Origin: Oscillospiraceae bacterium | GTDB taxonomy: Bacteria; Bacillota; Clostridia; Oscillospirales; CAG-272 | Direction of reading: 5' to 3' | Length of the DNA: 62,287 nt | Assembly (NCBI GenBank): GCA_015063625.1 | Contig: SVTT01000011.1 | Span: 1-62,287, forward strand | Part shown: piece after piece, positions 1-62,287 of the stretch | Layout of the letters: every line of letters begins with the position of its first letter | How positions within the stretch are numbered: the stretch's first letter is position 1 | Made by a program: the position numbers and the translations under genes | Notes under the pieces: model-generated | The model's input: only the letters and a program-made list of their open reading frames with translations | Told to the model about the DNA's origin: nothing | Databases searched by the model: none

Positions 1-83
1 CAAGGGCGCGAAGTCAAGTGCGGACTTTACAAGCGCACTTGCCGCCGAAAGCGCTGAAAATCAGGGCTTTCGGGCGGGTTCAG

Positions 84-117
84 ATCACTCCCTCTTGCCT
101 AGGCAAGAGGGAGTGAT
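84..117. repeat. Perfect 34-bp palindrome
   Basis: A 17-bp sequence beginning ATCACTCCCTCTTGC is followed with no spacer by its exact reverse complement. It lies downstream of the minus-strand Mur-ligase-like gene, between repeat-derived sequences. There is no T-run on either side, so it is not a classical terminator. It could form a hairpin in RNA or a cruciform in DNA. Function unknown. Confidence 0.8.
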
Positions 118-141
118 CCGAACTCGGATAACATCATACAT

Positions 142-222
142 GGTAGGGGCTGGCGCCCACGACAGCCCATCACAAACGAACGGTGCCCATGAACGGGTCG
201 TCAGAGGGCGCCGACCCCTACC
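142..222 (-). mobile_element. Short dispersed inverted-repeat element (MITE-like), copy 1
   Basis: An 81-bp element with near-perfect terminal inverted repeats: GGTAGGGGCTGGCGCC on the left and the complement of GGTAGGGGTCGGCGCC on the right. Related copies occur at 45706-45811 and 58907-59134 in the opposite orientation. Shared flanking text (CGCCCGAAAGCC... on one side, a GTATGAT motif on the other) suggests a larger repeat context. No coding capacity. Apart from this copy, the palindrome at 84-117 and the terminator at 354-387, the stretch 1-391 holds nothing I can identify. Confidence 0.65.
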
Positions 223-353
223 GGGTTGATCATATTCGAAAATACCGCAAAGCGCCGAGGGGTCGGTCGCTGAAAATCATGGTGTTCGCGCGTGCTTTAC
301 GGGCGCTTTTGCCCCTGCTCTCTTTGTGAAGTCCCACCCTTTTCAAACGCGAA

Positions 354-387
354 AAGACCCACATGCGACAATTCACACGTGGGTCTT
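354..387 (-). terminator. Terminator of the Mur-ligase-like gene
   Basis: The arms AAGACCCAC and GTGGGTCTT are followed on the minus strand by TTTTCGCG, immediately after the stop codon of the minus-strand gene at 392. Confidence 0.6.
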
Positions 388-391
388 GATA

Positions 392-1840
392 TCAAAGCAT
401 ACGGGCGAGTGCTTCTCTTGCCACGGCACGGTCGCAAAAGGGCTCTCTTTTTCCCGCAACAAGCTGGGTTTCGTCAGTCGCCTTACCGAGGATGAGCAGC
501 ACGTCATGCGGGCGAAGCTCGCCGACCGCCTCCTCGATCGCCGTTTTGCGATCCCCTATAAACCGATAGCGGGCGCGATCCTCCACGTCGGCGACCATAT
601 CCCGAAAGATCTGCTCGGGATCCTCCCCGTCCGGATCATCTGCCGTGAAATAGGCGAAATCGGCATAAGCGACCGCCGCCGCACCCAGCGGTGCACGTCG
701 CGACAGGGCTCTGCCCCCAACCGACCCGAGCAGAACGCACACCCTCCCCTCAAAGAAGGTGCGCAGCGCGGCGAGGACACGAATCAGCGCCTTTTCCTCA
801 TATGCCGTGTCAAGGAAAACCGTCCTCCCACCGCCCGATGCGATCGGCTCCATTCTCCCCGTGTGGGGAAAGGGCGTCAGTGTCTCGCAGATCTCCTTGA
901 GTGTCATGCCCGCAGCAAGCGCAAGCGATGCCGCAGCAACCAGATTCCGCACGGCAAAAGGTGCGGGAACGGGGCAAAAAACAGGCTGTTCCTCACCGCC
1001 GTGGCAAAGCAAAAAACGATAGCCAATGTGGGGACCGTTTGTGCACGGCGTCAGCCCTCTCATGCCGATCTCGCCGCCCTCTCCGTAGCTGACCTCTCTT
1101 CCGTCTGCGGCAAATTCGCAAAAGCCCGAGGGGAGAAGTGCGATGGGCGCACCCGTATGAAACAGCTTCTGCTTAGCGGCATAATAAGCCTCTCGGTCCG
1201 GGTGAAGCCCCTTGCCGATATGGTGAGGCTCAAGGTTGGTGAGCAATACGGCGGCAAAGGCAATGCCGCGATGCGCCTCATAGCGCAGCTGATAAGCAGA
1301 AAGCTCCAGCACTGCAAAATCGGCGCCCTCTTTTCTGAACAAAGCAAGCTCTCGCGCAAGGTCTGCGGCATTCGGTGCGATGGCACCAGCCGTCTTCACG
1401 CACCCCGAGGGGGACACGACGCCATCCGTGGTCACGGCACCCGTGCGCCAGCCCTTACCTTGCAGCATTGCCACGAGCATACGGGCAACCGAGGTCTTTC
1501 CGTGCGTGCCCGTGATACCGAGCACCGTCATATGTCTTGCCGGTTCACCGTAGCAGCGCTGACTCAGTATGCCGAGCAGTGCGGCAGGCTCCTCGCAGAT
1601 CAACACATCGGCATCCGACGGCAAGGAGAGTCGCCGAGCGCAAAGAAAGGAACGGCATCCGCGCGCATAGGCAAAGGGCGCACCGTCAGCACCGCTTTCC
1701 ACAGCGGTATCAAGACAAACGTAAAGGGCGTTTTCCGATGCCGTATCAGGGGTCGTGACCACATCGGTGATCTCACGGCCGCACAGGGCAGCCCCGGGCG
1801 GCAAGGGCAGCAGCCCCAGAAAAAGTGCCTCTCCCGTCAC
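392..1840 (-). CDS. Mur ligase family protein (MurE-like, divergent)
   Basis: ATP-dependent amide ligase of the Mur family, 482 aa. The N-terminal third is a MurE-like uridine-nucleotide domain. The P-loop GITGTHGKTS is at residues 108-117. The segment near 201-227 (TNLEPHH... ending AAKQKLF) matches the Mur central domain, with the Lys that is normally carbamylated at about 223. The C-terminal ligase domain starts around GRMEPI. The MurE motif DNPR, which selects diaminopimelate, is replaced here by DDPD, and the usual DYAHTPD segment reads DTAYEEK, so the substrate is unlikely to be the standard one. Its ATG overlaps the stop of the upstream gene as ATGA, which implies translational coupling. 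It is probably not the housekeeping murE. The amino acid or peptide substrate cannot be read from the sequence. Confidence 0.85.
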   Translation of the reverse strand: MTGEALFLGLLPLPPGAALCGREITDVVTTPDTASENALYVCLDTAVESGADGAPFAYARGCRSFLCARRLSLPSDADVLICEEPAALLGILSQRCYGEPARHMTVLGITGTHGKTSVARMLVAMLQGKGWRTGAVTTDGVVSPSGCVKTAGAIAPNAADLARELALFRKEGADFAVLELSAYQLRYEAHRGIAFAAVLLTNLEPHHIGKGLHPDREAYYAAKQKLFHTGAPIALLPSGFCEFAADGREVSYGEGGEIGMRGLTPCTNGPHIGYRFLLCHGGEEQPVFCPVPAPFAVRNLVAAASLALAAGMTLKEICETLTPFPHTGRMEPIASGGGRTVFLDTAYEEKALIRVLAALRTFFEGRVCVLLGSVGGRALSRRAPLGAAAVAYADFAYFTADDPDGEDPEQIFRDMVADVEDRARYRFIGDRKTAIEEAVGELRPHDVLLILGKATDETQLVAGKREPFCDRAVAREALARML

Positions 1841-2202
1841 TCGCGTGCCCTCCCCTCCAGAAGCATCTCAGCTCGGCGCAAAATAAAGTGCGGCTCGAGC
1901 TCCTTGCGTCGGCGCTCGAAAAATCCGTGATAGGCATCGTCGCAGAGAACCAGCATCGGCACACGCATGCCGCTTTCATCATCAAGATCACACAGGATCG
2001 AAAACAAAATGTCGTCCGAAAGCGACGGCGGCGCATTGATCAGTCTGACCGCCGGCAAAAAGCGGAGCGTGAGCGCGCGCTTCCCCGTCAGGACCGTGCT
2101 GCACACCCCATAATGCTTTTCAAACTGCCGTACACAAGCATGGCAGAGCGTATTAGACCCAAGCAGCACGGGATACAGACAGTCCCTTAGCAGCTCCTTC
2201 AT
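1837..2202 (-). CDS. Short protein resembling the N-terminal domain of ATP-grasp carboxylate-amine ligases
   Basis: A 121-aa protein starting at the ATG at 2202, behind a good ribosome binding site (AAGGAGAGG). The opening (YPVLLGSN, then FEKHYGV) and the end (LVLCDDAY, then LEPHFILR) resemble the pre-ATP-grasp domain of clostridial carboxylate-amine ligases, which are usually about 400 aa and often stand beside MurE-like genes. Here the ORF stops where the ATP-grasp domain should begin and runs straight into the Mur-like gene (ATGA overlap). No ATP-binding or catalytic segment is present. It is either a domain-reduced partner protein or the remnant of a full ligase. The assignment rests on motif resemblance only. 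Confidence 0.55.
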   Translation of the reverse strand: MKELLRDCLYPVLLGSNTLCHACVRQFEKHYGVCSTVLTGKRALTLRFLPAVRLINAPPSLSDDILFSILCDLDDESGMRVPMLVLCDDAYHGFFERRRKELEPHFILRRAEMLLEGRARE

Positions 2203-2236
2203 GCAAAGCACCTCTCCTTCCGCTTCAACTGCTATT

Positions 2237-2265
2237 AGTATACACGCTATCACACATTAAAACAA
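2237..2265 (-). promoter_or_regulatory. Promoter of the ATP-grasp-like/Mur-ligase pair
   Basis: On the minus strand, TTGTTT (2260-2265), a 17-nt spacer and TATACT (2237-2242), about 35 nt upstream of the start at 2202. Confidence 0.6.
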
Positions 2266-2293
2266 GCGAATTTTGTTGTTTTCCAAAATTATC

Positions 2294-2322
2294 TTGCGCA
2301 AAGCAAAAAAATACTCTATAAT
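2294..2322 (+). promoter_or_regulatory. Promoter of the GNAT gene
   Basis: TTGCGC, a 17-nt spacer and TATAAT, 25 nt upstream of the GTG start. It is back to back with the minus-strand promoter at 2237-2265. Confidence 0.65.
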
Positions 2323-2347
2323 AAGTGAGAAGAGGGGAGGCGTTACC

Positions 2348-2923
2348 GTGAAAAAGGAAAATCTGTTACATATCTTTTCCCGTATGCCGCAGCTGGAGAC
2401 CGAGCGCCTTTTGCTTCGTCCCATGCGCGTTACCGACGCGCAGGATATGTTTGAATACGCCAAAAGCGAGGAGGTCACCCGCTATTTGCTCTGGCGTCCC
2501 CACCCCGACGTTGCCTACACCCGTTCCTATCTGGAATACCTTGCGGGGCGCTACCGTCTTGGGACCTGCTACGAATGGGCAGTGACCCTGAAGCAGGAGA
2601 AGCGGATGATCGGCACCTGCGGCTTTGCAAGCATCTCCTGCCCCGACAACACCGCCGAGCTTGGCTATGTGCTCAACCCCCGTTACCGCGGTATGGGGCT
2701 GATGCCCGAGGCGGCAAAACGCGTGATGCGCTTTGGCTTTGACGTGATGAATCTCCATCGCATTGAGGCGCGCTACATGGTAGGAAACGACGCGTCCTTA
2801 CAGGTCATGAAAAAGCTTGGCATGCGCTTTGAGGGTGTGAAGCGCGAGTCAATGCTGGTCAAGGGCGCTTATCGCGATATTGCCACCTGCGCCATTCTCG
2901 CGCGCGAATTCCGCCATGAATAA
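2348..2923 (+). CDS. GNAT family N-acetyltransferase (RimJ/RimL-like)
   Basis: A 191-aa acetyl-CoA-dependent N-acetyltransferase of the GNAT_3 type. Visible family segments are LETERLLLRPM near the N-terminus, the strand IGTCGFASI, the acetyl-CoA loop region YRGMGLMPEAAKRV, and the C-terminal block IEARYMVGNDASLQVMKKLG. I chose the GTG at 2348, which has AGGGGAGG upstream and lies downstream of the promoter. The longer in-frame extension would begin upstream of the promoter -10. The substrate (ribosomal protein N-terminus or a small molecule) cannot be inferred. The rubrerythrin gene follows 55 nt later. Confidence 0.85.
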   Translation: MKKENLLHIFSRMPQLETERLLLRPMRVTDAQDMFEYAKSEEVTRYLLWRPHPDVAYTRSYLEYLAGRYRLGTCYEWAVTLKQEKRMIGTCGFASISCPDNTAELGYVLNPRYRGMGLMPEAAKRVMRFGFDVMNLHRIEARYMVGNDASLQVMKKLGMRFEGVKRESMLVKGAYRDIATCAILAREFRHE

Positions 2924-2940
2924 ACATCGTTCACCCTGTC

Positions 2941-2978
2941 AATAATCCTCCTTGCAAATATTTGCAAGGAGGATTATT
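2941..2978 (+). promoter_or_regulatory. Perfect 38-bp palindrome containing the rubrerythrin Shine-Dalgarno site
   Basis: The 19 bases 2941-2959 (AATAATCCTCCTTGC...) are the exact reverse complement of 2960-2978. The right arm contains AAGGAGG and ends directly against the ATG at 2979. If transcribed, the ribosome binding site would be fully paired. As DNA it could be a dimeric operator. It does not match the PerR box. Confidence 0.8.
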
Positions 2979-3542
2979 ATGGCATCATATCTCAACACAA
3001 AAGTCGATATTGAGAAGCTCAAGGGCAGCAAGACCGAGCAGAATCTGCACACGGCACTGAGCGGCGAATCCCAAGCCTATCTGCGTTACAGGTGGTTTGA
3101 AAGCAAGGCGAAGAGCGACGGCTACGTCGAGATCTCGCGTCTGTTCGGCGAAACGGCGGCAAACGAACAGGAGCATGCCGAGATCTGGTTTCGCTACCTC
3201 GGTGGCTGGAGCTCGACCGAAAGAAATCTGGAGGCTGCGGCATCGGGCGAGCATTTTGAATGGGAAACCATGTACGCCGACTTTGAAAAGGAGGCACGCG
3301 CCGAGGGCTTTGACATGATCGCCGATCTTTTCCACCGCGTTGCCACCATCGAAAAGCAGCATGAAGAAAACTACCGAAAAAAGCTTCAGCAGTTAAAGGA
3401 CGACAAGGTCTTTTCCGCCGAGAGCGAGGACACCCGCTGGATCTGTCTGAATTGCGGCTATGTCGTCAAAGGCAAGGAGCCCCCTGCCATTTGCCCCACC
3501 TGCACTCATCCGCGCGGCTATTTTGCCCGCTATACGGAGTGA
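2979..3542 (+). CDS. rbr: Rubrerythrin
   Basis: A 187-aa non-haem iron peroxidase used by anaerobes to reduce hydrogen peroxide. The ferritin-like four-helix domain (about residues 15-145) carries diiron ligands in the GESQAYLRY, EQEHAE and EKQHEE segments. The C-terminal rubredoxin-like domain has Cys156/Cys159 (CLNC) and Cys172/Cys175 (CPTC). The ATG at 2979 is chosen because AAGGAGG sits 6-8 nt upstream; a longer frame from 2952 would begin inside the palindrome. It may be co-transcribed with the preceding GNAT gene. The start is immediately preceded by a perfect palindrome that hides the ribosome binding site, so translational or operator control is likely. Confidence 0.93.
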   Translation: MASYLNTKVDIEKLKGSKTEQNLHTALSGESQAYLRYRWFESKAKSDGYVEISRLFGETAANEQEHAEIWFRYLGGWSSTERNLEAAASGEHFEWETMYADFEKEARAEGFDMIADLFHRVATIEKQHEENYRKKLQQLKDDKVFSAESEDTRWICLNCGYVVKGKEPPAICPTCTHPRGYFARYTE

Positions 3543-3600
3543 GTTTTCGGCAAAAAATCGCTTTGACGGATGTCTGCCGCGAGGCAACTTCACATGCAGG

Positions 3601-3638
3601 AAAAGGGACGGAGAAATTTTCATTTCTCCGTCCCTTTT
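3601..3638. terminator. Bidirectional terminator hairpin
   Basis: A perfect 17-bp stem (AAAAGGGACGGAGAAAT and its complement) with a 4-nt loop and T-runs on both strands. It lies between rbr and the converging spoVAE gene. Confidence 0.85.
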
Positions 3639-3763
3639 CTATTGCGCGAGGGGCGAAAAGCTGCCTTGCCGCCCCAAGCGTCGAAAACGGTAAGAGACAC
3701 CGTTCGGGATCTTGGGAGCAGCAAAATCACATGCTCCCTTTGGACTGCCCGAGCGTGTTTTTC

Positions 3764-4138
3764 TTATTTGCCGCGGGGCTTTCCGCCGTGGCAGACTGCC
3801 GCGGCGATAAGTCCGAACACCAAGGCAGCCGCAGTTCCGCCCGCCGCGGCAGTCAGGCTACCCGTGAAGATGCCGATGACGCCTCTCTCATCCACTGCCC
3901 TGCGCACGCCCTTCGCGATCAGGTAGCCAAAGCCCGTCAGCGGTGTGGTTGCACCTGCGCCCGCAAACTCCACCAAGGGGCGGTAAATACCGATGGCACC
4001 CAGCAGAACGCCCGCCACCACGTAACCGACAAGAATGCGCGCGGGGGTCAGCTTGGTTTTATCGATGAGGATCTGCGCCACCACCGAAAAGGCTCCCCCC
4101 ACCAAAAAAGCCCATAACAGCTTCAATACGATCTCCAT
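3764..4138 (-). CDS. spoVAE: Stage V sporulation protein AE
   Basis: A 124-aa membrane protein of the SpoVA complex, which moves Ca-dipicolinic acid across the inner spore membrane. It has about four hydrophobic segments with the family pattern WAFLVGGAFSVVAQ, then LVGYVVAGVLLGAIGIY, a GAGATTPLTGFGY loop, and a C-terminal GSLTAAAGGTAAALVFG segment. The start overlaps the end of spoVAD by 16 nt, so the two are co-translated. spoVAC, which usually precedes spoVAD, is not beside them. Confidence 0.9.
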   Translation of the reverse strand: MEIVLKLLWAFLVGGAFSVVAQILIDKTKLTPARILVGYVVAGVLLGAIGIYRPLVEFAGAGATTPLTGFGYLIAKGVRRAVDERGVIGIFTGSLTAAAGGTAAALVFGLIAAAVCHGGKPRGK

Positions 4139-5148
4139 TCCGATCCCTCCTCCTTTGCCGTGAGCTCAACCAGATGTGCAATGGCAGGGATATATTCTCC
4201 CTGCTGAATGCTTTGCGGGCTCATCATCGCGCCCGTACCGATCAGCAGAATGCGCTTCAGCTCACCCCTTGCAAGCTTAGGCAGAAGATACGAGGCGAGC
4301 ACCGCCGCCGAGCAGCCGCACCCTGAGCCGCCCGCATGCGTGTCCTGCGTATCGCGGCTATAGATCATCATGCCGCAATCGTTATAAACAGAGCGAATGT
4401 CTACCCCCTCGATCCTCATGAGATCGCACAGAATATCGCCCCCCTCGTAGCCAAGATCACCCGTGGCGATCAGGTCAAAATCATGGGGCTCTGTACCGCT
4501 CTCATCAAAGAAACGGAGCAGCGTTTCTGCCGTGGCAGGCGCCATTGCCGCCCCCATATTCGCCGCATCCCGAATCCCCTTTTCCTTCACCTTGCCCGGC
4601 ATGACACTGCGAATCAGTGCCATGGAGCGCTCCGCCTCACCGACCACAAACGCTCCCGCCCCCGTCACCGTCCACTGTGCCGTAGGGGCGCGCTGAGCAC
4701 CGTACTCAAGCGGAGAGCGATACTGCCGCTCGGCGGTACAGTTGTGCGAGGAGGCAATCGCTGCCGCACGGTCAAAATAGCCCCCCGAAACCGTCATTGC
4801 CGCTAAGATCAAGCCCTCCGCCGCCGTGGAGCACGCCCCATAAAGCCCGAAATACGGCACGTTAAAGTCCTTTAAGCCATATGCCGCACCGACGCATTGG
4901 TTGAGAAGATCCCCCGCAAAGATCGCCCCCAGCGCACCATCATCCATATTTCCCTTGGCAAGCGCGGTATTCAAGGCAATACGCTGCATCTCTGCCTCCG
5001 CCTTTTCCCAGGTCCTTTGTCCGAAGCGGTCATCCTCACTGTGCATGTCAAAATGATCGCCGAGGGGTCCTTTTTTCTCGGTGCGCCCCACTGCCGAAGC
5101 GGCGCAAAGAATGCCGCAATTTGTTTTGATCCATGTTTTTTTCATCAT
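4123..5148 (-). CDS. spoVAD: Stage V sporulation protein AD
   Basis: A 341-aa soluble, thiolase-fold member of the SpoVA complex that binds dipicolinic acid in the sporulating cell. Family segments are the YGACSTAAEGLILAA block (the Cys equivalent to the thiolase site), SSHNCTAERQYR, GDLGYEGGDIL and the C-terminal GTGAMMSPQS. Two adjacent ATG codons occur at 5148 and 5145, with AGAGGTGG just upstream. I report 5148, but 5145 has the better spacing. An in-frame extension to 5301 has no ribosome binding site and runs through a terminator. Expression is expected in the forespore (sigma-G); I could not identify a clear sigma-G promoter. Confidence 0.93.
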   Translation of the reverse strand: MMKKTWIKTNCGILCAASAVGRTEKKGPLGDHFDMHSEDDRFGQRTWEKAEAEMQRIALNTALAKGNMDDGALGAIFAGDLLNQCVGAAYGLKDFNVPYFGLYGACSTAAEGLILAAMTVSGGYFDRAAAIASSHNCTAERQYRSPLEYGAQRAPTAQWTVTGAGAFVVGEAERSMALIRSVMPGKVKEKGIRDAANMGAAMAPATAETLLRFFDESGTEPHDFDLIATGDLGYEGGDILCDLMRIEGVDIRSVYNDCGMMIYSRDTQDTHAGGSGCGCSAAVLASYLLPKLARGELKRILLIGTGAMMSPQSIQQGEYIPAIAHLVELTAKEEGSEWRSY

Positions 5149-5215
5149 ACCACCTCTCTTTTGTATATTTTGCCACCCTTTCCTCTTTTTATACGACGAG
5201 GAAAAAAAGACCGTC

Positions 5216-5260
5216 AAAAAAGCTCTCCCCGACCCTTTATGGTCGGGGAGAGCTTTTTTA
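5216..5260 (-). terminator. Terminator after the 177-aa membrane protein gene
   Basis: AGCTCTCCCCGACC and its exact complement flank a 6-nt loop. The hairpin is followed by a T-run on the minus strand and also has T-residues on the plus side. Confidence 0.9.
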
Positions 5261-5791
5261 TTCATCTCTGAAAAAAACGAAGCGACGTCGCCAGCGCGCA
5301 TAGTACACGGTGATCAGACGGGTCAAAGCCACGTCGTAAAGCACGAAAACAGGCATGCCGATCAGCAACAGCCAATAATGCCACGCGGCAACCGTTTCGC
5401 TTGGCAGAAAAAAGCGCAACGAGAGAAACACAGCAACAAAAAGCCCAACGCCAAAGACAATAAGCTTGACAAGCCATGCAAGAGGCTTCTTCAAGTGTCC
5501 CTCACAACGCGCCTTTACGATCGGATAATAGCCCGCAAAAAGTGCGTAAATCAGCGCAGGAGTCTTAACGGGCAGAAGCAGCAGGGCAAGCACGGAGGTC
5601 ACGGCGTAGATGAGATAAGGGTACTTCCCCTTCATCTCAATGACGGCAAAGACCACCGCAAGCGACGCAAGCGCAGCCATGGAGAGGTCAAGCACCTCGA
5701 TGAGAGCGCCGAGCGCCAGCAGGATCACGCTGATCGCACACAGGATCGCCGAGGCGGCGAGATACCGCGTGCTTTTTCTTCTTCTTTGCAT
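5258..5791 (-). CDS. Conserved integral membrane protein, function unknown
   Basis: A 177-aa protein with about six hydrophobic segments. It has a basic N-terminus (QRRRKSTRY), then ILCAISVILLALGALIEVL and further helices, and a basic C-terminal tail (RWRRRF). The opening resembles small clostridial membrane proteins with an ECF S-component-like layout, but no ligand motif is recognisable. It is the last gene of a tight three-gene operon (5 nt after the J-domain gene) and is followed by a strong terminator. Function not assigned. Confidence 0.7.
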   Translation of the reverse strand: MQRRRKSTRYLAASAILCAISVILLALGALIEVLDLSMAALASLAVVFAVIEMKGKYPYLIYAVTSVLALLLLPVKTPALIYALFAGYYPIVKARCEGHLKKPLAWLVKLIVFGVGLFVAVFLSLRFFLPSETVAAWHYWLLLIGMPVFVLYDVALTRLITVYYARWRRRFVFFRDE

Positions 5792-5796
5792 AACGG

Positions 5797-6453
5797 TCAG
5801 CAGCAGGAGATCAGATCGCCGCCGCAGAGCTCACAGCAGCAGTCGGCACAGATGAGCGTGGTGCAAAGATCACAGCCCCCCTCGCGCCTGCCCGTATCGT
5901 AGCCACTGCCGAATTTTTTCGCCTCGGCGTGCATTCTCTGCTTGAAGGTCCAATACTCATGGTTGGAGGGATCCATGCGGCAAGCTGTTTCAAAGGAGCG
6001 CTGTGCGTCCACGTACTGTCCCTTATGAAGCTGAACACAGCCCATGAGGAACACCCACTCAGCGCCGCGATCGGCTTGATCCACCTCGGAGAGCAGGCGC
6101 TCTGCCTCGGTGATATTACGGCTGTTGATGCAATTGCGGATCAGCGTGAATTTGCTCCGCGCCTCCTCGGAATAATGATGGGCAGAGGAGTTGGCGTCCG
6201 GGTCAAAATCGGTACGGTAGCCGCTTCCTCGGGGATCCCCACCCATCGTGTCGCCACCGGCACTGCGCATCCTGCAAATTTCCTCATACGCGGCATTGAC
6301 CTCCTTCATCTTCTCGCTTGCAAGATCGGCAAGGTCGCTGTCACTGTAGCGGTCGGGATGATATTTTCTGGCAAGCTCTCGGTATGCCTTTTTGATGGTT
6401 TCGTCATCGGCGTTGGGTGAAACGCCAAGGATCTTATAAGGGTTGTGATTCAC
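5797..6453 (-). CDS. J-domain protein with cysteine-rich C-terminus
   Basis: A 218-aa DnaJ-like co-chaperone. The J-domain occupies residues 2-70 (NPYKILGV..., HPD motif inside RKYHPDRY), which indicates stimulation of a DnaK-type ATPase. There is no G/F region and no classical DnaJ zinc finger. The middle part is tetratricopeptide-like ([20 protein letters not shown]). The last 25 residues hold about nine cysteines, suggesting metal binding or membrane association. The GTG start at 6453 has GGAGG upstream and overlaps the end of the DUF5685 gene by 20 nt. The arrangement with DUF5685 suggests a shared pathway, which is uncharacterised. Confidence 0.85.
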
Positions 6454-7324
6454 TGCTTCCTCCTGTCGGCGTCCCCCCAAACAGTGCCGCATGGGCGGCG
6501 GCGGGCATGCCGAGATACAATATGTTTTTCATGATGGCAAGCTGCTCGGCAGCCTGCTCCCGATCCTCAATGAGATCAAACGCCGCCTCAAGATCACCGA
6601 GGATCAACAGCAGTGCATCCTTGATCGACGCGCGCTCCTGCTCACTCGGCTGACCTCCGTAAAGCAACAAAAAAGGGTTATAATTGCCGCTTTTCCGATC
6701 TCTTTCGAGATCGTCGGCAGCATCCACGGTATAGATAAAGCGACCGACCGCATCTCCGACAGCGCGCGCGATCGCGGCACTTGTTCCCTCAAGCCCCTCG
6801 GCAAGCAGGGCGGCAAGCAATTTACCAAAGAGCTCGGCAGGCCTTGACACCGAGCACACGCGCTCTCGCTCAAGGCAGGACAGCTCCGAGAGACATTCTC
6901 GAACACGAAGGGCAAGGGCGGGCAGCCTTTTGCGTGCACGGCGATAGGCAGAGGCAAAAAACAGACAACGTATGCGTGCGAGCAATCTGCTGATGCCGCG
7001 CCGATCCGCCACGTCATCACGGCACTTTTCATAGGCGAGCAGTGCCGATGCCCGTGCAGCGTAGGAAAGCTGCGCATTCGACTCCATCATCCTGCGTCGG
7101 CGAAGCGGATGAGCGATGCAACGGCGTGCGCGAAAGGAGGGCGCGGTATCGGTCAGCACCATACGAACCGTGGCAAGAAAGGCAAAATCATAGCTGAGAG
7201 AAAGACGAGAGCACTGCCCCGTGCATTTGCCCATGCTGCGACAAAGCCCGCAATAGGTGGCGCGATAATACTCATATTCCCGAACGCGCAGCTCGGACCT
7301 TTGGATCCTGACATAGCCAAACAT
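6434..7324 (-). CDS. DUF5685 family protein
   Basis: A 296-aa protein opening with [20 protein letters not shown] and the CGLCRSMGK motif, the signature of the DUF5685 family found in Clostridia. The fold is largely helical and Arg-rich. The motif [12 protein letters not shown] resembles the Asp-rich metal sites of isoprenoid-synthase-like helical proteins, though this is only a resemblance. ATG 7324 has GGGAGGG upstream. First gene of an operon with the J-domain and membrane-protein genes. Function unknown. Confidence 0.8.
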
Positions 7325-7367
7325 GCAAAAGCCCTCCCTGACAGTTTTTTCCGTCCGCAACACTACT

Positions 7368-7396
7368 ATATTACCGCATCAGACGCGAAAATACAA
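7368..7396 (-). promoter_or_regulatory. Putative promoter of the DUF5685 operon
   Basis: On the minus strand, TTGTAT (7391-7396), a 17-nt spacer and TAATAT (7368-7373), 44 nt before the ATG at 7324. Confidence 0.45.
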
Positions 7397-7430
7397 GTCA
7401 CAATTTGTAAACATGCAAAAAAACATACAA

Positions 7431-8321
7431 TTATTTGTTCTGTCGCCGATAATCGAGTGGCGAGGTGCCGACGAAGCGGCGGAAGATCTCAGCATAGTAG
7501 CTCCCTCCTGAAAATCCAACGCGCGAGGCGATCTCGGTGACCGAAAGCTCACCCTTTTCCAACAACGGCAGAGAGCGTCTGACGCGCAGATGCTGCAAAT
7601 AATGAAAGGGAGTTCTGCCCGTCAGACGGTGAAAGGTGCGGCAAAATTCACTGCGCGAAAGTCCGCATGTGGCGGATAAGCGCGCCAGCGTCAGATGCTC
7701 GGTATAATGCTCCTCCATAAAGCGGATCGCGGCCTTGACGGCGGTGGTGCCGCGGTCGGGCAAAACAGATTCCCTTTGCCGCGCGATCTGATAGATCTGA
7801 TACCAGAAGCGGCAAAGCGCCGCCTTCAGCAGCAGCTCCCTCCCCTCCTTCTTTTCGCGGCGGACCCGATAGATCTCGTCCACCACGGCAAGAAGGGGCG
7901 CATCCTCGGCACGATCCCGATGCAGAAAAAGCATTGGGAGCAGGTGCTCCTCCAAAAGTGGGCGCACAAAGCGCTGCTCGATCAGACTGTTTTCATGCCC
8001 CGACACCATTACAGTGGAAAAATTCAGCGGAGAATACCAGCAATCGGCACCGTTGCACTGCCAGCCCGCATGGATCACGTTGCAATTGACAAACACCGCG
8101 TCCCCCTCACGAAGCAGCTCGACACGGTCGTTTGCCTGATAGTACATTTCTCCCGCTTCCACCAGTGTCAGCTCGGTTTCGGCATGAAAATGGCACTCAA
8201 AGCGCTCTCCCTCATAATCCAGAATGTTCGCCGTCTTAAAGCCACCTGCCACGGGAAATGCCCAATCTCCGCGCGTCCCAAGCTCAAGACCGTTTTTATC
8301 AATTTCCAGTCGATGTATCAT
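7431..8321 (-). CDS. AraC family transcriptional regulator
   Basis: A 296-aa regulator with an N-terminal cupin-type sensing domain (about 1-150; FECHFHAETELTLVEAGEMYY carries the cupin His/Glu pattern) and a C-terminal AraC double helix-turn-helix (about 195-296; LTLARLSATCGLSRSEFCRTF, then ELSVTEIASRVGFSGGSYYAEIF). ATG 8321 has GGTGAGGAG upstream. It is divergent from the GH4 alpha-galactosidase gene, so it is probably the sugar-responsive activator of that gene. Confidence 0.88.
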   Translation of the reverse strand: MIHRLEIDKNGLELGTRGDWAFPVAGGFKTANILDYEGERFECHFHAETELTLVEAGEMYYQANDRVELLREGDAVFVNCNVIHAGWQCNGADCWYSPLNFSTVMVSGHENSLIEQRFVRPLLEEHLLPMLFLHRDRAEDAPLLAVVDEIYRVRREKKEGRELLLKAALCRFWYQIYQIARQRESVLPDRGTTAVKAAIRFMEEHYTEHLTLARLSATCGLSRSEFCRTFHRLTGRTPFHYLQHLRVRRSLPLLEKGELSVTEIASRVGFSGGSYYAEIFRRFVGTSPLDYRRQNK

Positions 8322-8368
8322 TCTCCTCACCTTTCTCAATATTGTTATCAAAAAAAGCAATATTTGGG

Positions 8369-8397
8369 TTGACCGATCGTTTTTTTCGTACTATAAT
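8369..8397 (+). promoter_or_regulatory. Promoter of the GH4 gene
   Basis: TTGACC, a 17-nt spacer and TATAAT, about 68 nt upstream of the start codon and within the divergent AraC intergenic region. Confidence 0.75.
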
Positions 8398-8464
8398 GAT
8401 TATAGCAAACTAATACGGAAAAGGCAACACCAAAATCAAATTTCAAACAGGAGGAAACATATTT

Positions 8465-9790
8465 ATGGGAAAAATCACTTTTATGGGTGCAGGAAGCACC
8501 GTGTTTGCAAAAAACGTGCTGGGCGATGCAATGCTTTCCCCCGCGCTTTGCGATTTTGAGATCGCGCTTTACGACATCGACGAAAAGCGCCTTGAGGAAT
8601 CCTACATTATGGTATCCGCGCTGAACCGCAACATCAACGAGGGTCGCGCCAAGGTCTCCAAGCACCTCGGCACGGCAAATCGGCGCGACGCACTGCGCGG
8701 TGCCGATTTCGTGGTCAACGCCATTCAGGTCGGCGGCTATGACCCCTGCACCATCACCGACTTTGAGATCCCCAAGAAGTACGGCCTTCGCCAGACCATT
8801 GCCGACACCCTCGGCATCGGCGGCATCTTCCGCACGCTGCGCACCATTCCCGTGCTTGCCGATTTTGCAGAGGATATGCAGGCTGTCTGCCCCAATGCAT
8901 GGTTCCTCAACTACACCAATCCGATGGCAATGCTTTCGGGCTACATGCAACGCTACACCGACGTCAAGACCATCGGTCTTTGCCATAGCGTGCAGGTGTG
9001 CTCGAAAAGTCTTTTCAATTCGCTTGGCATGGAGGTCGAAAAGCCTTTGCGCGAGAAGATCGCGGGCATCAACCACATGGCTTGGCTGTTAGAGATCTAT
9101 GACGCCAAGGGCAACGACCTTTACCCCGAGATCAAGCGCCGTGCCAAGGAGATGCTGGAAAACCCCGATACCCACAACAGCCACAATCTTGTGCGCCTTG
9201 ACTACATCCGCCGCTTTGGCTACTACTGCACCGAGTCGAGCGAGCACAACGCCGAGTACAACAACCTTTACATCAAATCGAAATATCCCGAACTGATCGA
9301 CCGCTACCGCATCCCGCTGGACGAATACCCCCGTCGCTGCATCTCTCAGATCAAGAGCTGGGAGGACCAAAGAGAGCAGTATATCAGCGGCGATGTCAGC
9401 CACACACGCACGCACGAATACGCTTCTTACATCATGGAGGCAATGGTGACGGGCGTTCCTTACGAGATCGGCGGCAACGTGCTGAACAGGGGGCTGATCA
9501 CCAACCTGCCTCACAATGCCTGCGTTGAGGTGCCTTGCCTTGTCAACAGGCAGGGTGTGCTTCCCACCGTGGTGGGCGATCTTCCCGAGATCTGCGCCGC
9601 GATGAACCGCACCAACATCAACGTGCAGCTGCTGACCATTGAAGCTGCCGTGACCAAAAAGAAGGAGGCGATCTATCAAGCCGCCATGCTTGATCCTCAC
9701 ACCTCCTCCGAGCTTTCGATCGACGACATTATTGCTATGTGCGATGAGATGATCGAGGCACACAAGGGTTGGATCCCCGAGTTCCGTTAA
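8465..9790 (+). CDS. melA: Glycoside hydrolase family 4 alpha-galactosidase/alpha-glucosidase
   Basis: A 441-aa NAD- and Mn-dependent GH4 enzyme that cleaves alpha-galactosides by an oxidation-elimination mechanism. The Rossmann GAGS is at residues 8-11, the metal-site Cys173-His174-Ser175 lies in GLCHSVQ, NPM is at 152-154, and the second metal His204 lies in INHMAW. CHS, rather than the phospho-sugar forms, points to unphosphorylated alpha-galactoside or alpha-glucoside. GGAGG is placed 8 nt before the ATG. The gene stands alone, divergent from an AraC regulator. No transporter is adjacent, so substrate entry must be encoded elsewhere. Confidence 0.9.
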   Translation: MGKITFMGAGSTVFAKNVLGDAMLSPALCDFEIALYDIDEKRLEESYIMVSALNRNINEGRAKVSKHLGTANRRDALRGADFVVNAIQVGGYDPCTITDFEIPKKYGLRQTIADTLGIGGIFRTLRTIPVLADFAEDMQAVCPNAWFLNYTNPMAMLSGYMQRYTDVKTIGLCHSVQVCSKSLFNSLGMEVEKPLREKIAGINHMAWLLEIYDAKGNDLYPEIKRRAKEMLENPDTHNSHNLVRLDYIRRFGYYCTESSEHNAEYNNLYIKSKYPELIDRYRIPLDEYPRRCISQIKSWEDQREQYISGDVSHTRTHEYASYIMEAMVTGVPYEIGGNVLNRGLITNLPHNACVEVPCLVNRQGVLPTVVGDLPEICAAMNRTNINVQLLTIEAAVTKKKEAIYQAAMLDPHTSSELSIDDIIAMCDEMIEAHKGWIPEFR

Positions 9791-9858
9791 GCGATCCTCA
9801 AAAAATATCCGCAATGGGGGAAACCAAAGACGCCCCTGCAAAAAAGGGACAGAGAACG

Positions 9859-10034
9859 GCGACCTGCGATAAAGCAGGTGCGCCGAACGATGTTTGCCCT
9901 TAGGCAAGTGATGTCGGCTTTGCCTAATGATGTAGCCTTCGGGTGTGATGTAGTGCCTACGGCACAGTGGGCAAACATCACATCGTTGCGACTATTGGGA
10001 GCAACATCATTACGAACGAAGTGAGTAACATCAC
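9859..10034 (+). repeat. Mirror-word hairpin array, element A (GTGATGT type)
   Basis: It starts with a hairpin (ACCTGC paired with GCAGGT, 9859-9884), the linker GAAC, then the outer stem GATGTTTGCCC (9889-9899) paired with GGGCAAACATC (9969-9979). Inside are GATGT words at 9908, 9926 and 9945, separated by small self-complementary fillers. Downstream, the complementary word ACATCAC/T occurs at 9975, 10004 and 10028, also separated by hairpin fillers (e.g. GTTGC...GCAAC). No four-helix-bundle gene follows this copy. Confidence 0.75.
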
Positions 10035-10180
10035 TTTTGCGTAAACCACCCGAAAACAAAATACGGTATCATACACTATTCCTTGCAGGCAAGGTCGTGT
10101 GCAAAAGGGACGAGGTTTTCTCGTCCCTTTTGTGTTTTGATATGAAACTGCTTTACGGTAGGTGCCCCAAGGGGTGATGT

Positions 10181-10523
10181 CCTTAGCGGAGAATTATAAA
10201 AATACCACTAAGTGCGAGCATCGCATTTGACCAGTCAAATGCAAATGGGCTAAGCCCAAACCCTTTATAACGACAGAAAGAGATAACAAATCGGTTTGTA
10301 TCCGAAATGTTATCTCTTTTTCTGTTAGGCGATATGTTTGCAAGCAAACGCGATATACTCGCTTTGCTCGCGCGATATATTGTCGCTTCGCTCCAATGCG
10401 ATATGATATAAATCCCCTCACGCCCCGCAGGGCATATCGCAAGGCGTAGCCTTATATCGCTCCCGCAAGGGAATATCGCAAATCCCGCAAGGGATTTATA
10501 TCGCTGCGTGTTCTCCGTTAAGG
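10181..10523 (+). repeat. Mirror-word hairpin array, element E (GCGATAT type)
   Basis: Bracketed by CCTTAGCGGAGAA (10181-10193) and its near-complement (10511-10523, 12 of 13). A long hairpin (10274-10288 with 10308-10324) precedes four GCGATAT words (10329, 10350, 10372, 10398). These are followed by four ATATCGC words (10434, 10454, 10473, 10498). The fillers are mini-hairpins such as AAGGC-gta-GCCTT and TCCC-gcaa-GGGA. The architecture matches the GTGATGTT-type elements with a different word. Confidence 0.75.
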
Positions 10524-10615
10524 ATAACACGCTAAAATTTCTCTGTCCCTTTTTTGTGAGCGCCACCGGCTCTTTACCACACAAAACGTATTCACGGCAT
10601 CGCGACGACGCTTTC

Positions 10616-10951
10616 TCATTCGCTTTTTTCCTTCACGTCACGGTTGGGGAGTCCCACCACGCCGTCGACCGGGAGCGCAAGGGCGATGCCCTGTCCCGGT
10701 GTTTGCAAGCCCACCTTTTCGTAGAGCGCGCGCAGCACGTCATCCTTGATCGCGGCGGGCACCAGGATCATCACGACCTCCTTCTCGGGCTGGATGGTAA
10801 TCTTGAAGAAGGTTTCTGCCTCCTGATTGGCAGTGCCGCGTGCGTGAATGACCGTACCGCCCCCCGCGCCGCAGGCTCTTGCTGCCTCCATCACCACGTC
10901 GGAAAAGCCTGTATTGACGATGCAAAGTATCATTTCATATGCAAAATCCAT
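10616..10951 (-). CDS. P-II family nitrogen-regulator-like protein
   Basis: A 111-aa protein with the P-II ferredoxin-like fold pattern: MILCIVNTGFSDVVMEAARACGAGGGTVIHARG, an ETFFKITIQPEKEVVMILV strand, and the C-terminal glycine-rich GQGIALALPVDGVVGL. The uridylylated T-loop Tyr of GlnB is not evident, so it probably senses nucleotides without that modification. It lies 3 nt after the 144-aa P-II-like gene, downstream of the DUF1538 permease, and is likely a regulatory subunit of that membrane protein. Confidence 0.82.
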   Translation of the reverse strand: MDFAYEMILCIVNTGFSDVVMEAARACGAGGGTVIHARGTANQEAETFFKITIQPEKEVVMILVPAAIKDDVLRALYEKVGLQTPGQGIALALPVDGVVGLPNRDVKEKSE

Positions 10952-10954
10952 TTG

Positions 10955-11389
10955 TCACCCTCCCTTTCGATTGTCCGACAGAAAACGGTAAAGCGATACG
11001 CCGATCATGCTGCTGAGCGGCACGGTCATGGCAATGCCCTTCCCGTTCTTGATGGTTGCAAACTTCTTCTCCAGCATGCGGAGTGCACGGGGTGCCTCCT
11101 CCTCGCGGATCACACTGAAGATCACCTTTTTTTCACGCTCCTCCAAGCCCATGATGCTTAAGATCTCAGAGGATGCCGTTCCCTTTGCCGAGGCACAAAA
11201 CTGCATATTGACACCGAAGGACTGGATGAGGTCCATATAAAACTCAGTTTTGTTGCGATCCACCACCGTGATCAGCATTTTCAGCTTTTGCGGAGCCGCC
11301 TTGTGATCTGCCGCCTTAGCTGCAAGACGCACTCCCCGAACCGCCCTTGTACGCGACTTGACGGGAGTCGCCTTTTTGATCTCTGCCAT
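10955..11389 (-). CDS. P-II-like protein with basic N-terminal extension
   Basis: A 144-aa protein. About 36 residues of Lys/Arg/Ala-rich leader precede a P-II-like core (KMLITVVDRNKTEFYMDLIQS...) that ends in GKGIAMTVPLSSMIGV, paralleling the C-terminus of its neighbour. It was probably derived by duplication from a P-II protein. Middle gene of the DUF1538 operon, 14 nt after the permease gene. Confidence 0.7.
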   Translation of the reverse strand: MAEIKKATPVKSRTRAVRGVRLAAKAADHKAAPQKLKMLITVVDRNKTEFYMDLIQSFGVNMQFCASAKGTASSEILSIMGLEEREKKVIFSVIREEEAPRALRMLEKKFATIKNGKGIAMTVPLSSMIGVSLYRFLSDNRKGG

Positions 11390-11403
11390 TCGTGCGTCCC
11401 CCT

Positions 11404-12930
11404 TTACATGAAATCGATGATCTGCTCATCGTCGGCATCAAGAATATGCTTCATCATAATATTATCGCGCACCTTGCCTGCCACGATGGCACGGAAGCCC
11501 ATCATCTGAATCGTGATCAGCGGTGTCATGGCGACCATCGCCACGATGCCGAAGGCGTTTTCCATCACCGAGGAAGCACCGCCAACCGACACCGCCGCAC
11601 CCACTGCAAGAGGAAGCACAAAGCCAGAGGTCAGAGGACCGCTGGCAACGCCGCCCGAGTCAAAGGCGATGGCGGTATAAAGACGCGGAACGAAGAAGGA
11701 AAGTCCCAACGAGATAAAATAACCGGGAATGAGATAATAAAGAATACTGAAATTAAGGATCATACGAAGCATGGAAAGTCCGATCGAAACACCCACGCCG
11801 ATCGAGAGCGCGACCATCATCGATCGCTTGCTGACCGTGCCGCCCGTGATGTCCTCCACCTGACGGTTGAGCACGTGGATCGCAGGCTCGGCAAGCACGA
11901 CCACAAAGCCAAGCAGGAAGCCCATACCAACCAGCAGTGTAGGATGGTGCGCGGCAAGATGGCTGCCGATGCGAAAGCCGATGGGCATAAAGCCCACCGT
12001 AACGGCAACAAGGAAGATCACAAGCCCTGCAAAGGTATAAAGAATACCCACGGCAATGCGATAAAGCTTACGGCGCGGCAGGCGCAGGAAAGCAAGCTGG
12101 ATCACCGCAAAAAACAGCACCAGCAGTCCGAGCGCCAGCGCGACCTCCCCCGCGATCTCTCCGATCACGTGGGGCAGCGTGCTCCTCATATCGGCAGAAA
12201 CGGTATAATCGGGCAAGGTATAGGTGATATCTCCGCTTGCAAAAAGCGCCAGCGCCATCACGGCGATCACAGGACCGACCGAGCAAAGCGCGACCAGACC
12301 AAAGCTGTTCTCACCCGCATATTTGCCGCCCAGTGTGGTGGAAATGCCCATGCCGAGCGCCATGATAAAGGGCACAGTAATGGGACCTGTTGTCACGCCG
12401 CCCGAGTCAAAGGCAAGCGGCAAAAGCAGATCGTTTCCCTTTGCCATCACCAATGCCGCGAGGGCAAAAAGCAGCATATAAAACAGCATCAGCATCGAGG
12501 AAAGCGATGTCTTGGTCACGATGCGCAGAATGGCAAGCACCAGAAAGATGCCGACACCGATTCCAACCGACAGGATCAGCGCGGTACCCGAAACAGCGTC
12601 CCTCACCTGCGCGGCAAGCACCGAAAGATCGGGCTCGGCAACCGTAATGAGCACACCGAGCAGAAAGCTGACCGAAAGCAGCAGCGTGACACTGCGGGAT
12701 CTTGAAAGTCCCGAGCCGACCTGCACGCCCATCGGGGTCATTGCAATATCCGCACCGAGACTAAAAAGTCCGATGCCCAGCACAAGAAAAAGCGCACTGA
12801 TGAGAAAAACAGCCGTTTCATAGCCCGTGACATCGACAAGAGGGGTCAGATCCAGAAGTATCACGATCAAGGTCACGGGAAGAACCGAAACCAGTGCCTC
12901 CCTGCATTTGAGCAGCAATGCTTTGAGCAT
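11404..12930 (-). CDS. DUF1538 integral membrane protein (two tandem DUF1538 units)
   Basis: A 508-aa protein with many transmembrane helices in two homologous halves. The motif GIGLFSLGADIAMTPMG and LLGVLITVAEPDL in the first half are echoed by VGMGFLLGFVVVLAEPAI in the second. AFDSGGVTTGPITVPF and AFDSGGVASGPLTSGF are a further internal repeat, typical of an inverted- or tandem-repeat transporter. ATG 12930 follows GGAGGGG. Co-transcription with two P-II-like genes suggests gating by a cellular nucleotide signal. The transported substrate is unknown. Confidence 0.82.
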   Translation of the reverse strand: MLKALLLKCREALVSVLPVTLIVILLDLTPLVDVTGYETAVFLISALFLVLGIGLFSLGADIAMTPMGVQVGSGLSRSRSVTLLLSVSFLLGVLITVAEPDLSVLAAQVRDAVSGTALILSVGIGVGIFLVLAILRIVTKTSLSSMLMLFYMLLFALAALVMAKGNDLLLPLAFDSGGVTTGPITVPFIMALGMGISTTLGGKYAGENSFGLVALCSVGPVIAVMALALFASGDITYTLPDYTVSADMRSTLPHVIGEIAGEVALALGLLVLFFAVIQLAFLRLPRRKLYRIAVGILYTFAGLVIFLVAVTVGFMPIGFRIGSHLAAHHPTLLVGMGFLLGFVVVLAEPAIHVLNRQVEDITGGTVSKRSMMVALSIGVGVSIGLSMLRMILNFSILYYLIPGYFISLGLSFFVPRLYTAIAFDSGGVASGPLTSGFVLPLAVGAAVSVGGASSVMENAFGIVAMVAMTPLITIQMMGFRAIVAGKVRDNIMMKHILDADDEQIIDFM

Positions 12931-12967
12931 CGAGATCCCCTCCTTTCTTTCGACCGGCACACCTTTT

Positions 12968-12996
12968 ATTTTACACAACCTTCTTCCGATTGTCAA
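12968..12996 (-). promoter_or_regulatory. Promoter of the DUF1538/P-II operon
   Basis: On the minus strand, TTGACA (12991-12996), a 17-nt spacer and TAAAAT (12968-12973), 37 nt before the ATG at 12930. Confidence 0.75.
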
Positions 12997-13103
12997 GCAG
13001 ATGCCATGCATAAAAAAATTCCTAAAATCGGAGTGCCGCGGACAAAACCGCACACCTCGCCATAAACTGACAATAAAGGACACTGTGAAAAGGAGGTGCT
13101 CTC

Positions 13104-13346
13104 ATGCAGATTCACACTCCTTCTTACCGACACTGCGTCGCGGCGATCGGAGGAATGACGGGCGCTGTCAAGGCGCGCCACGCCCTTCTTTCCGCCTCTA
13201 TCTCCTCCGAGATCGTTGCTCTTTCCCCACAGGAAACAAGAAAGGGCTGTGCTTACGGTGTGGAATTCCCCTGCGAAAGCTATCATGCCGTTCGCGAAAT
13301 TCTGCGTCATGCGCGAATCACCGTGTCGGAATATCTTGAGAGGTAA
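13104..13346 (+). CDS. DUF3343 family protein (putative Se/S carrier)
   Basis: An 80-aa protein with the DUF3343 pattern: an early AAIGGMTGAVKARHAL helix, a strand, and GCAYGVEFPCESYHAVREIL containing Cys residues that may carry sulfur or selenium. AAGGAGGTG precedes the ATG. It lies 7 nt before the cysteine desulfurase gene, which fits a role as acceptor of the persulfide made by that enzyme. Confidence 0.8.
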   Translation: MQIHTPSYRHCVAAIGGMTGAVKARHALLSASISSEIVALSPQETRKGCAYGVEFPCESYHAVREILRHARITVSEYLER

Positions 13347-13353
13347 CAGCACC

Positions 13354-14478
13354 GTGATCTATCTCGACAATGCCGCCACTACCTTTATCAAGCCGCAAGC
13401 GGTGACCGAGGCGGTGATGAATTGCATTCGATTTGAGTGCGGCAATCCCGGACGGGGAGCACATGCGATCTCGCTTGCTGCCGCGGAGCGCATCTACGCC
13501 TGCCGCGAGGCGCTATCGGATTTTTTCGGTGTCGGTGCACCCGAGCGCGTGATCTTCACCCTCAACACCACGCACGCGCTGAATCTCGCCATCAAGGGCG
13601 TGCTCGGGTATGGCGACCATGCGCTCATTTCAGAGTTGGAGCACAACGCCGTACGGCGTCCCCTTTATGCACTTGCCGCGCAAGGCGTACAGTTTGACGT
13701 TTTTCCCGTGGTGGGATTGGACACAGAGGCGATCCTTCGGGGCATCCGAGAGCGCCTGACACCCAAAACCGCCGCACTGATCACCACCCACGCCTCCAAC
13801 ATCTGCTCGATCTCGCTGCCCATCCGTGCCATCGGCGCGCTCTGTAAGGAAAAAGGTATCCGTCTCATCGTGGATGCTGCGCAATCCGCAGGACATCTGC
13901 CCATCGATCTTCGAGATATGCAGATCAGCGCACTGGCACTTCCTGCGCACAAGGCACTGTTCGGCATCCAAGGGTGCGGTGCACTCCTGCTTGCCGAGGG
14001 CATGGATCCAAAGCCCCTTTTAGAGGGGGGAAGTGGGGTGGATTCGGCGCCTCTTGTTATGCCGAATGAGCCGCCCGAGCGCTACGAGGCAGGCACCCTC
14101 CCCACCCCCGCGATCGCAGGGCTTTTGGCAGGGCTGAATTTTGTCCGATCCTTGGGTCTTGACGAGATCCGTCGCCGCACCGAAGCGCTGTTTCTAGCGG
14201 CAAGGGAGCGCCTTCTCTCGTTTCGGGATCTTGAGCTCTATCAAGCCGACGCCGTTGGGTCGGTTCTTCTCTTTAATCACCGACAGATCCCCTCCACGGA
14301 GCTTGCCAGAACACTTGACCGTGAGGGCATTGCGGTACGCGCGGGTCTTCATTGCGCCCCCCTTGCTCACCGTGCACTCGGCACACCCGCAGGTGGTGCC
14401 GTGCGCCTTGGCTTCAGCTCCCTCAACACGCCCGAGGAGATCGACGCTCTGTATAGCGTACTGCGCCGCATTGTATGA
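13354..14478 (+). CDS. Cysteine desulfurase / selenocysteine lyase family enzyme (class V aminotransferase)
   Basis: A 374-aa PLP enzyme releasing sulfur from cysteine. It opens with VIYLDNAATTFIKPQAV. The PLP Lys is in LPAHKALFGIQGCG, and the catalytic Cys lies in the SufS-like loop RAGLHCAPLAHRALGT. GTG 13354 is chosen because homology begins there and GAGAGG (overlapping the DUF3343 stop) serves as ribosome binding site; a longer frame from 13216 overlaps the upstream gene. It probably works with the DUF3343 protein rather than in bulk Fe-S assembly, since no IscU/SufB genes are nearby. Confidence 0.88.
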   Translation: MIYLDNAATTFIKPQAVTEAVMNCIRFECGNPGRGAHAISLAAAERIYACREALSDFFGVGAPERVIFTLNTTHALNLAIKGVLGYGDHALISELEHNAVRRPLYALAAQGVQFDVFPVVGLDTEAILRGIRERLTPKTAALITTHASNICSISLPIRAIGALCKEKGIRLIVDAAQSAGHLPIDLRDMQISALALPAHKALFGIQGCGALLLAEGMDPKPLLEGGSGVDSAPLVMPNEPPERYEAGTLPTPAIAGLLAGLNFVRSLGLDEIRRRTEALFLAARERLLSFRDLELYQADAVGSVLLFNHRQIPSTELARTLDREGIAVRAGLHCAPLAHRALGTPAGGAVRLGFSSLNTPEEIDALYSVLRRIV

Positions 14479-14490
14479 TCGCTCGGATGC

Positions 14491-14528
14491 AAAAAGGCTC
14501 CCCCCACATCGTGGGGGGGAGCCTTTTT
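14491..14528. terminator. Bidirectional terminator between the desulfurase gene and rplQ
   Basis: AAAAAGGCTCCCCCCA, a short loop, then the complement, with a T-run on each strand. It ends both the plus-strand desulfurase transcript and the minus-strand ribosomal superoperon. Confidence 0.9.
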
Positions 14529-14561
14529 GATGCGCCACTTGGCGCGGCGGTGCGAGAAGCA

Positions 14562-14909
14562 TTAGTCCTCGTCAACCAGCTTGATCAGAGCCATTTCAGC
14601 GGCATCGCCACGGCGGGGACCCATCTTGAAGATCTGGGTATAGCCGCCATTGCGGTTCTCATATTTGGGGGCAATTTCGCTGAACACCTTGGTCACAACA
14701 TCCTCATTGGTGATGTATGCCAAAGCGGCACGACGGCTTGCAAGCGTATTCTTCTTGCCAAGCGTGATCATTTTCTCTGCCATGGAACGCACTTCCTTTG
14801 CTCTGGAAAGCGTGGTCTCCACGGAGCCTTTCTCAAGCAGATAAGTTACAAGACCGCGCAGCATCGCATTACGATGCGCGGTAGGTCTGCCGAGCTTTCT
14901 TCCGGGCAT
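14562..14909 (-). CDS. rplQ: 50S ribosomal protein L17
   Basis: A 115-aa large-subunit protein. It begins [20 protein letters not shown] and has the conserved [20 protein letters not shown] segment. Last gene of the superoperon, 39 nt after rpoA. Length is normal for Firmicutes. Confidence 0.97.
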
Positions 14910-14948
14910 TTTATTTCCCTCCTCTTAATAGCGTTGCTGTGATAGCAC

Positions 14949-15917
14949 TTACTCTTCTTCCTTTTTCAGGTCAAGACCGAGCGAGTGCAGTTTTTGAATA
15001 ACTTCTTCAAGCGACTTCTTGCCGAGATTGCGGACCTTGATCATGTCCTCCTCGGTACGGTTGGTCAGATCTTCCACCGTATCAATGCCGGCGCGCTTCA
15101 AGCAGTTGAAGCTACGAACCGACATGTCAAGCTCTTCAATGGTCATCTCAAGGACCTTCTCTTTGATGGTCTCTTCACGTTCAACCATGATCTCTGCCTT
15201 CTTTGCCTCATCCGTAAGATTGACAAACAGGTTGAGATGTTCGTTGAGGATCTTGGCTCCAAGAGAGATCGCTTCCTTGGCCGTCACGATTCCGTTTGTC
15301 AGAACCTCGATGGTCAATTTGTCAAGATCTGTGTTGTTGCCCACACGGGTGTTTTCCACAGAGTAGTTCACCTTATATACCGGCGTATAGATCGAGTCGG
15401 TATAGATCGTACCGAGCGGTGCCGAGGTATTGCTGCCCATCATTGCAAGCTGCTTGTTACGCTCCTGAGAAACGTAGCCGCGGCCGTGATCAAAGCAAAG
15501 CTCCATATAGAAGCGCTCGTTCTCTGCCACGGTGGCAATATGGTGGGTGGGATTGAGGACCTCGAGGTCGGCATCGGGATTGATATCACCGGCAGTGACA
15601 TTACGGGGACCGGTCACGTCAATGACAGCGGTCTTCGGGGTGGTGCTGAAGAGTTTTGCCGTAATGCCCTTCACATTCAGGACGATTTCAGGCAGATCCT
15701 CTTTGACGCCGGGGATCGTGGAAAATTCATGGAGTACACCGTCGATTTTGATGCTGGTCACGGCAACGCCCTGAAGGGAACTCAGCATGATTCTGCGCAA
15801 CGAGTTACCAAGCGTCGTACCGTAGCCGCGCTCAAGCGGTTCAACCACAAAGGTGCCCTTTGTGCCATCCTCGCTCATCTGGGCAATGGTGATATTCGGC
15901 TTTTCAATTTCAAGCAT
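14949..15917 (-). CDS. rpoA: DNA-directed RNA polymerase subunit alpha
   Basis: A 322-aa polymerase assembly scaffold. The N-terminal dimerisation domain (to about 230) includes [21 protein letters not shown]. The C-terminal domain (about 255-315; [16 protein letters not shown], then [12 protein letters not shown]) contacts DNA UP elements and activators. It is located between rpsD and rplQ as in other Bacillota. Confidence 0.98.
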
Positions 15918-16021
15918 TCCAATAAACCCTCCTTAATAATGTGTGGTGCCGCGCATAGGCGGCGGGGTACGCGATCACGCCGTATTGCAGCCCAAGCGTT
16001 GCTGCCAACGGCAGTAACCGA

Positions 16022-16648
16022 TTACTTGGAATACAACTCGACGATCAGCTGCTCGTTGAAATCAAAGTCGATGTCCTCGCGTGCGGGCAGAGCCACGACC
16101 TTCGCGACAACAGCTTCCTTGTTGACCTCGAGCCACTTGGGATTCAGCTTGGAAGCAACACCCTCCATCAGGCCCTTGATCTTGGCACTGTCACGGCTGC
16201 CTTCCTTAACGGCGATCACATCACCGACCTTCACCGAGATCGAGGGAATGGTGACCTTCTTGCCATTGAGCGTGAAGTGACCGTGCAGAACGAGCTGACG
16301 TGCCTCCTTGCGGCTCTCTGCCATACCCATACGATAAACCACGTTGTCAAGACGTCTCTCAAGCAGAACGAGCAGATTTTCACCGGTCATGCCACTCTGG
16401 CGCTCAGCCTCTGCAAAATAGTTTTCGAACTGTCTTTCGAGAACACCATAGTATCTTCTGGTCTTCTGCTTCTCACGAAGCTGCGTACCGTACTCTTTTG
16501 CCTTCTTGTTTGCTGCGCCGTGCTGACCGGGAGCAGTGCTTCTGCGGTCAATTGCGCATTTGCCGGTCATGCAACGCTCGCCCTTGAGGAACAGCTTGGT
16601 GCCCTCGCGGCGGCAAAGACGGCATACGGGACCTGTATATCTTGCCAT
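16022..16648 (-). CDS. rpsD: 30S ribosomal protein S4, zinc-binding form
   Basis: A 208-aa primary 16S rRNA-binding protein. Cys9, Cys12, Cys26 and Cys31 near the N-terminus form the zinc-type S4. The S4 RNA-binding domain follows at about 98-160 ([15 protein letters not shown]). A 104-nt gap separates it from rpoA; I saw no regulatory structure in that gap that I can name. Confidence 0.97.
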
Positions 16649-16673
16649 TTTCGTTTACCTCCTTGGTCAATTA

Positions 16674-17072
16674 TCACACGCGGCGACGCTTAGGCGGGCG
16701 ACAACCGTTGTGGGGGATGGGCGTTACGTCCTTGATCATGGTGACCTGAAGACCAACTGCCTCAAGTGCACGGATGGCGGATTCACGTCCGGAACCGGGA
16801 CCCTTTACATAAACCTCAACAGACTTAAGGCCATGCTCCATTGCGAGTTTGGCTGCCTGCTCTGCTGCGGACTGTGCGGCAAAGGGAGTGGATTTACGAG
16901 AGCCCTTAAAGCCGAGCTCACCGGCAGATGCCCAGGAAATTGCATTGCCTGCCACATCGGTCACGGTAATGATGGTGTTATTGAAAGTCGCACTGATGTG
17001 CACGGCGCCTTTTTCAATATTCTTGCGCTCGCGGCGTTTCTTCACGACTTTTTTTGCGGAAACACTTGCCAT
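16674..17072 (-). CDS. rpsK: 30S ribosomal protein S11
   Basis: A 132-aa platform protein of the small subunit. The family block [15 protein letters not shown] and the C-terminal [18 protein letters not shown] are intact. Confidence 0.97.
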
Positions 17073-17087
17073 GTTATTGCCACTCCT

Positions 17088-17456
17088 TTACTTCTTCTTG
17101 TTTGCAATGGTCTTTGCGGGACCCTTGCGCGTTCTCGCGTTGGTTTTGGTTCTCTGACCTCTGACGGGCAGACCCTTTCTGTGGCGGATACCGCGATAGC
17201 AGTTGATCTCAACCAGACGCTTGATGTTCAGTGCCACATCACGGCGAAGATCACCCTCTACGTGGTAGGAGGTCTCGATCTCGTCACGCAGCTTTGCAAC
17301 CTCTTCCTCAGTCAGATCCTTTGCACGGGTATCGGGATTGATACCGGTCTTGGCGAGGATATCGTTTGCGCTCTTGCGGCCGATGCCGTAGATATAGGTC
17401 AGTGCAATCTCCACTCTCTTTTGATTGGGAATATCAACACCTGCAATACGAGCCAT
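17088..17456 (-). CDS. rpsM: 30S ribosomal protein S13
   Basis: A 122-aa head protein contacting the P-site tRNA. It begins [20 protein letters not shown] and ends in a basic tail ([15 protein letters not shown]). Confidence 0.97.
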
Positions 17457-17487
17457 TTGTTATTTCACCTCTTTCTTGTGTGTGGGA

Positions 17488-17601
17488 TTAACCCTGTCTC
17501 TGCTTGTGCTTGGGGTTCTCACAGATGACCATGATACGGCCTTTTCTCTTGATAATTTTGCACTTTTCGCAGATTTTTTTAACGGATGGCTTCACTTTCA
17601 T
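17488..17601 (-). CDS. rpmJ: 50S ribosomal protein L36, zinc-binding form
   Basis: A 37-aa protein read directly from the sequence between infA and rpsM. It starts [20 protein letters not shown]. Cys11, Cys14, Cys27 and His32 form the zinc ribbon. Normal size and position in the operon. Confidence 0.95.
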
Positions 17602-17645
17602 TTGTCTTAACCATGCCTTTCTTCGAAATGTGACCTTGCGGTCTT

Positions 17646-17864
17646 TTATTTGGTACGCCAGGTAATGCGCCCCTTGGTAAGGTCGTATACCGAAACCTCA
17701 ACCGTGACGCGGTCACCGGGCAGAATGCGGATATAGTTCATGCGTAATTTGCCCGAAATGCATGCGGTCACGATGTGACCGTTGGGCAGTTTTACCTTGA
17801 AGGTGGCGTTCGGCAATGCCTCTACGACCGTACCCTCAAACTCAATCACGTCATCCTTTGGCAA
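17646..17864 (-). CDS. infA: Translation initiation factor IF-1
   Basis: A 72-aa OB-fold factor that occupies the A site during initiation. It uses a TTG start codon (TTG CCA AAG) behind a strong AAAGGGAGGG site, an unusual start in an otherwise ATG-dominated operon. The family core [17 protein letters not shown] and the C-terminal GRITWR are present. Confidence 0.95.
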
Positions 17865-17903
17865 AAGAATCCCTCCCTTTGTCTGTATTTGTGAAACTGT
17901 ATT

Positions 17904-18665
17904 TTATTCTCCGACTTCTACTTCGGTCAGATTCAGCACACCGTCAGCGGTCAACGCCACGGTGTTTTCATAATGCGCGGAAAGATGACCGTCGGCAGTT
18001 TTTACCGTCCAACCGTCAGGCATTTCCCGCACCTCAAGGGCTCCTGCATTCACCATCGGCTCGATGGCAAGCACCATTCCCTCCATGAAGCGCGGTCCTC
18101 TGCCCGGCGTTCCGTAATTCGGTACATCCGGTGCCTCGTGTACGCTCCGTCCGATGCCATGTCCCACATAGCGGCGCACGACACTGAAGCCGCATCCCGC
18201 GATATAGGAATCGATCGCATGGCCGATATCGCCCACACGGTTCCCGAGCTTGAACGCCGCAACGCCCTCATAAAAGCTTTGCTTGGTAGCCGCGATCAGT
18301 GCCGCTGCCTCCTCGCTCACACGACCCACGGGAAAGGTTCTCGCGCTGTCGCCATGATAGCCCTTGTAAAAGGCGCCGACGTCGATCTTTACGATATCGC
18401 CCTCCCGCAAAATGCGCTGGTCGGAGGGGATCCCGTGAATGACCTCGTCATTGATGCTGATACAGGCAGAGCCCGGAAAGCCGTAAAGTCCAAGGAACGA
18501 CGGCTTGCCACCGCAGCGCTCGATATGGTGACGGATCACCGTATCGAGCTGCTTGGTGCTCACGCCCTCCTTGATGTGCTCACGGGCAACAAGTAACGCT
18601 TCACCTGTGATACGCCCCGCTTCTTTCATCGCGGCGATCTGTAAAGAATTCTTGATCTGTATCAT
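17904..18665 (-). CDS. map: Methionine aminopeptidase, type I
   Basis: A 253-aa metalloprotease that removes N-terminal Met from new proteins. Metal ligands appear in the segments KIDVGAFYKGYHGD (two Asp), GHGIGRSVHE (His) and AIEPMVNAG (Glu), with a final Glu near HYENTVALT. ATG 18665 starts 1 nt after the adk stop; a longer frame would overlap adk. A KOW-domain gene that some Clostridia carry between map and infA is absent. Confidence 0.95.
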   Translation of the reverse strand: MIQIKNSLQIAAMKEAGRITGEALLVAREHIKEGVSTKQLDTVIRHHIERCGGKPSFLGLYGFPGSACISINDEVIHGIPSDQRILREGDIVKIDVGAFYKGYHGDSARTFPVGRVSEEAAALIAATKQSFYEGVAAFKLGNRVGDIGHAIDSYIAGCGFSVVRRYVGHGIGRSVHEAPDVPNYGTPGRGPRFMEGMVLAIEPMVNAGALEVREMPDGWTVKTADGHLSAHYENTVALTADGVLNLTEVEVGE

Positions 18666-18666
18666 A

Positions 18667-19299
18667 TCAGAATCGGCTGAGAGCCTCAAAGACAAGTCGG
18701 GTGGTATCTGCCACCTCTTCCTGTCCCTCTACGGTCACGAGCAAGCCCTTTTTGCTGTAGTATTCCTTCAGCGGCTCGGTCTGCGCGTGATAGGTTTTCA
18801 GCCGGTTCAGTACAGTTTCGGGAGCGTCATCCTTACGAATGTAAAGCTCTGCTCCGCATTTGTCACAAATACCTGCTTTTTGAGAAGGTTTGTATGCCAC
18901 ATGATAGGAGGCACCGCAAGTGCATACGCGGCGTCCGCTCATGCGTTCTACGATCTTTTCGTCCGCGACCTCAATGGCGAGGACCGCGTCGATTCTGACA
19001 CCCATTGCATCCAGGGCTTCTGCCTGCGGGATGGAACGGGGGAAGCCGTCAAGAATGAATCCGTTCTTGCAGACATCCGATGCCAGATATTCCTGAATGA
19101 TCCCGATCACGATCTCGTCGGGGACCAGCTTACCGTCATCAATATAGGACTTTGCCGTTTTGCCGAGCTCGGTCCCCGCCTTGATGGCGGCGCGCAGGAT
19201 ATCCCCCGTCGCGATGGCGGGAATGTTCCATTTTTCTGAGATTTTCTCGGACTGCGTGCCCTTGCCCGCGCCCGGAGCGCCCATCAGAATTAAATTCAT
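18667..19299 (-). CDS. adk: Adenylate kinase, zinc-LID type
   Basis: A 210-aa enzyme interconverting ATP+AMP and 2 ADP. P-loop GAPGAGKGTQ is near the N-terminus. The LID domain carries four cysteines (CTCG near residue 127 and CDKCG about 17 residues later), as in Gram-positive zinc-LID kinases. It is in the conserved position after secY. Confidence 0.97.
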   Translation of the reverse strand: MNLILMGAPGAGKGTQSEKISEKWNIPAIATGDILRAAIKAGTELGKTAKSYIDDGKLVPDEIVIGIIQEYLASDVCKNGFILDGFPRSIPQAEALDAMGVRIDAVLAIEVADEKIVERMSGRRVCTCGASYHVAYKPSQKAGICDKCGAELYIRKDDAPETVLNRLKTYHAQTEPLKEYYSKKGLLVTVEGQEEVADTTRLVFEALSRF

Positions 19300-19329
19300 A
19301 CGTTCCTCCGTATCAACGATCAGAAATGA

Positions 19330-20661
19330 TCAGGAAAGGAAGCCCTTGCTGGTACGCAGGCTGAGCTGCGCCTCAAGATCACGAATGGTCTCAAGCGCAA
19401 CGCCGACCACGATGAGCAGCGAGGAGCCGCCGAAGGTCAAACCGCTAAGGTCGATCACGTTTGCCGTGGGATTGAGGTTCTTGATCGCGGTGGTGATCAC
19501 CGTCACCAGCATCGGCAGACCTGCCACGATGCAAAGGAAGAATGCACCGAGCAGCGTCACGCGCTTCAGAATACGGTTGATATACTGAACCGTGGGACGA
19601 CCGGGACGGATGCCCTTGACCGAGCCGCCGTTTGCCGCAATGTTGTTCACCACTTCTACGGGATTGAAGGAGATCATCATATAGAAGTAGGAGAAGAACA
19701 CGATCAGAAGAAGGAACACAACGAGATAAGGCCAGGTGGTGGGTGCGAAGAAGTTTTCAACGAACTTCACAAAGCCGTTATCGGAGTTGGTGATAAAAGC
19801 AGTGATGGTAGCCGGAATCGACACAATGGAGCTTGCAAAGATGATCGGCATCACGCCGGTCATATTCAGCTTAATGGGCAGATTCGTCGACTGACCGCCG
19901 TACATCTTACGGCCAACAACACGCTTGGCATACTGGATCGGAATACGACGCTCGGAGTTGGTTACCCAGACCACGAAGCCGACAACGGCGACGATCACGG
20001 CGAGAATGCCGATGGCAATGGCAATGCCGACTGCCCAGTGATAATAGCCGTTCATGATGACGCTGTACCACAGGGACTGTGCCATGCTGGGAATACGGGA
20101 AATGATATTGGCAAACAGGATAATGGAAATGCCGTTGCCGATACCCTTTTCGTTGATCAGCTCTGCCAGCCACATCACAAGTGCTGCACCTGCGCAGAAG
20201 GCTGCATTGATCACGAGCATTGCAAACCAGTCCTTGCGGACCAGCCAGCCCTGATTCTTCAAAAGTATGCTGTAACCAAAGCTGGTGATCAGCGCCAGCG
20301 CAATGGTCACATAGCGAGTGATCGCATTGATCTTCTTTTGTCCGTTCGCCCCGTCCTTTGCAATTTTCTCAAGTGCGGGAATGGCAATGGTGAGGAGCTG
20401 GATCACGATCGAAGCCGTGATGTACGGGCTGACCGAGAGGGCGAACAGCGTTGCATACTGCATAGCGCCGCCCGACAGAATGCTCATCAGTCCGAGAACG
20501 GAGGAGCCGTAAAGACCGGCAAAGGATTCTGCGATTTCACTGCTGACATAGGGAACACAAATACAAGCACCAAGGCGATAAAGGAGGACGATAAACAATG
20601 TGAAGAGCATCTTCGACTGAAGATCGGGAGTCTTCCACGCGTTCTTTAACGTCTTAAACAT
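19330..20661 (-). CDS. secY: Protein translocase subunit SecY
   Basis: A 443-aa channel subunit of the Sec translocon with about ten transmembrane helices. Family segments are SILSGGAMQYATLFALSVSP (plug region), the cytosolic loop near RRIPIQYAKRVVGRKMYGGQ, and the C-terminal loop ending SLRTSKGFLS. Confidence 0.97.
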   Translation of the reverse strand: MFKTLKNAWKTPDLQSKMLFTLFIVLLYRLGACICVPYVSSEIAESFAGLYGSSVLGLMSILSGGAMQYATLFALSVSPYITASIVIQLLTIAIPALEKIAKDGANGQKKINAITRYVTIALALITSFGYSILLKNQGWLVRKDWFAMLVINAAFCAGAALVMWLAELINEKGIGNGISIILFANIISRIPSMAQSLWYSVIMNGYYHWAVGIAIAIGILAVIVAVVGFVVWVTNSERRIPIQYAKRVVGRKMYGGQSTNLPIKLNMTGVMPIIFASSIVSIPATITAFITNSDNGFVKFVENFFAPTTWPYLVVFLLLIVFFSYFYMMISFNPVEVVNNIAANGGSVKGIRPGRPTVQYINRILKRVTLLGAFFLCIVAGLPMLVTVITTAIKNLNPTANVIDLSGLTFGGSSLLIVVGVALETIRDLEAQLSLRTSKGFLS

Positions 20662-20663
20662 CC

Positions 20664-21107
20664 TTATGCCACCTCGATCTTTCCACCTGCTGCTTCAATC
20701 TTTTCTTTCGCGGAAGCGGAAAAGACACTTGCTTTAACGGTTAATTTACGGTTAAGCTCACCGTTGCCGAGCACCTTCAGACCGGCATATGCCTTGCGAA
20801 TGATCTTCTTGGCAAGCAGTGCCTCAAGATCCACCACATCACCGTCGTTGAACACATTCAGAGCGTTCACGTTGACAATAGCGTAAACCGTTGCGAATCT
20901 GCTGTTATTGAAGCCACGCTTGGGGAGCTTACGGTAAAGGGGCAGCTGACCACCCTCGAAGCCGGGACGTACACCGCCGCCCGAGCGAGCGTTCTGACCC
21001 TTATGACCCTTGCCTGCGGTCTTACCGTTACCGGAACCGGGGCCACGGCCCTTCCGCCATGCTGCCTTTGCGGAGCCCTCGGCGGGAGAAAGTTCATGGA
21101 GTTTCAT
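20664..21107 (-). CDS. rplO: 50S ribosomal protein L15
   Basis: A 147-aa protein. It begins [20 protein letters not shown], with the glycine-rich [19 protein letters not shown] segment. It abuts secY with a 2-nt gap. Confidence 0.97.
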
Positions 21108-21121
21108 CCTTCTATCCTCCT

Positions 21122-21295
21122 TTACGCGTTTTCTACCTTAACAAGGTGAGAGATGACCTTCACCTTGCCGGCAAGAACGGCGTTGTCCTCATGAATGATG
21201 AAATCGCCGATTTTATTGAGGCCCAAGGACTTTGCAGTTGCCTTCTGGGCGGGCTTTGCACCGATGGTGCTCTTGATGAGAGTTACTTTCTTCAT
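21122..21295 (-). CDS. rpmD: 50S ribosomal protein L30
   Basis: A 57-aa protein read directly from the gap between rpsE and rplO. It starts [20 protein letters not shown] and continues with the family motif [23 protein letters not shown] precedes the ATG. Standard length and position. Confidence 0.95.
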
Positions 21296-21307
21296 GGCGA
21301 ACCCTCC

Positions 21308-21811
21308 TTAACCTTTCATCTGCGCTACGTCGATGTCGCGGATCTTGGCGACCTCTTCAGCAGAGCGCAGGGACTTCAAGCCCTCGATGGTTGCCTTAAC
21401 AACGTTCGCGGGATTGTTGGAGCGCAGGCACTTTGCACGAATGTTCTTGATGCCTGCAAGTTCCAGCACGAAGCGGACACCGCCGCCGGCGATGATACCG
21501 GTACCGGGTGCAGCGGGCTTGAGCAGGACCTTACCTGCGCCAAACTCACCGATGACCTCGTGAGGAATGGTCGTTCCCTTCAGGGAAACGGTGATCATAT
21601 TCTTCTTTGCATCCTCGATGCCCTTGCGAATTGCTTCCGGCACCTCGGCTGCCTTGCCGAGTCCTACACCGATATGACCCTTACCGTCGCCGACTGCCAT
21701 GATGGCGGCAAAGCGAGCGATACGACCACCTTTAACGGTTTTGGAAACACGGTTAAGAGCGATAAGATGTTCTTTGAACTCCTGCTCTGCGGGATTCTGT
21801 CTGTAAGCCAT
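21308..21811 (-). CDS. rpsE: 30S ribosomal protein S5
   Basis: A 167-aa fidelity protein. The dsRNA-binding-like N-terminal domain ([19 protein letters not shown]) and the C-terminal [19 protein letters not shown] are complete. Confidence 0.97.
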
Positions 21812-21864
21812 GTTTTTCCTCCTAAAATTTGCTCAACATCTGTTGAACAGTGTACAAACCGGAC

Positions 21865-22224
21865 TCAGAACTTCAGGCCGCCCTCGCGAGCGCCTTCAGC
21901 CAGCTCCGATACACGTCCGTGATAAAGATAGCCGCCACGGTCGAATACGACTTCGGTAATACCCTTTGCAGCTGCACGCTCGGCAATGGTCTTGCCAACG
22001 ACTCTTGCTGCTGCCTTATTGCTGCCGATGCCCTCAAACGCCTTTTCAAGGGTGGATGCGGATACCAGCGTGACACCTGCCACGTCATCAATAATCTGTG
22101 CGCTGATGTTCGCATTGGAGCGATACACAGCGAGACGAGGACGAGCGGCGGTTCCGGAAATCTTGGCTCTGACTCTCTTATGTCTCTTGAGACGAGCCTG
22201 ATTGCTGTCTTTTCTCGATACCAT
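21865..22224 (-). CDS. rplR: 50S ribosomal protein L18
   Basis: A 119-aa 5S rRNA-binding protein. [20 protein letters not shown] and the C-terminal [20 protein letters not shown] are conserved. Confidence 0.97.
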
Positions 22225-22242
22225 TTCAATCCACTCCTTTCA

Positions 22243-22803
22243 TTATTTACCGGCCTTACCGGCTTTGCGACGAATGTGCTCGTCAGAGTACTTGACACCC
22301 TTGCCATGATAAGGCTCGGGGGGTCTCTTGCCGCGGATCACTGCGGCGATCTGACCGACTGCCTGCTTGTTGATGCCCTTAACAACGATGGTGTTGGGGT
22401 TGGGCACCTCAAAGGTGATGCCGTCGGGCTCGGTGATGCAAAGAGAGCTCTGGGGCAGACCCTTGACAAGGGACTGACCGAGGAACAGCTGCAGGGTCTT
22501 TCCCTGCTTTACAACCTTATAGCCGACGCCGACGACCTCAAGGGTCTTGCTGTAGCCCTGGGTCACACCCACGACCATGTTGTTGAGCAGCGCACGGGTC
22601 AGACCGTGAAGGCTTCTGACCTCCTTCTCATCATTGGGACGGGTAACGATCGCCTCGTTGCCCTCCACCTTGATGGTGAGAACAGGAGCAAAGGTCTCGG
22701 TAAGCGTACCGAGGGGACCCTTAACAGTGACAACATTTCCCTCTGCCACCGTGAGGGTAACGCCTGCGGGAATCGCAATGGGCATTCTACCAATTCTAGA
22801 CAT
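22243..22803 (-). CDS. rplF: 50S ribosomal protein L6
   Basis: A 186-aa protein beginning MSRIGRMPIAIPAGV, with the C-terminal KRPPEPYHGKGVKYSDEHI signature. Two L6 repeats of normal size. Confidence 0.97.
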   Translation of the reverse strand: MSRIGRMPIAIPAGVTLTVAEGNVVTVKGPLGTLTETFAPVLTIKVEGNEAIVTRPNDEKEVRSLHGLTRALLNNMVVGVTQGYSKTLEVVGVGYKVVKQGKTLQLFLGQSLVKGLPQSSLCITEPDGITFEVPNPNTIVVKGINKQAVGQIAAVIRGKRPPEPYHGKGVKYSDEHIRRKAGKAGK

Positions 22804-22817
22804 TGCTCGTACCTCCC

Positions 22818-23216
22818 TTACCAGACGAAGGCGAGAACTTCGCCGCCGATTTTGAGCTCACGTGCCTTTTTGTCGGTCATGAGTCCCTTAGAGGTGGAAA
22901 CGATGGCAATGCCAAGGCCGTTCATCACCTTGGGCATATCCTCGTAGCCTGCATAGATACGAAGACCGGGCTTGGACACGCGGCGAAGACCGCGGATGAC
23001 CTTCTGCTTGCCGGCTGCGTACTTGAGGGTAACGCGGATCATTCCCTGCTTGCCGTCCTCGATCACCTGATAGCCCTTTACGTAGCCCTCGGCGACAAGA
23101 ATGTCGGCAATGGATTTCTTCATGTTGGATGCCGGAATGTCGACCGTAGCGTGCTTCGCGTCACTTGCGTTGCGGATACGGGTGAGCATATCGGCGATTA
23201 CATCGGACATTTGCAT
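22818..23216 (-). CDS. rpsH: 30S ribosomal protein S8
   Basis: A 132-aa protein ([17 protein letters not shown]...) with the C-terminal [20 protein letters not shown]. The first ATG (23216) has AAGGAGG 9 nt upstream. A second in-frame ATG two codons later is possible. The gap to rpsN (23217-23401, about 185 nt) is unusually long for this operon. Confidence 0.97.
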
Positions 23217-23401
23217 AGTAAAAATCCTCCTTTATGCAAGTAATTTTTTCTTGCTGCCGCCCATCTCAGGCGGCGGCCAATCGGCGGTTAAATCCAACTC
23301 CCTCATGGCGTGCATGCACGCCTCTTCAAGGGTCGGTCTGATTTCCTGCCGAGTGCTGGGGGGTTTCATCATCGGGTCGCCCCGAAACAATGATAACAGG
23401 A

Positions 23402-23587
23402 TTACCAGGATGCCTTCTTCACGCCGGGAATCTCGCCCTTGTATGCGAGGTTGCGGAAGCAGATACGGCAGATGCCAAACTTACGAAGGTAAGCATGGGG
23501 GCGGCCGCAGATCTTGCATCTGGTGTAAGCACGCGTAGAGAACTTCTGCTCTTTCTGCTGCTTCAGGATCATGGATTTCTTTGCCAT
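23402..23587 (-). CDS. rpsN: 30S ribosomal protein S14, zinc-binding (type Z)
   Basis: A 61-aa protein with Cys24, Cys27, Cys40 and Cys43 (CKIC and CRIC) forming the zinc site. This is the short form used when zinc is available. It lies in the conserved slot between rplE and rpsH. Confidence 0.97.
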
Positions 23588-23605
23588 TTTCTTCTACCTC
23601 CCGGA

Positions 23606-24145
23606 TTATTGTGCGAAGGGAGCGCCCATCAGACGGAGCAGCTCTCTTGCTTCTGCATCGGTGTTTGCGGTGGTGACGAAGCAGATGTCCATGCCGCGGA
23701 TCTTCTCGATCTTGTCGTACTCGATCTCGGGGAAGATCAACTGCTCCTTGAGGCCGAGAGAATAGTTGCCGCGGCCGTCAAATGCGTTGGGGTTGATACC
23801 CTTGAAGTCACGCACGCGAGGCAGAGAGAAGTTGAAAAGACGATCCATAAACTCGTACATACGATCACCGCGCAGGGTCACCTTCGCACCGATCTTCATG
23901 CCCTGACGGAGCTTGAAGTTTGCAACAGACTTCTTTGCAACGGTGGGAACAGCCTTCTGACCTGCAATGATGGTAAGGTCGCGAATGATGTTGTCGATGA
24001 CCTTGGAGTTCTCCTTGGCATCGCCTGCACCGATGTTGATCACGATCTTATCAAACTTGGGGATCTGCATGACGCTGGAGTAAGCGAACTGCTTCATGAG
24101 AGCGGGAGCGACCTGCTCCTTGTACATATCTTTCAATCTTGCCAT
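23606..24145 (-). CDS. rplE: 50S ribosomal protein L5
   Basis: A 179-aa 5S rRNA-binding protein with [19 protein letters not shown] and the C-terminal [20 protein letters not shown]. Confidence 0.97.
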
Positions 24146-24161
24146 GTTACGCTACCTCCTT

Positions 24162-24476
24162 TCAAAGCTCCGCGCCGCACTTGGCGCAGACGCGAACCTT
24201 CTTGTCGCCTTCCGTGTTCATCTTGACACGGACGCCCTTCTTGCAGTTGGGGCAGTAAAGAGCGACCTTGCAAGCGTAGAGCGCACCCTCGGCATCAACG
24301 ACGCCGCCGGTCTCACCCTGCTTGCGGGGCTTAACATGCTTGTGGATCATGTTAGCGCCCTTAACGATTACTTTTCCTTCTTCGGGAGAAACGGCGATAA
24401 CCTCGCCCTTCACACCCTTGTCGTCACCGGAAAGCACTACAACGGTGTCACCGGTCTTGATATGAAGCTTTTTCAT
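24162..24476 (-). CDS. rplX: 50S ribosomal protein L24
   Basis: A 104-aa assembly initiator with an N-terminal KOW motif (KTGDTVVVLSGDDKGVKGEV). The ATG at 24476 is chosen because GGAGGT lies about 10 nt upstream and the family starts MKKLHIK. An in-frame ATG at 24494 would place the ribosome binding site inside the coding region. The C-terminus has CPNCKKG and CAKCG, a possible zinc site. Confidence 0.95.
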   Translation of the reverse strand: MKKLHIKTGDTVVVLSGDDKGVKGEVIAVSPEEGKVIVKGANMIHKHVKPRKQGETGGVVDAEGALYACKVALYCPNCKKGVRVKMNTEGDKKVRVCAKCGAEL

Positions 24477-24493
24477 GTTACCAGTTACCTCCA

Positions 24494-24862
24494 TTAAAGT
24501 ACTTCGGGTGCCAGGGACAGGATCTTCAGATAATCCTTGTCGCGAAGCTCACGCGCCACAGGGCCAAAAATACGGGTTCCACGGGGCGTCTTGTCTTCTC
24601 TGATAATGACTGCGGCGTTCTCGTCAAACTTGATATAAGAGCCGTCTGCACGCTTCAGACCGTGCACGCTTCTTACGATAACCGCCTTGACGACCTCGCC
24701 CTTCTTTACCACACCGCCGGGAGCTGCCTTCTTGACGGCAGCAACCACGACATCACCGATGTTGGCGTAACGGCGGCCGGAGCCACCGAGAACGCGAATG
24801 CACATCAGCTCCTTCGCGCCGGTGTTGTCGGCAACCTTCATTAACGTTTGTTGCTGAATCAC
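24494..24862 (-). CDS. rplN: 50S ribosomal protein L14
   Basis: A 122-aa protein. It begins [20 protein letters not shown] and ends FLKI-type [13 protein letters not shown]. Normal length. Confidence 0.97.
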
Positions 24863-24927
24863 TTTTCTTTCCTCCTACTGTTTCAGTACGCTTCGACGTA
24901 CTTACTGTTAGAATTCTGTGAAGCGAA

Positions 24928-25188
24928 TTATTTCGCCTTCTCGATGATCTCGGTTACGCGCCATCTCTTGGTCTTTGACAAGGGACGGGTCTCCATAACC
25001 TCTACGCGGTCGCCCACGCCGCACTCGTTCTTCTCGTCGTGTGCGTGAACCTTGAGCGTGCGCTTGATGATCTTGCTGTAAACGGGATGCTTGACGTTGT
25101 CCTCGATGGCAACCACGACGGTCTTATCCATCTTGGTGCTGACGACCATGCCCACTCTCGTTTTTCTGAGCGTTCTTTCTTGAGTCAT
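24928..25188 (-). CDS. rpsQ: 30S ribosomal protein S17
   Basis: An 86-aa OB-fold protein with the family core [18 protein letters not shown] and [14 protein letters not shown]. Confidence 0.97.
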
Positions 25189-25200
25189 GACTGCTCCTCC

Positions 25201-25389
25201 TTATGCGTTCTTCTGGTTGAGAACGGTCATCACACGCGCGATGTCCTTCTTGACATCCGAGATCTTGTGAGGATTCTCAAGCTGGTTGATCGCGTGCTGG
25301 AAGCGGAGGTTGAAAAGCTCGCCCTTGAGTTCCTTGAGCTTAGCGTTAAGCTCTTCGGCGCTCATCTTCTTCAGTTCTGCTGCCTTCAT
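25201..25389 (-). CDS. rpmC: 50S ribosomal protein L29
   Basis: A 62-aa helical protein near the tunnel exit. LKELKGELFNLRFQHAINQL and the C-terminal IARVMTVLNQK are conserved. Confidence 0.97.
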   Translation of the reverse strand: MKAAELKKMSAEELNAKLKELKGELFNLRFQHAINQLENPHKISDVKKDIARVMTVLNQKNA

Positions 25390-25392
25390 TGC

Positions 25393-25812
25393 TTAACCCT
25401 CCCCGTTTTCTTTCTTGATGAACTTGGTCTTGATGGGCAGCTTGTGGCCCGCAAGACGCATTGCTTCTTTTGCGGCTTCCTCGGAAACATCAGCCATCTC
25501 AAACAGGATGCGACCCGGCTTGACGACTGCGACCCAGTACTCGGGAGAGCCCTTACCGGAACCCATTCGGGTCTCAGCAGGCTTCTCGGTGATGGGCTTA
25601 TCGGGGAATACCTTGATCCAGACCTCACCGCCACGCTTGATATAACGCGTCATTGCGATACGGGCAGCCTCGATCTGGTTGCTGGTGATCCAAGCAGGCT
25701 CAAGGGCCACAAGGCCAAAGGTGCCGTTGGACAGCGTATTGCCGCGCATGGCCTTACCCTTCAGGCGACCACGCTGAACGCGGCGGAATTTCACTCTTTT
25801 CGGCATCAACAT
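25393..25812 (-). CDS. rplP: 50S ribosomal protein L16
   Basis: A 139-aa protein. [19 protein letters not shown] and [19 protein letters not shown] are the family signatures. Both ATG codons (residues 1 and 3) are possible; AAGGAGG lies 12 nt upstream of the first. Confidence 0.97.
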
Positions 25813-25814
25813 GA

Positions 25815-26585
25815 TTACTTCGTGCCTCCTTGTCTGGGTGCTCTGCGCTCGCCGCGGAAGTTGCCGCCCTGACGGCGATCACCACCACGGTTGTCGCGGC
25901 GGTCGCGGCGGTCGCGACGGTCGCGGCCTTCTGCATTGGCAGCGGGGCGGTTGACCTCGTTCAGAACCTCACCGCGGTAGATCCATACCTTGATACCGAT
26001 CTTGCCGTAGGTGGTGTTTGCCTCGTAGAAGCCGTACTCGATGTCGGCACGAAGCGTCTGAAGCGGGATGGTGCCCTCGTGATAATGCTCGGTCTTTGCA
26101 ATTTCGGCACCGCCGAGGCGGCCGCCGCAGCTGATCTTGATACCCTTTGCGCCAAGACGCATGGTATTGCGGATCGCCATCTTCATCGCGCGGCGGAATG
26201 CCACACGGTTCTCAAGCTGAGAAGCGATGTTCTCGGCAACCAGCTGAGCATTGAGATCGGGAGATTTGACCTCGACCACGTTGAGTGCAACGGGCATGCC
26301 AACCATCTTCTCAAGCTGTGCCTTGTACTTCTCGATCTCTGCGCCGCCCTTACCGATAACGATACCGGGCTTTGCACAATGGATGAATACACGAACTCTG
26401 TGGCTGTCGCGCTCGATCTCGATCTTGGGCACGCCTGCCTTCTGAAGCTCGGTCTTCAGATACTTACGAATCTGATAGTCGGAAACGAGCGTGTCACCGA
26501 ATTTCTGATCGTTGACGAACCATCTCGAATCCCAGTTCTTGATTACGCCCACGCGAAGGCCGTGGGGATTAACTTTCTGACCCAT
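25815..26585 (-). CDS. rpsC: 30S ribosomal protein S3 with extended Arg/Asp/Gly-rich tail
   Basis: A 256-aa protein of the mRNA entry site. The KH domain contains [15 protein letters not shown], and the C-terminal domain contains [17 protein letters not shown]. After about residue 215 there is a roughly 40-residue tail with RDRR repeats followed by RGG-like sequence, making it longer than typical S3 (about 220). The tail is low-complexity and probably disordered and RNA-binding. Confidence 0.97.
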
Positions 26586-26603
26586 CTTAGCTGTTTACCT
26601 CCT

Positions 26604-26939
26604 TCAGTCTCTTTCTTTGACAACCATGGTGACATGGCTGGTTCTCTTGAGGATGCGATCGGCGCTTCCCTTTGCGCGGGGCATGATGCGTTTCATCGTG
26701 GGGCCGGGGCAAACGAAGCACTCGCTCACATACAGCTTCGAGGAATCCATGTGGAAATTGTGTTCGGCATTGGCGATCGCACTGCCAAGAAGCTTTACGA
26801 GATACTCGGATGCTGCCTTGGGAGTGGTCTTGAGAATGCCCATTGCTACGCCCGCATCCTTGCCGCGGATCAGGTCAAGAACGATCTGGACCTTGCGGGG
26901 AGAGATGCGTGCATACTTGAGATATGCTTTTGCTTCCAT
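26604..26939 (-). CDS. rplV: 50S ribosomal protein L22
   Basis: A 111-aa protein lining the exit tunnel. [20 protein letters not shown] and the [19 protein letters not shown] tip loop are present. Confidence 0.97.
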
Positions 26940-26953
26940 TTCCTATTCCTCCC

Positions 26954-27235
26954 TTATTTGCCGTTGTTGGACGTCTTGGAGCCTGCGTGACCCTTGAACG
27001 TACGGGTGGGTGCAAACTCACCCAGCTTGTGACCGACCATATCCTCGGTAACGTATACCGGAACATGCTTTCTGCCGTCGTGAACGGCAATGGTGTGACC
27101 AACAAACTCGGGGAAGATGGTGGATGCGCGGGACCAGGTCTTGAGGACCTTCTTCTCATTCTTCTCGTTCATAGCGCAAATACGCGTGTAGAGTTTCTCC
27201 TCGACGTAGGGCGCTTTTTTCAAACTTCTGCTCAT
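26954..27235 (-). CDS. rpsS: 30S ribosomal protein S19
   Basis: A 93-aa head protein beginning [15 protein letters not shown], with [19 protein letters not shown] near the end. Confidence 0.97.
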
Positions 27236-27250
27236 AATCGATTAGCCTCC

Positions 27251-28081
27251 TTACTTAGCGTTTCTGCGTTTTACGATGAATTTATCGGTTCTTGCCTTCT
27301 TGTTACGGGTCTTGTAACCGAGGGCGGGCTTGCCCCAAGGAGTTACGGGAGAGGGACGACCCACAGGGGACTTGCCCTCACCACCGCCGTGGGGGTGATC
27401 GCAGGGGTTCATGACCGAGCCGCGCACGGTGGGACGGATGCCCTTGTGACGGGTCTTACCTGCTTTACCGACCTTGACGGTGTCGTGCTCGACGTTACCG
27501 ACCTGGCCGATGGTTGCCTTGCAGTCAAGGCGAATGATGCGAACCTCACCGGAGGGAAGTCTGACCTGTGCAACACCGTTCTCCTTCGCGATCAGCTGTG
27601 CGAACACGCCTGCGGAGCGAACCAGCTGGGCGCCCTTGCCGGGGTAGAGCTCAATGTTGTGGATCAGCGTACCGACGGGGATGTTGGCAATGGGCAGGGT
27701 GTTACCGGGCTTGATATCTGCCTCGGCGCCTGCGTAGAGCACGTCGCCTGCGGTCACGCCGACAGGAGCGATAACATAGCTCTTCTCGCCCTCTGCGTTC
27801 TGCAGAAGCGCGATATATGCGCTGCGGTTAGGGTCGTACTCGATACCGACAACCGTTGCGGGAGAGGTGCTGTTTCTCTTGAAGTCGATGATTCTGTACT
27901 TGACCTTGTTGCCGCCGCCGCGATGACGGACCGTGATGCGGCCGTAGCTGTTACGACCCGAATTCTTCTTCTTGATGACGACAAGGCTCTTCTCGGGGGT
28001 GAACTTGGTCAGCTCCTCGAAGGTAGGAACCGTCATCTGACGTCTTGCCGGGGTAGTCGGCTTATACTTAATTGTAGGCAT
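27251..28081 (-). CDS. rplB: 50S ribosomal protein L2
   Basis: A 276-aa protein essential for peptidyl transfer. It shows [14 protein letters not shown] at the start, and the functionally critical [18 protein letters not shown] loop (conserved His) near residue 225. Confidence 0.98.
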
Positions 28082-28102
28082 TATTTTCTAAACCTCCTAC
28101 TC

Positions 28103-28396
28103 TTACTTCATACCATCGAAGAACTCGATGGTCTTGGATTTCTCGGTCAGGGTGACGATGGCCTTCTTCCACTCGGAAGTGTAGCCTGCGTGCACGCCCA
28201 TTCTCTTGGGCTTCTTCTTCATGTTGATCGTGTTGACCGACTCGACCTCAACCTTGAACATTTCCTCAACTGCGTGAGCGATATCTGCCTTGGTGGCACG
28301 GCTCTGCACCTTGAAAACGTACTTCTTAGCATCAAGCATGTCCATGCTTGCTTCCGTGATGATCGGCTTAATGATGATATCCTCTACCATTCTCAT
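28103..28396 (-). CDS. rplW: 50S ribosomal protein L23
   Basis: A 97-aa tunnel-exit protein. It has [20 protein letters not shown] and [19 protein letters not shown]. The ATG at 28396 overlaps the rplD stop by one base (TAATG), and GGAGGTG lies 8 nt upstream. Confidence 0.96.
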
Positions 28397-29019
28397 TATG
28401 CGTACACCTCCTCAAGCTTCGCAACGGCATCCTTGGCGATAATGAACTTATCGGCATTCAGCACGTCGTATACATTCATCGTGTTGTACTGGGTGGTCTT
28501 GACACCGGGGATGTTTGCGCAGCTCTTGATGACCTTCGCATCCACCTCGGGAAGCACGATCAGAGCCTTCTTATCAGCGCCGAGTGCCTTCAGCATGGCA
28601 ACCATGGTCTTGGTGGAGTAATCAGCGGCGCTGATCGCTTCCACGACCATCAGATCGCCTGCGGCAACCTTAGAGGACAGCGCACTGAAGAGCGCCACTC
28701 TCTTGGTCTTCTTGTTCATACCGGTGCGGTAGTCACGGGGCTTCGGGCCCAGTGCGATGCCACCGTGAGTCCACTGGGGTGCACGAGTGGAGCCCTGACG
28801 AGCTCTGCCGGTGCCCTTCTGTCTCCAGGGCTTCTTGCCGCCGCCCGAAACCTCGGTGCGGGTCAGAGTGGACTGGGTGCCCTGTCTCTGATTCATCAGA
28901 TATGCACGAACTGCTGCGTGGAGGACAGCACCGTTTACCTCTCTGCCGAAGATCATATCGGACAGATCAATGTTGCCGACAGGTTCGCCGGCCATGTTAT
29001 AAACCTTTACGTTTGGCAT
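28396..29019 (-). CDS. rplD: 50S ribosomal protein L4
   Basis: A 207-aa protein. The loop [20 protein letters not shown] and RSPQWTHGG-type sequence ([18 protein letters not shown]) are the hallmarks. In enteric bacteria L4 represses its own operon; whether that applies to the long leader here is unknown. Confidence 0.97.
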
Positions 29020-29037
29020 GGTATTTCCTCCTTCCGC

Positions 29038-29667
29038 TTAGTGCTTGACCGAGTCGCGGATGAACACGATGCCGTTCTTGGCGCCGGGAATGGCACCCTT
29101 GACAGCAATGAGGTTCTTCTCTGCGTCGATCTTGACAACCTTGAGATTCAGAACAGTGACCTGCTCGTCACCGTACTGGCCTGCCATCTTCTTGTTCTTA
29201 AAGATGCGGGCGGGGTCGATCACACCCATAGAACCGGACTGACGGTGGATGGGACCGATACCGTGAGTTGCACCGAGCTTGTGCAGATTCCATCTCTTGA
29301 TGGCACCGGTGTAACCGCGACCTTTGGTGGTACCGGTCACATCAACCTTGTCGCCTGCGGCAAAGGTCTCTGCGGTGATGACGTCGCCGACGTTCAGTGC
29401 GGCGCAGTCCTCAAGGCGAAACTCCTTCAGATGCTTCTTTGCGGCAACGCCTGCCTTTGCAAAGTGGCCCTTCATGGGCTTGTTCACCTGCTTCTCCTTG
29501 GCGTCGATGAAGCCAAGCTGTACGGCATCATAGCCGTCGTTTTCGGCGGTCTTCTTCTGTGCGACGACGCACGGGCCCGCCTCGATAACCGTAACCGGGA
29601 TCACATTTCCGACTTCGTCGAAAATCTGAGTCATACCGATCTTCTTACCGATAATACCCTTTTTCAT
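29038..29667 (-). CDS. rplC: 50S ribosomal protein L3
   Basis: A 209-aa early assembly protein. It begins [20 protein letters not shown], with the tip loop [31 protein letters not shown] precedes the ATG. Confidence 0.98.
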
Positions 29668-29781
29668 GTTGTTTCCTCCTGTAGGTTATTGGTTGACGCT
29701 TGAAATTTCCCGTTTTGGGCTACGTCAACATGACCGACAAAGAGTCGGATCTCTCCGACAGTTTGCGTTTTGCCGTGCCGA

Positions 29782-30093
29782 TCAGAGCTTGATCTCGATC
29801 TCAACACCGGCGGGAAGTTCGATGTTCATCAGAGCGTCCACGGTCTTCTGAGTGGGCTTGATGATATCGATGAGTCTTTTGTGCGTGCGCATTTCGAACT
29901 GCTCACGGCTATCCTTGTACTTATGCACCGCGCGAAGGATGGTGATGATCTCCTTCTTCGTGGGCAGCGGTACAGGACCCGAAACGGCTGCACCGTTTCT
30001 CTTGGCAACCTCTACGATCTTCTCTGCTGCGGTATCGATGAGAGTGTGGTCGTAGCTGGTAAGTCTGACTCTGATCTTTTCCTTGACTGCCAT
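29782..30093 (-). CDS. rpsJ: 30S ribosomal protein S10
   Basis: A 103-aa protein, first gene of the S10-spc-alpha superoperon. [20 protein letters not shown] and [20 protein letters not shown] are conserved. AAAAGGAGG precedes the ATG. rpsL, rpsG, fusA and tuf, often just upstream in other bacteria, are not in this window. Confidence 0.98.
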
Positions 30094-30404
30094 CTGTTTT
30101 GCCTCCTTTTTGAATTCTGCGTCCCGTGCGGGCGTGCCTTATAATTAATGAAGACTTGCAGCAACGGTCCGCATTTCGCATTGGGGCGAGAACGCCTTGA
30201 CACCGTGCCGAGTGTTTCTTCCATCCCCCGACAAAAACCGGATTTGCCCACACCAGCATTGCATGGGTAGTTTCCGGGGGTTAGGGACGGGGGCAGAAGC
30301 CTTCGGCGCATGTCTTACGTGCTCAATCGCCCGATTGAAACGGACATACTCTGCGAAAATTCCCCGCTTACGCGGCAACCTCTCGCTTCATCGCATATCA
30401 GACT
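30094..30404 (-). promoter_or_regulatory. Long leader of the S10 superoperon
   Basis: About 310 nt separate the predicted transcription start from rpsJ. The leader contains complementary blocks, e.g. CCCCCGGAAAC (30271-30281 region) with GTCGGGGG further along, so it can fold. An in-frame 77-codon reading frame inside it has no ribosome binding site. I cannot match it to a named r-protein leader family by eye. Confidence 0.55.
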
Positions 30405-30409
30405 CGTAT

Positions 30410-30438
30410 ATTTTAGCATATTCTTACTCAAATTGCAA
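30410..30438 (-). promoter_or_regulatory. Promoter of the ribosomal superoperon
   Basis: On the minus strand, TTGCAA (30433-30438), a 17-nt spacer ending TGC (extended -10), and TAAAAT (30410-30415). It is the best promoter match upstream of rpsJ. The remaining upstream stretch (30440-30845) is AT-rich, with a partial hairpin around 30520-30550 and no gene. Confidence 0.7.
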
Positions 30439-30845
30439 TTGTATGTTTGATAGAACTTTTACAGAAATAATCAGCATAAAATATGCAACTTATACAAAAA
30501 CAAAGGATTTTTGCCCTCAAAAGTGCCCTAAAAGTGCGTTTTCAGGGCATGCTTAGTGCTTTTTTGAGCAGGGTTCGAAATTTTTTTGACATTTCGTTGT
30601 TTTGTTGATCATTTGTATACGTTTTCAGAGGAATTAACAGAGCAACCGATCCCTGTGACCGTGCAGAGAAAGAAGAGATTGTCCCTGTGATCCCCCCTCT
30701 TTCAGTACGCAAAACACTTCCTTATATATATAGGGGACATGCGGGCGCAATCTGTCGATCATTTTTTTGATTTTCGCGCCATTTGATACAATTTGTTCAT
30801 ATTTTTTTGCTATACTGCTTCCAACGACCTTCAAAGGAGGCTCTC

Positions 30846-31661
30846 TTGAAACGCTCTTTATTTTCTCTGCGCTTTTATCTGATCCTCACCGCCGCGCTCT
30901 CACTCATCGGTGCGGTACTGCGCAGTCTGTCCTTTCTGCAATTTGACCGAGAGCTCGGCTACTTTGACCAAGGTGCAGCTCTGCCGATGCTCTTCTCGAT
31001 CCTCACTGTGACGACACTTGCCCTCACCGCCACCCTGCCCCTGCTGGTCAAGGATCACACCCTGCCTCGCGAGCGCGCCAAGCCGAGCATTCTGCTTCTC
31101 TCGGCAAACGGCATCGCGGCACTGGCGTTCGCCCTCAACCTTGTGCGCGGCACGCTGATCAGAGGGCAATTCAAGGTTCCCGTTCTCGTCTGGCTGCTCG
31201 GTCTTGCCGCCATGATCGGCGCCATCGCCTACTTTGTGATCGGTCTTTTGGTGGATTCTCCCAAGTCCGACACGCTGGTGATCTGCGGCGTCTGCGTGAT
31301 CCTCGCCCTCGCGTGCCTGCTCTCCTTTACCTATTTTGATCCCTACACGCAGATGAACGCCCCACACAAGACCACCAACCATATGGCGCTGATCCTGCTG
31401 ATGCTTTATACGATCTATGAGCTTCGCGCCGTCAGCGGTCGTATGATGCCCCGTGCGCTCTACACCGCCTCGCTTGCGGCATTTTTCTTGTGCTTCACCG
31501 TCGGGCTTTCGAATCTCTTTGCCTTCACCGCAGGCATTTACACCGATATCACCTATCTTGCACAGGACCTTTTGTTGCTTGCTCTCTCCGCCTACATCGG
31601 GATCCGCGTTGTCGGGGACGTCAAGGCAAGCTCGGTCACAGAAAGCGAGAGCCGCGTATGA
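30846..31661 (+). CDS. Polytopic membrane protein, function unknown
   Basis: A 271-aa protein with about eight hydrophobic helices and short loops. The N-terminus is basic (LKRSLFSLRFY) and is followed by LILTAALSLIGAVLRSLSFL. The TTG at 30846 is chosen because AAAGGAGG sits 5 nt upstream; an in-frame ATG at 30783 has no ribosome binding site. It is coupled to the HTH protein gene by an ATGA overlap. No family is recognised. Confidence 0.75.
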   Translation: MKRSLFSLRFYLILTAALSLIGAVLRSLSFLQFDRELGYFDQGAALPMLFSILTVTTLALTATLPLLVKDHTLPRERAKPSILLLSANGIAALAFALNLVRGTLIRGQFKVPVLVWLLGLAAMIGAIAYFVIGLLVDSPKSDTLVICGVCVILALACLLSFTYFDPYTQMNAPHKTTNHMALILLMLYTIYELRAVSGRMMPRALYTASLAAFFLCFTVGLSNLFAFTAGIYTDITYLAQDLLLLALSAYIGIRVVGDVKASSVTESESRV

Positions 31662-32194
31662 GCGTTGAGAACAGGATCCGCTGGCTTCACAAGCGCATTG
31701 CCGATCGCCGCTACCCCAACGCGAGCCGTCTTGCCGAGCGCTTTGGCATCTCGCACCGCCAGGCACAGCGCGACGTGGATTTTTTAAAAAATTCGATGGG
31801 CGCCCCCCTTTCCTACGATGCCGCACGCCGCGGCTTCTACTACACCGAGGAGTTCTCTCTTCCCTCCTATACCGTTCTTGCCAGCGATCAGGATTACGTC
31901 GACACCGTAACAGGTGCGCCCGGTCGCCTCGCAGAGGAGGAATTTGTGCAGATGGAGATCCCCTACACGGCAGTGCTACACATCCCCGACAAGCTCACCC
32001 GCATCGAGCTCCAGCGCTTTATCGTGGGCGAGGAGGCAAGGGGGGATTACATCTGCGAATTTCAGAACGTGGAAATGTTTCTCGGCGTGCTCTTCAACAC
32101 AGAGCGACCGCTGACCGTGAAGAAGCCGGGTTGGCTGCGTGAGCGCCTTGTCGCCGCTGCACGCCGCGTGCTTGAGCACCACAAGGAGTCTTAA
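31658..32194 (+). CDS. HTH-domain (DeoR/WYL-type) regulator, short form
   Basis: A 178-aa protein. The N-terminal winged helix-turn-helix (about 5-60; RYPNASRLAERFGISHRQAQRDVDFLKNSMGAPLSYD) is the HTH_11 type seen in WYL and DeoR regulators. The C-terminal part lacks an obvious WYL triad and is shorter than a full WYL protein (about 300 aa). ATG overlaps the stop of the membrane protein gene, so the pair probably forms a sensor/regulator unit. Confidence 0.75.
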   Translation: MSVENRIRWLHKRIADRRYPNASRLAERFGISHRQAQRDVDFLKNSMGAPLSYDAARRGFYYTEEFSLPSYTVLASDQDYVDTVTGAPGRLAEEEFVQMEIPYTAVLHIPDKLTRIELQRFIVGEEARGDYICEFQNVEMFLGVLFNTERPLTVKKPGWLRERLVAAARRVLEHHKES

Positions 32195-32208
32195 GCCTCC
32201 GCTTCCTT

Positions 32209-32242
32209 GAAGCGAGCAGCCCGATACAGGGCTGCTCGCTTC
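32209..32242. terminator. 14-bp stem hairpin after the HTH gene
   Basis: GAAGCGAGCAGCCC and its perfect complement with a 6-nt loop. The T-run is poor, so termination strength is uncertain. Confidence 0.6.
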
Positions 32243-32281
32243 GGACATTTCTGAAAAAATGCACTTTTTTCAAAAAAACAC

Positions 32282-32310
32282 TTGACAACCAAGCTTTTAT
32301 GTGCTATAAT
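32282..32310 (+). promoter_or_regulatory. Consensus promoter of rplJ-rplL
   Basis: TTGACA, a 17-nt spacer ending TGC, and TATAAT, a full consensus with extended -10. Confidence 0.9.
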
Positions 32311-32315
32311 GCCAC

Positions 32316-32458
32316 CGTTATCCAAAGACAGCAGGTTCCCGTAAAGGTAGCGTTGCTACTCCCCTGCCGAGGACGATCCACTTTTTCATATTGGAGTGTA
32401 TCTTTCTTCGTGCCGGGGTGATTATGCGACCTCGCGGGAGAAAGATTTTTTTATATCC
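32316..32458 (+). promoter_or_regulatory. Ribosomal protein L10 leader
   Basis: The untranslated region between the promoter and rplJ shows the L10-leader arrangement. GCAGGTTCCCGTAAAGGTAG and CTCCCCTGCCGAGGACG form the conserved early part. A later pair, ATCTTTCT and AGAAAGAT followed by a T7 run, looks like an attenuator terminator. Binding of the L10-L12 complex to this RNA is the established control in Bacillota. Confidence 0.85.
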
Positions 32459-32486
32459 ATCACACTTCGGGAGGTGAAAAAAGAAA

Positions 32487-33002
32487 ATGCCCAGCAAAGT
32501 TATTCTCGAACAAAAGCAGCAGGCTGTTGCAGAACTGGCTGAAAAGATCAAGAACTCGGTTTCCGGCGTTCTGGTCAACTACCAGGGTATCACGGTTGAG
32601 GACGACACCGCTATGCGTAAGGCTCTGCGTGAAGCAGGCGTCAAATACATGGTCGTGAAGAATTCTCTCACCGGTCGCGCATGCGAGTCTGTCGGCTATG
32701 GCGATATCAAGCAGTACCTCAACGGTATGACCGCGATCGCTATCAGCGAGACCGACGCAGTTGCCCCCGCTAAGATCCTGAAGAAGTACGCCGAAAAGGT
32801 TGAATCCTTCAAGATCCTCGCAGGCTACCTGGACGGTGCCGTGATCGACGAAAAGACTGTGACCGAGCTTGCAGACATTCCGAGCAAGGAAGTGCTCATC
32901 GCAAAGTTCCTCGGCAGCATCCAGTCCCCTCTGTACGGTCTGGCTTACGCTCTGCAGGCAATCGCGGACAAGCAGTCCGAGGATGCCCCCGCCGCAGAAT
33001 AA
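32487..33002 (+). CDS. rplJ: 50S ribosomal protein L10
   Basis: A 171-aa stalk base protein. It begins MPSKVILEQKQQAVAELAEK, contains the VKNSLTGRAC block, and has a C-terminal helix that anchors L7/L12 dimers. GGGAGGTG precedes the ATG. It stands as a rplJ-rplL pair without rplK-rplA. Confidence 0.97.
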   Translation: MPSKVILEQKQQAVAELAEKIKNSVSGVLVNYQGITVEDDTAMRKALREAGVKYMVVKNSLTGRACESVGYGDIKQYLNGMTAIAISETDAVAPAKILKKYAEKVESFKILAGYLDGAVIDEKTVTELADIPSKEVLIAKFLGSIQSPLYGLAYALQAIADKQSEDAPAAE

Positions 33003-33100
33003 TCGACCTTTCAACGACGGTTGCCGCGTAAAGGCAACAAACGCGCGTGACGCTTCACGCACAAAAAATTTAAATTTCCATTTTCAGGAGGTTACGTAAA

Positions 33101-33478
33101 ATGGCTAGCGAAAAGATCATGGCTATGGTTGAAGAGATCAAATCTCTGACGATTCTTGAGCTCAATGAGCTCGTTAAGGCAGTTGAGGAGGAGTTCGGCG
33201 TTTCCGCTGCTCCCGTTGCTGCTGTTGCTGTCGGCGGCGCTGCTGCCGCTCCCGCTGTTGAGGAGAAGACCGAGTTTGACGTCATCCTCGCTTCCTTCGG
33301 TGCTAACAAGCTTGGCGTTATCAAGGCTGTCCGTGAGATCACCGGTCTTGGCCTGAAGGACGCTAAGGACCTTGTCGAGGCTGCTCCCAAGGCAATCAAG
33401 GAGGGTGTCAGCAAGGAAGAGGCTGAGTCCCTCAAGAAGGCTCTCGAAGAGGCCGGCGCGACGGTTGAAGTTAAGTAA
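33101..33478 (+). CDS. rplL: 50S ribosomal protein L7/L12
   Basis: A 125-aa stalk protein. It has an N-terminal dimerisation domain, an Ala/Val-rich hinge (about 36-52), and a C-terminal domain with [20 protein letters not shown] that recruits translational GTPases. CAGGAGG lies upstream. Confidence 0.98.
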
Positions 33479-33509
33479 TTTTCACCGTTCCACATTGACT
33501 GCTGTACAG

Positions 33510-33540
33510 AAAAAGCGGATGCTATGCATCCGCTTTTTTG
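33510..33540 (+). terminator. Terminator of rplJ-rplL
   Basis: AAAAAGCGGATGC, loop TAT, and the complement ending in TTTTTT. Confidence 0.9.
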
Positions 33541-33712
33541 TTTTTTCAACATTCGCAGACATAATTTTCTAATTTTAGACTCAATTTTTCCATTTTCAAA
33601 ATATGAAATTTCCAACAACAATGAAATGGATCGGTTCTTCGCGCCCGTGGGGCAATTTGTCGGCGACCCTCGGAGCGCACCGACAAATTGCTGAAAAACC
33701 TTCCTCGAACAG

Positions 33713-33742
33713 TTGACATTTCCAACATTAATATGTTACAAT
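33713..33742 (+). promoter_or_regulatory. Promoter of the aldolase operon
   Basis: TTGACA, an 18-nt spacer and TACAAT, about 97 nt upstream of the aldolase start. Confidence 0.7.
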
Positions 33743-33839
33743 AATAATGTTATGATGGTTGATTATCGTCATCTCAACCTTTCGTATCGAACTGCAATAC
33801 ACATCAACAAAAAAGACAACAGAAACGGAGAAAACGAAC

Positions 33840-35453
33840 ATGTCTGATATAAAATTGCTTGATTGCACACTTCGCGACGGTGGTTACGTTAACGATTGGC
33901 TGTTTGGCCACGACAACATGGTCAGCATTTTTGAGCGTCTGGTGGATGCGGGAATGGAGATCATTGAGGTCGGCTTCCTTGACGAGCGCCGTCCCTTTGA
34001 TATGGATCGCAGCATTATGCCCGACACCGACAGCGTGGAGAAGATCTACGGCAAGCTTGACCGCAAACAGGCGATGGTCGTGGGCATGATCGATTACGGC
34101 ACCTGCTCACTTTCGCACATCAAGCCCGCCGCAGAAAGCTTCCTTGACGGCATCCGCGTCATCTTTAAAAAGCATCTGCGCGAGCCTGCCATGAGGTTCT
34201 GTGCCGAGCTGAAGGCTCTCGGCTACAAGGTGTTTGCACAGCTCGTTTCGGTCACCAGCTACAACGACGAGGAGATGCTGGATCTCGTGCGTCTTGCCAA
34301 CGAGGTCAAGCCCTATGCGGTTTCGATCGTTGACACCTACGGCCTTCTGCATCAGGATAATGTCATGCACTACTTTGAGCTGATCGACAACAACATGGAT
34401 CCCGAGATCTCGATCGGCTATCACGCGCACAACAACTTCCAGATGGGCTATGCCAACTGCATTGCCATGCTGACCAAAAAGGTGAACGACAACATCAAGC
34501 GCCCGATGGTCATTGACGGAACCATTTACGGCATGGGAAAGAGCGCGGGTAACGCGCCGCTTGAGCTGCTTGCCATGTATATGAACCAGCGCATGGGCAC
34601 GCACTATCAGATCAGTCAGATCTTAGAGGCAGTGGACGCCAACATCACCCAGTTCTATCAGGCACCCACCTGGGGCTATAATATGTTCTATTACCTTGCC
34701 GCCTCCAACGACTGCCACCCCAACTACGTTTCCTATCTGATGGACAAGCGTACCCTCTCGGTCAAGTCGATCAACGATCTGCTCGGCAAGCTGGAGGGCG
34801 AAAAGCAGCTGGCATTTGACAAGAAATATATCGAGCAGCTCTATATTGACTATCAAAAGAATGAGGTCAACGACGACGACGCCTGCGCTGCTCTGAAGAA
34901 GGCGTTTGCCGGCAAGAAGCTGCTGCTGGTCGGTCCCGGTGCTTCCATGAAGAATCAGTGCGCCAAGATCCGCCATTACGTGGAGGCGGAGAAGCCCACC
35001 ATCATCTCGATCAACCACATTCCGAGCGATCTTGTCCCCGACTATATTTTCCTCAGCAACGCCAAGCGCTACGTGCAGCTTGCCACCCGTCTTTCCAAGG
35101 AAAAGTACCCCATCATCGCCACCTCCAATGTCACGGGCACCACACCCGACGCCTTTGCCTATGTGCTCAATTTCAGCACGCTGATGGACAAGGACGCCGA
35201 ATTCGTGGACAACTCGCTTGCTATGATGCTCCGTGCAATGGTCAATCTGGGCGTGAAAACCGTGACGCTTGCGGGCTTTGACGGCTATTCCGCACGCCGC
35301 GCCAACTACTTTGACAGTGACATGGAATACGACTTCGTGAAGAAGAAGGTGGAATATCTCAACACCTACATGGAAAGCTTCCTCGCGTCCCTGAAGGATA
35401 CGCTGGAGGTCCGCTTCCTCACCGACACACGCTACAACACTGAGATCAGATGA
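33840..35453 (+). CDS. DRE-TIM aldolase fused to a C-terminal domain of uncertain type
   Basis: A 537-aa two-domain protein. The N-terminal part (about 1-270) is an HMGL-like/4-hydroxy-2-oxovalerate aldolase TIM barrel: CTLRDGGYVNDW at 9-20 holds the catalytic Arg-Asp, and the metal-binding His pair is in GYHAHNNFQMGYAN. The C-terminal part (about 360-537) begins KKLLLVGPGASMKNQ and resembles the Rossmann-like domain of DUF115 proteins involved in surface glycan assembly. The ATG at 33840 has only GGAG upstream. It opens a four-gene operon with a HAD phosphatase, a TPP enzyme and an epimerase, implying synthesis of a modified sugar or short-chain acyl precursor. The exact reaction is not determinable. 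Confidence 0.8.
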   Translation: MSDIKLLDCTLRDGGYVNDWLFGHDNMVSIFERLVDAGMEIIEVGFLDERRPFDMDRSIMPDTDSVEKIYGKLDRKQAMVVGMIDYGTCSLSHIKPAAESFLDGIRVIFKKHLREPAMRFCAELKALGYKVFAQLVSVTSYNDEEMLDLVRLANEVKPYAVSIVDTYGLLHQDNVMHYFELIDNNMDPEISIGYHAHNNFQMGYANCIAMLTKKVNDNIKRPMVIDGTIYGMGKSAGNAPLELLAMYMNQRMGTHYQISQILEAVDANITQFYQAPTWGYNMFYYLAASNDCHPNYVSYLMDKRTLSVKSINDLLGKLEGEKQLAFDKKYIEQLYIDYQKNEVNDDDACAALKKAFAGKKLLLVGPGASMKNQCAKIRHYVEAEKPTIISINHIPSDLVPDYIFLSNAKRYVQLATRLSKEKYPIIATSNVTGTTPDAFAYVLNFSTLMDKDAEFVDNSLAMMLRAMVNLGVKTVTLAGFDGYSARRANYFDSDMEYDFVKKKVEYLNTYMESFLASLKDTLEVRFLTDTRYNTEIR

Positions 35454-36124
35454 AACAGGCGCGCTATGATCTGGTGATCTTCGATCTGGACGGAACACTG
35501 CTCGACACGAGCGACGGAGTTCTTACCGCTGTCAGATACACCATTGATAAAATGGGCCTTGCACCGCTGAGCGAAGAGGTGCTCGCGACCTTTATCGGGC
35601 CGCCCATCCAAAACTCCATTGCCAAGGCATACGGCCTTGAGGGCGAGGTCGTGCAGGAGATCTCCGGCATTTTCAGAGATTATTACAGCAAGCCCGAGGC
35701 GCTCTTAAGGGCGACCCCCTATGAGGGGATCTTCCGCCTGCTTGAGGCGCTGGCGGAAAGCGGCATCAAGACGGCAGTGGCGACCTACAAGCGCGAGGAC
35801 TATGCCATCGACCTGCTTCGCCACTTCGGTTTTCACCGCTACATGAGCATCATGCACGGCGGCGACCACGAGAACAAGCTGAAAAAGCGTGACATCATCG
35901 AGCTTTGCATCAAGGAAAGCGGTGTGACCGACGTATCGCGCGTGGTCATGGTGGGCGACACCGACAACGACGCGATCGGCGCTGCCGCCATCGGTGCAGA
36001 CTTCATCGGCGTGACCTACGGCTTCGGCTTCCGTACTGCCTCGGACGTAGACGCCTTTGGCAATGTCGGAACGGCAAGCACCGTCGCTGAGGTGGCAGAC
36101 ATCGTGCTTCGTACCGCGAAATAA
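35450..36124 (+). CDS. HAD-IA family hydrolase (phosphoglycolate-phosphatase-like)
   Basis: A 224-aa phosphatase. Motif I is VIFDLDGTLLDTSDG (residues 7-21), a helical cap follows, motif III Lys lies near ENKLKKRD, and motif IV is VVMVGDTDNDAIGAAAIGAD. The start overlaps the aldolase stop (ATGA), so the two are translationally coupled. It probably removes phosphate from an intermediate of the operon's pathway. Confidence 0.88.
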   Translation: MKQARYDLVIFDLDGTLLDTSDGVLTAVRYTIDKMGLAPLSEEVLATFIGPPIQNSIAKAYGLEGEVVQEISGIFRDYYSKPEALLRATPYEGIFRLLEALAESGIKTAVATYKREDYAIDLLRHFGFHRYMSIMHGGDHENKLKKRDIIELCIKESGVTDVSRVVMVGDTDNDAIGAAAIGADFIGVTYGFGFRTASDVDAFGNVGTASTVAEVADIVLRTAK

Positions 36125-36140
36125 TAAGGAGATACAAGCT

Positions 36141-37943
36141 ATGGAAATGAAGGTTGCAAAATATATTGCCGAGTTTTTGGTCAAGCACGGCATCAACGAC
36201 TGCTTTATGGTCACGGGTGGCGGTGCCATGCATCTGGATGATGCCATCGGTCACGAGGAGGGCATTCACTGCGTCTTTAATCACCACGAGCAGGCTTGTG
36301 CCATCGCAGCCGAGGGCTATACTCGCATGACGGGCAAGCTCGCAGCAGTCTGCGTGACCAGCGGTCCCGGCGGCACCAACGCCATCACGGGCGTGATGGG
36401 AGGCTGGCTTGACTCGATCCCCATGCTCGTTCTTTCGGGTCAGGTCAAGCGCGAAACGACCACCTGGTCCTGCCCCGAGCTTGGGCTCCGTCAGCTCGGA
36501 GATCAGGAATTTGACATCGTCAACTCGGTATCCAACATGACCAAATACGCCGAGATGGTCACCGAGCCGCTTGATATTGCCTATCATCTTGAAAAGGCAC
36601 TTCACCTCGCCCTTGAGGGGCGCGGCGGTCCCGTATGGCTCGATATTCCGCTGGACGTGCAGGGTGCGAAGATCGACACCGAGCAGCTCCGCCACTATGA
36701 CCCCTGCGAGGACCCCACGCTGCAAACGCCCGTGATCGGCGCGACCGTGGCACGCTCGATCCTCGAAAGGATCAAAAACGCCAAGGCACCCCTTGTGCTG
36801 GTCGGCACGGGTGTGCGACTCGGCAACGCCGAGGAGGAGCTTCTCGCACTGCTTGATAAATTACAGATCCCCGTGGTCACGGCGTGGAACGCCTGCGACA
36901 CGGTTGCCTTTGACAATCCTTATTTCGCAGGCATGCCCGGCACGGTCGGCACGCGCCCCGGCAACTTTGCGATACAGAACTGCGATCTGCTTCTGTCGCT
37001 CGGCTGCCGCCTGAACATCCGCATGATCGGCTACAACCGCTTTGACTTTGCCAAGAACGCCTACAAGATCGTGGTGGATATCGACGGAAGAGAGCTCAAA
37101 AAGCCTACCGTTAAGCCCGATATGCCTATTCACGGGGACGTCAAGCAGGTCATTGCCGCTTTACTTGCCGAGGACTATACCCCCGTGCCCGAGCACACCG
37201 AATTTGTGAAATGGTGCCGCGATCTGGTGGCACGCTACCCTGCCGCCGATCCCGCCTACCGCAACGGCGGCGAGGGCGCACTGAACCCTTATATTTTCAT
37301 GGACACCCTCTTTGACGTGCTGGACGAGAATGACCGCATCATCTGCGGCAACGGCAGCGCCTGCGTCATCACCTATCAGGCGGCGAAGGTCAAGCAGGGT
37401 CAGCGCATGTTCACCAACTCGGGCTGCGCCGCCATGGGCTACGGTCTGCCTGCCGCACTCGGTGTTGCCGTTTCGGACAACACTCGCCGCACCGTGTGCA
37501 TCGACGGTGACGGCAGCATCATGATGAATATTCAAGAGCTTGCGACCATCGCACAGAACAAACTGGATATGAAGATCATTCTGCTCAACAACAACGGCTA
37601 CCACTCGATCCGCCAGACCCAGACCAACCTCTTCAAGCCGCCCTTTATCGGCATCGATGCCGACAGCGGTGTGGGCTTCCCCGATTTCGAGATCCTCGCA
37701 AAGGCGTTCGGTCTTGCTTATTTTTACACTGACAGTGAAAAAACAGCCGCAGACGTGCTGAAAAAAGCCCTGGCGTGCGAGGGTCCCTGTATCATCGAGG
37801 CGGTGGTGGATCCCAAACAGAATTTTGCGCCGAAGTCCTCCTCCAAGGTACTGCCCGACGGCAGGATCGTTTCCCCCTCGCTTGATGACATGGCGCCCTT
37901 CCTCGACCGCGAGGAGTTTGCCGCCATCCGCTTTTTGAAATAA
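36141..37943 (+). CDS. Thiamine-diphosphate-dependent enzyme (acetolactate-synthase-like)
   Basis: A 600-aa enzyme with three domains. The N-terminal PYR domain has the catalytic Glu in FNHHEQACAIAAEGYTR and the PGGTNAITG segment. The central domain is near 190-340. The C-terminal PP domain has the GDG motif (CIDGDGSIMMNIQELATI, ending LNNNGYHS). Such enzymes ligate or decarboxylate 2-oxo acids; in sugar operons they attach two-carbon units to keto-sugars (YerE-like) or act on aldolase products. AAGGAG precedes ATG 36141. No small regulatory subunit is adjacent, so a biosynthetic acetolactate role is unlikely. Confidence 0.85.
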   Translation: MEMKVAKYIAEFLVKHGINDCFMVTGGGAMHLDDAIGHEEGIHCVFNHHEQACAIAAEGYTRMTGKLAAVCVTSGPGGTNAITGVMGGWLDSIPMLVLSGQVKRETTTWSCPELGLRQLGDQEFDIVNSVSNMTKYAEMVTEPLDIAYHLEKALHLALEGRGGPVWLDIPLDVQGAKIDTEQLRHYDPCEDPTLQTPVIGATVARSILERIKNAKAPLVLVGTGVRLGNAEEELLALLDKLQIPVVTAWNACDTVAFDNPYFAGMPGTVGTRPGNFAIQNCDLLLSLGCRLNIRMIGYNRFDFAKNAYKIVVDIDGRELKKPTVKPDMPIHGDVKQVIAALLAEDYTPVPEHTEFVKWCRDLVARYPAADPAYRNGGEGALNPYIFMDTLFDVLDENDRIICGNGSACVITYQAAKVKQGQRMFTNSGCAAMGYGLPAALGVAVSDNTRRTVCIDGDGSIMMNIQELATIAQNKLDMKIILLNNNGYHSIRQTQTNLFKPPFIGIDADSGVGFPDFEILAKAFGLAYFYTDSEKTAADVLKKALACEGPCIIEAVVDPKQNFAPKSSSKVLPDGRIVSPSLDDMAPFLDREEFAAIRFLK

Positions 37944-37954
37944 GGGAGCGTCGC

Positions 37955-38890
37955 ATGAAAAGAGCCATTATTTCGGGCGCAACGGGTGCCATCGGCACCG
38001 CACTGATCCGTGAGCTGATCAGGAACGGCGTGGAGGTGCTGATCCTCTGCCGTGAGAGCTCGGCACGTAAGGGGCGCATTCCGAGTGACCCGCAGGTCAG
38101 CGTGAAATACTGCGATCTCGCGGGGCTTGCCACACTCGAAAACGATACGGGTAAGAGCTACGATGCCTTTTTCCACTTCGCATGGGCAGGCACGGCAGGT
38201 CCTGCGCGCAACGACACGCTGCTGCAAAGTGATAACATCCGTTATGCGCTCGATGCCGTTGCGGCAGCAAAGCGCTTCGGCTGTGAGGTCTTCATCGGTG
38301 CCGGCTCGCAGGCAGAGTACGGTCGCGTGGAGGGCGCACTGAAGCCCCACACCCCTGCATTTCCCGAAACGGGCTATGGCATTGCCAAGCTTTGTGCAGG
38401 TCAGCTGACGCGCATGGCTGCCTCCCAGCTGGGGCTTCGCCACATCTGGGTGCGCGTGCTCAGCGTGTACGGTCCCTTCGACGGAGAGAACAGCATGATC
38501 GTTTCAACGGTACGAAAAATGCTGGCAGGCGAGGAGCCGCAGTTTACCAAGGGTGAGCAGCTTTGGGATTACCTTTACAGCGCCGACGCCGCATGTGCCT
38601 TCCGCATGATTGCCGAGAAGGGCAAGGACGGGGCGGTTTATCCGCTTGGCGGCGGCAAGGCAGAGCCACTGAAAAACTATATTCTCGCCCTGCGCGATGC
38701 AGTCGATCCCAAGATCGAATTGACCTTTGGCGGCGTACCCTACGCACCCAATCAGGTCATGCACCTATGCGCAGACATCGAAGCGGTCACCCGCGACACC
38801 GGTTGGGTGCCGACCACCCCCTTTGCCGAGGGCATTGCCGCGACGGTGGCATGGCTGAAAGAGGGATCATCGCAAAAGGAACTTGCTTGA
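37955..38890 (+). CDS. NAD-dependent epimerase/dehydratase (extended SDR)
   Basis: A 311-aa short-chain dehydrogenase. The Rossmann motif GATGAIGTALI lies near residue 9. The catalytic Tyr-Lys pair sits in ETGYGIAKLCAGQL, preceded by GAGSQAEYG (the Ser region), and a sugar-nucleotide-type C-terminal half follows. It is the last gene of the operon, 11 nt after the TPP enzyme. It likely epimerises, dehydrates or reduces a nucleotide sugar. Confidence 0.87.
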   Translation: MKRAIISGATGAIGTALIRELIRNGVEVLILCRESSARKGRIPSDPQVSVKYCDLAGLATLENDTGKSYDAFFHFAWAGTAGPARNDTLLQSDNIRYALDAVAAAKRFGCEVFIGAGSQAEYGRVEGALKPHTPAFPETGYGIAKLCAGQLTRMAASQLGLRHIWVRVLSVYGPFDGENSMIVSTVRKMLAGEEPQFTKGEQLWDYLYSADAACAFRMIAEKGKDGAVYPLGGGKAEPLKNYILALRDAVDPKIELTFGGVPYAPNQVMHLCADIEAVTRDTGWVPTTPFAEGIAATVAWLKEGSSQKELA

Positions 38891-39005
38891 TGCAAAGCAG
38901 AAAGCCTCGTTTGCGACCCTAGATGGGACGGAAAGCGTTTTAATAAAAAAGGGGCTGATTCATTTAGCGCCGAACAAAAACACACAAAGAGGAAACTGAA
39001 AAATG

Positions 39006-39047
39006 AAGCCGCTTTATCTGTCAAAAATGGCAGAAAAGGCGGCTTTT
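39006..39047 (+). terminator. Terminator of the aldolase operon
   Basis: AAGCCGC and GCGGCTT arms with a partly paired middle and TTTTT. The rest of the gap 38891-39283 holds a second hairpin (CTTGGCAC with GTGCCAAG, about 39099-39143) and a CCTCTGCT/AGCAGAGG hairpin around 39222-39240. No gene is seen. Confidence 0.7.
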
Positions 39048-39283
39048 TAGGTAGAAATTCTTACGAATTTCAATTTAAATGTGTGTTTTTTAGGTGCGCT
39101 CTTGGCACTCGACGTATTTGTATACGCCTAACGTGCCAAGATCACACCTTCTGCATCTAAATGACGTAGCCCCAAAAAGCAGTTGTAACGGTAGAGGTAC
39201 TCTTTTCATTGTGCCTCTGCTGTTTTTTTATAGCAGAGGAGAGCCGAGCAGGACAGGATCGAGAGCATCCCCTCGCAGGTACA

Positions 39284-40240
39284 TCAGCCGACAAGGTGAT
39301 AGGCAAAGCCTGCGATCTCATCAGCAAGATAGATGAAAAAGAGCTTGCCGTTCTTGTCGTATTTCGCGGTTTCGGGCAGGAATTTTGCGCCGCGGCGCGA
39401 AAGATGATAGACAGCACGCTCGACCGAGGCGGTGCGGATGGCGATATGCCCCATCGTCCCCATTCCCTTCTCATTCATCAGCTCGAAGCCCGTGCCCGCA
39501 AAGGAGGAGATCTCCCGCTTATCGGTCGGGAAGGAGAAAAGGGTCTTCAGGCAAGCGGCAGAGGCATCCGCCTCACCTTCCGAGGCGCAGTTCACACCGA
39601 CATGACGAAGCTCGAAGCCGAGCATGGTATCGACTGCCTCGCGCGTGAGGCGCGTGATCTCAGAAAAATCTCCTGCCTTGATCAGCTCCGGGCTGACCAT
39701 CCAGCTGCCGCCACAGGCGAGAATCTTGGGGAACGCCAGATATTCTCCCAGATTTTTCGCATCAATGCCGCCGGTGGGCATGAAGGTCACATCTCCGTAA
39801 GGAGCTGCCATTGCCTTGATCATCTTCACGCCGCCGGAGGGCTCCGCCGGGAAAAACTTGACCGTCTTGATGCCCATTGTCAGCGCAGCCTCAATGCCGG
39901 TCGGGTTGTTGATACCGGGTACGACAGGAATCCCGCGATCAATGCAATAGCGCACCACCTCGGCATTGAAGCCGGGGCTGACGATAAATTTGGCGCCTGC
40001 CGCAACGGCGGCATCCACCTGTGCGGTGGTCAGGACGGTCCCTGCACCCACCAGCATATCGGGATATGCCCTGCACATCTCCGCAATTGCCTGTGCCGCA
40101 GCAGCCGTGCGGAAGGTCACCTCGGCACAGGGCAGACCGCCCTCCATCAGCGCCCCCGCCAGTGGTACGGCATCCTCTATCCGATCAAGCCTGACCACAG
40201 GCACGATACCAATCAGTGAAAGTTCTTTTAAAATATCCAT
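39284..40240 (-). CDS. eda: KDPG/KHG aldolase fused to a VOC (glyoxalase-like) domain
   Basis: A 318-aa protein. Residues 1-205 are a class I 2-keto-3-deoxy-6-phosphogluconate aldolase: Glu40 in CAEVTFRT, the AGTVLT motif, and the Schiff-base Lys128 in TVKFFPAE. It splits KDPG to pyruvate and glyceraldehyde-3-phosphate. Residues from about 208 on (ELRHVGVNCASEGEADA..., then MGTMGHIAIRTASVERAVYHL) form a VOC-fold domain, which may bind a ligand or metal. The usual aldolase is about 210 aa, so the extra 110 residues are a real addition. No GGAGG is obvious at this ATG (AGAGGTAAC precedes it). It stands alone with an operator-rich upstream region. Confidence 0.88.
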   Translation of the reverse strand: MDILKELSLIGIVPVVRLDRIEDAVPLAGALMEGGLPCAEVTFRTAAAAQAIAEMCRAYPDMLVGAGTVLTTAQVDAAVAAGAKFIVSPGFNAEVVRYCIDRGIPVVPGINNPTGIEAALTMGIKTVKFFPAEPSGGVKMIKAMAAPYGDVTFMPTGGIDAKNLGEYLAFPKILACGGSWMVSPELIKAGDFSEITRLTREAVDTMLGFELRHVGVNCASEGEADASAACLKTLFSFPTDKREISSFAGTGFELMNEKGMGTMGHIAIRTASVERAVYHLSRRGAKFLPETAKYDKNGKLFFIYLADEIAGFAYHLVG

Positions 40241-40280
40241 AGTTACCTCTCGCTAACGCCACACGGGCATTCTTTTTATT

Positions 40281-40310
40281 ATTTTAACACACAATCACAT
40301 CTTCTGTCAA
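40281..40310 (-). promoter_or_regulatory. Promoter of the KDPG aldolase gene
   Basis: On the minus strand, TTGACA (40305-40310), an 18-nt spacer and TAAAAT (40281-40286). Confidence 0.7.
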
Positions 40311-40343
40311 TTGAAAAAAATCCCTTTCCCACTCATCTTGCAG

Positions 40344-40388
40344 TACGACATTCCCACGCACGCCCCGTTTGTCGTACGCCATACGACA
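40344..40388. promoter_or_regulatory. Operator-like half-site cluster (TACGACA/TGTCGTA)
   Basis: TACGACA at 40344-40350, then the inverted pair TGTCGTA (40370-40376) and TACGACA (40382-40388) with a 5-nt spacer. These sites lie upstream of the aldolase promoter and resemble the TGTCATATGACA palindrome in the promoter at 40469. A common regulator (GntR- or LacI-type) is likely but not encoded nearby. Confidence 0.55.
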
Positions 40389-40468
40389 TTTTGGTATATA
40401 TGGTGTCCCGTATACGGAAAAGACACAAAATAGACCCCATATTTTCAAAAAACACTCACATAAATCTC

Positions 40469-40497
40469 TTGACATGTCATATGACATTTGGTATAAT
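40469..40497 (+). promoter_or_regulatory. Consensus promoter with a palindromic operator in its spacer
   Basis: TTGACA (40469-40474), a 17-nt spacer and TATAAT (40492-40497). The spacer begins with the 12-bp palindrome TGTCATATGACA (40475-40486; 14 bp if the flanking A/T is counted), an ideal place for a repressor to block polymerase. Confidence 0.8.
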
Positions 40498-40503
40498 AGA
40501 TAC

Positions 40504-40621
40504 GGTGGATAACAGAACTGTTGTCTTATTTGATCGCGACATACTGTGGTTTTCCACTTTTTTCTCCTTTTTTGTGGACGGATCGCAGCCCGGCAGAAGG
40601 CACATGCGGTCCGTCCTTTTT
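40504..40621 (+). ncRNA. Candidate small RNA, about 118 nt
   Basis: It lies between the consensus promoter at 40469-40497 and an intrinsic terminator (12-bp stem starting GGACGGATCGCA at 40576, complement ending 40616, then TTTTT). No ribosome binding site is present. A 48-codon frame starting GTG at 40505 runs through the terminator and looks fortuitous. A small internal hairpin GTGG-tttt-CCAC is visible. The tRNA cluster downstream has its own promoter, so this transcript is independent. Confidence 0.5.
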
Positions 40622-40666
40622 CACACAAAAAGCTTTCAATTTTTTTAAAAAAAGCAGAAAAAGGTG

Positions 40667-40695
40667 TTGACAAATCTTTTTTGCCGTGCTATAAT
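40667..40695 (+). promoter_or_regulatory. Consensus promoter of the tRNA cluster
   Basis: TTGACA, a 17-nt spacer and TATAAT, 20 nt before tRNA-Val. Confidence 0.92.
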
Positions 40696-40715
40696 AGTAC
40701 CCGTTGCAAATGATT

Positions 40716-40791
40716 GGGAGCATAGCTCAGTTGGGAGAGCATCTGCCTTACAAGCAGAGGGTCACAGGTTCGAGCCCTGTTGTTCCCACCA
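40716..40791 (+). tRNA. tRNA-Val (TAC)
   Basis: 76 nt with encoded CCA. Acceptor GGGAGCA pairs with TGTTCCC; the anticodon loop CTTACAA gives anticodon TAC; the T-loop is GGTTCGAGCCC. Confidence 0.97.
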
Positions 40792-40793
40792 AT

Positions 40794-40870
40794 GGCCCGG
40801 TAGTTCAGTTGGTTAGAACGCTAGCCTGTCACGCTAGAGGTCGTGGGTTCGAGTCCCATCCGGGTCGCCA
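40794..40870 (+). tRNA. tRNA-Asp (GTC)
   Basis: 77 nt with encoded CCA. Acceptor GGCCCGG pairs with CCGGGTC (one G-T); anticodon GTC sits in CCTGTCACG. Confidence 0.97.
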
Positions 40871-40905
40871 ACTCACCCTTCGTTGCATATCATATCAATA
40901 ACCAC

Positions 40906-40981
40906 GCGGATTTAGCTCATTTGGTAGAGCGCGACCTTGCCAAGGTCGAGGTGGCGGGTTCGAGCCCCGTAATCCGCTCCA
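40906..40981 (+). tRNA. tRNA-Gly (GCC)
   Basis: 76 nt with encoded CCA. Acceptor GCGGATT pairs with AATCCGC; the anticodon loop TTGCCAA gives GCC. Confidence 0.97.
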
Positions 40982-40983
40982 AC

Positions 40984-41057
40984 GGCGCCATGGCCAAGCG
41001 GTAAGGCACGGGTCTGCAAAACCCTTATCCCCGGTCCGATTCCGGGTGGCGCCTCCA
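40984..41057 (+). tRNA. tRNA-Cys (GCA)
   Basis: 74 nt with encoded CCA. Acceptor GGCGCCA pairs with TGGCGCC; anticodon GCA lies in GTCTGCAAAAC. Its last 21 nt plus AA are duplicated 3.66 kb downstream at 44693-44715, marking an insertion site. Confidence 0.97.
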
Positions 41058-41270
41058 AACAAAAGAGCACTGCGAGAGCAGTGCTCTTTTGTTTGGAACG
41101 ATGTTTGCCCTTGCGGGCAAGAGATGTTGCCTTGGGCAGTGATGTTCACTGCGTGAGTGATGTTTCGCCTTGCGGCGAAGTGGGCAAACATCACATCACT
41201 TTGCGACGAAGGAGCAATACATCACTGTGGCAAAGCCATAACATCACTGCGGCAACGTCGCAACATCACT
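41058..41270 (+). repeat. Mirror-word hairpin array, element B (GTGATGTT type)
   Basis: A perfect terminator-like hairpin (CAAACAAAAGAGCACTGC, loop GAGA, complement; about 41056-41096) directly follows tRNA-Cys. After GAAC comes the outer stem GATGTTTGCCC (41100-41110) paired with GGGCAAACATC (41182-41192). GATGTT words stand at 41100, 41123, 41141 and 41159. Complementary ACATCAC words stand at 41189, 41219, 41241 and 41263. Fillers between the words are self-complementary (e.g. CACTGCGTG, TCGCCTTGCGGCGA). Confidence 0.8.
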
Positions 41271-41272
41271 CT

Positions 41273-41300
41273 TTGCAAACGGTCAAAATTATGCTATAAT
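41273..41300 (+). promoter_or_regulatory. Promoter of the four-helix-bundle gene
   Basis: TTGCAA, a 16-nt spacer ending TGC and TATAAT, placed directly after the array. The same ATGCTATAAT block and the following CGAAAGCGAGGTGCT occur in the second copy at 44951-44980. Confidence 0.75.
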
Positions 41301-41323
41301 GTAATCGAAAGCGAGGTGCTACT

Positions 41324-41683
41324 ATGACTGAATCTAAACTCCGTGAATTATCAATGGAATTTTCCGTAGATATTATTAACCTTGTCAAATACTTAAAATC
41401 AAACCACGAATCCGTTATCGCTAATCAGATCGGCAGAAGCGGAACTTCTATCGGTGCAAATATCCACGAAGCACAGTACGCACAAGGCAAAAAGGATTTT
41501 ATATCCAAGCTTGAAATTGCTCTTAAAGAAGCAAGTGAAACCGGCTATTGGCTTGAACTTTTGCACAGAACGAATTATATTGATGCTCAACAGTATAAAA
41601 TCTTATCAGATAAGTGCGCCACTCTCCGCGTTATGCTCGTTTCCTCTTGCAGAACGGCAAAAGCGAATATTGATAACAAATAA
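41324..41683 (+). CDS. Four-helix-bundle protein (S23 / Avd-like family)
   Basis: A 119-aa, all-helical protein. LRELSMEFSVDIINLVKYLK, then NQIGRSGTSIGANIHEAQYA and KKDFISKLEIALKEASETGYW are the signature of the TIGR02436 family, originally described from 23S rRNA intervening sequences and related to the Avd protein of diversity-generating retroelements. Family members form basic pentamers that bind nucleic acid. GAGGTG precedes the ATG. It lies immediately downstream of hairpin array element B. No reverse transcriptase is in the window, so a DGR role is unlikely; binding of the array RNA or DNA is an inference. Confidence 0.88.
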   Translation: MTESKLRELSMEFSVDIINLVKYLKSNHESVIANQIGRSGTSIGANIHEAQYAQGKKDFISKLEIALKEASETGYWLELLHRTNYIDAQQYKILSDKCATLRVMLVSSCRTAKANIDNK

Positions 41684-41710
41684 TTTTCAAAAACTCATCT
41701 TGCCTTTCGA

Positions 41711-41757
41711 CTTCCTTTCGGTATAATGGTGTTACCAAACCGAAAGGAAGTTTTTTA
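41711..41757 (+). terminator. Terminator of the four-helix-bundle gene
   Basis: CTTCCTTTCGG and CCGAAAGGAAG arms followed by TTTTTTATTTT. Conserved in the decayed second copy at 45212-45251. Confidence 0.85.
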
Positions 41758-41961
41758 TTTTTTATCCGATAAACCGATAAAATAATCTGCGCTTACATTG
41801 TAAAAATTGCAAAGCTTAATAAGATCCTCTATTTTGAGTTCGGCGCGCCCATCCTCTATATGACTGTACCCTTGTTGTGACTTGTTAATTATTTTACCGA
41901 CTTCTTTTTGCGTGAGATCGTTGTCTTCACGTAAATCTCGCATTCTTATTCTGTAGTTCAT
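41755..41961 (-). CDS. Xre-family helix-turn-helix repressor
   Basis: A 68-aa single-domain Cro/CI-type DNA-binding protein. The helix-turn-helix is LTQKEVGKIINKSQQGYSHI, and YNVSADYFIGLSDKK is the typical end. AAGGAG precedes the ATG. It is divergent from the SGNH/MBOAT operon, whose promoter contains paired ATACTCAA/TTGAGTAT sites, so it is the probable repressor of that operon and of itself. Confidence 0.88.
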   Translation of the reverse strand: MNYRIRMRDLREDNDLTQKEVGKIINKSQQGYSHIEDGRAELKIEDLIKLCNFYNVSADYFIGLSDKK

Positions 41962-42012
41962 AATGACTCCTTTGGCAATCTTTATGCAAGGAGTTTATCA
42001 TACTCACAAACT

Positions 42013-42046
42013 GAGTATTGACAAATACTCAAAACTTGAGTATAAT
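42013..42046 (+). promoter_or_regulatory. Promoter and operators of the SGNH/MBOAT operon
   Basis: TTGACA (42018-42023), a 17-nt spacer and TATAAT (42041-42046). Overlapping inverted repeats are GAGTATT-gaca-AATACTC (42013-42030) and ATACTCAA-aac-TTGAGTAT (42025-42043), which cover both promoter boxes. Likely Xre binding sites. Confidence 0.8.
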
Positions 42047-42140
42047 GCTCTTGTGAACTATCGTAGCTTGCGTTTTTCGATGTGTAACCTCGGTTGCGTA
42101 TCAAGTGCATTTGAATCATGCAATTATCGGAGGGAATAAA

Positions 42141-43136
42141 ATGAAAAAAATATTTTGGTGGCTATTAAAGGCGTTTGTCAGTGGTGTGTTGGCTTTCGCA
42201 ATTCTAACATCGTTTTGTATACTGTATTACAATGTTCCTGTTCATTCATCCACTGTTGACGGTGTTACCGATTACTCATGGGAAAAAAACAAATTTTATT
42301 CACGAGGAACAGAGGGATTTGCCCTGGGAAAAACCAATAACGAAGGTTATATAAACTCTTATGATTATCAAGAAGGTATGGATATCGATGTTTTGATTAT
42401 GGGCTCGTCGCATATGGAAGCCTATAACGTAGCTATGAAAAAAAATACAGCTTCGCAACTTAACCTATTGTTAGGAGACAACTTGGTGTATAACATCGGA
42501 ATATCCGGACATAACTTTTTGACATGTACCAGTAATTTCGAAGCAGCGCTTAAAAAATACGCGCCCAAAAAATATGTGGTAATAGAAACGTCTTCGCTTT
42601 CGTTTAGTGATACCGACCTTAAAAAAGCGATTGAAGGAACGACTGAGGAACTGTCCTCCCACTCAGAAGGAATTGTCGGTCTGCTTCAAAAAAATCAATT
42701 GTTAAGATTATTATATTTGCAATTTTCTAATTGGAAGGGTGCTTCTGCTCAAAATGCGCCCAACACCGATTCAAAAACTCAATCAGAGAATAACTATGAG
42801 GAGTTATATTTGAGTTTATTAAATAACCTATCACAAACCGCCAAAGACAATGATGTACAATTAATCGTTTTATATCAATCAAATGTACATATTGATGCGG
42901 AAACTGGAGCAGCAGTGACAACAAATAGAGAGTCCATTCAAATCTTTGCAACGTATTGCGAAAGGAGTGGAATAGAATTTGTTGATATGTCGGAAAGATT
43001 TTCAAAGGAATATAATCAAAATCACATTCTTCCCCACGGCTTTGCAAACACATCGGTGGGACAGGCGCATTTGAACGAGCACGGGCACCGAATGATAGCG
43101 GACGAGTTATTTAAAATCATAGGAGGGAAAGAATAA
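42141..43136 (+). CDS. SGNH-type membrane-anchored protein (DltD/AlgX-like)
   Basis: A 331-aa protein with an N-terminal signal anchor (about 4-30, KIFWWLLKAFVSGVLAFAIL) and an extracytoplasmic SGNH domain. The nucleophile region is VLIMGSSHMEAYN (88-91), and the C-terminal His is in HLNEHGHRM. Paired with an MBOAT protein, it probably completes transfer of an acetyl group to a surface glycan. GGAGGG lies before ATG 42141. Low GC and different codon use from neighbours point to acquisition. Confidence 0.8.
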   Translation: MKKIFWWLLKAFVSGVLAFAILTSFCILYYNVPVHSSTVDGVTDYSWEKNKFYSRGTEGFALGKTNNEGYINSYDYQEGMDIDVLIMGSSHMEAYNVAMKKNTASQLNLLLGDNLVYNIGISGHNFLTCTSNFEAALKKYAPKKYVVIETSSLSFSDTDLKKAIEGTTEELSSHSEGIVGLLQKNQLLRLLYLQFSNWKGASAQNAPNTDSKTQSENNYEELYLSLLNNLSQTAKDNDVQLIVLYQSNVHIDAETGAAVTTNRESIQIFATYCERSGIEFVDMSERFSKEYNQNHILPHGFANTSVGQAHLNEHGHRMIADELFKIIGGKE

Positions 43137-44527
43137 TGTCGTTTGCATCACTTGAGTTTGTGGCTTTTTTTGCTGTTGTATTCGTAGTAACATTGTTTTT
43201 ACAAAGATTAAGAAAGCAAACGTACAAGGAATTGTTTTTGCTTTTCGCCAGCTATTTTTTTTACGGGTATTGGGATTGGCGCTTTGCTTTTCTCTTGTTA
43301 TTCGTCAGTTTTTCCGCGTACATTTCGGCGTTGTTTATTCATAAAAAGGCATCCCTTGTGATTGGTATCATTATACCGCTTGTTGTATTGGGATTCTTTA
43401 AATATTTCAACTTTTTCTTATCGTCATTTTCTATTTTGATTGGTGGCGATTTAGGAATATTAAATATTATTCTACCGGTAGGAATCTCATTTTATACGTT
43501 CCAATCGTTAAGTTACGTTATTGACGTAAAAAGAAAAAAGATCAAAGCAGAAAAAAATTTTATACGTCTTGCGTTGTACATAAGCTTTTTCCCTCAGCTT
43601 GTTGCAGGTCCCATTGTAAAAGCTTCAGAATTTTTGCCCCAGTTAGATGAAGATCGGCGTATTACGCGAAAAAATATGGAATACGGCATACAGTTGATGC
43701 TGTTTGGTTTTTTTAAAAAAATAGTTATTGCTGATCATCTTTCAGTCTTTGTGGACGATGTATTTAAGATGCCGACGGCATTCCATTGGCTTTCGATAAT
43801 ATTGGCGGTAATCTCGTATTCGATACAAATTTATTTTGATTTCTCCGGTTATTCGGACATTGCAATCGGATGTGCAAAATGCTTTGGATATGATTTCTGT
43901 CCAAACTTCAATTTGCCGTATCTTTCGGAAAATGTAACTGTATTTTGGCGCAGATGGCATATTAGCTTGTCTACCTGGCTAAAAGAATATTTGTATATTC
44001 CATTGGGAGGAAACCGAAAAGGAAAGATCCGTCAGTACATCAATCTTTTTGTTACGATGTTGTTGGGTGGATTATGGCATGGGGCAAATTGGACGTTTGT
44101 TTTTTGGGGGGCAATGCATGGCTTGGCTCTTTGCGTTGATAAATTACTTCCCAAAAAGTTGTTCAGCAAAGGAATTTTAAAGTTCGTAGGAACTACATTG
44201 ACCTTTTCGTTCGTTACGTTTTTGTGGATTTTCTTCAGAGCTGACAATTTTGAAGTTGCGTGGCATATCATTAAGGGTGTTGTTACACTCCAAGGCGGAA
44301 TCCTACAGCCATTCTCTTGGTCCTTCTTGGCAATTGCTGTAGTTGGCGCCGCTTCTGCCCTTGCAATATATCGCTCCAAGAAAAACAAAGAGGCTCAGAT
44401 TAATGGATTCTATCCTTTGTTCAACCTGAACACTGTTAGAGGATTGACAATTTTGTTTATAGAGATCGGATCGATTCTGTGTCTTGGATTTACAGGCGAA
44501 CATCCTTTTGTGTATTTTCAGTTTTAA
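43136..44527 (+). CDS. MBOAT family O-acyltransferase (AlgI/DltB-like)
   Basis: A 463-aa membrane-bound acyltransferase with about ten or more helices. Family segments are FPQLVAGPIVKASEF, DFSGYSDIAIG, FWRRWHISLSTWLKEYLYIP (first conserved His) and GGLWHGANWTFVFWG (catalytic His near 315). It exports acyl groups across the membrane for modification of a cell-surface polymer by its SGNH partner. The ATG overlaps the upstream stop (TAATG). The polymer is unknown. Confidence 0.9.
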   Translation: MSFASLEFVAFFAVVFVVTLFLQRLRKQTYKELFLLFASYFFYGYWDWRFAFLLLFVSFSAYISALFIHKKASLVIGIIIPLVVLGFFKYFNFFLSSFSILIGGDLGILNIILPVGISFYTFQSLSYVIDVKRKKIKAEKNFIRLALYISFFPQLVAGPIVKASEFLPQLDEDRRITRKNMEYGIQLMLFGFFKKIVIADHLSVFVDDVFKMPTAFHWLSIILAVISYSIQIYFDFSGYSDIAIGCAKCFGYDFCPNFNLPYLSENVTVFWRRWHISLSTWLKEYLYIPLGGNRKGKIRQYINLFVTMLLGGLWHGANWTFVFWGAMHGLALCVDKLLPKKLFSKGILKFVGTTLTFSFVTFLWIFFRADNFEVAWHIIKGVVTLQGGILQPFSWSFLAIAVVGAASALAIYRSKKNKEAQINGFYPLFNLNTVRGLTILFIEIGSILCLGFTGEHPFVYFQF

Positions 44528-44660
44528 GACGGAAAGTTCGTTGCTATGGAGTAAAATATAGAGGCATCTTTTTTGTTTTGGAAGCGTTACCTGCTGCGAG
44601 GAACGGGGTGCAAGGTGCAGGGATACTAAGCCCATAGCACACGTTGTGGCGCACCTTGCC

Positions 44661-44682
44661 ACGTCGCGGCGATGCCGCGACG
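44661..44682. repeat. Perfect hairpin before the second tRNA-Cys end
   Basis: ACGTCGCGGC, loop GAT, exact complement. It lies in the 44528-44692 gap, which has no gene and is GC-rich compared with the MBOAT gene. Confidence 0.55.
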
Positions 44683-44712
44683 TAAGCGGTCACGATTCCG
44701 GGTGGCGCCTCC

Positions 44713-44930
44713 AAAAACAAAAGCACTTCGTAAGAAGTGCTTTTGTTTTTGGAACGATGTGTTCCGCTTGCGCGGAACGTGATGCGCACTTCGTGCGTGA
44801 TGTTTCCTTCGGAAGTGATGTGCGCTTCGCGCGTGAGGATGCGGAACACATCACATCACTTTGCACCGCAGGTGCAATACACCACTGTGCCGCAAGGCAC
44901 TACATCACTTCGGCGTAGCCGATGCATCAC
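44713..44930 (+). repeat. Mirror-word hairpin array, element C
   Basis: It follows the duplicated tRNA-Cys end. The terminator-like hairpin CCAAAAACAAAAGCACTTC/complement (44711-44752) comes first, then AAC, then the outer stem GATGTGTTCCGC (44756-44767) paired with GCGGAACACATC (44841-44852). GTGATG words are at 44779, 44797 and 44815. ACATCAC-type words are at 44848, 44879 (ACACCAC), 44902 and 44924. Fillers are hairpins (GCGCACTTCGTGC, TTCCTTCGGAA, GCGCTTCGCGC). Confidence 0.8.
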
Positions 44931-44950
44931 TATCTACAAATAATAAAATT

Positions 44951-45251
44951 TATGCTATAATATAACCGAAAGCGAGGTGCTGTTATATCTGAATCAAGAT
45001 TACGTGAGTTATCAATGGATTTTTCCGTTGACATTATAAATCTTGTCAAATACCTTAAAAGCAATCACGAATCGGTTATTGCAAATCAGATCGGCAGAAG
45101 CGGTACAAGTATCGGCGCAAACATTCATGAGGCACAATACGCCCAAGGCAAAAAGGATTTTATATCCAAGCTTGAAATCGCACTATTTCAAATATTTATC
45201 TGGACTTTCCCCTTCCTTTCGGTATCATGGTGTTACCCGACCGAAAGGAAG
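44951..45251 (+). pseudogene. Decayed second copy of the four-helix-bundle gene
   Basis: The promoter (TATAAT at 44956-44961) and the GAAAGCGAGGTGCT ribosome site match the intact copy. The start codon has become ATA, and the gene is fused by an internal deletion of about 160 bp after KLEIAL (near 45186) to the conserved terminator (45212-45251). The remaining 65 or so codons are close to the intact protein (DFSVDIINLVKYLKSNHES...). A second frame from the later ATG at 45015 gives no complete protein. Confidence 0.75.
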
Positions 45252-45705
45252 CTTTTTATATGGAATACGAACCGGGGCACTATTATCAAGTATAAGTCGC
45301 ACTCGTGCTTTCATTATGCGATTTTAAGAATCATCCTCCTAAGGACGATTTTGAACGGGAGCGCAAAGAACTGTTAGAAAAGCTCTTTTCATCACGCAAA
45401 GCAAAATCGACAAGCTTGACGGTACGGATAAACGTCTCCCGAAATATTACAGGAAGAATATTGAAAGATATAGCAAAGTCTGATACAATTATGGCAAATC
45501 AAAAAGGCGGTCTTTACATGTATAAAGTTGGATTATCAAGCTGCGCTTTTTCGCTTAGGGACAAGCGAGCAAGTTCACCGCGCCCACAGGCGCATTTTAC
45601 GGGCGCGTTCACCAAGGGAAAGCGATCCGAATCCGCCCGAAAGCCTTGATTCTCAGAGCCCCGACCCCTCGACGCCTCGCGGCACGTTCGGGTATGATCA
45701 ACCGC
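45252..45705 (+). other. Gene-poor stretch with decayed coding fragments
   Basis: It contains a short reading frame at 45260 (MEYEPGHYYQV then stop). Further on is a fragment, in another frame, with the text DGTDKRLPKYYRKNIERYSKV. These look like remnants of one small gene broken by frameshifts, but I do not recognise the family. The last part (from about 45590) is repeat-derived text shared with 58880 and with the window start. Confidence 0.45.
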
Positions 45706-45811
45706 GGTAGGGGTCGGCGCCTCGACGACCCGTTTGCCCGCACCTCGCGGTACGCCCCGTTCATGGTTGCCGTTTGTTTGTAACGGGCTGTCGTGGGCGC
45801 CAGCCCCTACC
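45706..45811 (+). mobile_element. Short dispersed inverted-repeat element (MITE-like), copy 2
   Basis: 106 bp bounded by GGTAGGGGTCGGCGCC and the complement of GGTAGGGGCTGGCGCC. Flanked by GTATGATCAACC on the left and TGTATGATATCACCCGAGC on the right, as at copy 3. No gene lies between it and the eutH promoter. Confidence 0.65.
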
Positions 45812-45976
45812 TGTATGATATCACCCGAGCTTCAAGGGAGCAGATTCTTGCTAAGGCAACGCCAAAGCCGCCGTGAATATACGAATATTTACAAGGCTTT
45901 TGCGGCAGCACGGGCGGGAATCTGCCCCTTGAAACCGCGTTCAATTCGCTCGCTGTCCCTACGAAAGATAATGTGC

Positions 45977-46005
45977 TTTACATTTCTGCGACTTTATGCT
46001 ATAAT
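45977..46005 (+). promoter_or_regulatory. Promoter of eutH-ECF
   Basis: TTTACA, a 17-nt spacer ending TGC and TATAAT. Confidence 0.75.
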
Positions 46006-46041
46006 AATTTCTGCTCCTTAATTCATCACGGAGGCCTTGCT

Positions 46042-47157
46042 ATGAATGTCATTTCCCTAGTCGCACTGGTCTTTGCGGTCATCGGCGCGATTGACTACAT
46101 CCTCAACAACCGCTTCGGCATCGGCGTACAATTCCAAAAGGGCTTTATGCTGCTCGGTACGATGGCGCTTTCCATGATCGGTATGATCGTGCTGTCCCCT
46201 CTGCTTGCCGAACTGTTATCTCCCATATTCAGATTTGTTTCCGACACGCTTCACCTTGATCCATCGATCCTGCCCGCTTCCCTGTTTGCCAACGACATGG
46301 GCGGCGCGCCCCTCTCGGTCGCCGTTGCGACCGATGACCGTCTTGGGCTCTTTAACGGCTTGGTCGTATCCTCGATGATGGGCTGCACCATCTCCTTTAC
46401 CATTCCCTTTGCGCTCGGTATGGTCGACAAAAAACACCAGCGACACCTCATTCTCGGTCTGCTTTGCGGCGTGGTCACCATTCCGATCGGCGCCTTTGCA
46501 GCAGGGCTGATCTGCCGTCTTTCTCTCGGTCTTTTACTGCTTGACCTGCTTCCCCTCATTCTCTTTTCGGCGATCATTGCCGTCTGCCTTCTCCTCTTTC
46601 CCGAAAAATGCATACGGGTCTTTCGTTGGTTTGGCGTTTTCATCACCGCCCTGATCACGGCGGGACTGCTGCTCGGCATGATCAATTTCGTTTTCAAAAA
46701 GGAGGTCATTGCAGGGCTTGCGACCATTGAATCGGGCGCGCTCGTCTGCCTCAATGCCGCCGTGGCACTTGCAGGCATGTTTCCTCTCATTTATATTCTC
46801 TCCCGCCTTCTGAGAAAGCCCCTTAACGCGCTTGGCAAGCGCGTCGGGATCAATGAGGAATCCACGCTCGGCATGGTCTCGGCACTCGCCTCCAGCGCGA
46901 CCACCTTTGGCATGATGGATCAAATGGACAAAAAGGGTGTCATGCTCAACGCCGCGTTTTCTGTTTCGGGTGCCTTTGTATTTGGCGGTCACCTTGCCTT
47001 TACCATGGCGTTTGACGGCTCGTATGTCCTGCCTGTGGTAGCAGGCAAGCTGATTGCGGGCGTGCTTGCTTTGGTGCTTGCCAATCTTCTTTACGGCATC
47101 CTCTGCCGCAAGGAGCAAGCTGCCGTGCCCCAAAAGGAGGAATCTGACGCGTTATGA
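46042..47157 (+). CDS. eutH: EutH-family ethanolamine permease
   Basis: A 371-aa membrane protein with about ten helices. It matches EutH in GVQFQKGFMLLGTMALSMIGM, the DPSILPASLFANDMGG loop and the AFVFGGHLAF segment near the C-terminus. EutH carries ethanolamine into the cell. No eutABC or microcompartment genes are present, so either the catabolic genes are elsewhere or the substrate differs. ATG 46042 follows GGAGG. It is translationally coupled to the ECF S-component gene. Confidence 0.85.
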   Translation: MNVISLVALVFAVIGAIDYILNNRFGIGVQFQKGFMLLGTMALSMIGMIVLSPLLAELLSPIFRFVSDTLHLDPSILPASLFANDMGGAPLSVAVATDDRLGLFNGLVVSSMMGCTISFTIPFALGMVDKKHQRHLILGLLCGVVTIPIGAFAAGLICRLSLGLLLLDLLPLILFSAIIAVCLLLFPEKCIRVFRWFGVFITALITAGLLLGMINFVFKKEVIAGLATIESGALVCLNAAVALAGMFPLIYILSRLLRKPLNALGKRVGINEESTLGMVSALASSATTFGMMDQMDKKGVMLNAAFSVSGAFVFGGHLAFTMAFDGSYVLPVVAGKLIAGVLALVLANLLYGILCRKEQAAVPQKEESDAL

Positions 47158-47693
47158 GCAACAAGCATCTCAAAAAGCTGGTCCTCACCGCCATGCTGCT
47201 TGCCGTCGGCTACGTTTTGCCCCTTCTGACGGGTCAGATCCGCGAGATCGGCAACATGCTCCTTCCCATGCACATCCCCGTCATGCTCTGCGGTCTTATC
47301 TGCGGAGAAAAATACGGCGCGGTACTCGGTGCGGTGCTCCCCCTCTCCCGATCGATCTTCTTTACCATGCCGGTTCTTTACCCCAACGCGGTGGCAATGG
47401 CGTTCGAGCTTGCCTCCTACGGATTTGTGGTCGGACTTGTTTACCGCCTTTTTACCAAGAAAAATACGCTTTCGGTGATCCTTTCCCTGCTCGCCGCCAT
47501 GCTGATCGGACGGGTGATCTGGGGCGGTGTGCAAAGCCTTTTGCTGGGTGTCTTCGGCAGCGGCTACTCTCTTGCCATGTTTGTATCGGGCGCCTTTCTC
47601 AACGCCTTTCCCGGTATGATCCTGCAGCTCATTCTCATCCCTGCCATCATGGCGGCTCTGCGTCGCGCGCATCTGCTTGACTCGCTCCGATAA
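47154..47693 (+). CDS. ECF transporter S component
   Basis: A 179-aa membrane protein with six helices. It starts LVLTAMLLAVGYVLPLLTGQ and continues GNMLLPMHIPVMLCGLICGEKYGAVLG, the layout of substrate-capture S-proteins that share a common EcfA/T energiser. It overlaps eutH by 4 nt (ATGA). The vitamin or cofactor bound cannot be read from the sequence. Confidence 0.85.
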   Translation: MSNKHLKKLVLTAMLLAVGYVLPLLTGQIREIGNMLLPMHIPVMLCGLICGEKYGAVLGAVLPLSRSIFFTMPVLYPNAVAMAFELASYGFVVGLVYRLFTKKNTLSVILSLLAAMLIGRVIWGGVQSLLLGVFGSGYSLAMFVSGAFLNAFPGMILQLILIPAIMAALRRAHLLDSLR

Positions 47694-47698
47694 AAACG

Positions 47699-47740
47699 AT
47701 CGCCCGACTCTCCTTTTGGAGAGTCAGGCGATTTTCTTTT
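47699..47740 (+). terminator. Terminator of eutH-ECF
   Basis: ATCGCCCGACTCTCC, loop TTTT, near-perfect complement, then TTTCTTTTT. Confidence 0.85.
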
Positions 47741-47758
47741 TGCTTTTGCGCTGTCCGA

Positions 47759-50700
47759 TCAACGGTCCTTGATGGCGTCAACGGGCTTGCGCTTCGCAAT
47801 GTTATAAACGGGTAGGAAGCTGGCAAGCAGTGCCACCACCACGCTGACAAGCATCATCAGGATCACCTGACGCACACCGAAGGAAAGCAGTGTGATCTTG
47901 ATGCCCTCACTGCGCATCCACATATTGATGGCCACCACGGCACCGACGCACGCGATACAGGAGAAAATGAAATTGATGATCGCAATGATCAGCGACTCGC
48001 TGAAGAAGATCTTAAAGACGTCGGACGAGCGTGCACCCACAGCACGGAGAATACCGATGTCGCGCTTCTTGTAGGAAATAGAGGTTGCGATGAAGTTCAT
48101 CAGCAGCAGTGCCGAGAACAGTGCAAAGCCAAGACCCACGTAAAGGAAGATCTTTGCACCCTCCTCAATGAAGTCGTTAAAGTTATCGAGCGTATCCATG
48201 ACCGAGTTGCGCATCACATACCGCACACCGTCATTCATGTAGGACATCTCGACCAGCTTTCTGACCACGTCCTCATCGGCTCCCAGCGGTGCGAGAGCAA
48301 AGCCGTAGGGACCATCCGTGTGCTCGGCAATCTCCTCATAATAGCCGTATTCGCCCGCATTTTCCTCGTGCCATGCTCTGTAATCGGCAAAAACAGTATC
48401 ACTGACGATCAGAGAGTGATGGTTGTTGGAATCGATCAGACCCACGACCTTGAAATCCTCGTACTTACCAAGCTCGATCTCGCTTTGCGTTTCATAGCTG
48501 TTTTCCGTGCGAGTAAAGACCAGATCGGAAAGAAGCTCCTCGATGCTCTTGCCCGAGGCCTCCCGGAATGCCACGCGGTACTCCTCGTCGATCATCTGCC
48601 CCGTATAGGTTCCGTAATCGTTCTTTTCGTAACCGTATCCCCAGTTATTCAAATAGGAACGATATGCACTCAGCAGGGTCGATTTCTGATTCTCGGCGTC
48701 CAAGCCGTTGTAGTAATCCTCGTCGATGCCGAACATCTCATCACCGAGGACAAAGCTGATAAAGCTGCTGTTTTCATACAAGCGATGCTGATGGAAATCC
48801 TTGATCGCCAGCATGGCACTGACAGGAGAGTGGAGCTGGTAGCTGCTGAAATTTCGGGTCATCTCCTGTGGGCTGTAATTTTCAAAGCTCGATCTGAGCT
48901 CGTACATCGCATTGTAGAAGGTATCGGAATCCTCCATCAATGCCGCATCATAATACCCATCAATGCCGTACATTTCAAGCATGAAGGGGGTCAGTGCCTT
49001 CCAGACGTTATCCCGGATCGTATAGAGATTCTGATATTCGTACGGGTTCATCATGGGAGGCTCCATGCCCATCATGACGTTCCCCTCATAGTCAAACCAA
49101 ACGCCTTCCCAATATGCCTTCGCCTCGTCACGCGTAAAGTCATACTTGGCGCCATCGACAAAGTTACGATAATGCTCATGAACCGCGCTGACAGTATCCG
49201 CATCGGCAAGCACCTCATCGATATAGGCGTGTGCTGCGGCTGCAACAGCACGATTGAAATAGCTTGCTCCGGGATTGGTGAGTGCGTAATTGCCGCTGCC
49301 GTAAAGCGCCTCAACCGTTGTTGCAAATGCCGCCACGTCGAAGGTGAGCTCGATGTCGCTCGGCATCAACATATCAAGGAACTGCTTGTGGATCACGATC
49401 TCGTTGGCACCCAGTGTGGTACGGGGCGTACCGTCCACCCACATGACCTGCAGGGAGGCAAGATCCTTGCTGCTCGCCACCATGCCGAGGTTACCCAACT
49501 CGGAGTCCTCCTCTCCCACCTTGCCGACGGAAATGTACATATTGCTGTTCCAGCCGTACATATCCTTTCCGACCTGTGTGGAGTAGGAATGGGAAACGAT
49601 CTCGGAGATCACGTCCTCATGCGTAAAGCCAAGTGCATGGAAGCCGTATTGCACGTCGCTCTCCAGCTCCTTCATCAGAAGCATATCGGTCAGGCTTGTG
49701 CCATCATCGTCGCCGGGAGTGGGCTGCGTCTGCTCATCCTGCGGCAGGAAGGCAGCGTAGCGCTCGTAGTCGAAATTCGTATCGACCACGCCCACAATGG
49801 TCAGTTCATAGCCGTCCATGCCCGAAATATAGAAGTTGCCCGAGATCGAGATGTGCTTACCGATGATGGAATTGGCGCCGCCGGGCTCCATGGTCAGATC
49901 CTCTGCCGACACGCTCTCGTTTCTTGTGTTATTCTTGAAGCCGTACTCCTTGAACTGGCGATACATGAATTCGGTGATGGCAACCTCGCCGTCTGCCTGC
50001 GGCAGGCGACCCGTGACGCGCAGCTCGGCTGCGTGAAGCGCCGCGGAATCCATATCCACCAGACCCGAAAGCTTACCCGTATAGACCGAATGACCCGTAT
50101 AAGCACCGAAGTGCGAGGAAATCGGAAATCCGCCGCCCTCATGGGTCACACCCGTATAAACGGGCACGAAATCAAGACCTGTCTGCGCGCGGAGCGTTTC
50201 GATATCGGCGATGCTCAAGCCCGCGTACTGATAGCCCTCACTGACATCACCGTCGGAATAATAATAGGTATGACGGACGCGTGCAACCATTGAAGCGTTG
50301 CGCACGTTGGAGTCGACCACCGAATTGGTGGTCGCCACGATCTTATCGTATGCCGCCATGGTATCGGCAAGTCCGAACATGGCAAAGGAGATGAGCGAAA
50401 GCAGAATGGTCATCACCAAACGGAACTTCTTGTGCTTCAGACCCGAGGCGCCCATGCGTACCGCGTTCTTCATCGGCAGCTTGGAGCGGATGAAGGAGGT
50501 CTTTTTGCCGTCGTATTCCTTCAGGGGATGGTCCTTCTTCATATCGGTATCTTCAAACACCGAGGTGCTCCCCTTATCCGAGATGCCCGCCGCGGAGCGC
50601 AGCTCGTCATTCACGCGCGCATCGCCCGAGAGAAGCAGGTCGCTTTGATTGTTGCGCAGATACTCGTTGATCATATCAAGGTCTGCGGCAGTGAGCTGAT

Positions 50701-51445
50701 AGCCCTTTTCGATGCGCAGAATATGATCGTTGATGCGGTGCATACCGTCACTGATCTTGACGCTCTCGCGCTCGTGCTTGGTCACGTCGTCGATCACGCG
50801 GCCGTCCTTCATTTCAATGATACGGTCGGCATAACGCTCGGCAAAATCGCGGTCGTGAGAAACGATCAGCACCAGCTTTTCACGGGAAAGCTCCTTTAAG
50901 GTGTCAAAGATCTGCTTACCTGTATTGGAGTCAAGCGCGCCCGTGGGCTCATCTGCCATGATGATCTGCGGCTCCTTGACCAGTGCACGGGCGATGGCGA
51001 CACGCTGCTTCTGACCGCCCGAAAGCTCATTGGGCTTGCGGTGCGCGAAATTCAGCAGATCGACCTTTGTAAGGATCTCGTTGATCTTTTCATCGGTCGC
51101 CTTTTTGCCCTGCAATTCAAGGGCAAGACCGATATTGGCACCGACCGAGAAATCGTCGAGCACGTTGTATTCCTGGAAAATAAAGCCGATGAACGTGTTA
51201 CGGTAGGCGTCAAAATCAGAGCCGGCAAAATCGTTTGAGGATTTGCCCTTGATGATGAACTCGCCGCCGTCATAGCTGTCAAGTCCGCCCATGACGTTGA
51301 GCAGCGTGGATTTACCGCTGCCCGATTTACCGAGGATGAAGACCATTCCCGATTCAGGGAAAGAGATGCTGACGTTATCAAGCGCCCTTACCTCCTCGCC
51401 TGTTTTGGATCGGTAAATCTTTGATACATTGCGTATCTCAAGCAT
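47759..51445 (-). CDS. ABC transporter, ATP-binding domain fused to a large FtsX-type permease
   Basis: A 1228-aa single-chain MacB-like protein. The ATPase (about 1-225) has Walker A GKSGSGKST, Q-loop FQEYN, signature LSGGQ, Walker B IIMADEPT and the H-loop SHD. One transmembrane helix follows near 340 (RLVMTILLSLISFAMFGLAD). A very large extracytoplasmic region of about 700 residues comes next. Three helices at the C-terminus form the FtsX domain (IFLYVGLGFALFSALLLMNF and two more). Such proteins act as mechanotransmitters rather than classical importers. AAGGAGG precedes the ATG. No two-component system or bacteriocin gene is adjacent. Role probably in envelope or peptide stress; unproven. 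Confidence 0.88.
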   Translation of the reverse strand: MLEIRNVSKIYRSKTGEEVRALDNVSISFPESGMVFILGKSGSGKSTLLNVMGGLDSYDGGEFIIKGKSSNDFAGSDFDAYRNTFIGFIFQEYNVLDDFSVGANIGLALELQGKKATDEKINEILTKVDLLNFAHRKPNELSGGQKQRVAIARALVKEPQIIMADEPTGALDSNTGKQIFDTLKELSREKLVLIVSHDRDFAERYADRIIEMKDGRVIDDVTKHERESVKISDGMHRINDHILRIEKGYQLTAADLDMINEYLRNNQSDLLLSGDARVNDELRSAAGISDKGSTSVFEDTDMKKDHPLKEYDGKKTSFIRSKLPMKNAVRMGASGLKHKKFRLVMTILLSLISFAMFGLADTMAAYDKIVATTNSVVDSNVRNASMVARVRHTYYYSDGDVSEGYQYAGLSIADIETLRAQTGLDFVPVYTGVTHEGGGFPISSHFGAYTGHSVYTGKLSGLVDMDSAALHAAELRVTGRLPQADGEVAITEFMYRQFKEYGFKNNTRNESVSAEDLTMEPGGANSIIGKHISISGNFYISGMDGYELTIVGVVDTNFDYERYAAFLPQDEQTQPTPGDDDGTSLTDMLLMKELESDVQYGFHALGFTHEDVISEIVSHSYSTQVGKDMYGWNSNMYISVGKVGEEDSELGNLGMVASSKDLASLQVMWVDGTPRTTLGANEIVIHKQFLDMLMPSDIELTFDVAAFATTVEALYGSGNYALTNPGASYFNRAVAAAAHAYIDEVLADADTVSAVHEHYRNFVDGAKYDFTRDEAKAYWEGVWFDYEGNVMMGMEPPMMNPYEYQNLYTIRDNVWKALTPFMLEMYGIDGYYDAALMEDSDTFYNAMYELRSSFENYSPQEMTRNFSSYQLHSPVSAMLAIKDFHQHRLYENSSFISFVLGDEMFGIDEDYYNGLDAENQKSTLLSAYRSYLNNWGYGYEKNDYGTYTGQMIDEEYRVAFREASGKSIEELLSDLVFTRTENSYETQSEIELGKYEDFKVVGLIDSNNHHSLIVSDTVFADYRAWHEENAGEYGYYEEIAEHTDGPYGFALAPLGADEDVVRKLVEMSYMNDGVRYVMRNSVMDTLDNFNDFIEEGAKIFLYVGLGFALFSALLLMNFIATSISYKKRDIGILRAVGARSSDVFKIFFSESLIIAIINFIFSCIACVGAVVAINMWMRSEGIKITLLSFGVRQVILMMLVSVVVALLASFLPVYNIAKRKPVDAIKDR

Positions 51446-51478
51446 AAGTTGTCCTCCTTATCAATATGGATTGATGAA

Positions 51479-51507
51479 ATTATACAGAAAAAAAGCTGAA
51501 ATTGCAA
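51479..51507 (-). promoter_or_regulatory. Promoter of the ABC transporter gene
   Basis: On the minus strand, TTGCAA (51502-51507), a 17-nt spacer and TATAAT (51479-51484). Confidence 0.75.
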
Positions 51508-51596
51508 TATCTAAACAAGAAAATTCATATTTCTCAGCCCGTTTTGTCAATTGTGACAAAGGAAATCTGGGTGAAATCTCCAAGGATGAAAATTTG

Positions 51597-51640
51597 TGCC
51601 GTCCGTCTTGCCCCTTGAGGATGCAAGGCGGACGGCACGG
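51597..51640 (-). terminator. Terminator of the NSS transporter gene
   Basis: A long hairpin: GTGCCGTCCG and CGGACGGCAC outer arms with CTTGC/GCAAG inside, directly after the stop codon on the minus strand. Confidence 0.7.
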
Positions 51641-51649
51641 TGGTCTTAC

Positions 51650-53053
51650 TCAACGAAAGAAGTTGACGACCGAATAACCGAGCAGAATTGCGATGATGAC
51701 AGGCAACGCGTAGGTCATATAGTAGGTGACCCAACGGGGCATCTTAACACCCTCTCCTGCATTGAGCTCGTCACAGAAGTTCTTGCGTCCCCAGCCGAAG
51801 CGCGTAGTACAGAACAGCACGTAAACCAAGCTGCCGAGGGGCAGAAGCACGTTGGAAACGATGAAGTCCTCCATATCGATGAAGTCCTTGCCGAACATGA
51901 CATCCTTGACCGAGCTCCAGATATTGCAGCCGAAGATGGCAGGCAGGGTGAGCACCAGGAACAGACCGATATTGATGAGCGCCACGGTGCGGCGGTTGAG
52001 CTTGGTCAGCTCCAGCCAGAAGGACATGATATTCTCAAACACCGCAATGACGGTGGAGAGTGCCGCAAAGAGCATGAAGAGGAAGAACACGGTGCCGATG
52101 ACACGACCCACAACAGGTCCCATCGAATTGAAGATGCCCGAGAGCGTGGTGAAAAGGAAACCCGCACCCGCCTGGCCGGCATCAATACCCGTAGCACCGG
52201 GCACAAAGGTAAAGTAGGCAGGAAAAATGATCAGACCTGCGCAGATCGCCACAAAGGTGTCAAGCCCCGTAATGGTCAGCGCCTCGCCCAGCAAGGAGCG
52301 CTTTTTGTCGATATAGCTGCCGAAAATGGCGATCGAGCCGATGCCGACCGAGAGGGTGAAGAACGCCTGACCCATAGCGGCGGTGATGATGGTGCCAAGC
52401 TCGCCCCGCTTGATGGGCTCGACCGAGGGAACGAGATAGAACTTCAGACCCGCGCCCGCACCGTCCAGCGTGAAGGAGTAAATGACAAGACCGATGATGA
52501 GAGCGAAGAGCGCCAGCATCATGAACTTGGTAATGCGCTCCACGCCCTTTTGCAGACCGAAGGAGCAGACGAGGAAGCATGCCACCACGATGATCGCGGT
52601 GGTGGCGATCAGCAGCAGGGGCTGGCCGAGCAGACTGCCGAAGAAGCCGCCGAGCGCCTCAACATCGGCACCGTGATCCATGACAGGACCGCCCGTGAGG
52701 AACTGATAGAAATAAATCAGCATCCAGCCTGCAATGACGGTATAGAACATCATGAGCAGATAGTTGCCCGCAATGCCGAGATATTTCATCAGATGCCATT
52801 TCTGACCCGGCCTTTCCATGACCTCAAAGGAGGAGGCAATGCTACGCTGGCTGGCTCTGCCGACAGCGAGCTCTGCGCACATCACGGGAATACCGAGAAT
52901 GAGCAGAAAGGCGAGGTAAATGAGCACGAACAGTGCACCGCCGTATGCACCCGTGATGATCGGGAAGCGATAGACATTTCCAAGACCGATGGCACAGCCC
53001 GCAGAGATCAGCAAAAAGCCGAGGCGCGAGCCGAATTTTTCTCTTTGATCCAT
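51650..53053 (-). CDS. Neurotransmitter:sodium symporter family transporter
   Basis: A 467-aa sodium-dependent transporter with about eleven helices. The N-terminal GSRLGFLLISAGCAIGLGNVYRFP is the NSS signature with the Na/substrate residues. LGIPVMCAELAVGR and the unwound helix 6 region AMGQAFFTLSVGIGSIAIFG also match. The family takes up amino acids such as Trp, Leu or Ala. It is divergent from the Trp T-box/trpB2 gene, which suggests, but does not prove, an aromatic substrate. Confidence 0.9.
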   Translation of the reverse strand: MDQREKFGSRLGFLLISAGCAIGLGNVYRFPIITGAYGGALFVLIYLAFLLILGIPVMCAELAVGRASQRSIASSFEVMERPGQKWHLMKYLGIAGNYLLMMFYTVIAGWMLIYFYQFLTGGPVMDHGADVEALGGFFGSLLGQPLLLIATTAIIVVACFLVCSFGLQKGVERITKFMMLALFALIIGLVIYSFTLDGAGAGLKFYLVPSVEPIKRGELGTIITAAMGQAFFTLSVGIGSIAIFGSYIDKKRSLLGEALTITGLDTFVAICAGLIIFPAYFTFVPGATGIDAGQAGAGFLFTTLSGIFNSMGPVVGRVIGTVFFLFMLFAALSTVIAVFENIMSFWLELTKLNRRTVALINIGLFLVLTLPAIFGCNIWSSVKDVMFGKDFIDMEDFIVSNVLLPLGSLVYVLFCTTRFGWGRKNFCDELNAGEGVKMPRWVTYYMTYALPVIIAILLGYSVVNFFR

Positions 53054-53089
53054 AACAAAAGTCGTCCTTTACAGAATATTTACTTCTAC

Positions 53090-53118
53090 ATTATACATAA
53101 TCGCGTTTGCCGTGTCAA
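53090..53118 (-). promoter_or_regulatory. Promoter of the NSS transporter gene
   Basis: On the minus strand, TTGACA (53113-53118), a 17-nt spacer and TATAAT (53090-53095), full consensus. Confidence 0.85.
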
Positions 53119-53157
53119 TCGTTATTCCCCTTTTTGATGAATATTTTTTGAAATCTC

Positions 53158-53186
53158 TTGACACGCACCCCTGAAAGTGCTATAAT
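53158..53186 (+). promoter_or_regulatory. Promoter of the T-box/trpB2 transcript
   Basis: TTGACA, a 17-nt spacer ending TGC and TATAAT, full consensus. Confidence 0.9.
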
Positions 53187-53194
53187 AAACCAAA

Positions 53195-53460
53195 CCGTTG
53201 AGGAAGAGTGAGTAACCCTTGAGGGTGCGTTTAAAGAGAGCCGCGGACGGTGTGATCGCGGTAACGGCGCAAGGGTGAATGGGCTTCTGAGGGCGAGCAG
53301 AAACGGCAGATCGTCGAAGTATGTAAGACGGGGCGGCTCCACCGTGATCGGGGCAGCATATCAAGAGTATGCATAAGTGGGCGCATTGCGCCAAGCAGGG
53401 TGGCACCGCAGGATCAGCTCCTGTCCCGGCAGATCGTCAGGGATAGGGGGCTTTTTTCTT
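53195..53460 (+). promoter_or_regulatory. T-box leader, probably tryptophan-specific
   Basis: The T-box AGGGTGGCACCGC is at 53397-53409. Stem I begins with AGAGAGCCGC (about 53235) and closes with GCGGCT (about 53333). A TGG triplet at 53280-53282, in GAATGGGC, fits a Trp specifier codon. The terminator pairs CCTGTCCC (53420-53427) with GGGATAGG (53440-53447), followed by six T. Uncharged tRNA-Trp would stabilise the antiterminator and allow trpB2 expression. Confidence 0.85.
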
Positions 53461-53524
53461 TCCTCCGCGTCCCACATCGGAAACGGCACCTTCACCCACA
53501 TGCCAAGAAAGGAGACATACCATC

Positions 53525-54895
53525 ATGTCCAAGGAAAAGATCCCCTACAAAATTTATCTTGAAGAATCCGAAATGCCGAAATATTGGTACAATCTGCGTG
53601 CCGATATGAAGAACAAGCCCGCCCCTCTCCTTGACGCCGCCACCGGGCAGCCGATGGGCCCCGCTGACCTCGCAGGCGTGTTCTGCGACGAGCTGATCCG
53701 CCAGGAGCTGGATGACAGCACGGCGCTTTTTGAAATCCCCGAGGAGATCCGCGATTTTTATAAAATGTATCGCCCCGCGCCTCTGGTGCGTGCCTACTGC
53801 CTCGAGGAAAAGCTGCAGACACCCGCCAAGATCTACTATAAATTTGAGGGCAACAACACCAGCGGCTCGCACAAGCTGAACTCCGCCATCGCGCAGGCGT
53901 ACTACGCCAAAAAGCAGGGACTTGTCGGTGTGACCACCGAAACAGGTGCGGGTCAGTGGGGCACGGCGCTGTCCATGGCGTGCTCCTACTTCGGACTTGA
54001 CTGCAAGGTCTATATGGTCAAATGCTCCTACGAGCAAAAGCCCTTCCGCCGTGAGGTCATGCGCACCTACGGTGCATCGGTGACCCCCTCCCCCTCCACC
54101 GAGACCGAGGTGGGCAAGCGCATCCTTGCCGAGCACCCCGGCACCACGGGAAGCCTTGGCTGTGCCATCTCCGAGGCAGTGGAAAAGGCAATGAACACCG
54201 AGGGCTATCGCTACGTGCTCGGCAGTGTGCTCAATCAGGTCATGCTGCATCAATCGATCATCGGTCTTGAAACCAAGGCGGCAATGGACAAGTACGGCAT
54301 CAAGCCCGACATCATCATCGGCTGTGCGGGCGGTGGCTCCAACCTCGGCGGTCTGATCGCTCCCTTTATGGGCGAGAAGGCGCGCGGCGAGGCGGATTAC
54401 CGCTTCATTGCGGTGGAACCCGCTTCCTGCCCCAGCTTCACCCGCGGCAAATACGCCTATGACTACTGTGACACGGGCATGGTCTGCCCCCTTGCCAAGA
54501 TGTATACACTCGGCAGCAGCTTCATCCCCGCCGCGAACCACGCAGGGGGACTTCGCTACCACGGCATGAACCCCACCCTCTCTCAGCTTTACGCCGACGG
54601 CCTGATGGAGGCGGTTTCGGTCAAGCAGACCGAGGTCTTTGAGGCGGCAGAGCAGTTTGCGCGCGTGGAGGGTATTCTCCCCGCACCCGAAAGCAGCCAC
54701 GCCATCCGCGTTGCCATCGACGAGGCAATGAAATGCAAGCAGACGGGTGAGGAAAAGACCATTCTCTTCGGTCTGACCGGCACGGGCTACTTTGACATGT
54801 ATGCTTATGAAAAGTTCCACGACGGCAAGATGGAAAACTATGTCCCCACCGACGAGGAGATCGCCAAGGGCCTCGCCAAGCTTCCCAAGATGTAA
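53525..54895 (+). CDS. trpB: Tryptophan synthase beta-like PLP enzyme (TrpB2 type)
   Basis: A 456-aa enzyme, longer than TrpB1 (about 395) and typical of the TrpB2 branch. It joins indole and serine to tryptophan using PLP bound at Lys117 (in NNTSGSHKLNSA). The phosphate loop is GCAGGGSNLGG. TrpB2 lacks tight partnership with TrpA. No trpA or other trp genes flank it, so it may salvage free indole. AAAGGAG precedes the ATG. Controlled by the upstream T-box. Confidence 0.93.
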   Translation: MSKEKIPYKIYLEESEMPKYWYNLRADMKNKPAPLLDAATGQPMGPADLAGVFCDELIRQELDDSTALFEIPEEIRDFYKMYRPAPLVRAYCLEEKLQTPAKIYYKFEGNNTSGSHKLNSAIAQAYYAKKQGLVGVTTETGAGQWGTALSMACSYFGLDCKVYMVKCSYEQKPFRREVMRTYGASVTPSPSTETEVGKRILAEHPGTTGSLGCAISEAVEKAMNTEGYRYVLGSVLNQVMLHQSIIGLETKAAMDKYGIKPDIIIGCAGGGSNLGGLIAPFMGEKARGEADYRFIAVEPASCPSFTRGKYAYDYCDTGMVCPLAKMYTLGSSFIPAANHAGGLRYHGMNPTLSQLYADGLMEAVSVKQTEVFEAAEQFARVEGILPAPESSHAIRVAIDEAMKCKQTGEEKTILFGLTGTGYFDMYAYEKFHDGKMENYVPTDEEIAKGLAKLPKM

Positions 54896-54940
54896 AAAAG
54901 GGAGCCGACACGGAAATCCGTGTCGGCTCCCTTTTTTTCG
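54894..54940. terminator. Bidirectional terminator between trpB2 and the Fe-ADH gene
   Basis: AAAGGGAGCCGACACGGA and its exact complement with a 4-nt loop region, with T-runs on both strands. Confidence 0.92.
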
Positions 54941-54954
54941 GGGCAAGCCGCAGC

Positions 54955-56097
54955 TTACATCAGCTGACGAATAAGACCCTTGATGTCCTCAACCGATGCC
55001 GCCTTGGGGTTACCGGGTGCGCAGGCATCCGCATATGCCGATTCGGCGAGGAACTGAAGATCCTCCTCCTTCAGTGCAGCGAGCCTGGTGGGGATGCCCA
55101 CGTCAACGCTGAGCTGACGAACTGCATCCACTGCTGCCTTGCGGTAAGTATCCTGATCCATGCCATCGGTATTAACACCCATTGCCTCGGCAATCGCCTT
55201 GTACTTTTCACCGGTGCAATCGGCGTTATATGCCATCACGATGGGAAGCATCATTGCGCATGCAACACCGTGAGGCGTATCGTAAACGGCGCCCAGCGTA
55301 TGTGCCACCGAGTGTGCAATGCCCAAGCCCACGTTGGAGAACGCCATACCGGTCACAAACTGACCGAGTGCCATGCCCTCTCTGCCCTCGGGGTCGTTCT
55401 CAACCGCACCGCGCAGGCTCTTGGCGATCAGGCGGATCGCCTCGAGGTTCAGGCAATCGGGCAGTGCCCAAGCCGCCTTGGTGGTATAGCCCTCAATGGC
55501 ATGGGTCAGCGCATCCATACCCGTGGCAGCCGTCAAGCCCTTGGGCATGGTCGCCATCATATCGGGGTCGACAACGGCGATATCGGGAATATCGTTGACA
55601 TCCACACAAACGAATTTGCGCTTGCGCTCCACATCGGTGATCACGTAGTTGATGGTCGCCTCCGCAGCCGTACCTGCAGTAGTGGGGACGGCAATGGTAT
55701 AGACCGTGCGGTTCTTAGTGGGTGCCACGCCCTCAAGAGAGCGCACATCGGAAAATTCGGGGTTATTGATGATGATGCCGATCGCCTTGGCAGTATCCAT
55801 GGAGGAGCCGCCGCCGATCGCGATCATGTAATCGGCGCCGGACGCCTTGTATGCCGCCACACCGCTCTTCACGTTTTCGATGGTGGGGTTGGGCTTGATA
55901 TCCGAGTAGATCTCGTACGCCATCCCGTTCTTTTCAAGAAGATCGGTAACCTTCGCGGTCACACCAAACTTTAAAAGATCGGGATCGGATGCCACAAATG
56001 CCTTTTTAAAGCCCTTTGCCGCAACGATTGCGGGGATCTCCTGAATTGCGCCCTTACCATGATAGGAAATTGCGTTGGAAACAAAACGATTCGCCAT
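54955..56097 (-). CDS. fucO: Iron-dependent alcohol dehydrogenase, lactaldehyde-reductase-like
   Basis: A 380-aa group III dehydrogenase very similar to FucO (propanediol oxidoreductase). It has the NAD motif AIGGGSSMDTAKAIGI, VPTTAGTAAEATINYVITD, and metal ligands Asp/His in TGMDALTHAIEGY and His residues in GIAHSVAHTLGAVYDTPHG. It reduces lactaldehyde to 1,2-propanediol during anaerobic fucose/rhamnose use, or related aldehydes. No fucose genes are adjacent, so the name is by similarity. AGGAG precedes the ATG. Confidence 0.88.
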   Translation of the reverse strand: MANRFVSNAISYHGKGAIQEIPAIVAAKGFKKAFVASDPDLLKFGVTAKVTDLLEKNGMAYEIYSDIKPNPTIENVKSGVAAYKASGADYMIAIGGGSSMDTAKAIGIIINNPEFSDVRSLEGVAPTKNRTVYTIAVPTTAGTAAEATINYVITDVERKRKFVCVDVNDIPDIAVVDPDMMATMPKGLTAATGMDALTHAIEGYTTKAAWALPDCLNLEAIRLIAKSLRGAVENDPEGREGMALGQFVTGMAFSNVGLGIAHSVAHTLGAVYDTPHGVACAMMLPIVMAYNADCTGEKYKAIAEAMGVNTDGMDQDTYRKAAVDAVRQLSVDVGIPTRLAALKEEDLQFLAESAYADACAPGNPKAASVEDIKGLIRQLM

Positions 56098-56154
56098 AAT
56101 GAGTTTCTCCTAACTTTTATTTTTTTGCAACGTGCAATAATTGCCGCCATGTTC

Positions 56155-56183
56155 ATTGTAGCAGATATGCGCTCAGAATGCAA
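56155..56183 (-). promoter_or_regulatory. Promoter of the Fe-ADH gene
   Basis: On the minus strand, TTGCAT (56178-56183), a 17-nt spacer ending TGC and TACAAT (56155-56160). Confidence 0.65.
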
Positions 56184-56245
56184 GAAAATTTTGATGTCGC
56201 AAAAATTTTCTCGAAATTGACCGAGCCGTTCTTCAAAATCGACAC

Positions 56246-57526
56246 TCATCGCTCGACCACGTCGCGCTCGATTGCATTGAGAAAGGCGGTTCCCGCAAAC
56301 AGCTTATACGCACCGATACGGTCGCCCGAGTCAACGATCTGACTGCGATAGGGGTCACCCACCTCAATGACATCGGACACGGGGTTGACGATGATCACCT
56401 TGATGCCCTCCCCCTCAAAGGTATAGTCGGTCTTCGTGGTGAAGGAAAAAAACTCCAGCTTCATCGGGTTCACGTGTGCGCGAGTCTGGCTTTCCAAGCC
56501 GAGATTGAGCGCACCTGCAGCATGACGGTATCGCATGGGACGAAGCTTGAGGGAGAACGAATGAACGGCATACACAGTCCCATCCGGCGAGAAAATGAGC
56601 GGGGCGCTGTAGGAGATCGCCTTGACCATCTTACAGCTATACACCTTGCCATGCGCATGAACGGTAAAATCGGCGCCGTCGGCAAGGCGGAAAAGAGAGC
56701 GATAGGGACGACGGATGGGCGAGAGCGTAAAGCTCTGCTCCTCACAGCGGCGTTTCAGTGCCTTGATGAATCTGCGACGGATGCGGAAGGCGCGCAGGTA
56801 CTTCACCGCCAGCACCAGCGCGACGGGCATCAATGCCACACCGACAATGGCAAGAAGCATGAGTGCGGCGGCTTGGATATTCCTGATAGCGAACACCAAC
56901 GTCATGAACAGTGCAAGCACGGGCGTGAGAACGGCATAGGCAAGCGCATAGCCGACCAGCACCAGCAGATAGTCACGCCAAAAGCGCTTTCGGATACCCT
57001 CCTTCGTCCTCGCGCGCTGCATATCGATCCAAAGGTAGAGCGAGCGCACGTTGTGCCAGAGCTCAAGGAAAAAGAGCACGGGCCCGAGTATCAGGACGAT
57101 GAGCAGCTTCTTGAGGGGGCGCGCCATGCCGCCGAGCAGGGCTGCGGGAGCGCCAAAGGTCAGCTCAAGAGGCAGCAGCAGGCAAAGCCCCACGAGGATC
57201 GCCGCCTCCAGCAAAAATTCCTTGCAATGCAGCACGCGCCGCACTCCCTCGCGAAAGGGGAGCTCCTCATCCGTTTCAACACTCGGATCGTGCAGCAGGG
57301 TGTGCATGACCTGGTCATGCTGGGCAAACACGCGCGTGATGCTGCCGAACACCAGCGGGATCATGAGTGTTTTGATCACATCGATCACCCACACCGAATC
57401 GCTTTCGATATTTTGTGAGGTGGCGACAAAGGAAAAAGAGGCTATGCCCACCAGAAACGCAAAGGTGAGATACATGGCAACGGCACGGGAGATGCGCAAA
57501 TAGCTTGAAAGGATCCTTCTGTCCAT
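56246..57526 (-). CDS. Membrane protein with cytoplasmic C-terminal domain, function unknown
   Basis: A 426-aa protein. About six helices occupy residues 15-240 (first ISRAVAMYLTFAFLVGIASF). The last 180 residues are soluble, starting RRRFIKALKRRCEEQ and containing beta-rich sequence (ADFTVHAHGKVYSCKMVKAI). TAGGAGG precedes the ATG. No domain is recognised. It follows the Xre-type regulator gene on the same strand (51-nt gap) and may be its target. Confidence 0.7.
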   Translation of the reverse strand: MDRRILSSYLRISRAVAMYLTFAFLVGIASFSFVATSQNIESDSVWVIDVIKTLMIPLVFGSITRVFAQHDQVMHTLLHDPSVETDEELPFREGVRRVLHCKEFLLEAAILVGLCLLLPLELTFGAPAALLGGMARPLKKLLIVLILGPVLFFLELWHNVRSLYLWIDMQRARTKEGIRKRFWRDYLLVLVGYALAYAVLTPVLALFMTLVFAIRNIQAAALMLLAIVGVALMPVALVLAVKYLRAFRIRRRFIKALKRRCEEQSFTLSPIRRPYRSLFRLADGADFTVHAHGKVYSCKMVKAISYSAPLIFSPDGTVYAVHSFSLKLRPMRYRHAAGALNLGLESQTRAHVNPMKLEFFSFTTKTDYTFEGEGIKVIIVNPVSDVIEVGDPYRSQIVDSGDRIGAYKLFAGTAFLNAIERDVVER

Positions 57527-57576
57527 AAAAACCTCCTATTGAAGGGGCGAAAATGCGAGATGCACTGCCGCCGACG

Positions 57577-58191
57577 CTACTTCTTGAAGTCGAAGATCTT
57601 GAAGGCGCTCATCGACATCACATAAAAGCCGCCTCCCTCGCAGCCACTCCGCGCCGAACGCACCACGCCGCTGTCAAGCCCCTTGATGCAATCGGGCTTT
57701 CCCGTGATCACCAGCACGGTCACACAGTCCTTATCCTTTGCGATCGCCGAGGGCTCCAGCAGAGGCTCGACCTCACCGACGGGAGAGATGCCAACAGGAT
57801 AGCGACGCTCGGCGCTCACTGCTCCCTCCTCGGTGCACTTGATCACCGTGCGGCTGTTTGCCGCCCTTTTGGTGACGTACACGGTAAAAAGCAGATCACG
57901 GCAGGAGAACTCCACCACCGTGTAATATCGATTCTCATCCCGCTTAGTGCTCCACTTAAGATATGCCTCATAGATCGAATCCACCACACGATCGCCCTTC
58001 AGCTCTGCGATGTCGGCAAGATCGCACCCCAGCGCATCGCAGATGCCCGCCAGTGTATCGGTGGTGACCGACTGATTTTTTGAGAGCTTTGCCACGGTGC
58101 GACTGCTCATCCCCGTCAGCTGGCAAAGATCGCTTTTGGTCATTTTTTTGGTGGCAAGCAAACGCCAGAGGTTATCATAGCAAAAATACAA
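57577..58191 (-). CDS. Xre-family regulator (YozG-type HTH) with C-terminal domain
   Basis: A 204-aa protein. The N-terminal HTH (about 5-65; NLWRLLATKKMTKSDLCQLTGMSSRTVAKLSKNQSVTTDTLAGICDALGCD) matches the YozG/HTH_26 class. The C-terminal 130 residues have no recognised fold. I chose the TTG at 58191 (GGGGTGAG upstream). The longer frame from 58251 begins inside the -35 box. It likely regulates itself and the following membrane protein gene. Confidence 0.75.
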   Translation of the reverse strand: MYFCYDNLWRLLATKKMTKSDLCQLTGMSSRTVAKLSKNQSVTTDTLAGICDALGCDLADIAELKGDRVVDSIYEAYLKWSTKRDENRYYTVVEFSCRDLLFTVYVTKRAANSRTVIKCTEEGAVSAERRYPVGISPVGEVEPLLEPSAIAKDKDCVTVLVITGKPDCIKGLDSGVVRSARSGCEGGGFYVMSMSAFKIFDFKK

Positions 58192-58222
58192 GATCTCACC
58201 CCATTTTCCTGTTCTTAGTATT

Positions 58223-58251
58223 AAGATAACAGATTTATTTATATTTGTCAA
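58223..58251 (-). promoter_or_regulatory. Promoter of the YozG-type regulator gene
   Basis: On the minus strand, TTGACA (58246-58251), a 17-nt spacer and TATCTT (58223-58228). Confidence 0.7.
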
Positions 58252-58283
58252 TGATTTTTTTACATTTGTAAATGAATACGTTC

Positions 58284-58318
58284 AAAAAAACAGGTGCGAG
58301 GACGTTGTCCTCGCACCT
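58284..58318 (-). terminator. Minus-strand terminator
   Basis: AGGTGCGAGGAC, loop GTT, exact complement. Seven T follow on the minus strand. It would stop transcripts entering from the MITE region or from the isomerase gene at 59204. Confidence 0.75.
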
Positions 58319-58320
58319 TA

Positions 58321-58594
58321 GCCGTAAGAGAGTCGAACCCATAAGGTTTTAAGCGGCATATTTTTCCGTATCCATCGCCAAAATGCTCTTAAATATTCGT
58401 ATATTCCCCGATCATTTTGGCTTGGCTCCGGAAAAATCTACTCTCTTAAAACTGCTTTGCACCTTACGGGGAGAAAATTTATCGTGGATTTTGTTGGACT
58501 TTGCCGCAGCCAAGTGGTACTTTGCAAGGCAAAGTACGGCGAAAGGCACAGAAATTTTCCGCCGTAAGGCTTGTGTGTTCAACTCTCTTACGGC
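58321..58594. mobile_element. MITE with TA duplications, first tandem copy
   Basis: 274 bp with perfect 10-bp (17 of 18 over a longer stretch) terminal inverted repeats GCCGTAAGAGAGT(C/T)GAAC. It is flanked by TA on both sides (58319-58320 and 58595-58596), as expected for IS630/mariner-type transposition. An internal hairpin GTACTTTGC-aag-GCAAAGTAC is present. No coding capacity. Confidence 0.75.
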
Positions 58595-58596
58595 TA

Positions 58597-58861
58597 GCCG
58601 TAAGAGAGTTGAACCCATAAGGTTTTAAGCGGCATATTTTTCCGTATCCATCGCCAAAATGCTCTTAAATATTCGTATATTCCCCGATCATTTTGGCTTG
58701 GCTCCGGAAAAATCTACTCTCTTAAAACTGCTTTGCACCTTACGGGGAGAAAATTTATCGTGGATTTTGTTGGACTTTGCCGCAGCCAAGTCAAGGCAAA
58801 GTACGGCGAAAGGCACAGAAATTTTCCGCCGTAAGGCTTGTGTGTTCAACTCTCTTACGGT
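58597..58861. mobile_element. MITE with TA duplications, second tandem copy
   Basis: 265 bp, almost identical to the first copy. One substitution lies near the left end, a 9-bp deletion removes one arm of the internal hairpin, and the right end reads ACGGT before TTA. The two copies share the central TA. Confidence 0.75.
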
Positions 58862-58906
58862 TAGGGCCAAGAGAGCGAGTCGAACACGCCCGAAAGCCCT
58901 GATTCC

Positions 58907-59134
58907 GGTAGGGGTCGGCGCCTCTGTCGACCCATTTGTCGGTGTCCTCGCGGCACGCCCTTATATCCGTCATCCCCTCGCAGATCCCGATGCTCCGCAT
59001 CGCCCTACGGGTTCGACCGCGGACTTCGCCCTTCGCTCAGGATGACAACGAGGGGGTAGGGGGGCGGCACCCTCGCGGCACGTTCATAGTTACCGTTCGT
59101 TTGTAACGGGCTGTCGTGGGCGCCAGCCCCTACC
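58907..59134 (+). mobile_element. Short dispersed inverted-repeat element, copy 3, with nested insertion
   Basis: Ends GGTAGGGGTCGGCGCC and complement of GGTAGGGGCTGGCGCC, as copies 1 and 2. The longer size (228 bp) comes from inserted text, including a second inverted-repeat element at 58969-59046. Downstream flank CGTATGATATCACCCGAGC matches copy 2. The rest of 58252-59203 holds no gene. Confidence 0.65.
58969..59046. mobile_element. Second repeat family nested in copy 3
   Basis: 78 bp bounded by GTCATCC and GGATGAC. The right part reads CTTCGCCCTTCGCTCAGGAT and the left part contains CCGATGCTCCGCATCG. It interrupts the larger element, so it arrived later. Confidence 0.5.
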
Positions 59135-59203
59135 ACGTATGATATCACCCGAGCTTCAAGGGATCGTATTTTTGCCAAGGCAACGCAAAAGCCTTGTAAT
59201 ATG

Positions 59204-60064
59204 CTAAGAAAGGTATCGCTTCAAATTTTCCATACCCTTTTTGATGCCGGTCAAGGCATCCTCACTGCCCTCGTACTCGATGGAAAGAAATCCGTCGTAG
59301 CCCGCACGGCGCAGAATGGCGATGCATTGCTCAACGGGAATATCGCCCTCCCCGATCGCCGCGCCCTTCAGGTAGTTGCAGCCGCGCGTGGAAAAATAGC
59401 CCTCGGCAGCACCCATGGAAAAGGGACGCTTGTAAAAATCCTTGGCATGTGCGTGCACCGCAAGCCCTGCAAGACGGGAAACGGCCGTGACCGAATCCTC
59501 ATCGGCACAGGCAAAGTTGCCGATATCGACGAGCACGCCGTAATTGTCGTGCGCAACGGCGTTTACAAGGCGCTCCACGCGGTCACTGTCCTGCGCGATG
59601 TAGCCATGATTTTCGCTACACGTCCGCACACCGCGCGCGGCAGCATATTCGGTGATGATGCGCGCATTTTTTGCGAGAGTGGGCAGCATCAGATCAAAGG
59701 AGCGTCCTGCGCCCTCTCCCGTCAAGCGATAGCAAACGTCATGGCGCATGACACGGGCACCAAGCAGCACCGCAATATCCACCTGCTCCTTCAAGCGCGA
59801 CAGCTCTGCTGCCTCTGCCTCGGGGGTGGGCTGAAACAGGTTGGCGCCGACGGTATAAGCGTTGACGGTCATGCCGAGGCGGTCTGCCTCCTTGCGCAGT
59901 GCCACAGCCTGCTCCTTTGCGCTCCTTCCCTCGGGCGGGATGATATCGGTAAACTCAATGGCATCAAGTCCCAGCTCATGTGCCGCGGCAATGGTGTCAA
60001 GCTGCGTCATTTTCCCTGCTCGGATATACTGCTGGAAGGAATAGGAGGAAACCGAGATCCTCAT
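59204..60064 (-). CDS. Sugar phosphate isomerase/epimerase family protein (xylose-isomerase-like TIM barrel)
   Basis: A 286-aa AP-endonuclease-2-type TIM barrel. VSSYSFQQYI at the N-terminus, GLDAIEFTDIIPPEG, CSENHGYIAQDSDRV, NYGVLVDIGNFACADED and FLSIEYEGSED carry the metal-binding Glu/Asp/His pattern. It is coupled to a Gfo/Idh/MocA oxidoreductase by an ATGA overlap, a common pairing in inositol or unusual-sugar catabolism. The substrate is not identifiable. Confidence 0.87.
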   Translation of the reverse strand: MRISVSSYSFQQYIRAGKMTQLDTIAAAHELGLDAIEFTDIIPPEGRSAKEQAVALRKEADRLGMTVNAYTVGANLFQPTPEAEAAELSRLKEQVDIAVLLGARVMRHDVCYRLTGEGAGRSFDLMLPTLAKNARIITEYAAARGVRTCSENHGYIAQDSDRVERLVNAVAHDNYGVLVDIGNFACADEDSVTAVSRLAGLAVHAHAKDFYKRPFSMGAAEGYFSTRGCNYLKGAAIGEGDIPVEQCIAILRRAGYDGFLSIEYEGSEDALTGIKKGMENLKRYLS

Positions 60065-61143
60065 TTGATCAGCACCTCCCTGCCAAGCCTTGCAGACTCG
60101 TAGATGGCGTCAAGGATCTTCATGACCACAATGCCGTCCTCTGCCGTAGCGATGCAGGGCGTGCCGTTCAGGGCGCAGTCCACAAAGTGCGAAAGCTCGC
60201 CCACAAACATATCATCAAAGCCGTTACCCACACCCTTAAGACCGACAAGCGACAGCTCGACGTCAGCAAGATAACCCTCGATATCGGTAAAGAGCTTCGG
60301 CTTACTGCCACCAAGCAGAATACCTCCCTTGGTGCCGTAAAGCTCCTTTTTGGAAGCAGACTCACCGTTAAAATCATAGGAGGTCTCAAGCAGGGTGACT
60401 GCACCGTTGTCATAGCGGATGAGCGCGGTGCCGAAATCCTCAACATCGCAAACATCGTCATCGGAGGCACCGTAGGGACGCCATTCCACACCGTTTTTGA
60501 GGTTCTTGCGATCCCCGAGCTTGTGCGAGATCATGGCATAGACAGAAACAGGCTTGGGAGAGCCCATCAGATAGCGGGTCTGATCGATCACGTGCACGCC
60601 GAGATCGATCACGGGGCCGCCTCCCGACAGTGCTTTGTTCGAAAACCAACCGCCGGGGTTGCCGTGGCGGCGCAGATAGGTCGCCTTGCTGTAATAGAGC
60701 TCGCCCATCGTACCCGCATCGATCAGATCCTTTACCACGGCATTCTCACTCGAAAAGCGGAGCACAAAGCCGATCATCAGAAGCTTGCCCGCCTTTTGCG
60801 CCTCCCGCTTCATCTCCTGTGCCTCGGCGGCACTATACGCCATCGGCTTTTCACAAATGACGTGCAGACCCGCGCGCAGTGCCGCAATGCTGCATGTTGC
60901 ATGATTGACGTTCCATACACAGACATCTGCCGCATCAAGCTCTTTTTCGGCAGCAAGCATTTGATCCACATCGGTATAGCAATGCGCCGCGTCAAAGCCG
61001 AATTTGTTGGCGGTCATTTCAAGGCGAACGGGATCGATGTCGCAAAGTGCGACCACCTCTGCCTGCTTGATCTTCTGATAAGCCTTCAAGTGTGTGCAGG
61101 CAATGTTACCCGCACCGATCATTGCAATCTTTAATGTTTTCAT
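60061..61143 (-). CDS. Gfo/Idh/MocA family oxidoreductase
   Basis: A 360-aa NAD(P)-dependent sugar or cyclitol dehydrogenase. The Rossmann motif is IGAGNIACTHLKAY. The conserved EKP (CEKPMAYSAAEAQEM) lies near residue 97, and the His of the GPVIDLGVHVIDQTRYL segment completes the active site. GGGGAGG precedes the ATG. First gene of the two-gene operon, divergent from an AraC regulator. Confidence 0.9.
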   Translation of the reverse strand: MKTLKIAMIGAGNIACTHLKAYQKIKQAEVVALCDIDPVRLEMTANKFGFDAAHCYTDVDQMLAAEKELDAADVCVWNVNHATCSIAALRAGLHVICEKPMAYSAAEAQEMKREAQKAGKLLMIGFVLRFSSENAVVKDLIDAGTMGELYYSKATYLRRHGNPGGWFSNKALSGGGPVIDLGVHVIDQTRYLMGSPKPVSVYAMISHKLGDRKNLKNGVEWRPYGASDDDVCDVEDFGTALIRYDNGAVTLLETSYDFNGESASKKELYGTKGGILLGGSKPKLFTDIEGYLADVELSLVGLKGVGNGFDDMFVGELSHFVDCALNGTPCIATAEDGIVVMKILDAIYESARLGREVLIK

Positions 61144-61205
61144 GGCGACCTCCCCAAAAAGGTATTGATTTGTTTTTCTGTTTCTCTTGCTTTTTTGCCA
61201 CTTTC

Positions 61206-61235
61206 ATTTTATAATAATCTCAGAGGAGCAGTCAA
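61206..61235 (-). promoter_or_regulatory. Promoter of the oxidoreductase/isomerase operon
   Basis: On the minus strand, TTGACT (61230-61235) followed by TATAAA (16-nt spacing) or TAAAAT (18-nt spacing). Confidence 0.55.
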
Positions 61236-61280
61236 TAAAAAAACTTGCTGTTTTATCACACAATATTGCTGTTTAAAAAC

Positions 61281-62096
61281 ATGAAAGAATGTGCAAGACA
61301 CGAGATACACACACTGACCGACATCCCCGTGATCTTCCATCACGACAAGGCAGGTCCCATCAATCATTATATCGCAAACTGGCATGAAAACGTGGAGCTT
61401 CTGTTCTTTACCGAGGGCGAGGGCAGAATGATCTGCGGGCAGGAGATCACCCCCGTGAGGGCAGGTGAGCTTGGCGTCATCGACTCGCACATGCTCCATC
61501 GCATTGAGAGCGACACCACCATCTCTTATCACTGTCTGATCGTGGACGAGGGCTTTTGCATGCAAAACGGACTTTTTCCCTCATCCCTTTCCTTTCCGCG
61601 GTGCATCCATTCGGAGGTGCTGGTTGAAAAATACAACAAAGTTGCCGACGCATTTGCCCAAAGCGACCCCCTTCGCATCCCCTGCCTGCGTATTGCCGTA
61701 TTGGATCTGATGCTGGAGCTGATCACTCATCACGGTAGCCGATTCGACGTACCGAGGTGCTCCTCGGATTCTCCGATCCGAACGGCAGTCAGTCTGATAC
61801 GCGCCCACTACCGCGAGCAGCTCTCCCTGGACCGACTCGCTACCGAGTCGGGCCTCAGCAAATACCATTTTTTGCGGGAATTCAAAAAAGCCACGGGGAT
61901 GACGCCCGTTGCTTACATCAATGCCGTGCGCGTCAAAAAGGCAGAGCGACTGCTGCGTGCGGGCGGCATCTCGGTCGCACGGACCGCCGAGGCATGCGGA
62001 TTCCAGAACCATTCCTATTTTTCAAGGGTCTTTTTCCGCCTGACAGGCGCGTTACCCTCCGAGATCGCCGCAGTCAAGCACAGTCGGCAATCATAG
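61281..62096 (+). CDS. AraC family transcriptional regulator
   Basis: A 271-aa regulator. The N-terminal cupin-like domain (about 1-135; NWHENVELLFFTEGEGRMIC) senses a ligand. The C-terminal AraC DNA-binding domain (about 165-265; LSLDRLATESGLSKYHFLREF, then ISVARTAEACGFQNHSYFSRVF) has both helix-turn-helix units. The start at 61281 has no good ribosome site; a start at 61245 is possible. It likely controls the divergent isomerase/oxidoreductase operon. Confidence 0.85.
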   Translation: MKECARHEIHTLTDIPVIFHHDKAGPINHYIANWHENVELLFFTEGEGRMICGQEITPVRAGELGVIDSHMLHRIESDTTISYHCLIVDEGFCMQNGLFPSSLSFPRCIHSEVLVEKYNKVADAFAQSDPLRIPCLRIAVLDLMLELITHHGSRFDVPRCSSDSPIRTAVSLIRAHYREQLSLDRLATESGLSKYHFLREFKKATGMTPVAYINAVRVKKAERLLRAGGISVARTAEACGFQNHSYFSRVFFRLTGALPSEIAAVKHSRQS

Positions 62097-62162
62097 CCGA
62101 TCGCGAATGCGAAGACTTTCACACCATCTCTTCGCAGGTTGCAAAAAGAAAAGCACGGGATT

Positions 62163-62287
62163 GGGCGACCTACGGTAAAGCAGGTCGCCCAACTAAGTTT
62201 GCCCATTCGGGCAAGTGAAGTTTACTGCGTAAGTGAAGTTATCCCGTGGATAGTGAAGTTTTGCCTTCGGCAAAGTGGGCAAACTTA
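62163..62287 (+). repeat. Mirror-word hairpin array, element D (GTGAAGTT type), cut by window end
   Basis: The first hairpin GGGCGACCT...AGGTCGCCC (62163-62190) is followed by AAC and the outer stem TAAGTTTGCCC (62194-62204) paired with GGGCAAACTTA (62277-62287). GTGAAGTT words are at 62215, 62233 and 62253. The complementary half lies beyond the window. Here the word is GAAGTT instead of GATGTT, and the closing stem changes accordingly. Confidence 0.75.

Follow-up and report, generated by a model that had tools for sequence, protein, structure and literature searches.

Hairpin-spaced word arrays beside PF05635 genes at tRNA 3' ends of Clostridia: a candidate mobile cassette module

Introduction

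The contig studied here raises the question of what a short array of repeated words, set between the 3' end of a tRNA gene and a gene for a small four-helix-bundle protein, might be, and whether the protein might read the words. The contig (62,287 nucleotides, the whole of which was analysed and is hereafter called the window) belongs to a 1.76-Mb assembly of an Oscillospiraceae bacterium (28 contigs, 93.7% complete; genome G000). An earlier note, made from the letters of this DNA, had described a series of elements behind tRNA-Cys and a second copy of them further on, and had put forward two ideas: a mobile or recombination-prone unit, and a protein that binds the array in the form of RNA or of extruded DNA.

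S23 proteins encoded in intervening sequences (IVSs) of rRNA have been known for decades, their function being given as not known in the part of the source cited (PMC4990558). Heptamer repeats (TAACTGA in Beggiatoaceae; others in some Cyanobacteria) were described, again in the part cited, without a known binding protein, and the mobile element was speculated to be a repeat-binding protein still to be identified (MacGregor, 2015; PMC4679880). In the present study the unit of the window was compared with those of related Clostridia, with plasmids of other phyla and with known systems.

Materials and Methods

The first set comprised 93 four-helix-bundle genes found in the window's genome or in Clostridia related to it. 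Arrays were searched for in 450 nt upstream of genes with at least 250 nt of upstream sequence, with no preset word, the pattern sought being a 6-mer in several forward and then several inverted copies. An added set consisted of 80 loci (748 kb) picked by protein and not by array from MAGs titled Clostridia, Clostridiales, Oscillospiraceae, Ruminococcus and Ruminiclostridium, many of them from animal gut; removal of 5 duplicates from 173 genes left 168 distinct ones. For trees and residue comparisons, the first set was limited to proteins of at least 100 aa and arrays scoring at least 7. A further set for words and residues was made up of genomes fetched by other queries and two gut phage records under the same scoring rule, with array scores of at least 8 and at least 180 nt of upstream sequence.

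Results

Architecture of the locus

The tRNA cluster of the window closes with tRNA-Cys, behind which hairpin, GAAC linker (between the left hairpin and the first word), forward words, inverted words, promoter-like site, gene and terminator were all found in the order that had been claimed (Table 1); the ACATCAC words, formerly counted as four, are five, the first two overlapping each other. The four forward words of this module 1 read GATGTT/GTGATGTT, the spacing of words is mostly 16-26 nt, and an 11-nt inverted repeat is formed by GATGTTTGCCC (41100-41110, at forward word 1) and GGGCAAACATC (41182-41192, including the first inverted word). Likeness to relatives stops at 41755 and 41762. Across the window's genome there were 42 matches to the pattern ACATCACN{10,30}ACATCAC and none to its backward reading; a few of the 42 resemble coding sequence. 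Hairpins analogous to the left one were seen at tRNA junctions of relatives.

The second module, which had been placed at 44713-45251, does recur there and spans 44693-45260, its larger blocks being 80-85% identical to module 1, but its gene is broken and its start is a copy of the tRNA end. Folded as single strands the two modules gave z-scores of -7.3 and -8.1, none of 200 shuffles being as stable. The two genes between the modules may possibly travel with the unit.

Table 1. Features of the two modules and of the DNA between them in the window.
Feature	Position	Strand	Basis
tRNA-Cys, target/anchor of the unit	40984..41057	+	ARAGORN, Rfam
Left terminator-like hairpin, perfect 20-bp arms from inside the tRNA 3' end (TCCA...TGGA)	41054..41097	+	inverted-repeat search
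Forward half of word array, (GT)GATGTT at 41100, 41123, 41139, 41157, mini-hairpins between	41100..41181	+	
Inverted half of word array, ACATCAC at 41188, 41193, 41219, 41241, 41263, mini-hairpin spacers	41182..41269	+	
Sigma-70-like promoter TTGCAA-16-TATAAT, right after the last word	41273..41300	+	read by eye
Four-helix-bundle protein gene, 119 aa, PF05635 / TIGR02436, carries Glu64	41324..41683	+	
Terminator after the gene, hairpin 41710-41751	41710..41761	+	inverted-repeat search
Possible cargo: GDSL-like hydrolase (below Pfam cut-off) and MBOAT acyltransferase	42105..44527	+	
21-nt duplicate of the tRNA-Cys 3' end, start of module 2	44693..44713	+	
Module 2 left hairpin, perfect 20-bp arms	44710..44753	+	inverted-repeat search
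Module 2 word array, GATGTG/GTGATG forward, ACATCAC-type inverted, mini-hairpins	44755..44935	+	
Four-helix-bundle gene of module 2, cut down to residues 2-68, at 94% identity	44988..45188	+	
Module 2 terminator hairpin	45212..45251	+	repeat search

The protein of module 1 had PF05635 (23S_rRNA_IVP) as its sole Pfam match (98 bits, cut-off 33.8, E 4.6e-28) and matched TIGR02436 with 106.7 bits (cut-off 24), while the Avd equivalog model gave 19.6 bits (E 0.00087), below its cut-off of 80 bits. It is probably a pentamer, because its solved relatives 2rld (E 3.6e-47) and 2gsc (E 1.3e-7) were each deposited with five chains; an S23-type protein of Xanthomonas is stated to be a homopentamer (PMC4990558, part cited). 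PADLOC and PHROGs profiles gave no match, and no relative was found in a viral-contig collection; the gene is carried by two unannotated human-gut records named 'Bacteriophage sp.'.

Association with the gene and placement behind tRNAs

A lack of any link between array and gene beyond chance had been named beforehand as what would speak against the proposal; in the first set, arrays scoring at least 8 were present upstream of 44/93 genes, against 0/465 dinucleotide shuffles and 0/93 downstream regions, and the 80 added loci held 69 arrays of six known words, against none in reversed sequence. Of these 69, 52 have the gene within 150 nt and 17 do not. In the larger deduplicated set an array was detected at 97 of the 165 genes with enough upstream sequence and at 68 none was detected. 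tRNA genes have terminators and serve as hot spots for the insertion of islands, so usual features of such places, ordinary tRNA-side terminators and repeats, might be mistaken for a pattern; the zero counts in shuffles, downstream regions and reversed sequence refute this explanation, the probability of which is negligible.

A tRNA gene on the same strand lies at most 800 nt upstream of 92/168 distinct genes (opposite strand: 0), and downstream of 3/168. Sixteen tRNA isotypes serve as anchors, the distance between tRNA and gene being 215-300 nt in 76 of the 92 cases, and a frequent order behind the tRNA is terminator hairpin, word array, promoter and gene. Hairpins at the junction of tRNA and array (n=83, counted with the 5 duplicate genes) have a median perfect stem of 15 bp, with at least 10 bp in 59, and their 5' arm begins at base 1 or 2 after the tRNA in 49/83. 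Identical hairpin sequences recur behind different tRNAs, and the hairpin therefore probably travels with the unit. A promoter-like site with at most 2 mismatches was located within 75 nt of 106/171 genes (duplicates included), against 1.2% in base shuffles.

ACATCAC arrays without a close TGATG-type gene occur in some genomes (e.g. G086, G036 and G032), and over the 96 genomes compared ACATCAC arrays and TGATG-type genes match imperfectly in presence and absence, which counts against our main reading.

Words, protein clades and residue 64

Word families (TGATG, TGATA, CGATA, TGAAG, TGAAA, TGAAT and some rarer ones) follow the clades of the protein: on a tree of 67 proteins, with TGATG proteins limited to 35, the word changes 8 times, against at least 28 times in each of 200 label shuffles. 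The window's genome contains three words, GTGATG, GTGAAG and TGAAATC, each beside its own gene, one of which is truncated, and this argues against a single host-wide reader.

Screening of alignment columns in the first set led to residue 64. Glu64 was present in 87/87 unique proteins with T as word base 4, and Gln or His in 21/21 with A, two proteins with TTATA words, both with Glu, being kept apart from these counts. A Ser95 column also separated base 4 in a non-redundant screen of 27 rows, with many different residues. In the further set, T went with Glu in 16/16 and A with Gln or His in 15/16 proteins, or in 15/15 each once one repeat from the first set and one protein without a readable residue were removed; as each has its closest relative in the first set at 71-96% identity, they mostly add members of known clades, not new switches. 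Nine more arrays with the word GCTAAAT, which is outside the rule as written, were all accompanied by Gln. On a tree of 93 rows built without column 64 (TGATG proteins limited to 25 of 81; the nine CTAAA-word proteins added after their Gln was already known), base 4 and residue 64 change 4 times each, and residue 64 agrees with base 4 in 93/93 rows as the sole column at an accuracy of 1.0; the next-best column reaches 0.925 and Ser95 falls to 0.903. Independent pairs on well-supported branches agree in 3/3 cases (p = 0.25, a sample of n=3 being unable to reach significance).

Words would also track clades if array and gene were merely co-inherited while a host factor read the words. Such co-inheritance would suit the physical linkage of array and gene, the switch of base 4 on only 4 branches and the origin of the later proteins mostly from clades already sampled, but it fits poorly with one genome in which three words stand beside three genes of their own, one of them truncated, with word copies that change together inside one array and with a single residue that matches the base in further proteins too; we consider it unlikely. 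That the four-helix-bundle protein reads the word of its own array appears quite probable, and the binding that had been proposed gains support from a comparison in which the word tracks the clade and residue 64 tracks base 4.

Hairpin spacers

Perfect stems of at least 5 bp are present in 52% of 567 spacers between neighbouring words of the same orientation (duplicate genes again included), against 1.4% in base shuffles, and 374 of the spacers are distinct, stems being kept while sequences vary. Once both halves of the array had been oriented so that the word reads CATCA or its counterpart, loops of 3 nt were found in 151/229 distinct spacers that contain a stem; of these loops, 144 are closed by a C-G pair on this word-defined strand and 97 read GNA, in 55/70 cases in the forward half and, more weakly, in 42/81 in the inverted half. 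C(GNA)G loops form unusually stable mini-hairpins in DNA, whereas the usual hairpin loops of RNA are GNRA or UUCG tetraloops; this triloop preference favours folded DNA over RNA. The array moreover lies between a terminator-like hairpin and a promoter-like site, so that the gene's own mRNA should lack it.

It has to be considered that the array may act as structured RNA like the 23S IVS, bound and perhaps cut by RNase III, as would accord with the stable RNA folds predicted for both modules and with the IVS-encoded S23 proteins in the family (PMC4990558, part cited). However, the array should lie outside the gene's mRNA, and the loops preferred in both halves, on the strand that the word defines, are C(GNA)G triloops and not the usual RNA tetraloops, which makes this role improbable. 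We lean towards recognition of the array as DNA; word and hairpin may be recognised together on single-stranded or cruciform DNA. Of the two forms of binding in the earlier note, extruded DNA is thus the one that the triloops favour, and RNA the less favoured.

Cassettes and signs of movement

Open reading frames of at least 60 aa that start between -40 and +120 of the stop codon follow 114 distinct genes, a count without a chance control, the firm part of which is the excess at exactly -1, i.e. an ATGA overlap, in 45/114. These putative cargos fall into 96 sequence families; no such frame lies at -40 to +120 of the stop of the window's gene. A Pfam scan that covered 73/119 cargos gave, among the matches listed, acetyltransferases, methyltransferases, nucleotidyltransferases and an immunity protein family, and no nuclease or recombinase among the matches listed (25/60 families, 73 cargos); none is linked to the window's gene either.

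Comparison of 17 pairs with the same cargo, several of which end at contig ends or share a tRNA, revealed four groups in which one cargo is found at different tRNAs: loci L146 (Leu), L168 (Tyr), L181 (Gln) and L203 (Leu) in group 1, L155 (Met) and L186 (Tyr) in group 2, L166 (Arg) and L201 (Val) in group 3, and L180 (Pro) and L184 (Val) in group 4. The shared sequence begins at or close to the tRNA 3' end in all four, in two of them within the tRNA and in one 24-31 nt beyond it; in groups 1-3 it stops close to the end of the cargo or past it. The pairs L173/L197 and L177/L198 are alike only in part, and no match was obtained for L066/L159 and L039/L199 (one locus, opposite orientations).

A right-end motif of about 65 nt, modelled from 12 ends of same-cargo units, occurs in 15 of 18 ends viewed and downstream on the same strand in 28/69 loci (16/57 without the 12 seed loci; opposite strand: 0); it was not found in the loci examined of the window's own genome. 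A new hairpin and array, frequently with another word, often start right after this motif, as in L196, where tRNA-Arg is followed by a TGATG unit, the motif, a TGATA unit and the motif again. Two units stand in a row in L196 and L190, and three right-end motifs in L200. L196 and L190 carry one and the same cargo gene, 94.6% identical over 462 nt, the former under a TGATA and the latter under a TGATG array, hence an exchange of arrays and cargos is possible. Arrays without a gene are scattered over different sites in the window's genome; 8 of these arrays were aligned, the pattern having 42 matches in all.

Behind tRNA-Cys, 12 congeners have a word array in 2/13 loci (97-420 nt read), in one case after a mini-element, which indicates a variable site; comparison of these 13 loci fixed no exact empty site for the word-array unit. 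Duplication of the tRNA end was rejected as a general mark of insertion: by exact matching, which misses imperfect copies (some in L042, L072, L179 and L055), a downstream copy of at least 15 nt is present in 5/84 loci, against 1 on the opposite strand. One of the five, L167, is a whole second tRNA, three (L191, L067 and L044) precede the array and adjoin a separate mini-element of 150-225 bp, and the copy at L102 (after the gene) could, like that at 44693 of the window, be a true unit end. A retro-mechanism was likewise rejected for the window's genome, where no RVT_1 match was obtained. The mobility claimed for the unit is supported by the same-cargo units at different tRNAs and the gene-less copies within one genome, from which we infer that the unit is mobile.

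Other phyla

Among 17 plasmid loci with PF05635 genes, taken from overlapping lists of 26 and 25 records, 11 have forward words upstream and inverted words downstream of the gene (score at least 7), against 0/340 shuffles; the pattern was first noticed by eye in 6 of the 17, of which 4 pass, as do 7 of the other 11. The passing loci belong to Cyanobacteria (8), Bacteroidota (1), Spirochaetota (1) and Chloroflexota (1), with words such as AATTCG (Nostoc, Dolichospermum), GTGATT (Bernardetia) and ACCAGT (Euhalothece), and a Monoglobus locus did not pass this ordered word test. On several plasmids the words that flank the gene run head to tail, the cyanobacterial ones in inverted orientation. An unordered upstream/downstream test, applied to loci with at least 200 nt of upstream sequence, was set aside as noisy, since 41/340 shuffles reached a score of 9. 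Restriction, DISARM or cas genes flank or neighbour several of the plasmid PF05635 genes. In the IVS of Coxiella, tandem heptamers (GACAGAT) stand just before the S23p start, with a terminal inverted-repeat stem of 28 bp (PMC4990558, part cited), a layout that would fit the same word-array rule.

These data also bear on the view that the array is an autoregulatory operator only, whose duplex words control the gene and its cargo while movement is left to ordinary tRNA islands. The array does adjoin a promoter-like site, and the ATGA overlap of the downstream gene with the protein's stop codon in 45/114 would be in keeping with common control; however, an operator needs no hairpin spacers, yet stems of at least 5 bp are kept in 52% against 1.4% of shuffles, arrays without a gene are present at other sites, and in other phyla inverted words follow the gene as well. 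We hold a role as operator alone to be rather unlikely.

Discussion

Our main reading, to which we give a probability of roughly 0.62, is that the window contains two copies of a mobile cassette module whose protein reads the word and whose ends are marked by way of a folded-DNA array. The module would consist of terminator hairpin, word array, promoter and four-helix-bundle gene, with a further gene in many relatives. Its protein, as a pentamer, would bind several word-plus-hairpin units in folded DNA, residue 64 contributing to the reading of word base 4, as Glu where this is T and as Gln or His where it is A. As the motif is a word plus a C(GNA)G hairpin on one strand, the forward and inverted halves would be equivalent ends on opposite strands, which binding would bring together, thereby marking the ends of the unit. 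In this way units might be inserted, maintained and increased in number behind tRNA 3' ends, gene-less arrays being served in trans by the protein, and cutting and joining would fall to a separate factor, in the cell or at replication. A use of the array in moving or maintaining the unit seems somewhat favoured.

The architecture, the association with the gene, the placement behind tRNAs, the co-variation, the conservation of hairpins and the occurrence of a unit at different tRNAs emerge from comparison between genomes. The comparison goes beyond the earlier note in showing a general link to tRNAs, words that vary from one family to another, additional genes behind the module and a comparable rule in other phyla. 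The strongest links in the proposed mechanism are the co-variation of word and protein and the conserved hairpins, its weakest the enzyme and the movement; direct binding, DNA as the recognised form and movement driven by binding are what we infer from these sequences.

Among known systems, the 23S rRNA IVS shares the protein family, its S23/IVP frame belonging to PF05635 like the window's gene; the window's unit differs in lying outside rRNA at a tRNA 3' end, with a promoter-like site of its own, hairpin-separated words and, in many relatives, further genes downstream. REPIN/RAYT systems combine a short word and a hairpin in inverted pairs, with the cognate gene beside one copy and dispersed gene-less copies. 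The window's family likewise has inverted words with hairpins, a gene beside the array and gene-less copies, but the linked gene encodes a four-helix bundle (PF05635 only) and not a Y1 (HUH) transposase, there are about 4+4 words in place of one pair, and tRNA placement and cargo are added. Integron cassettes are tandem, of the same orientation and mostly single-gene, with a conserved boundary and a fixed anchor. Tandem same-orientation units with a common boundary motif (L196, L190, L200) resemble them; the anchor here, however, is any of 16 tRNA isotypes, the cassette brings its own promoter and array, no integrase was seen beside cassettes, and the cargo Pfam matches listed include no recombinase.

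To diversity-generating retroelements (DGRs) the likeness is a weak match of the protein to the Avd model, below cut-off. The absence of rRNA and reverse transcriptase that had been claimed held: the Rfam scan of the window gave four tRNAs and an S10 leader and no rRNA, and PF00078 has 0 matches in the window's genome (93.7% complete), whereas 25 of 96 genomes searched have one. CRISPR-type arrays differ in that about half of the word spacers here are self-complementary with stems of at least 5 bp, against 1.4% of shuffles. Cyanobacterial STRRs are tandem heptamers without a known reader; these and the repeats of Beggiatoaceae share tandem words with the window, and on cyanobacterial plasmids a gene of the family is flanked by such words, but STRR heptamers run head to tail whereas the words of the window are spaced by hairpins.

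In the open-licence PMC literature, no paper was found that links the PF05635 family to word arrays by title or abstract. Since the unit is not a 23S IVS or a DGR, its linked gene is not a REP-associated transposase, and no published account was found among open-licence papers, it points to a new kind of system; the comparison suggests that this works like REPIN/RAYT and, as tandem cassettes, like integrons, with an unrelated protein.

Conclusions

On a wider scale we offer, tentatively and at somewhat less than even odds, the view that PF05635 proteins across bacteria are word readers with a simple residue-to-base code and run mobile elements ended by inverted word arrays, which would form integron-like cassettes behind tRNAs in Clostridia and explain at least part of the heptamer repeats in cyanobacteria, the 23S IVSs being members that landed in rRNA. 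An array matched to a linked protein, of which one residue goes with one base, makes both the function of S23 and the reader of heptamer repeats, the identification of which was called for in the part cited of PMC4679880, directly testable. If true, the finding would add a way of recognising nucleic acids whose code appears simple, as well as a system of gene cassettes operating at tRNA genes, and it suggests a job for the PF05635 protein family.

Elements at tRNA 3' ends and cassette ends

At locus L245, an element of about 225 bp is bordered on one side by tRNA-Cys and on the other by a 14-nt stretch that repeats the tRNA's 3' end; the element consists of a terminator plus hairpins without a word array and thereby differs from the word-array unit. 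In the related loci L255, L244 and L250 a similar downstream flank follows directly 3' of the tRNA, L245 being the filled and these loci the empty side of an empty/filled pair for this mini-element. Mini-elements resembling that of L245 were also found before word arrays in L191, L067, L044, L042, L072 and L179.

Many cassettes end in a right-end motif of about 65 nt built of two imperfect direct repeats, most commonly of the form ACGCACC..TGCGT, and this motif may be the recombination site of the cassettes. In the window's own genome, four successive word arrays adjoin a tRNA at L005, read by eye as tRNA-Met; here a two-array block was found duplicated in tandem, together with a remnant of the four-helix-bundle gene. 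The gene pair separating the two modules of the window is possibly an acetylation cargo.

Coordinates of the features discussed
Feature	Location	Strand	Remark
S10-Clostridia ribosomal protein leader	window 30327-30400	minus	Rfam match barely over cut-off
GDSL-like + MBOAT gene pair	window 42105-44527		separates the two modules
Four word arrays	L005 (G000 C12), about 28150-29400		
Right-end motif	L181:7033-7104		example
Right-end motif	L200:1515-1579		example

Phage-labelled scaffolds and plasmids

Hairpin arrays and a four-helix-bundle gene are also carried by L264 (MT835815.1) and L265 (MT835590.1), unannotated human-gut scaffolds which are phage by their record title, 'Bacteriophage sp.'; in L264 both lie, by reading, downstream of an apparent tRNA. 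On cyanobacterial plasmids (L268, L269, L273), cas1, cas2 and csx2 flank or adjoin the gene. Elsewhere it is flanked on both sides by type I restriction genes (L260), by DrmD and MmeI (L261), or enclosed by helicase and DNA methylase genes (L263, L275) or by DUF1156 and Swt1-family HEPN genes (L270, L271), and because of its position in these last six loci, four-helix-bundle elements may insert between operon genes.
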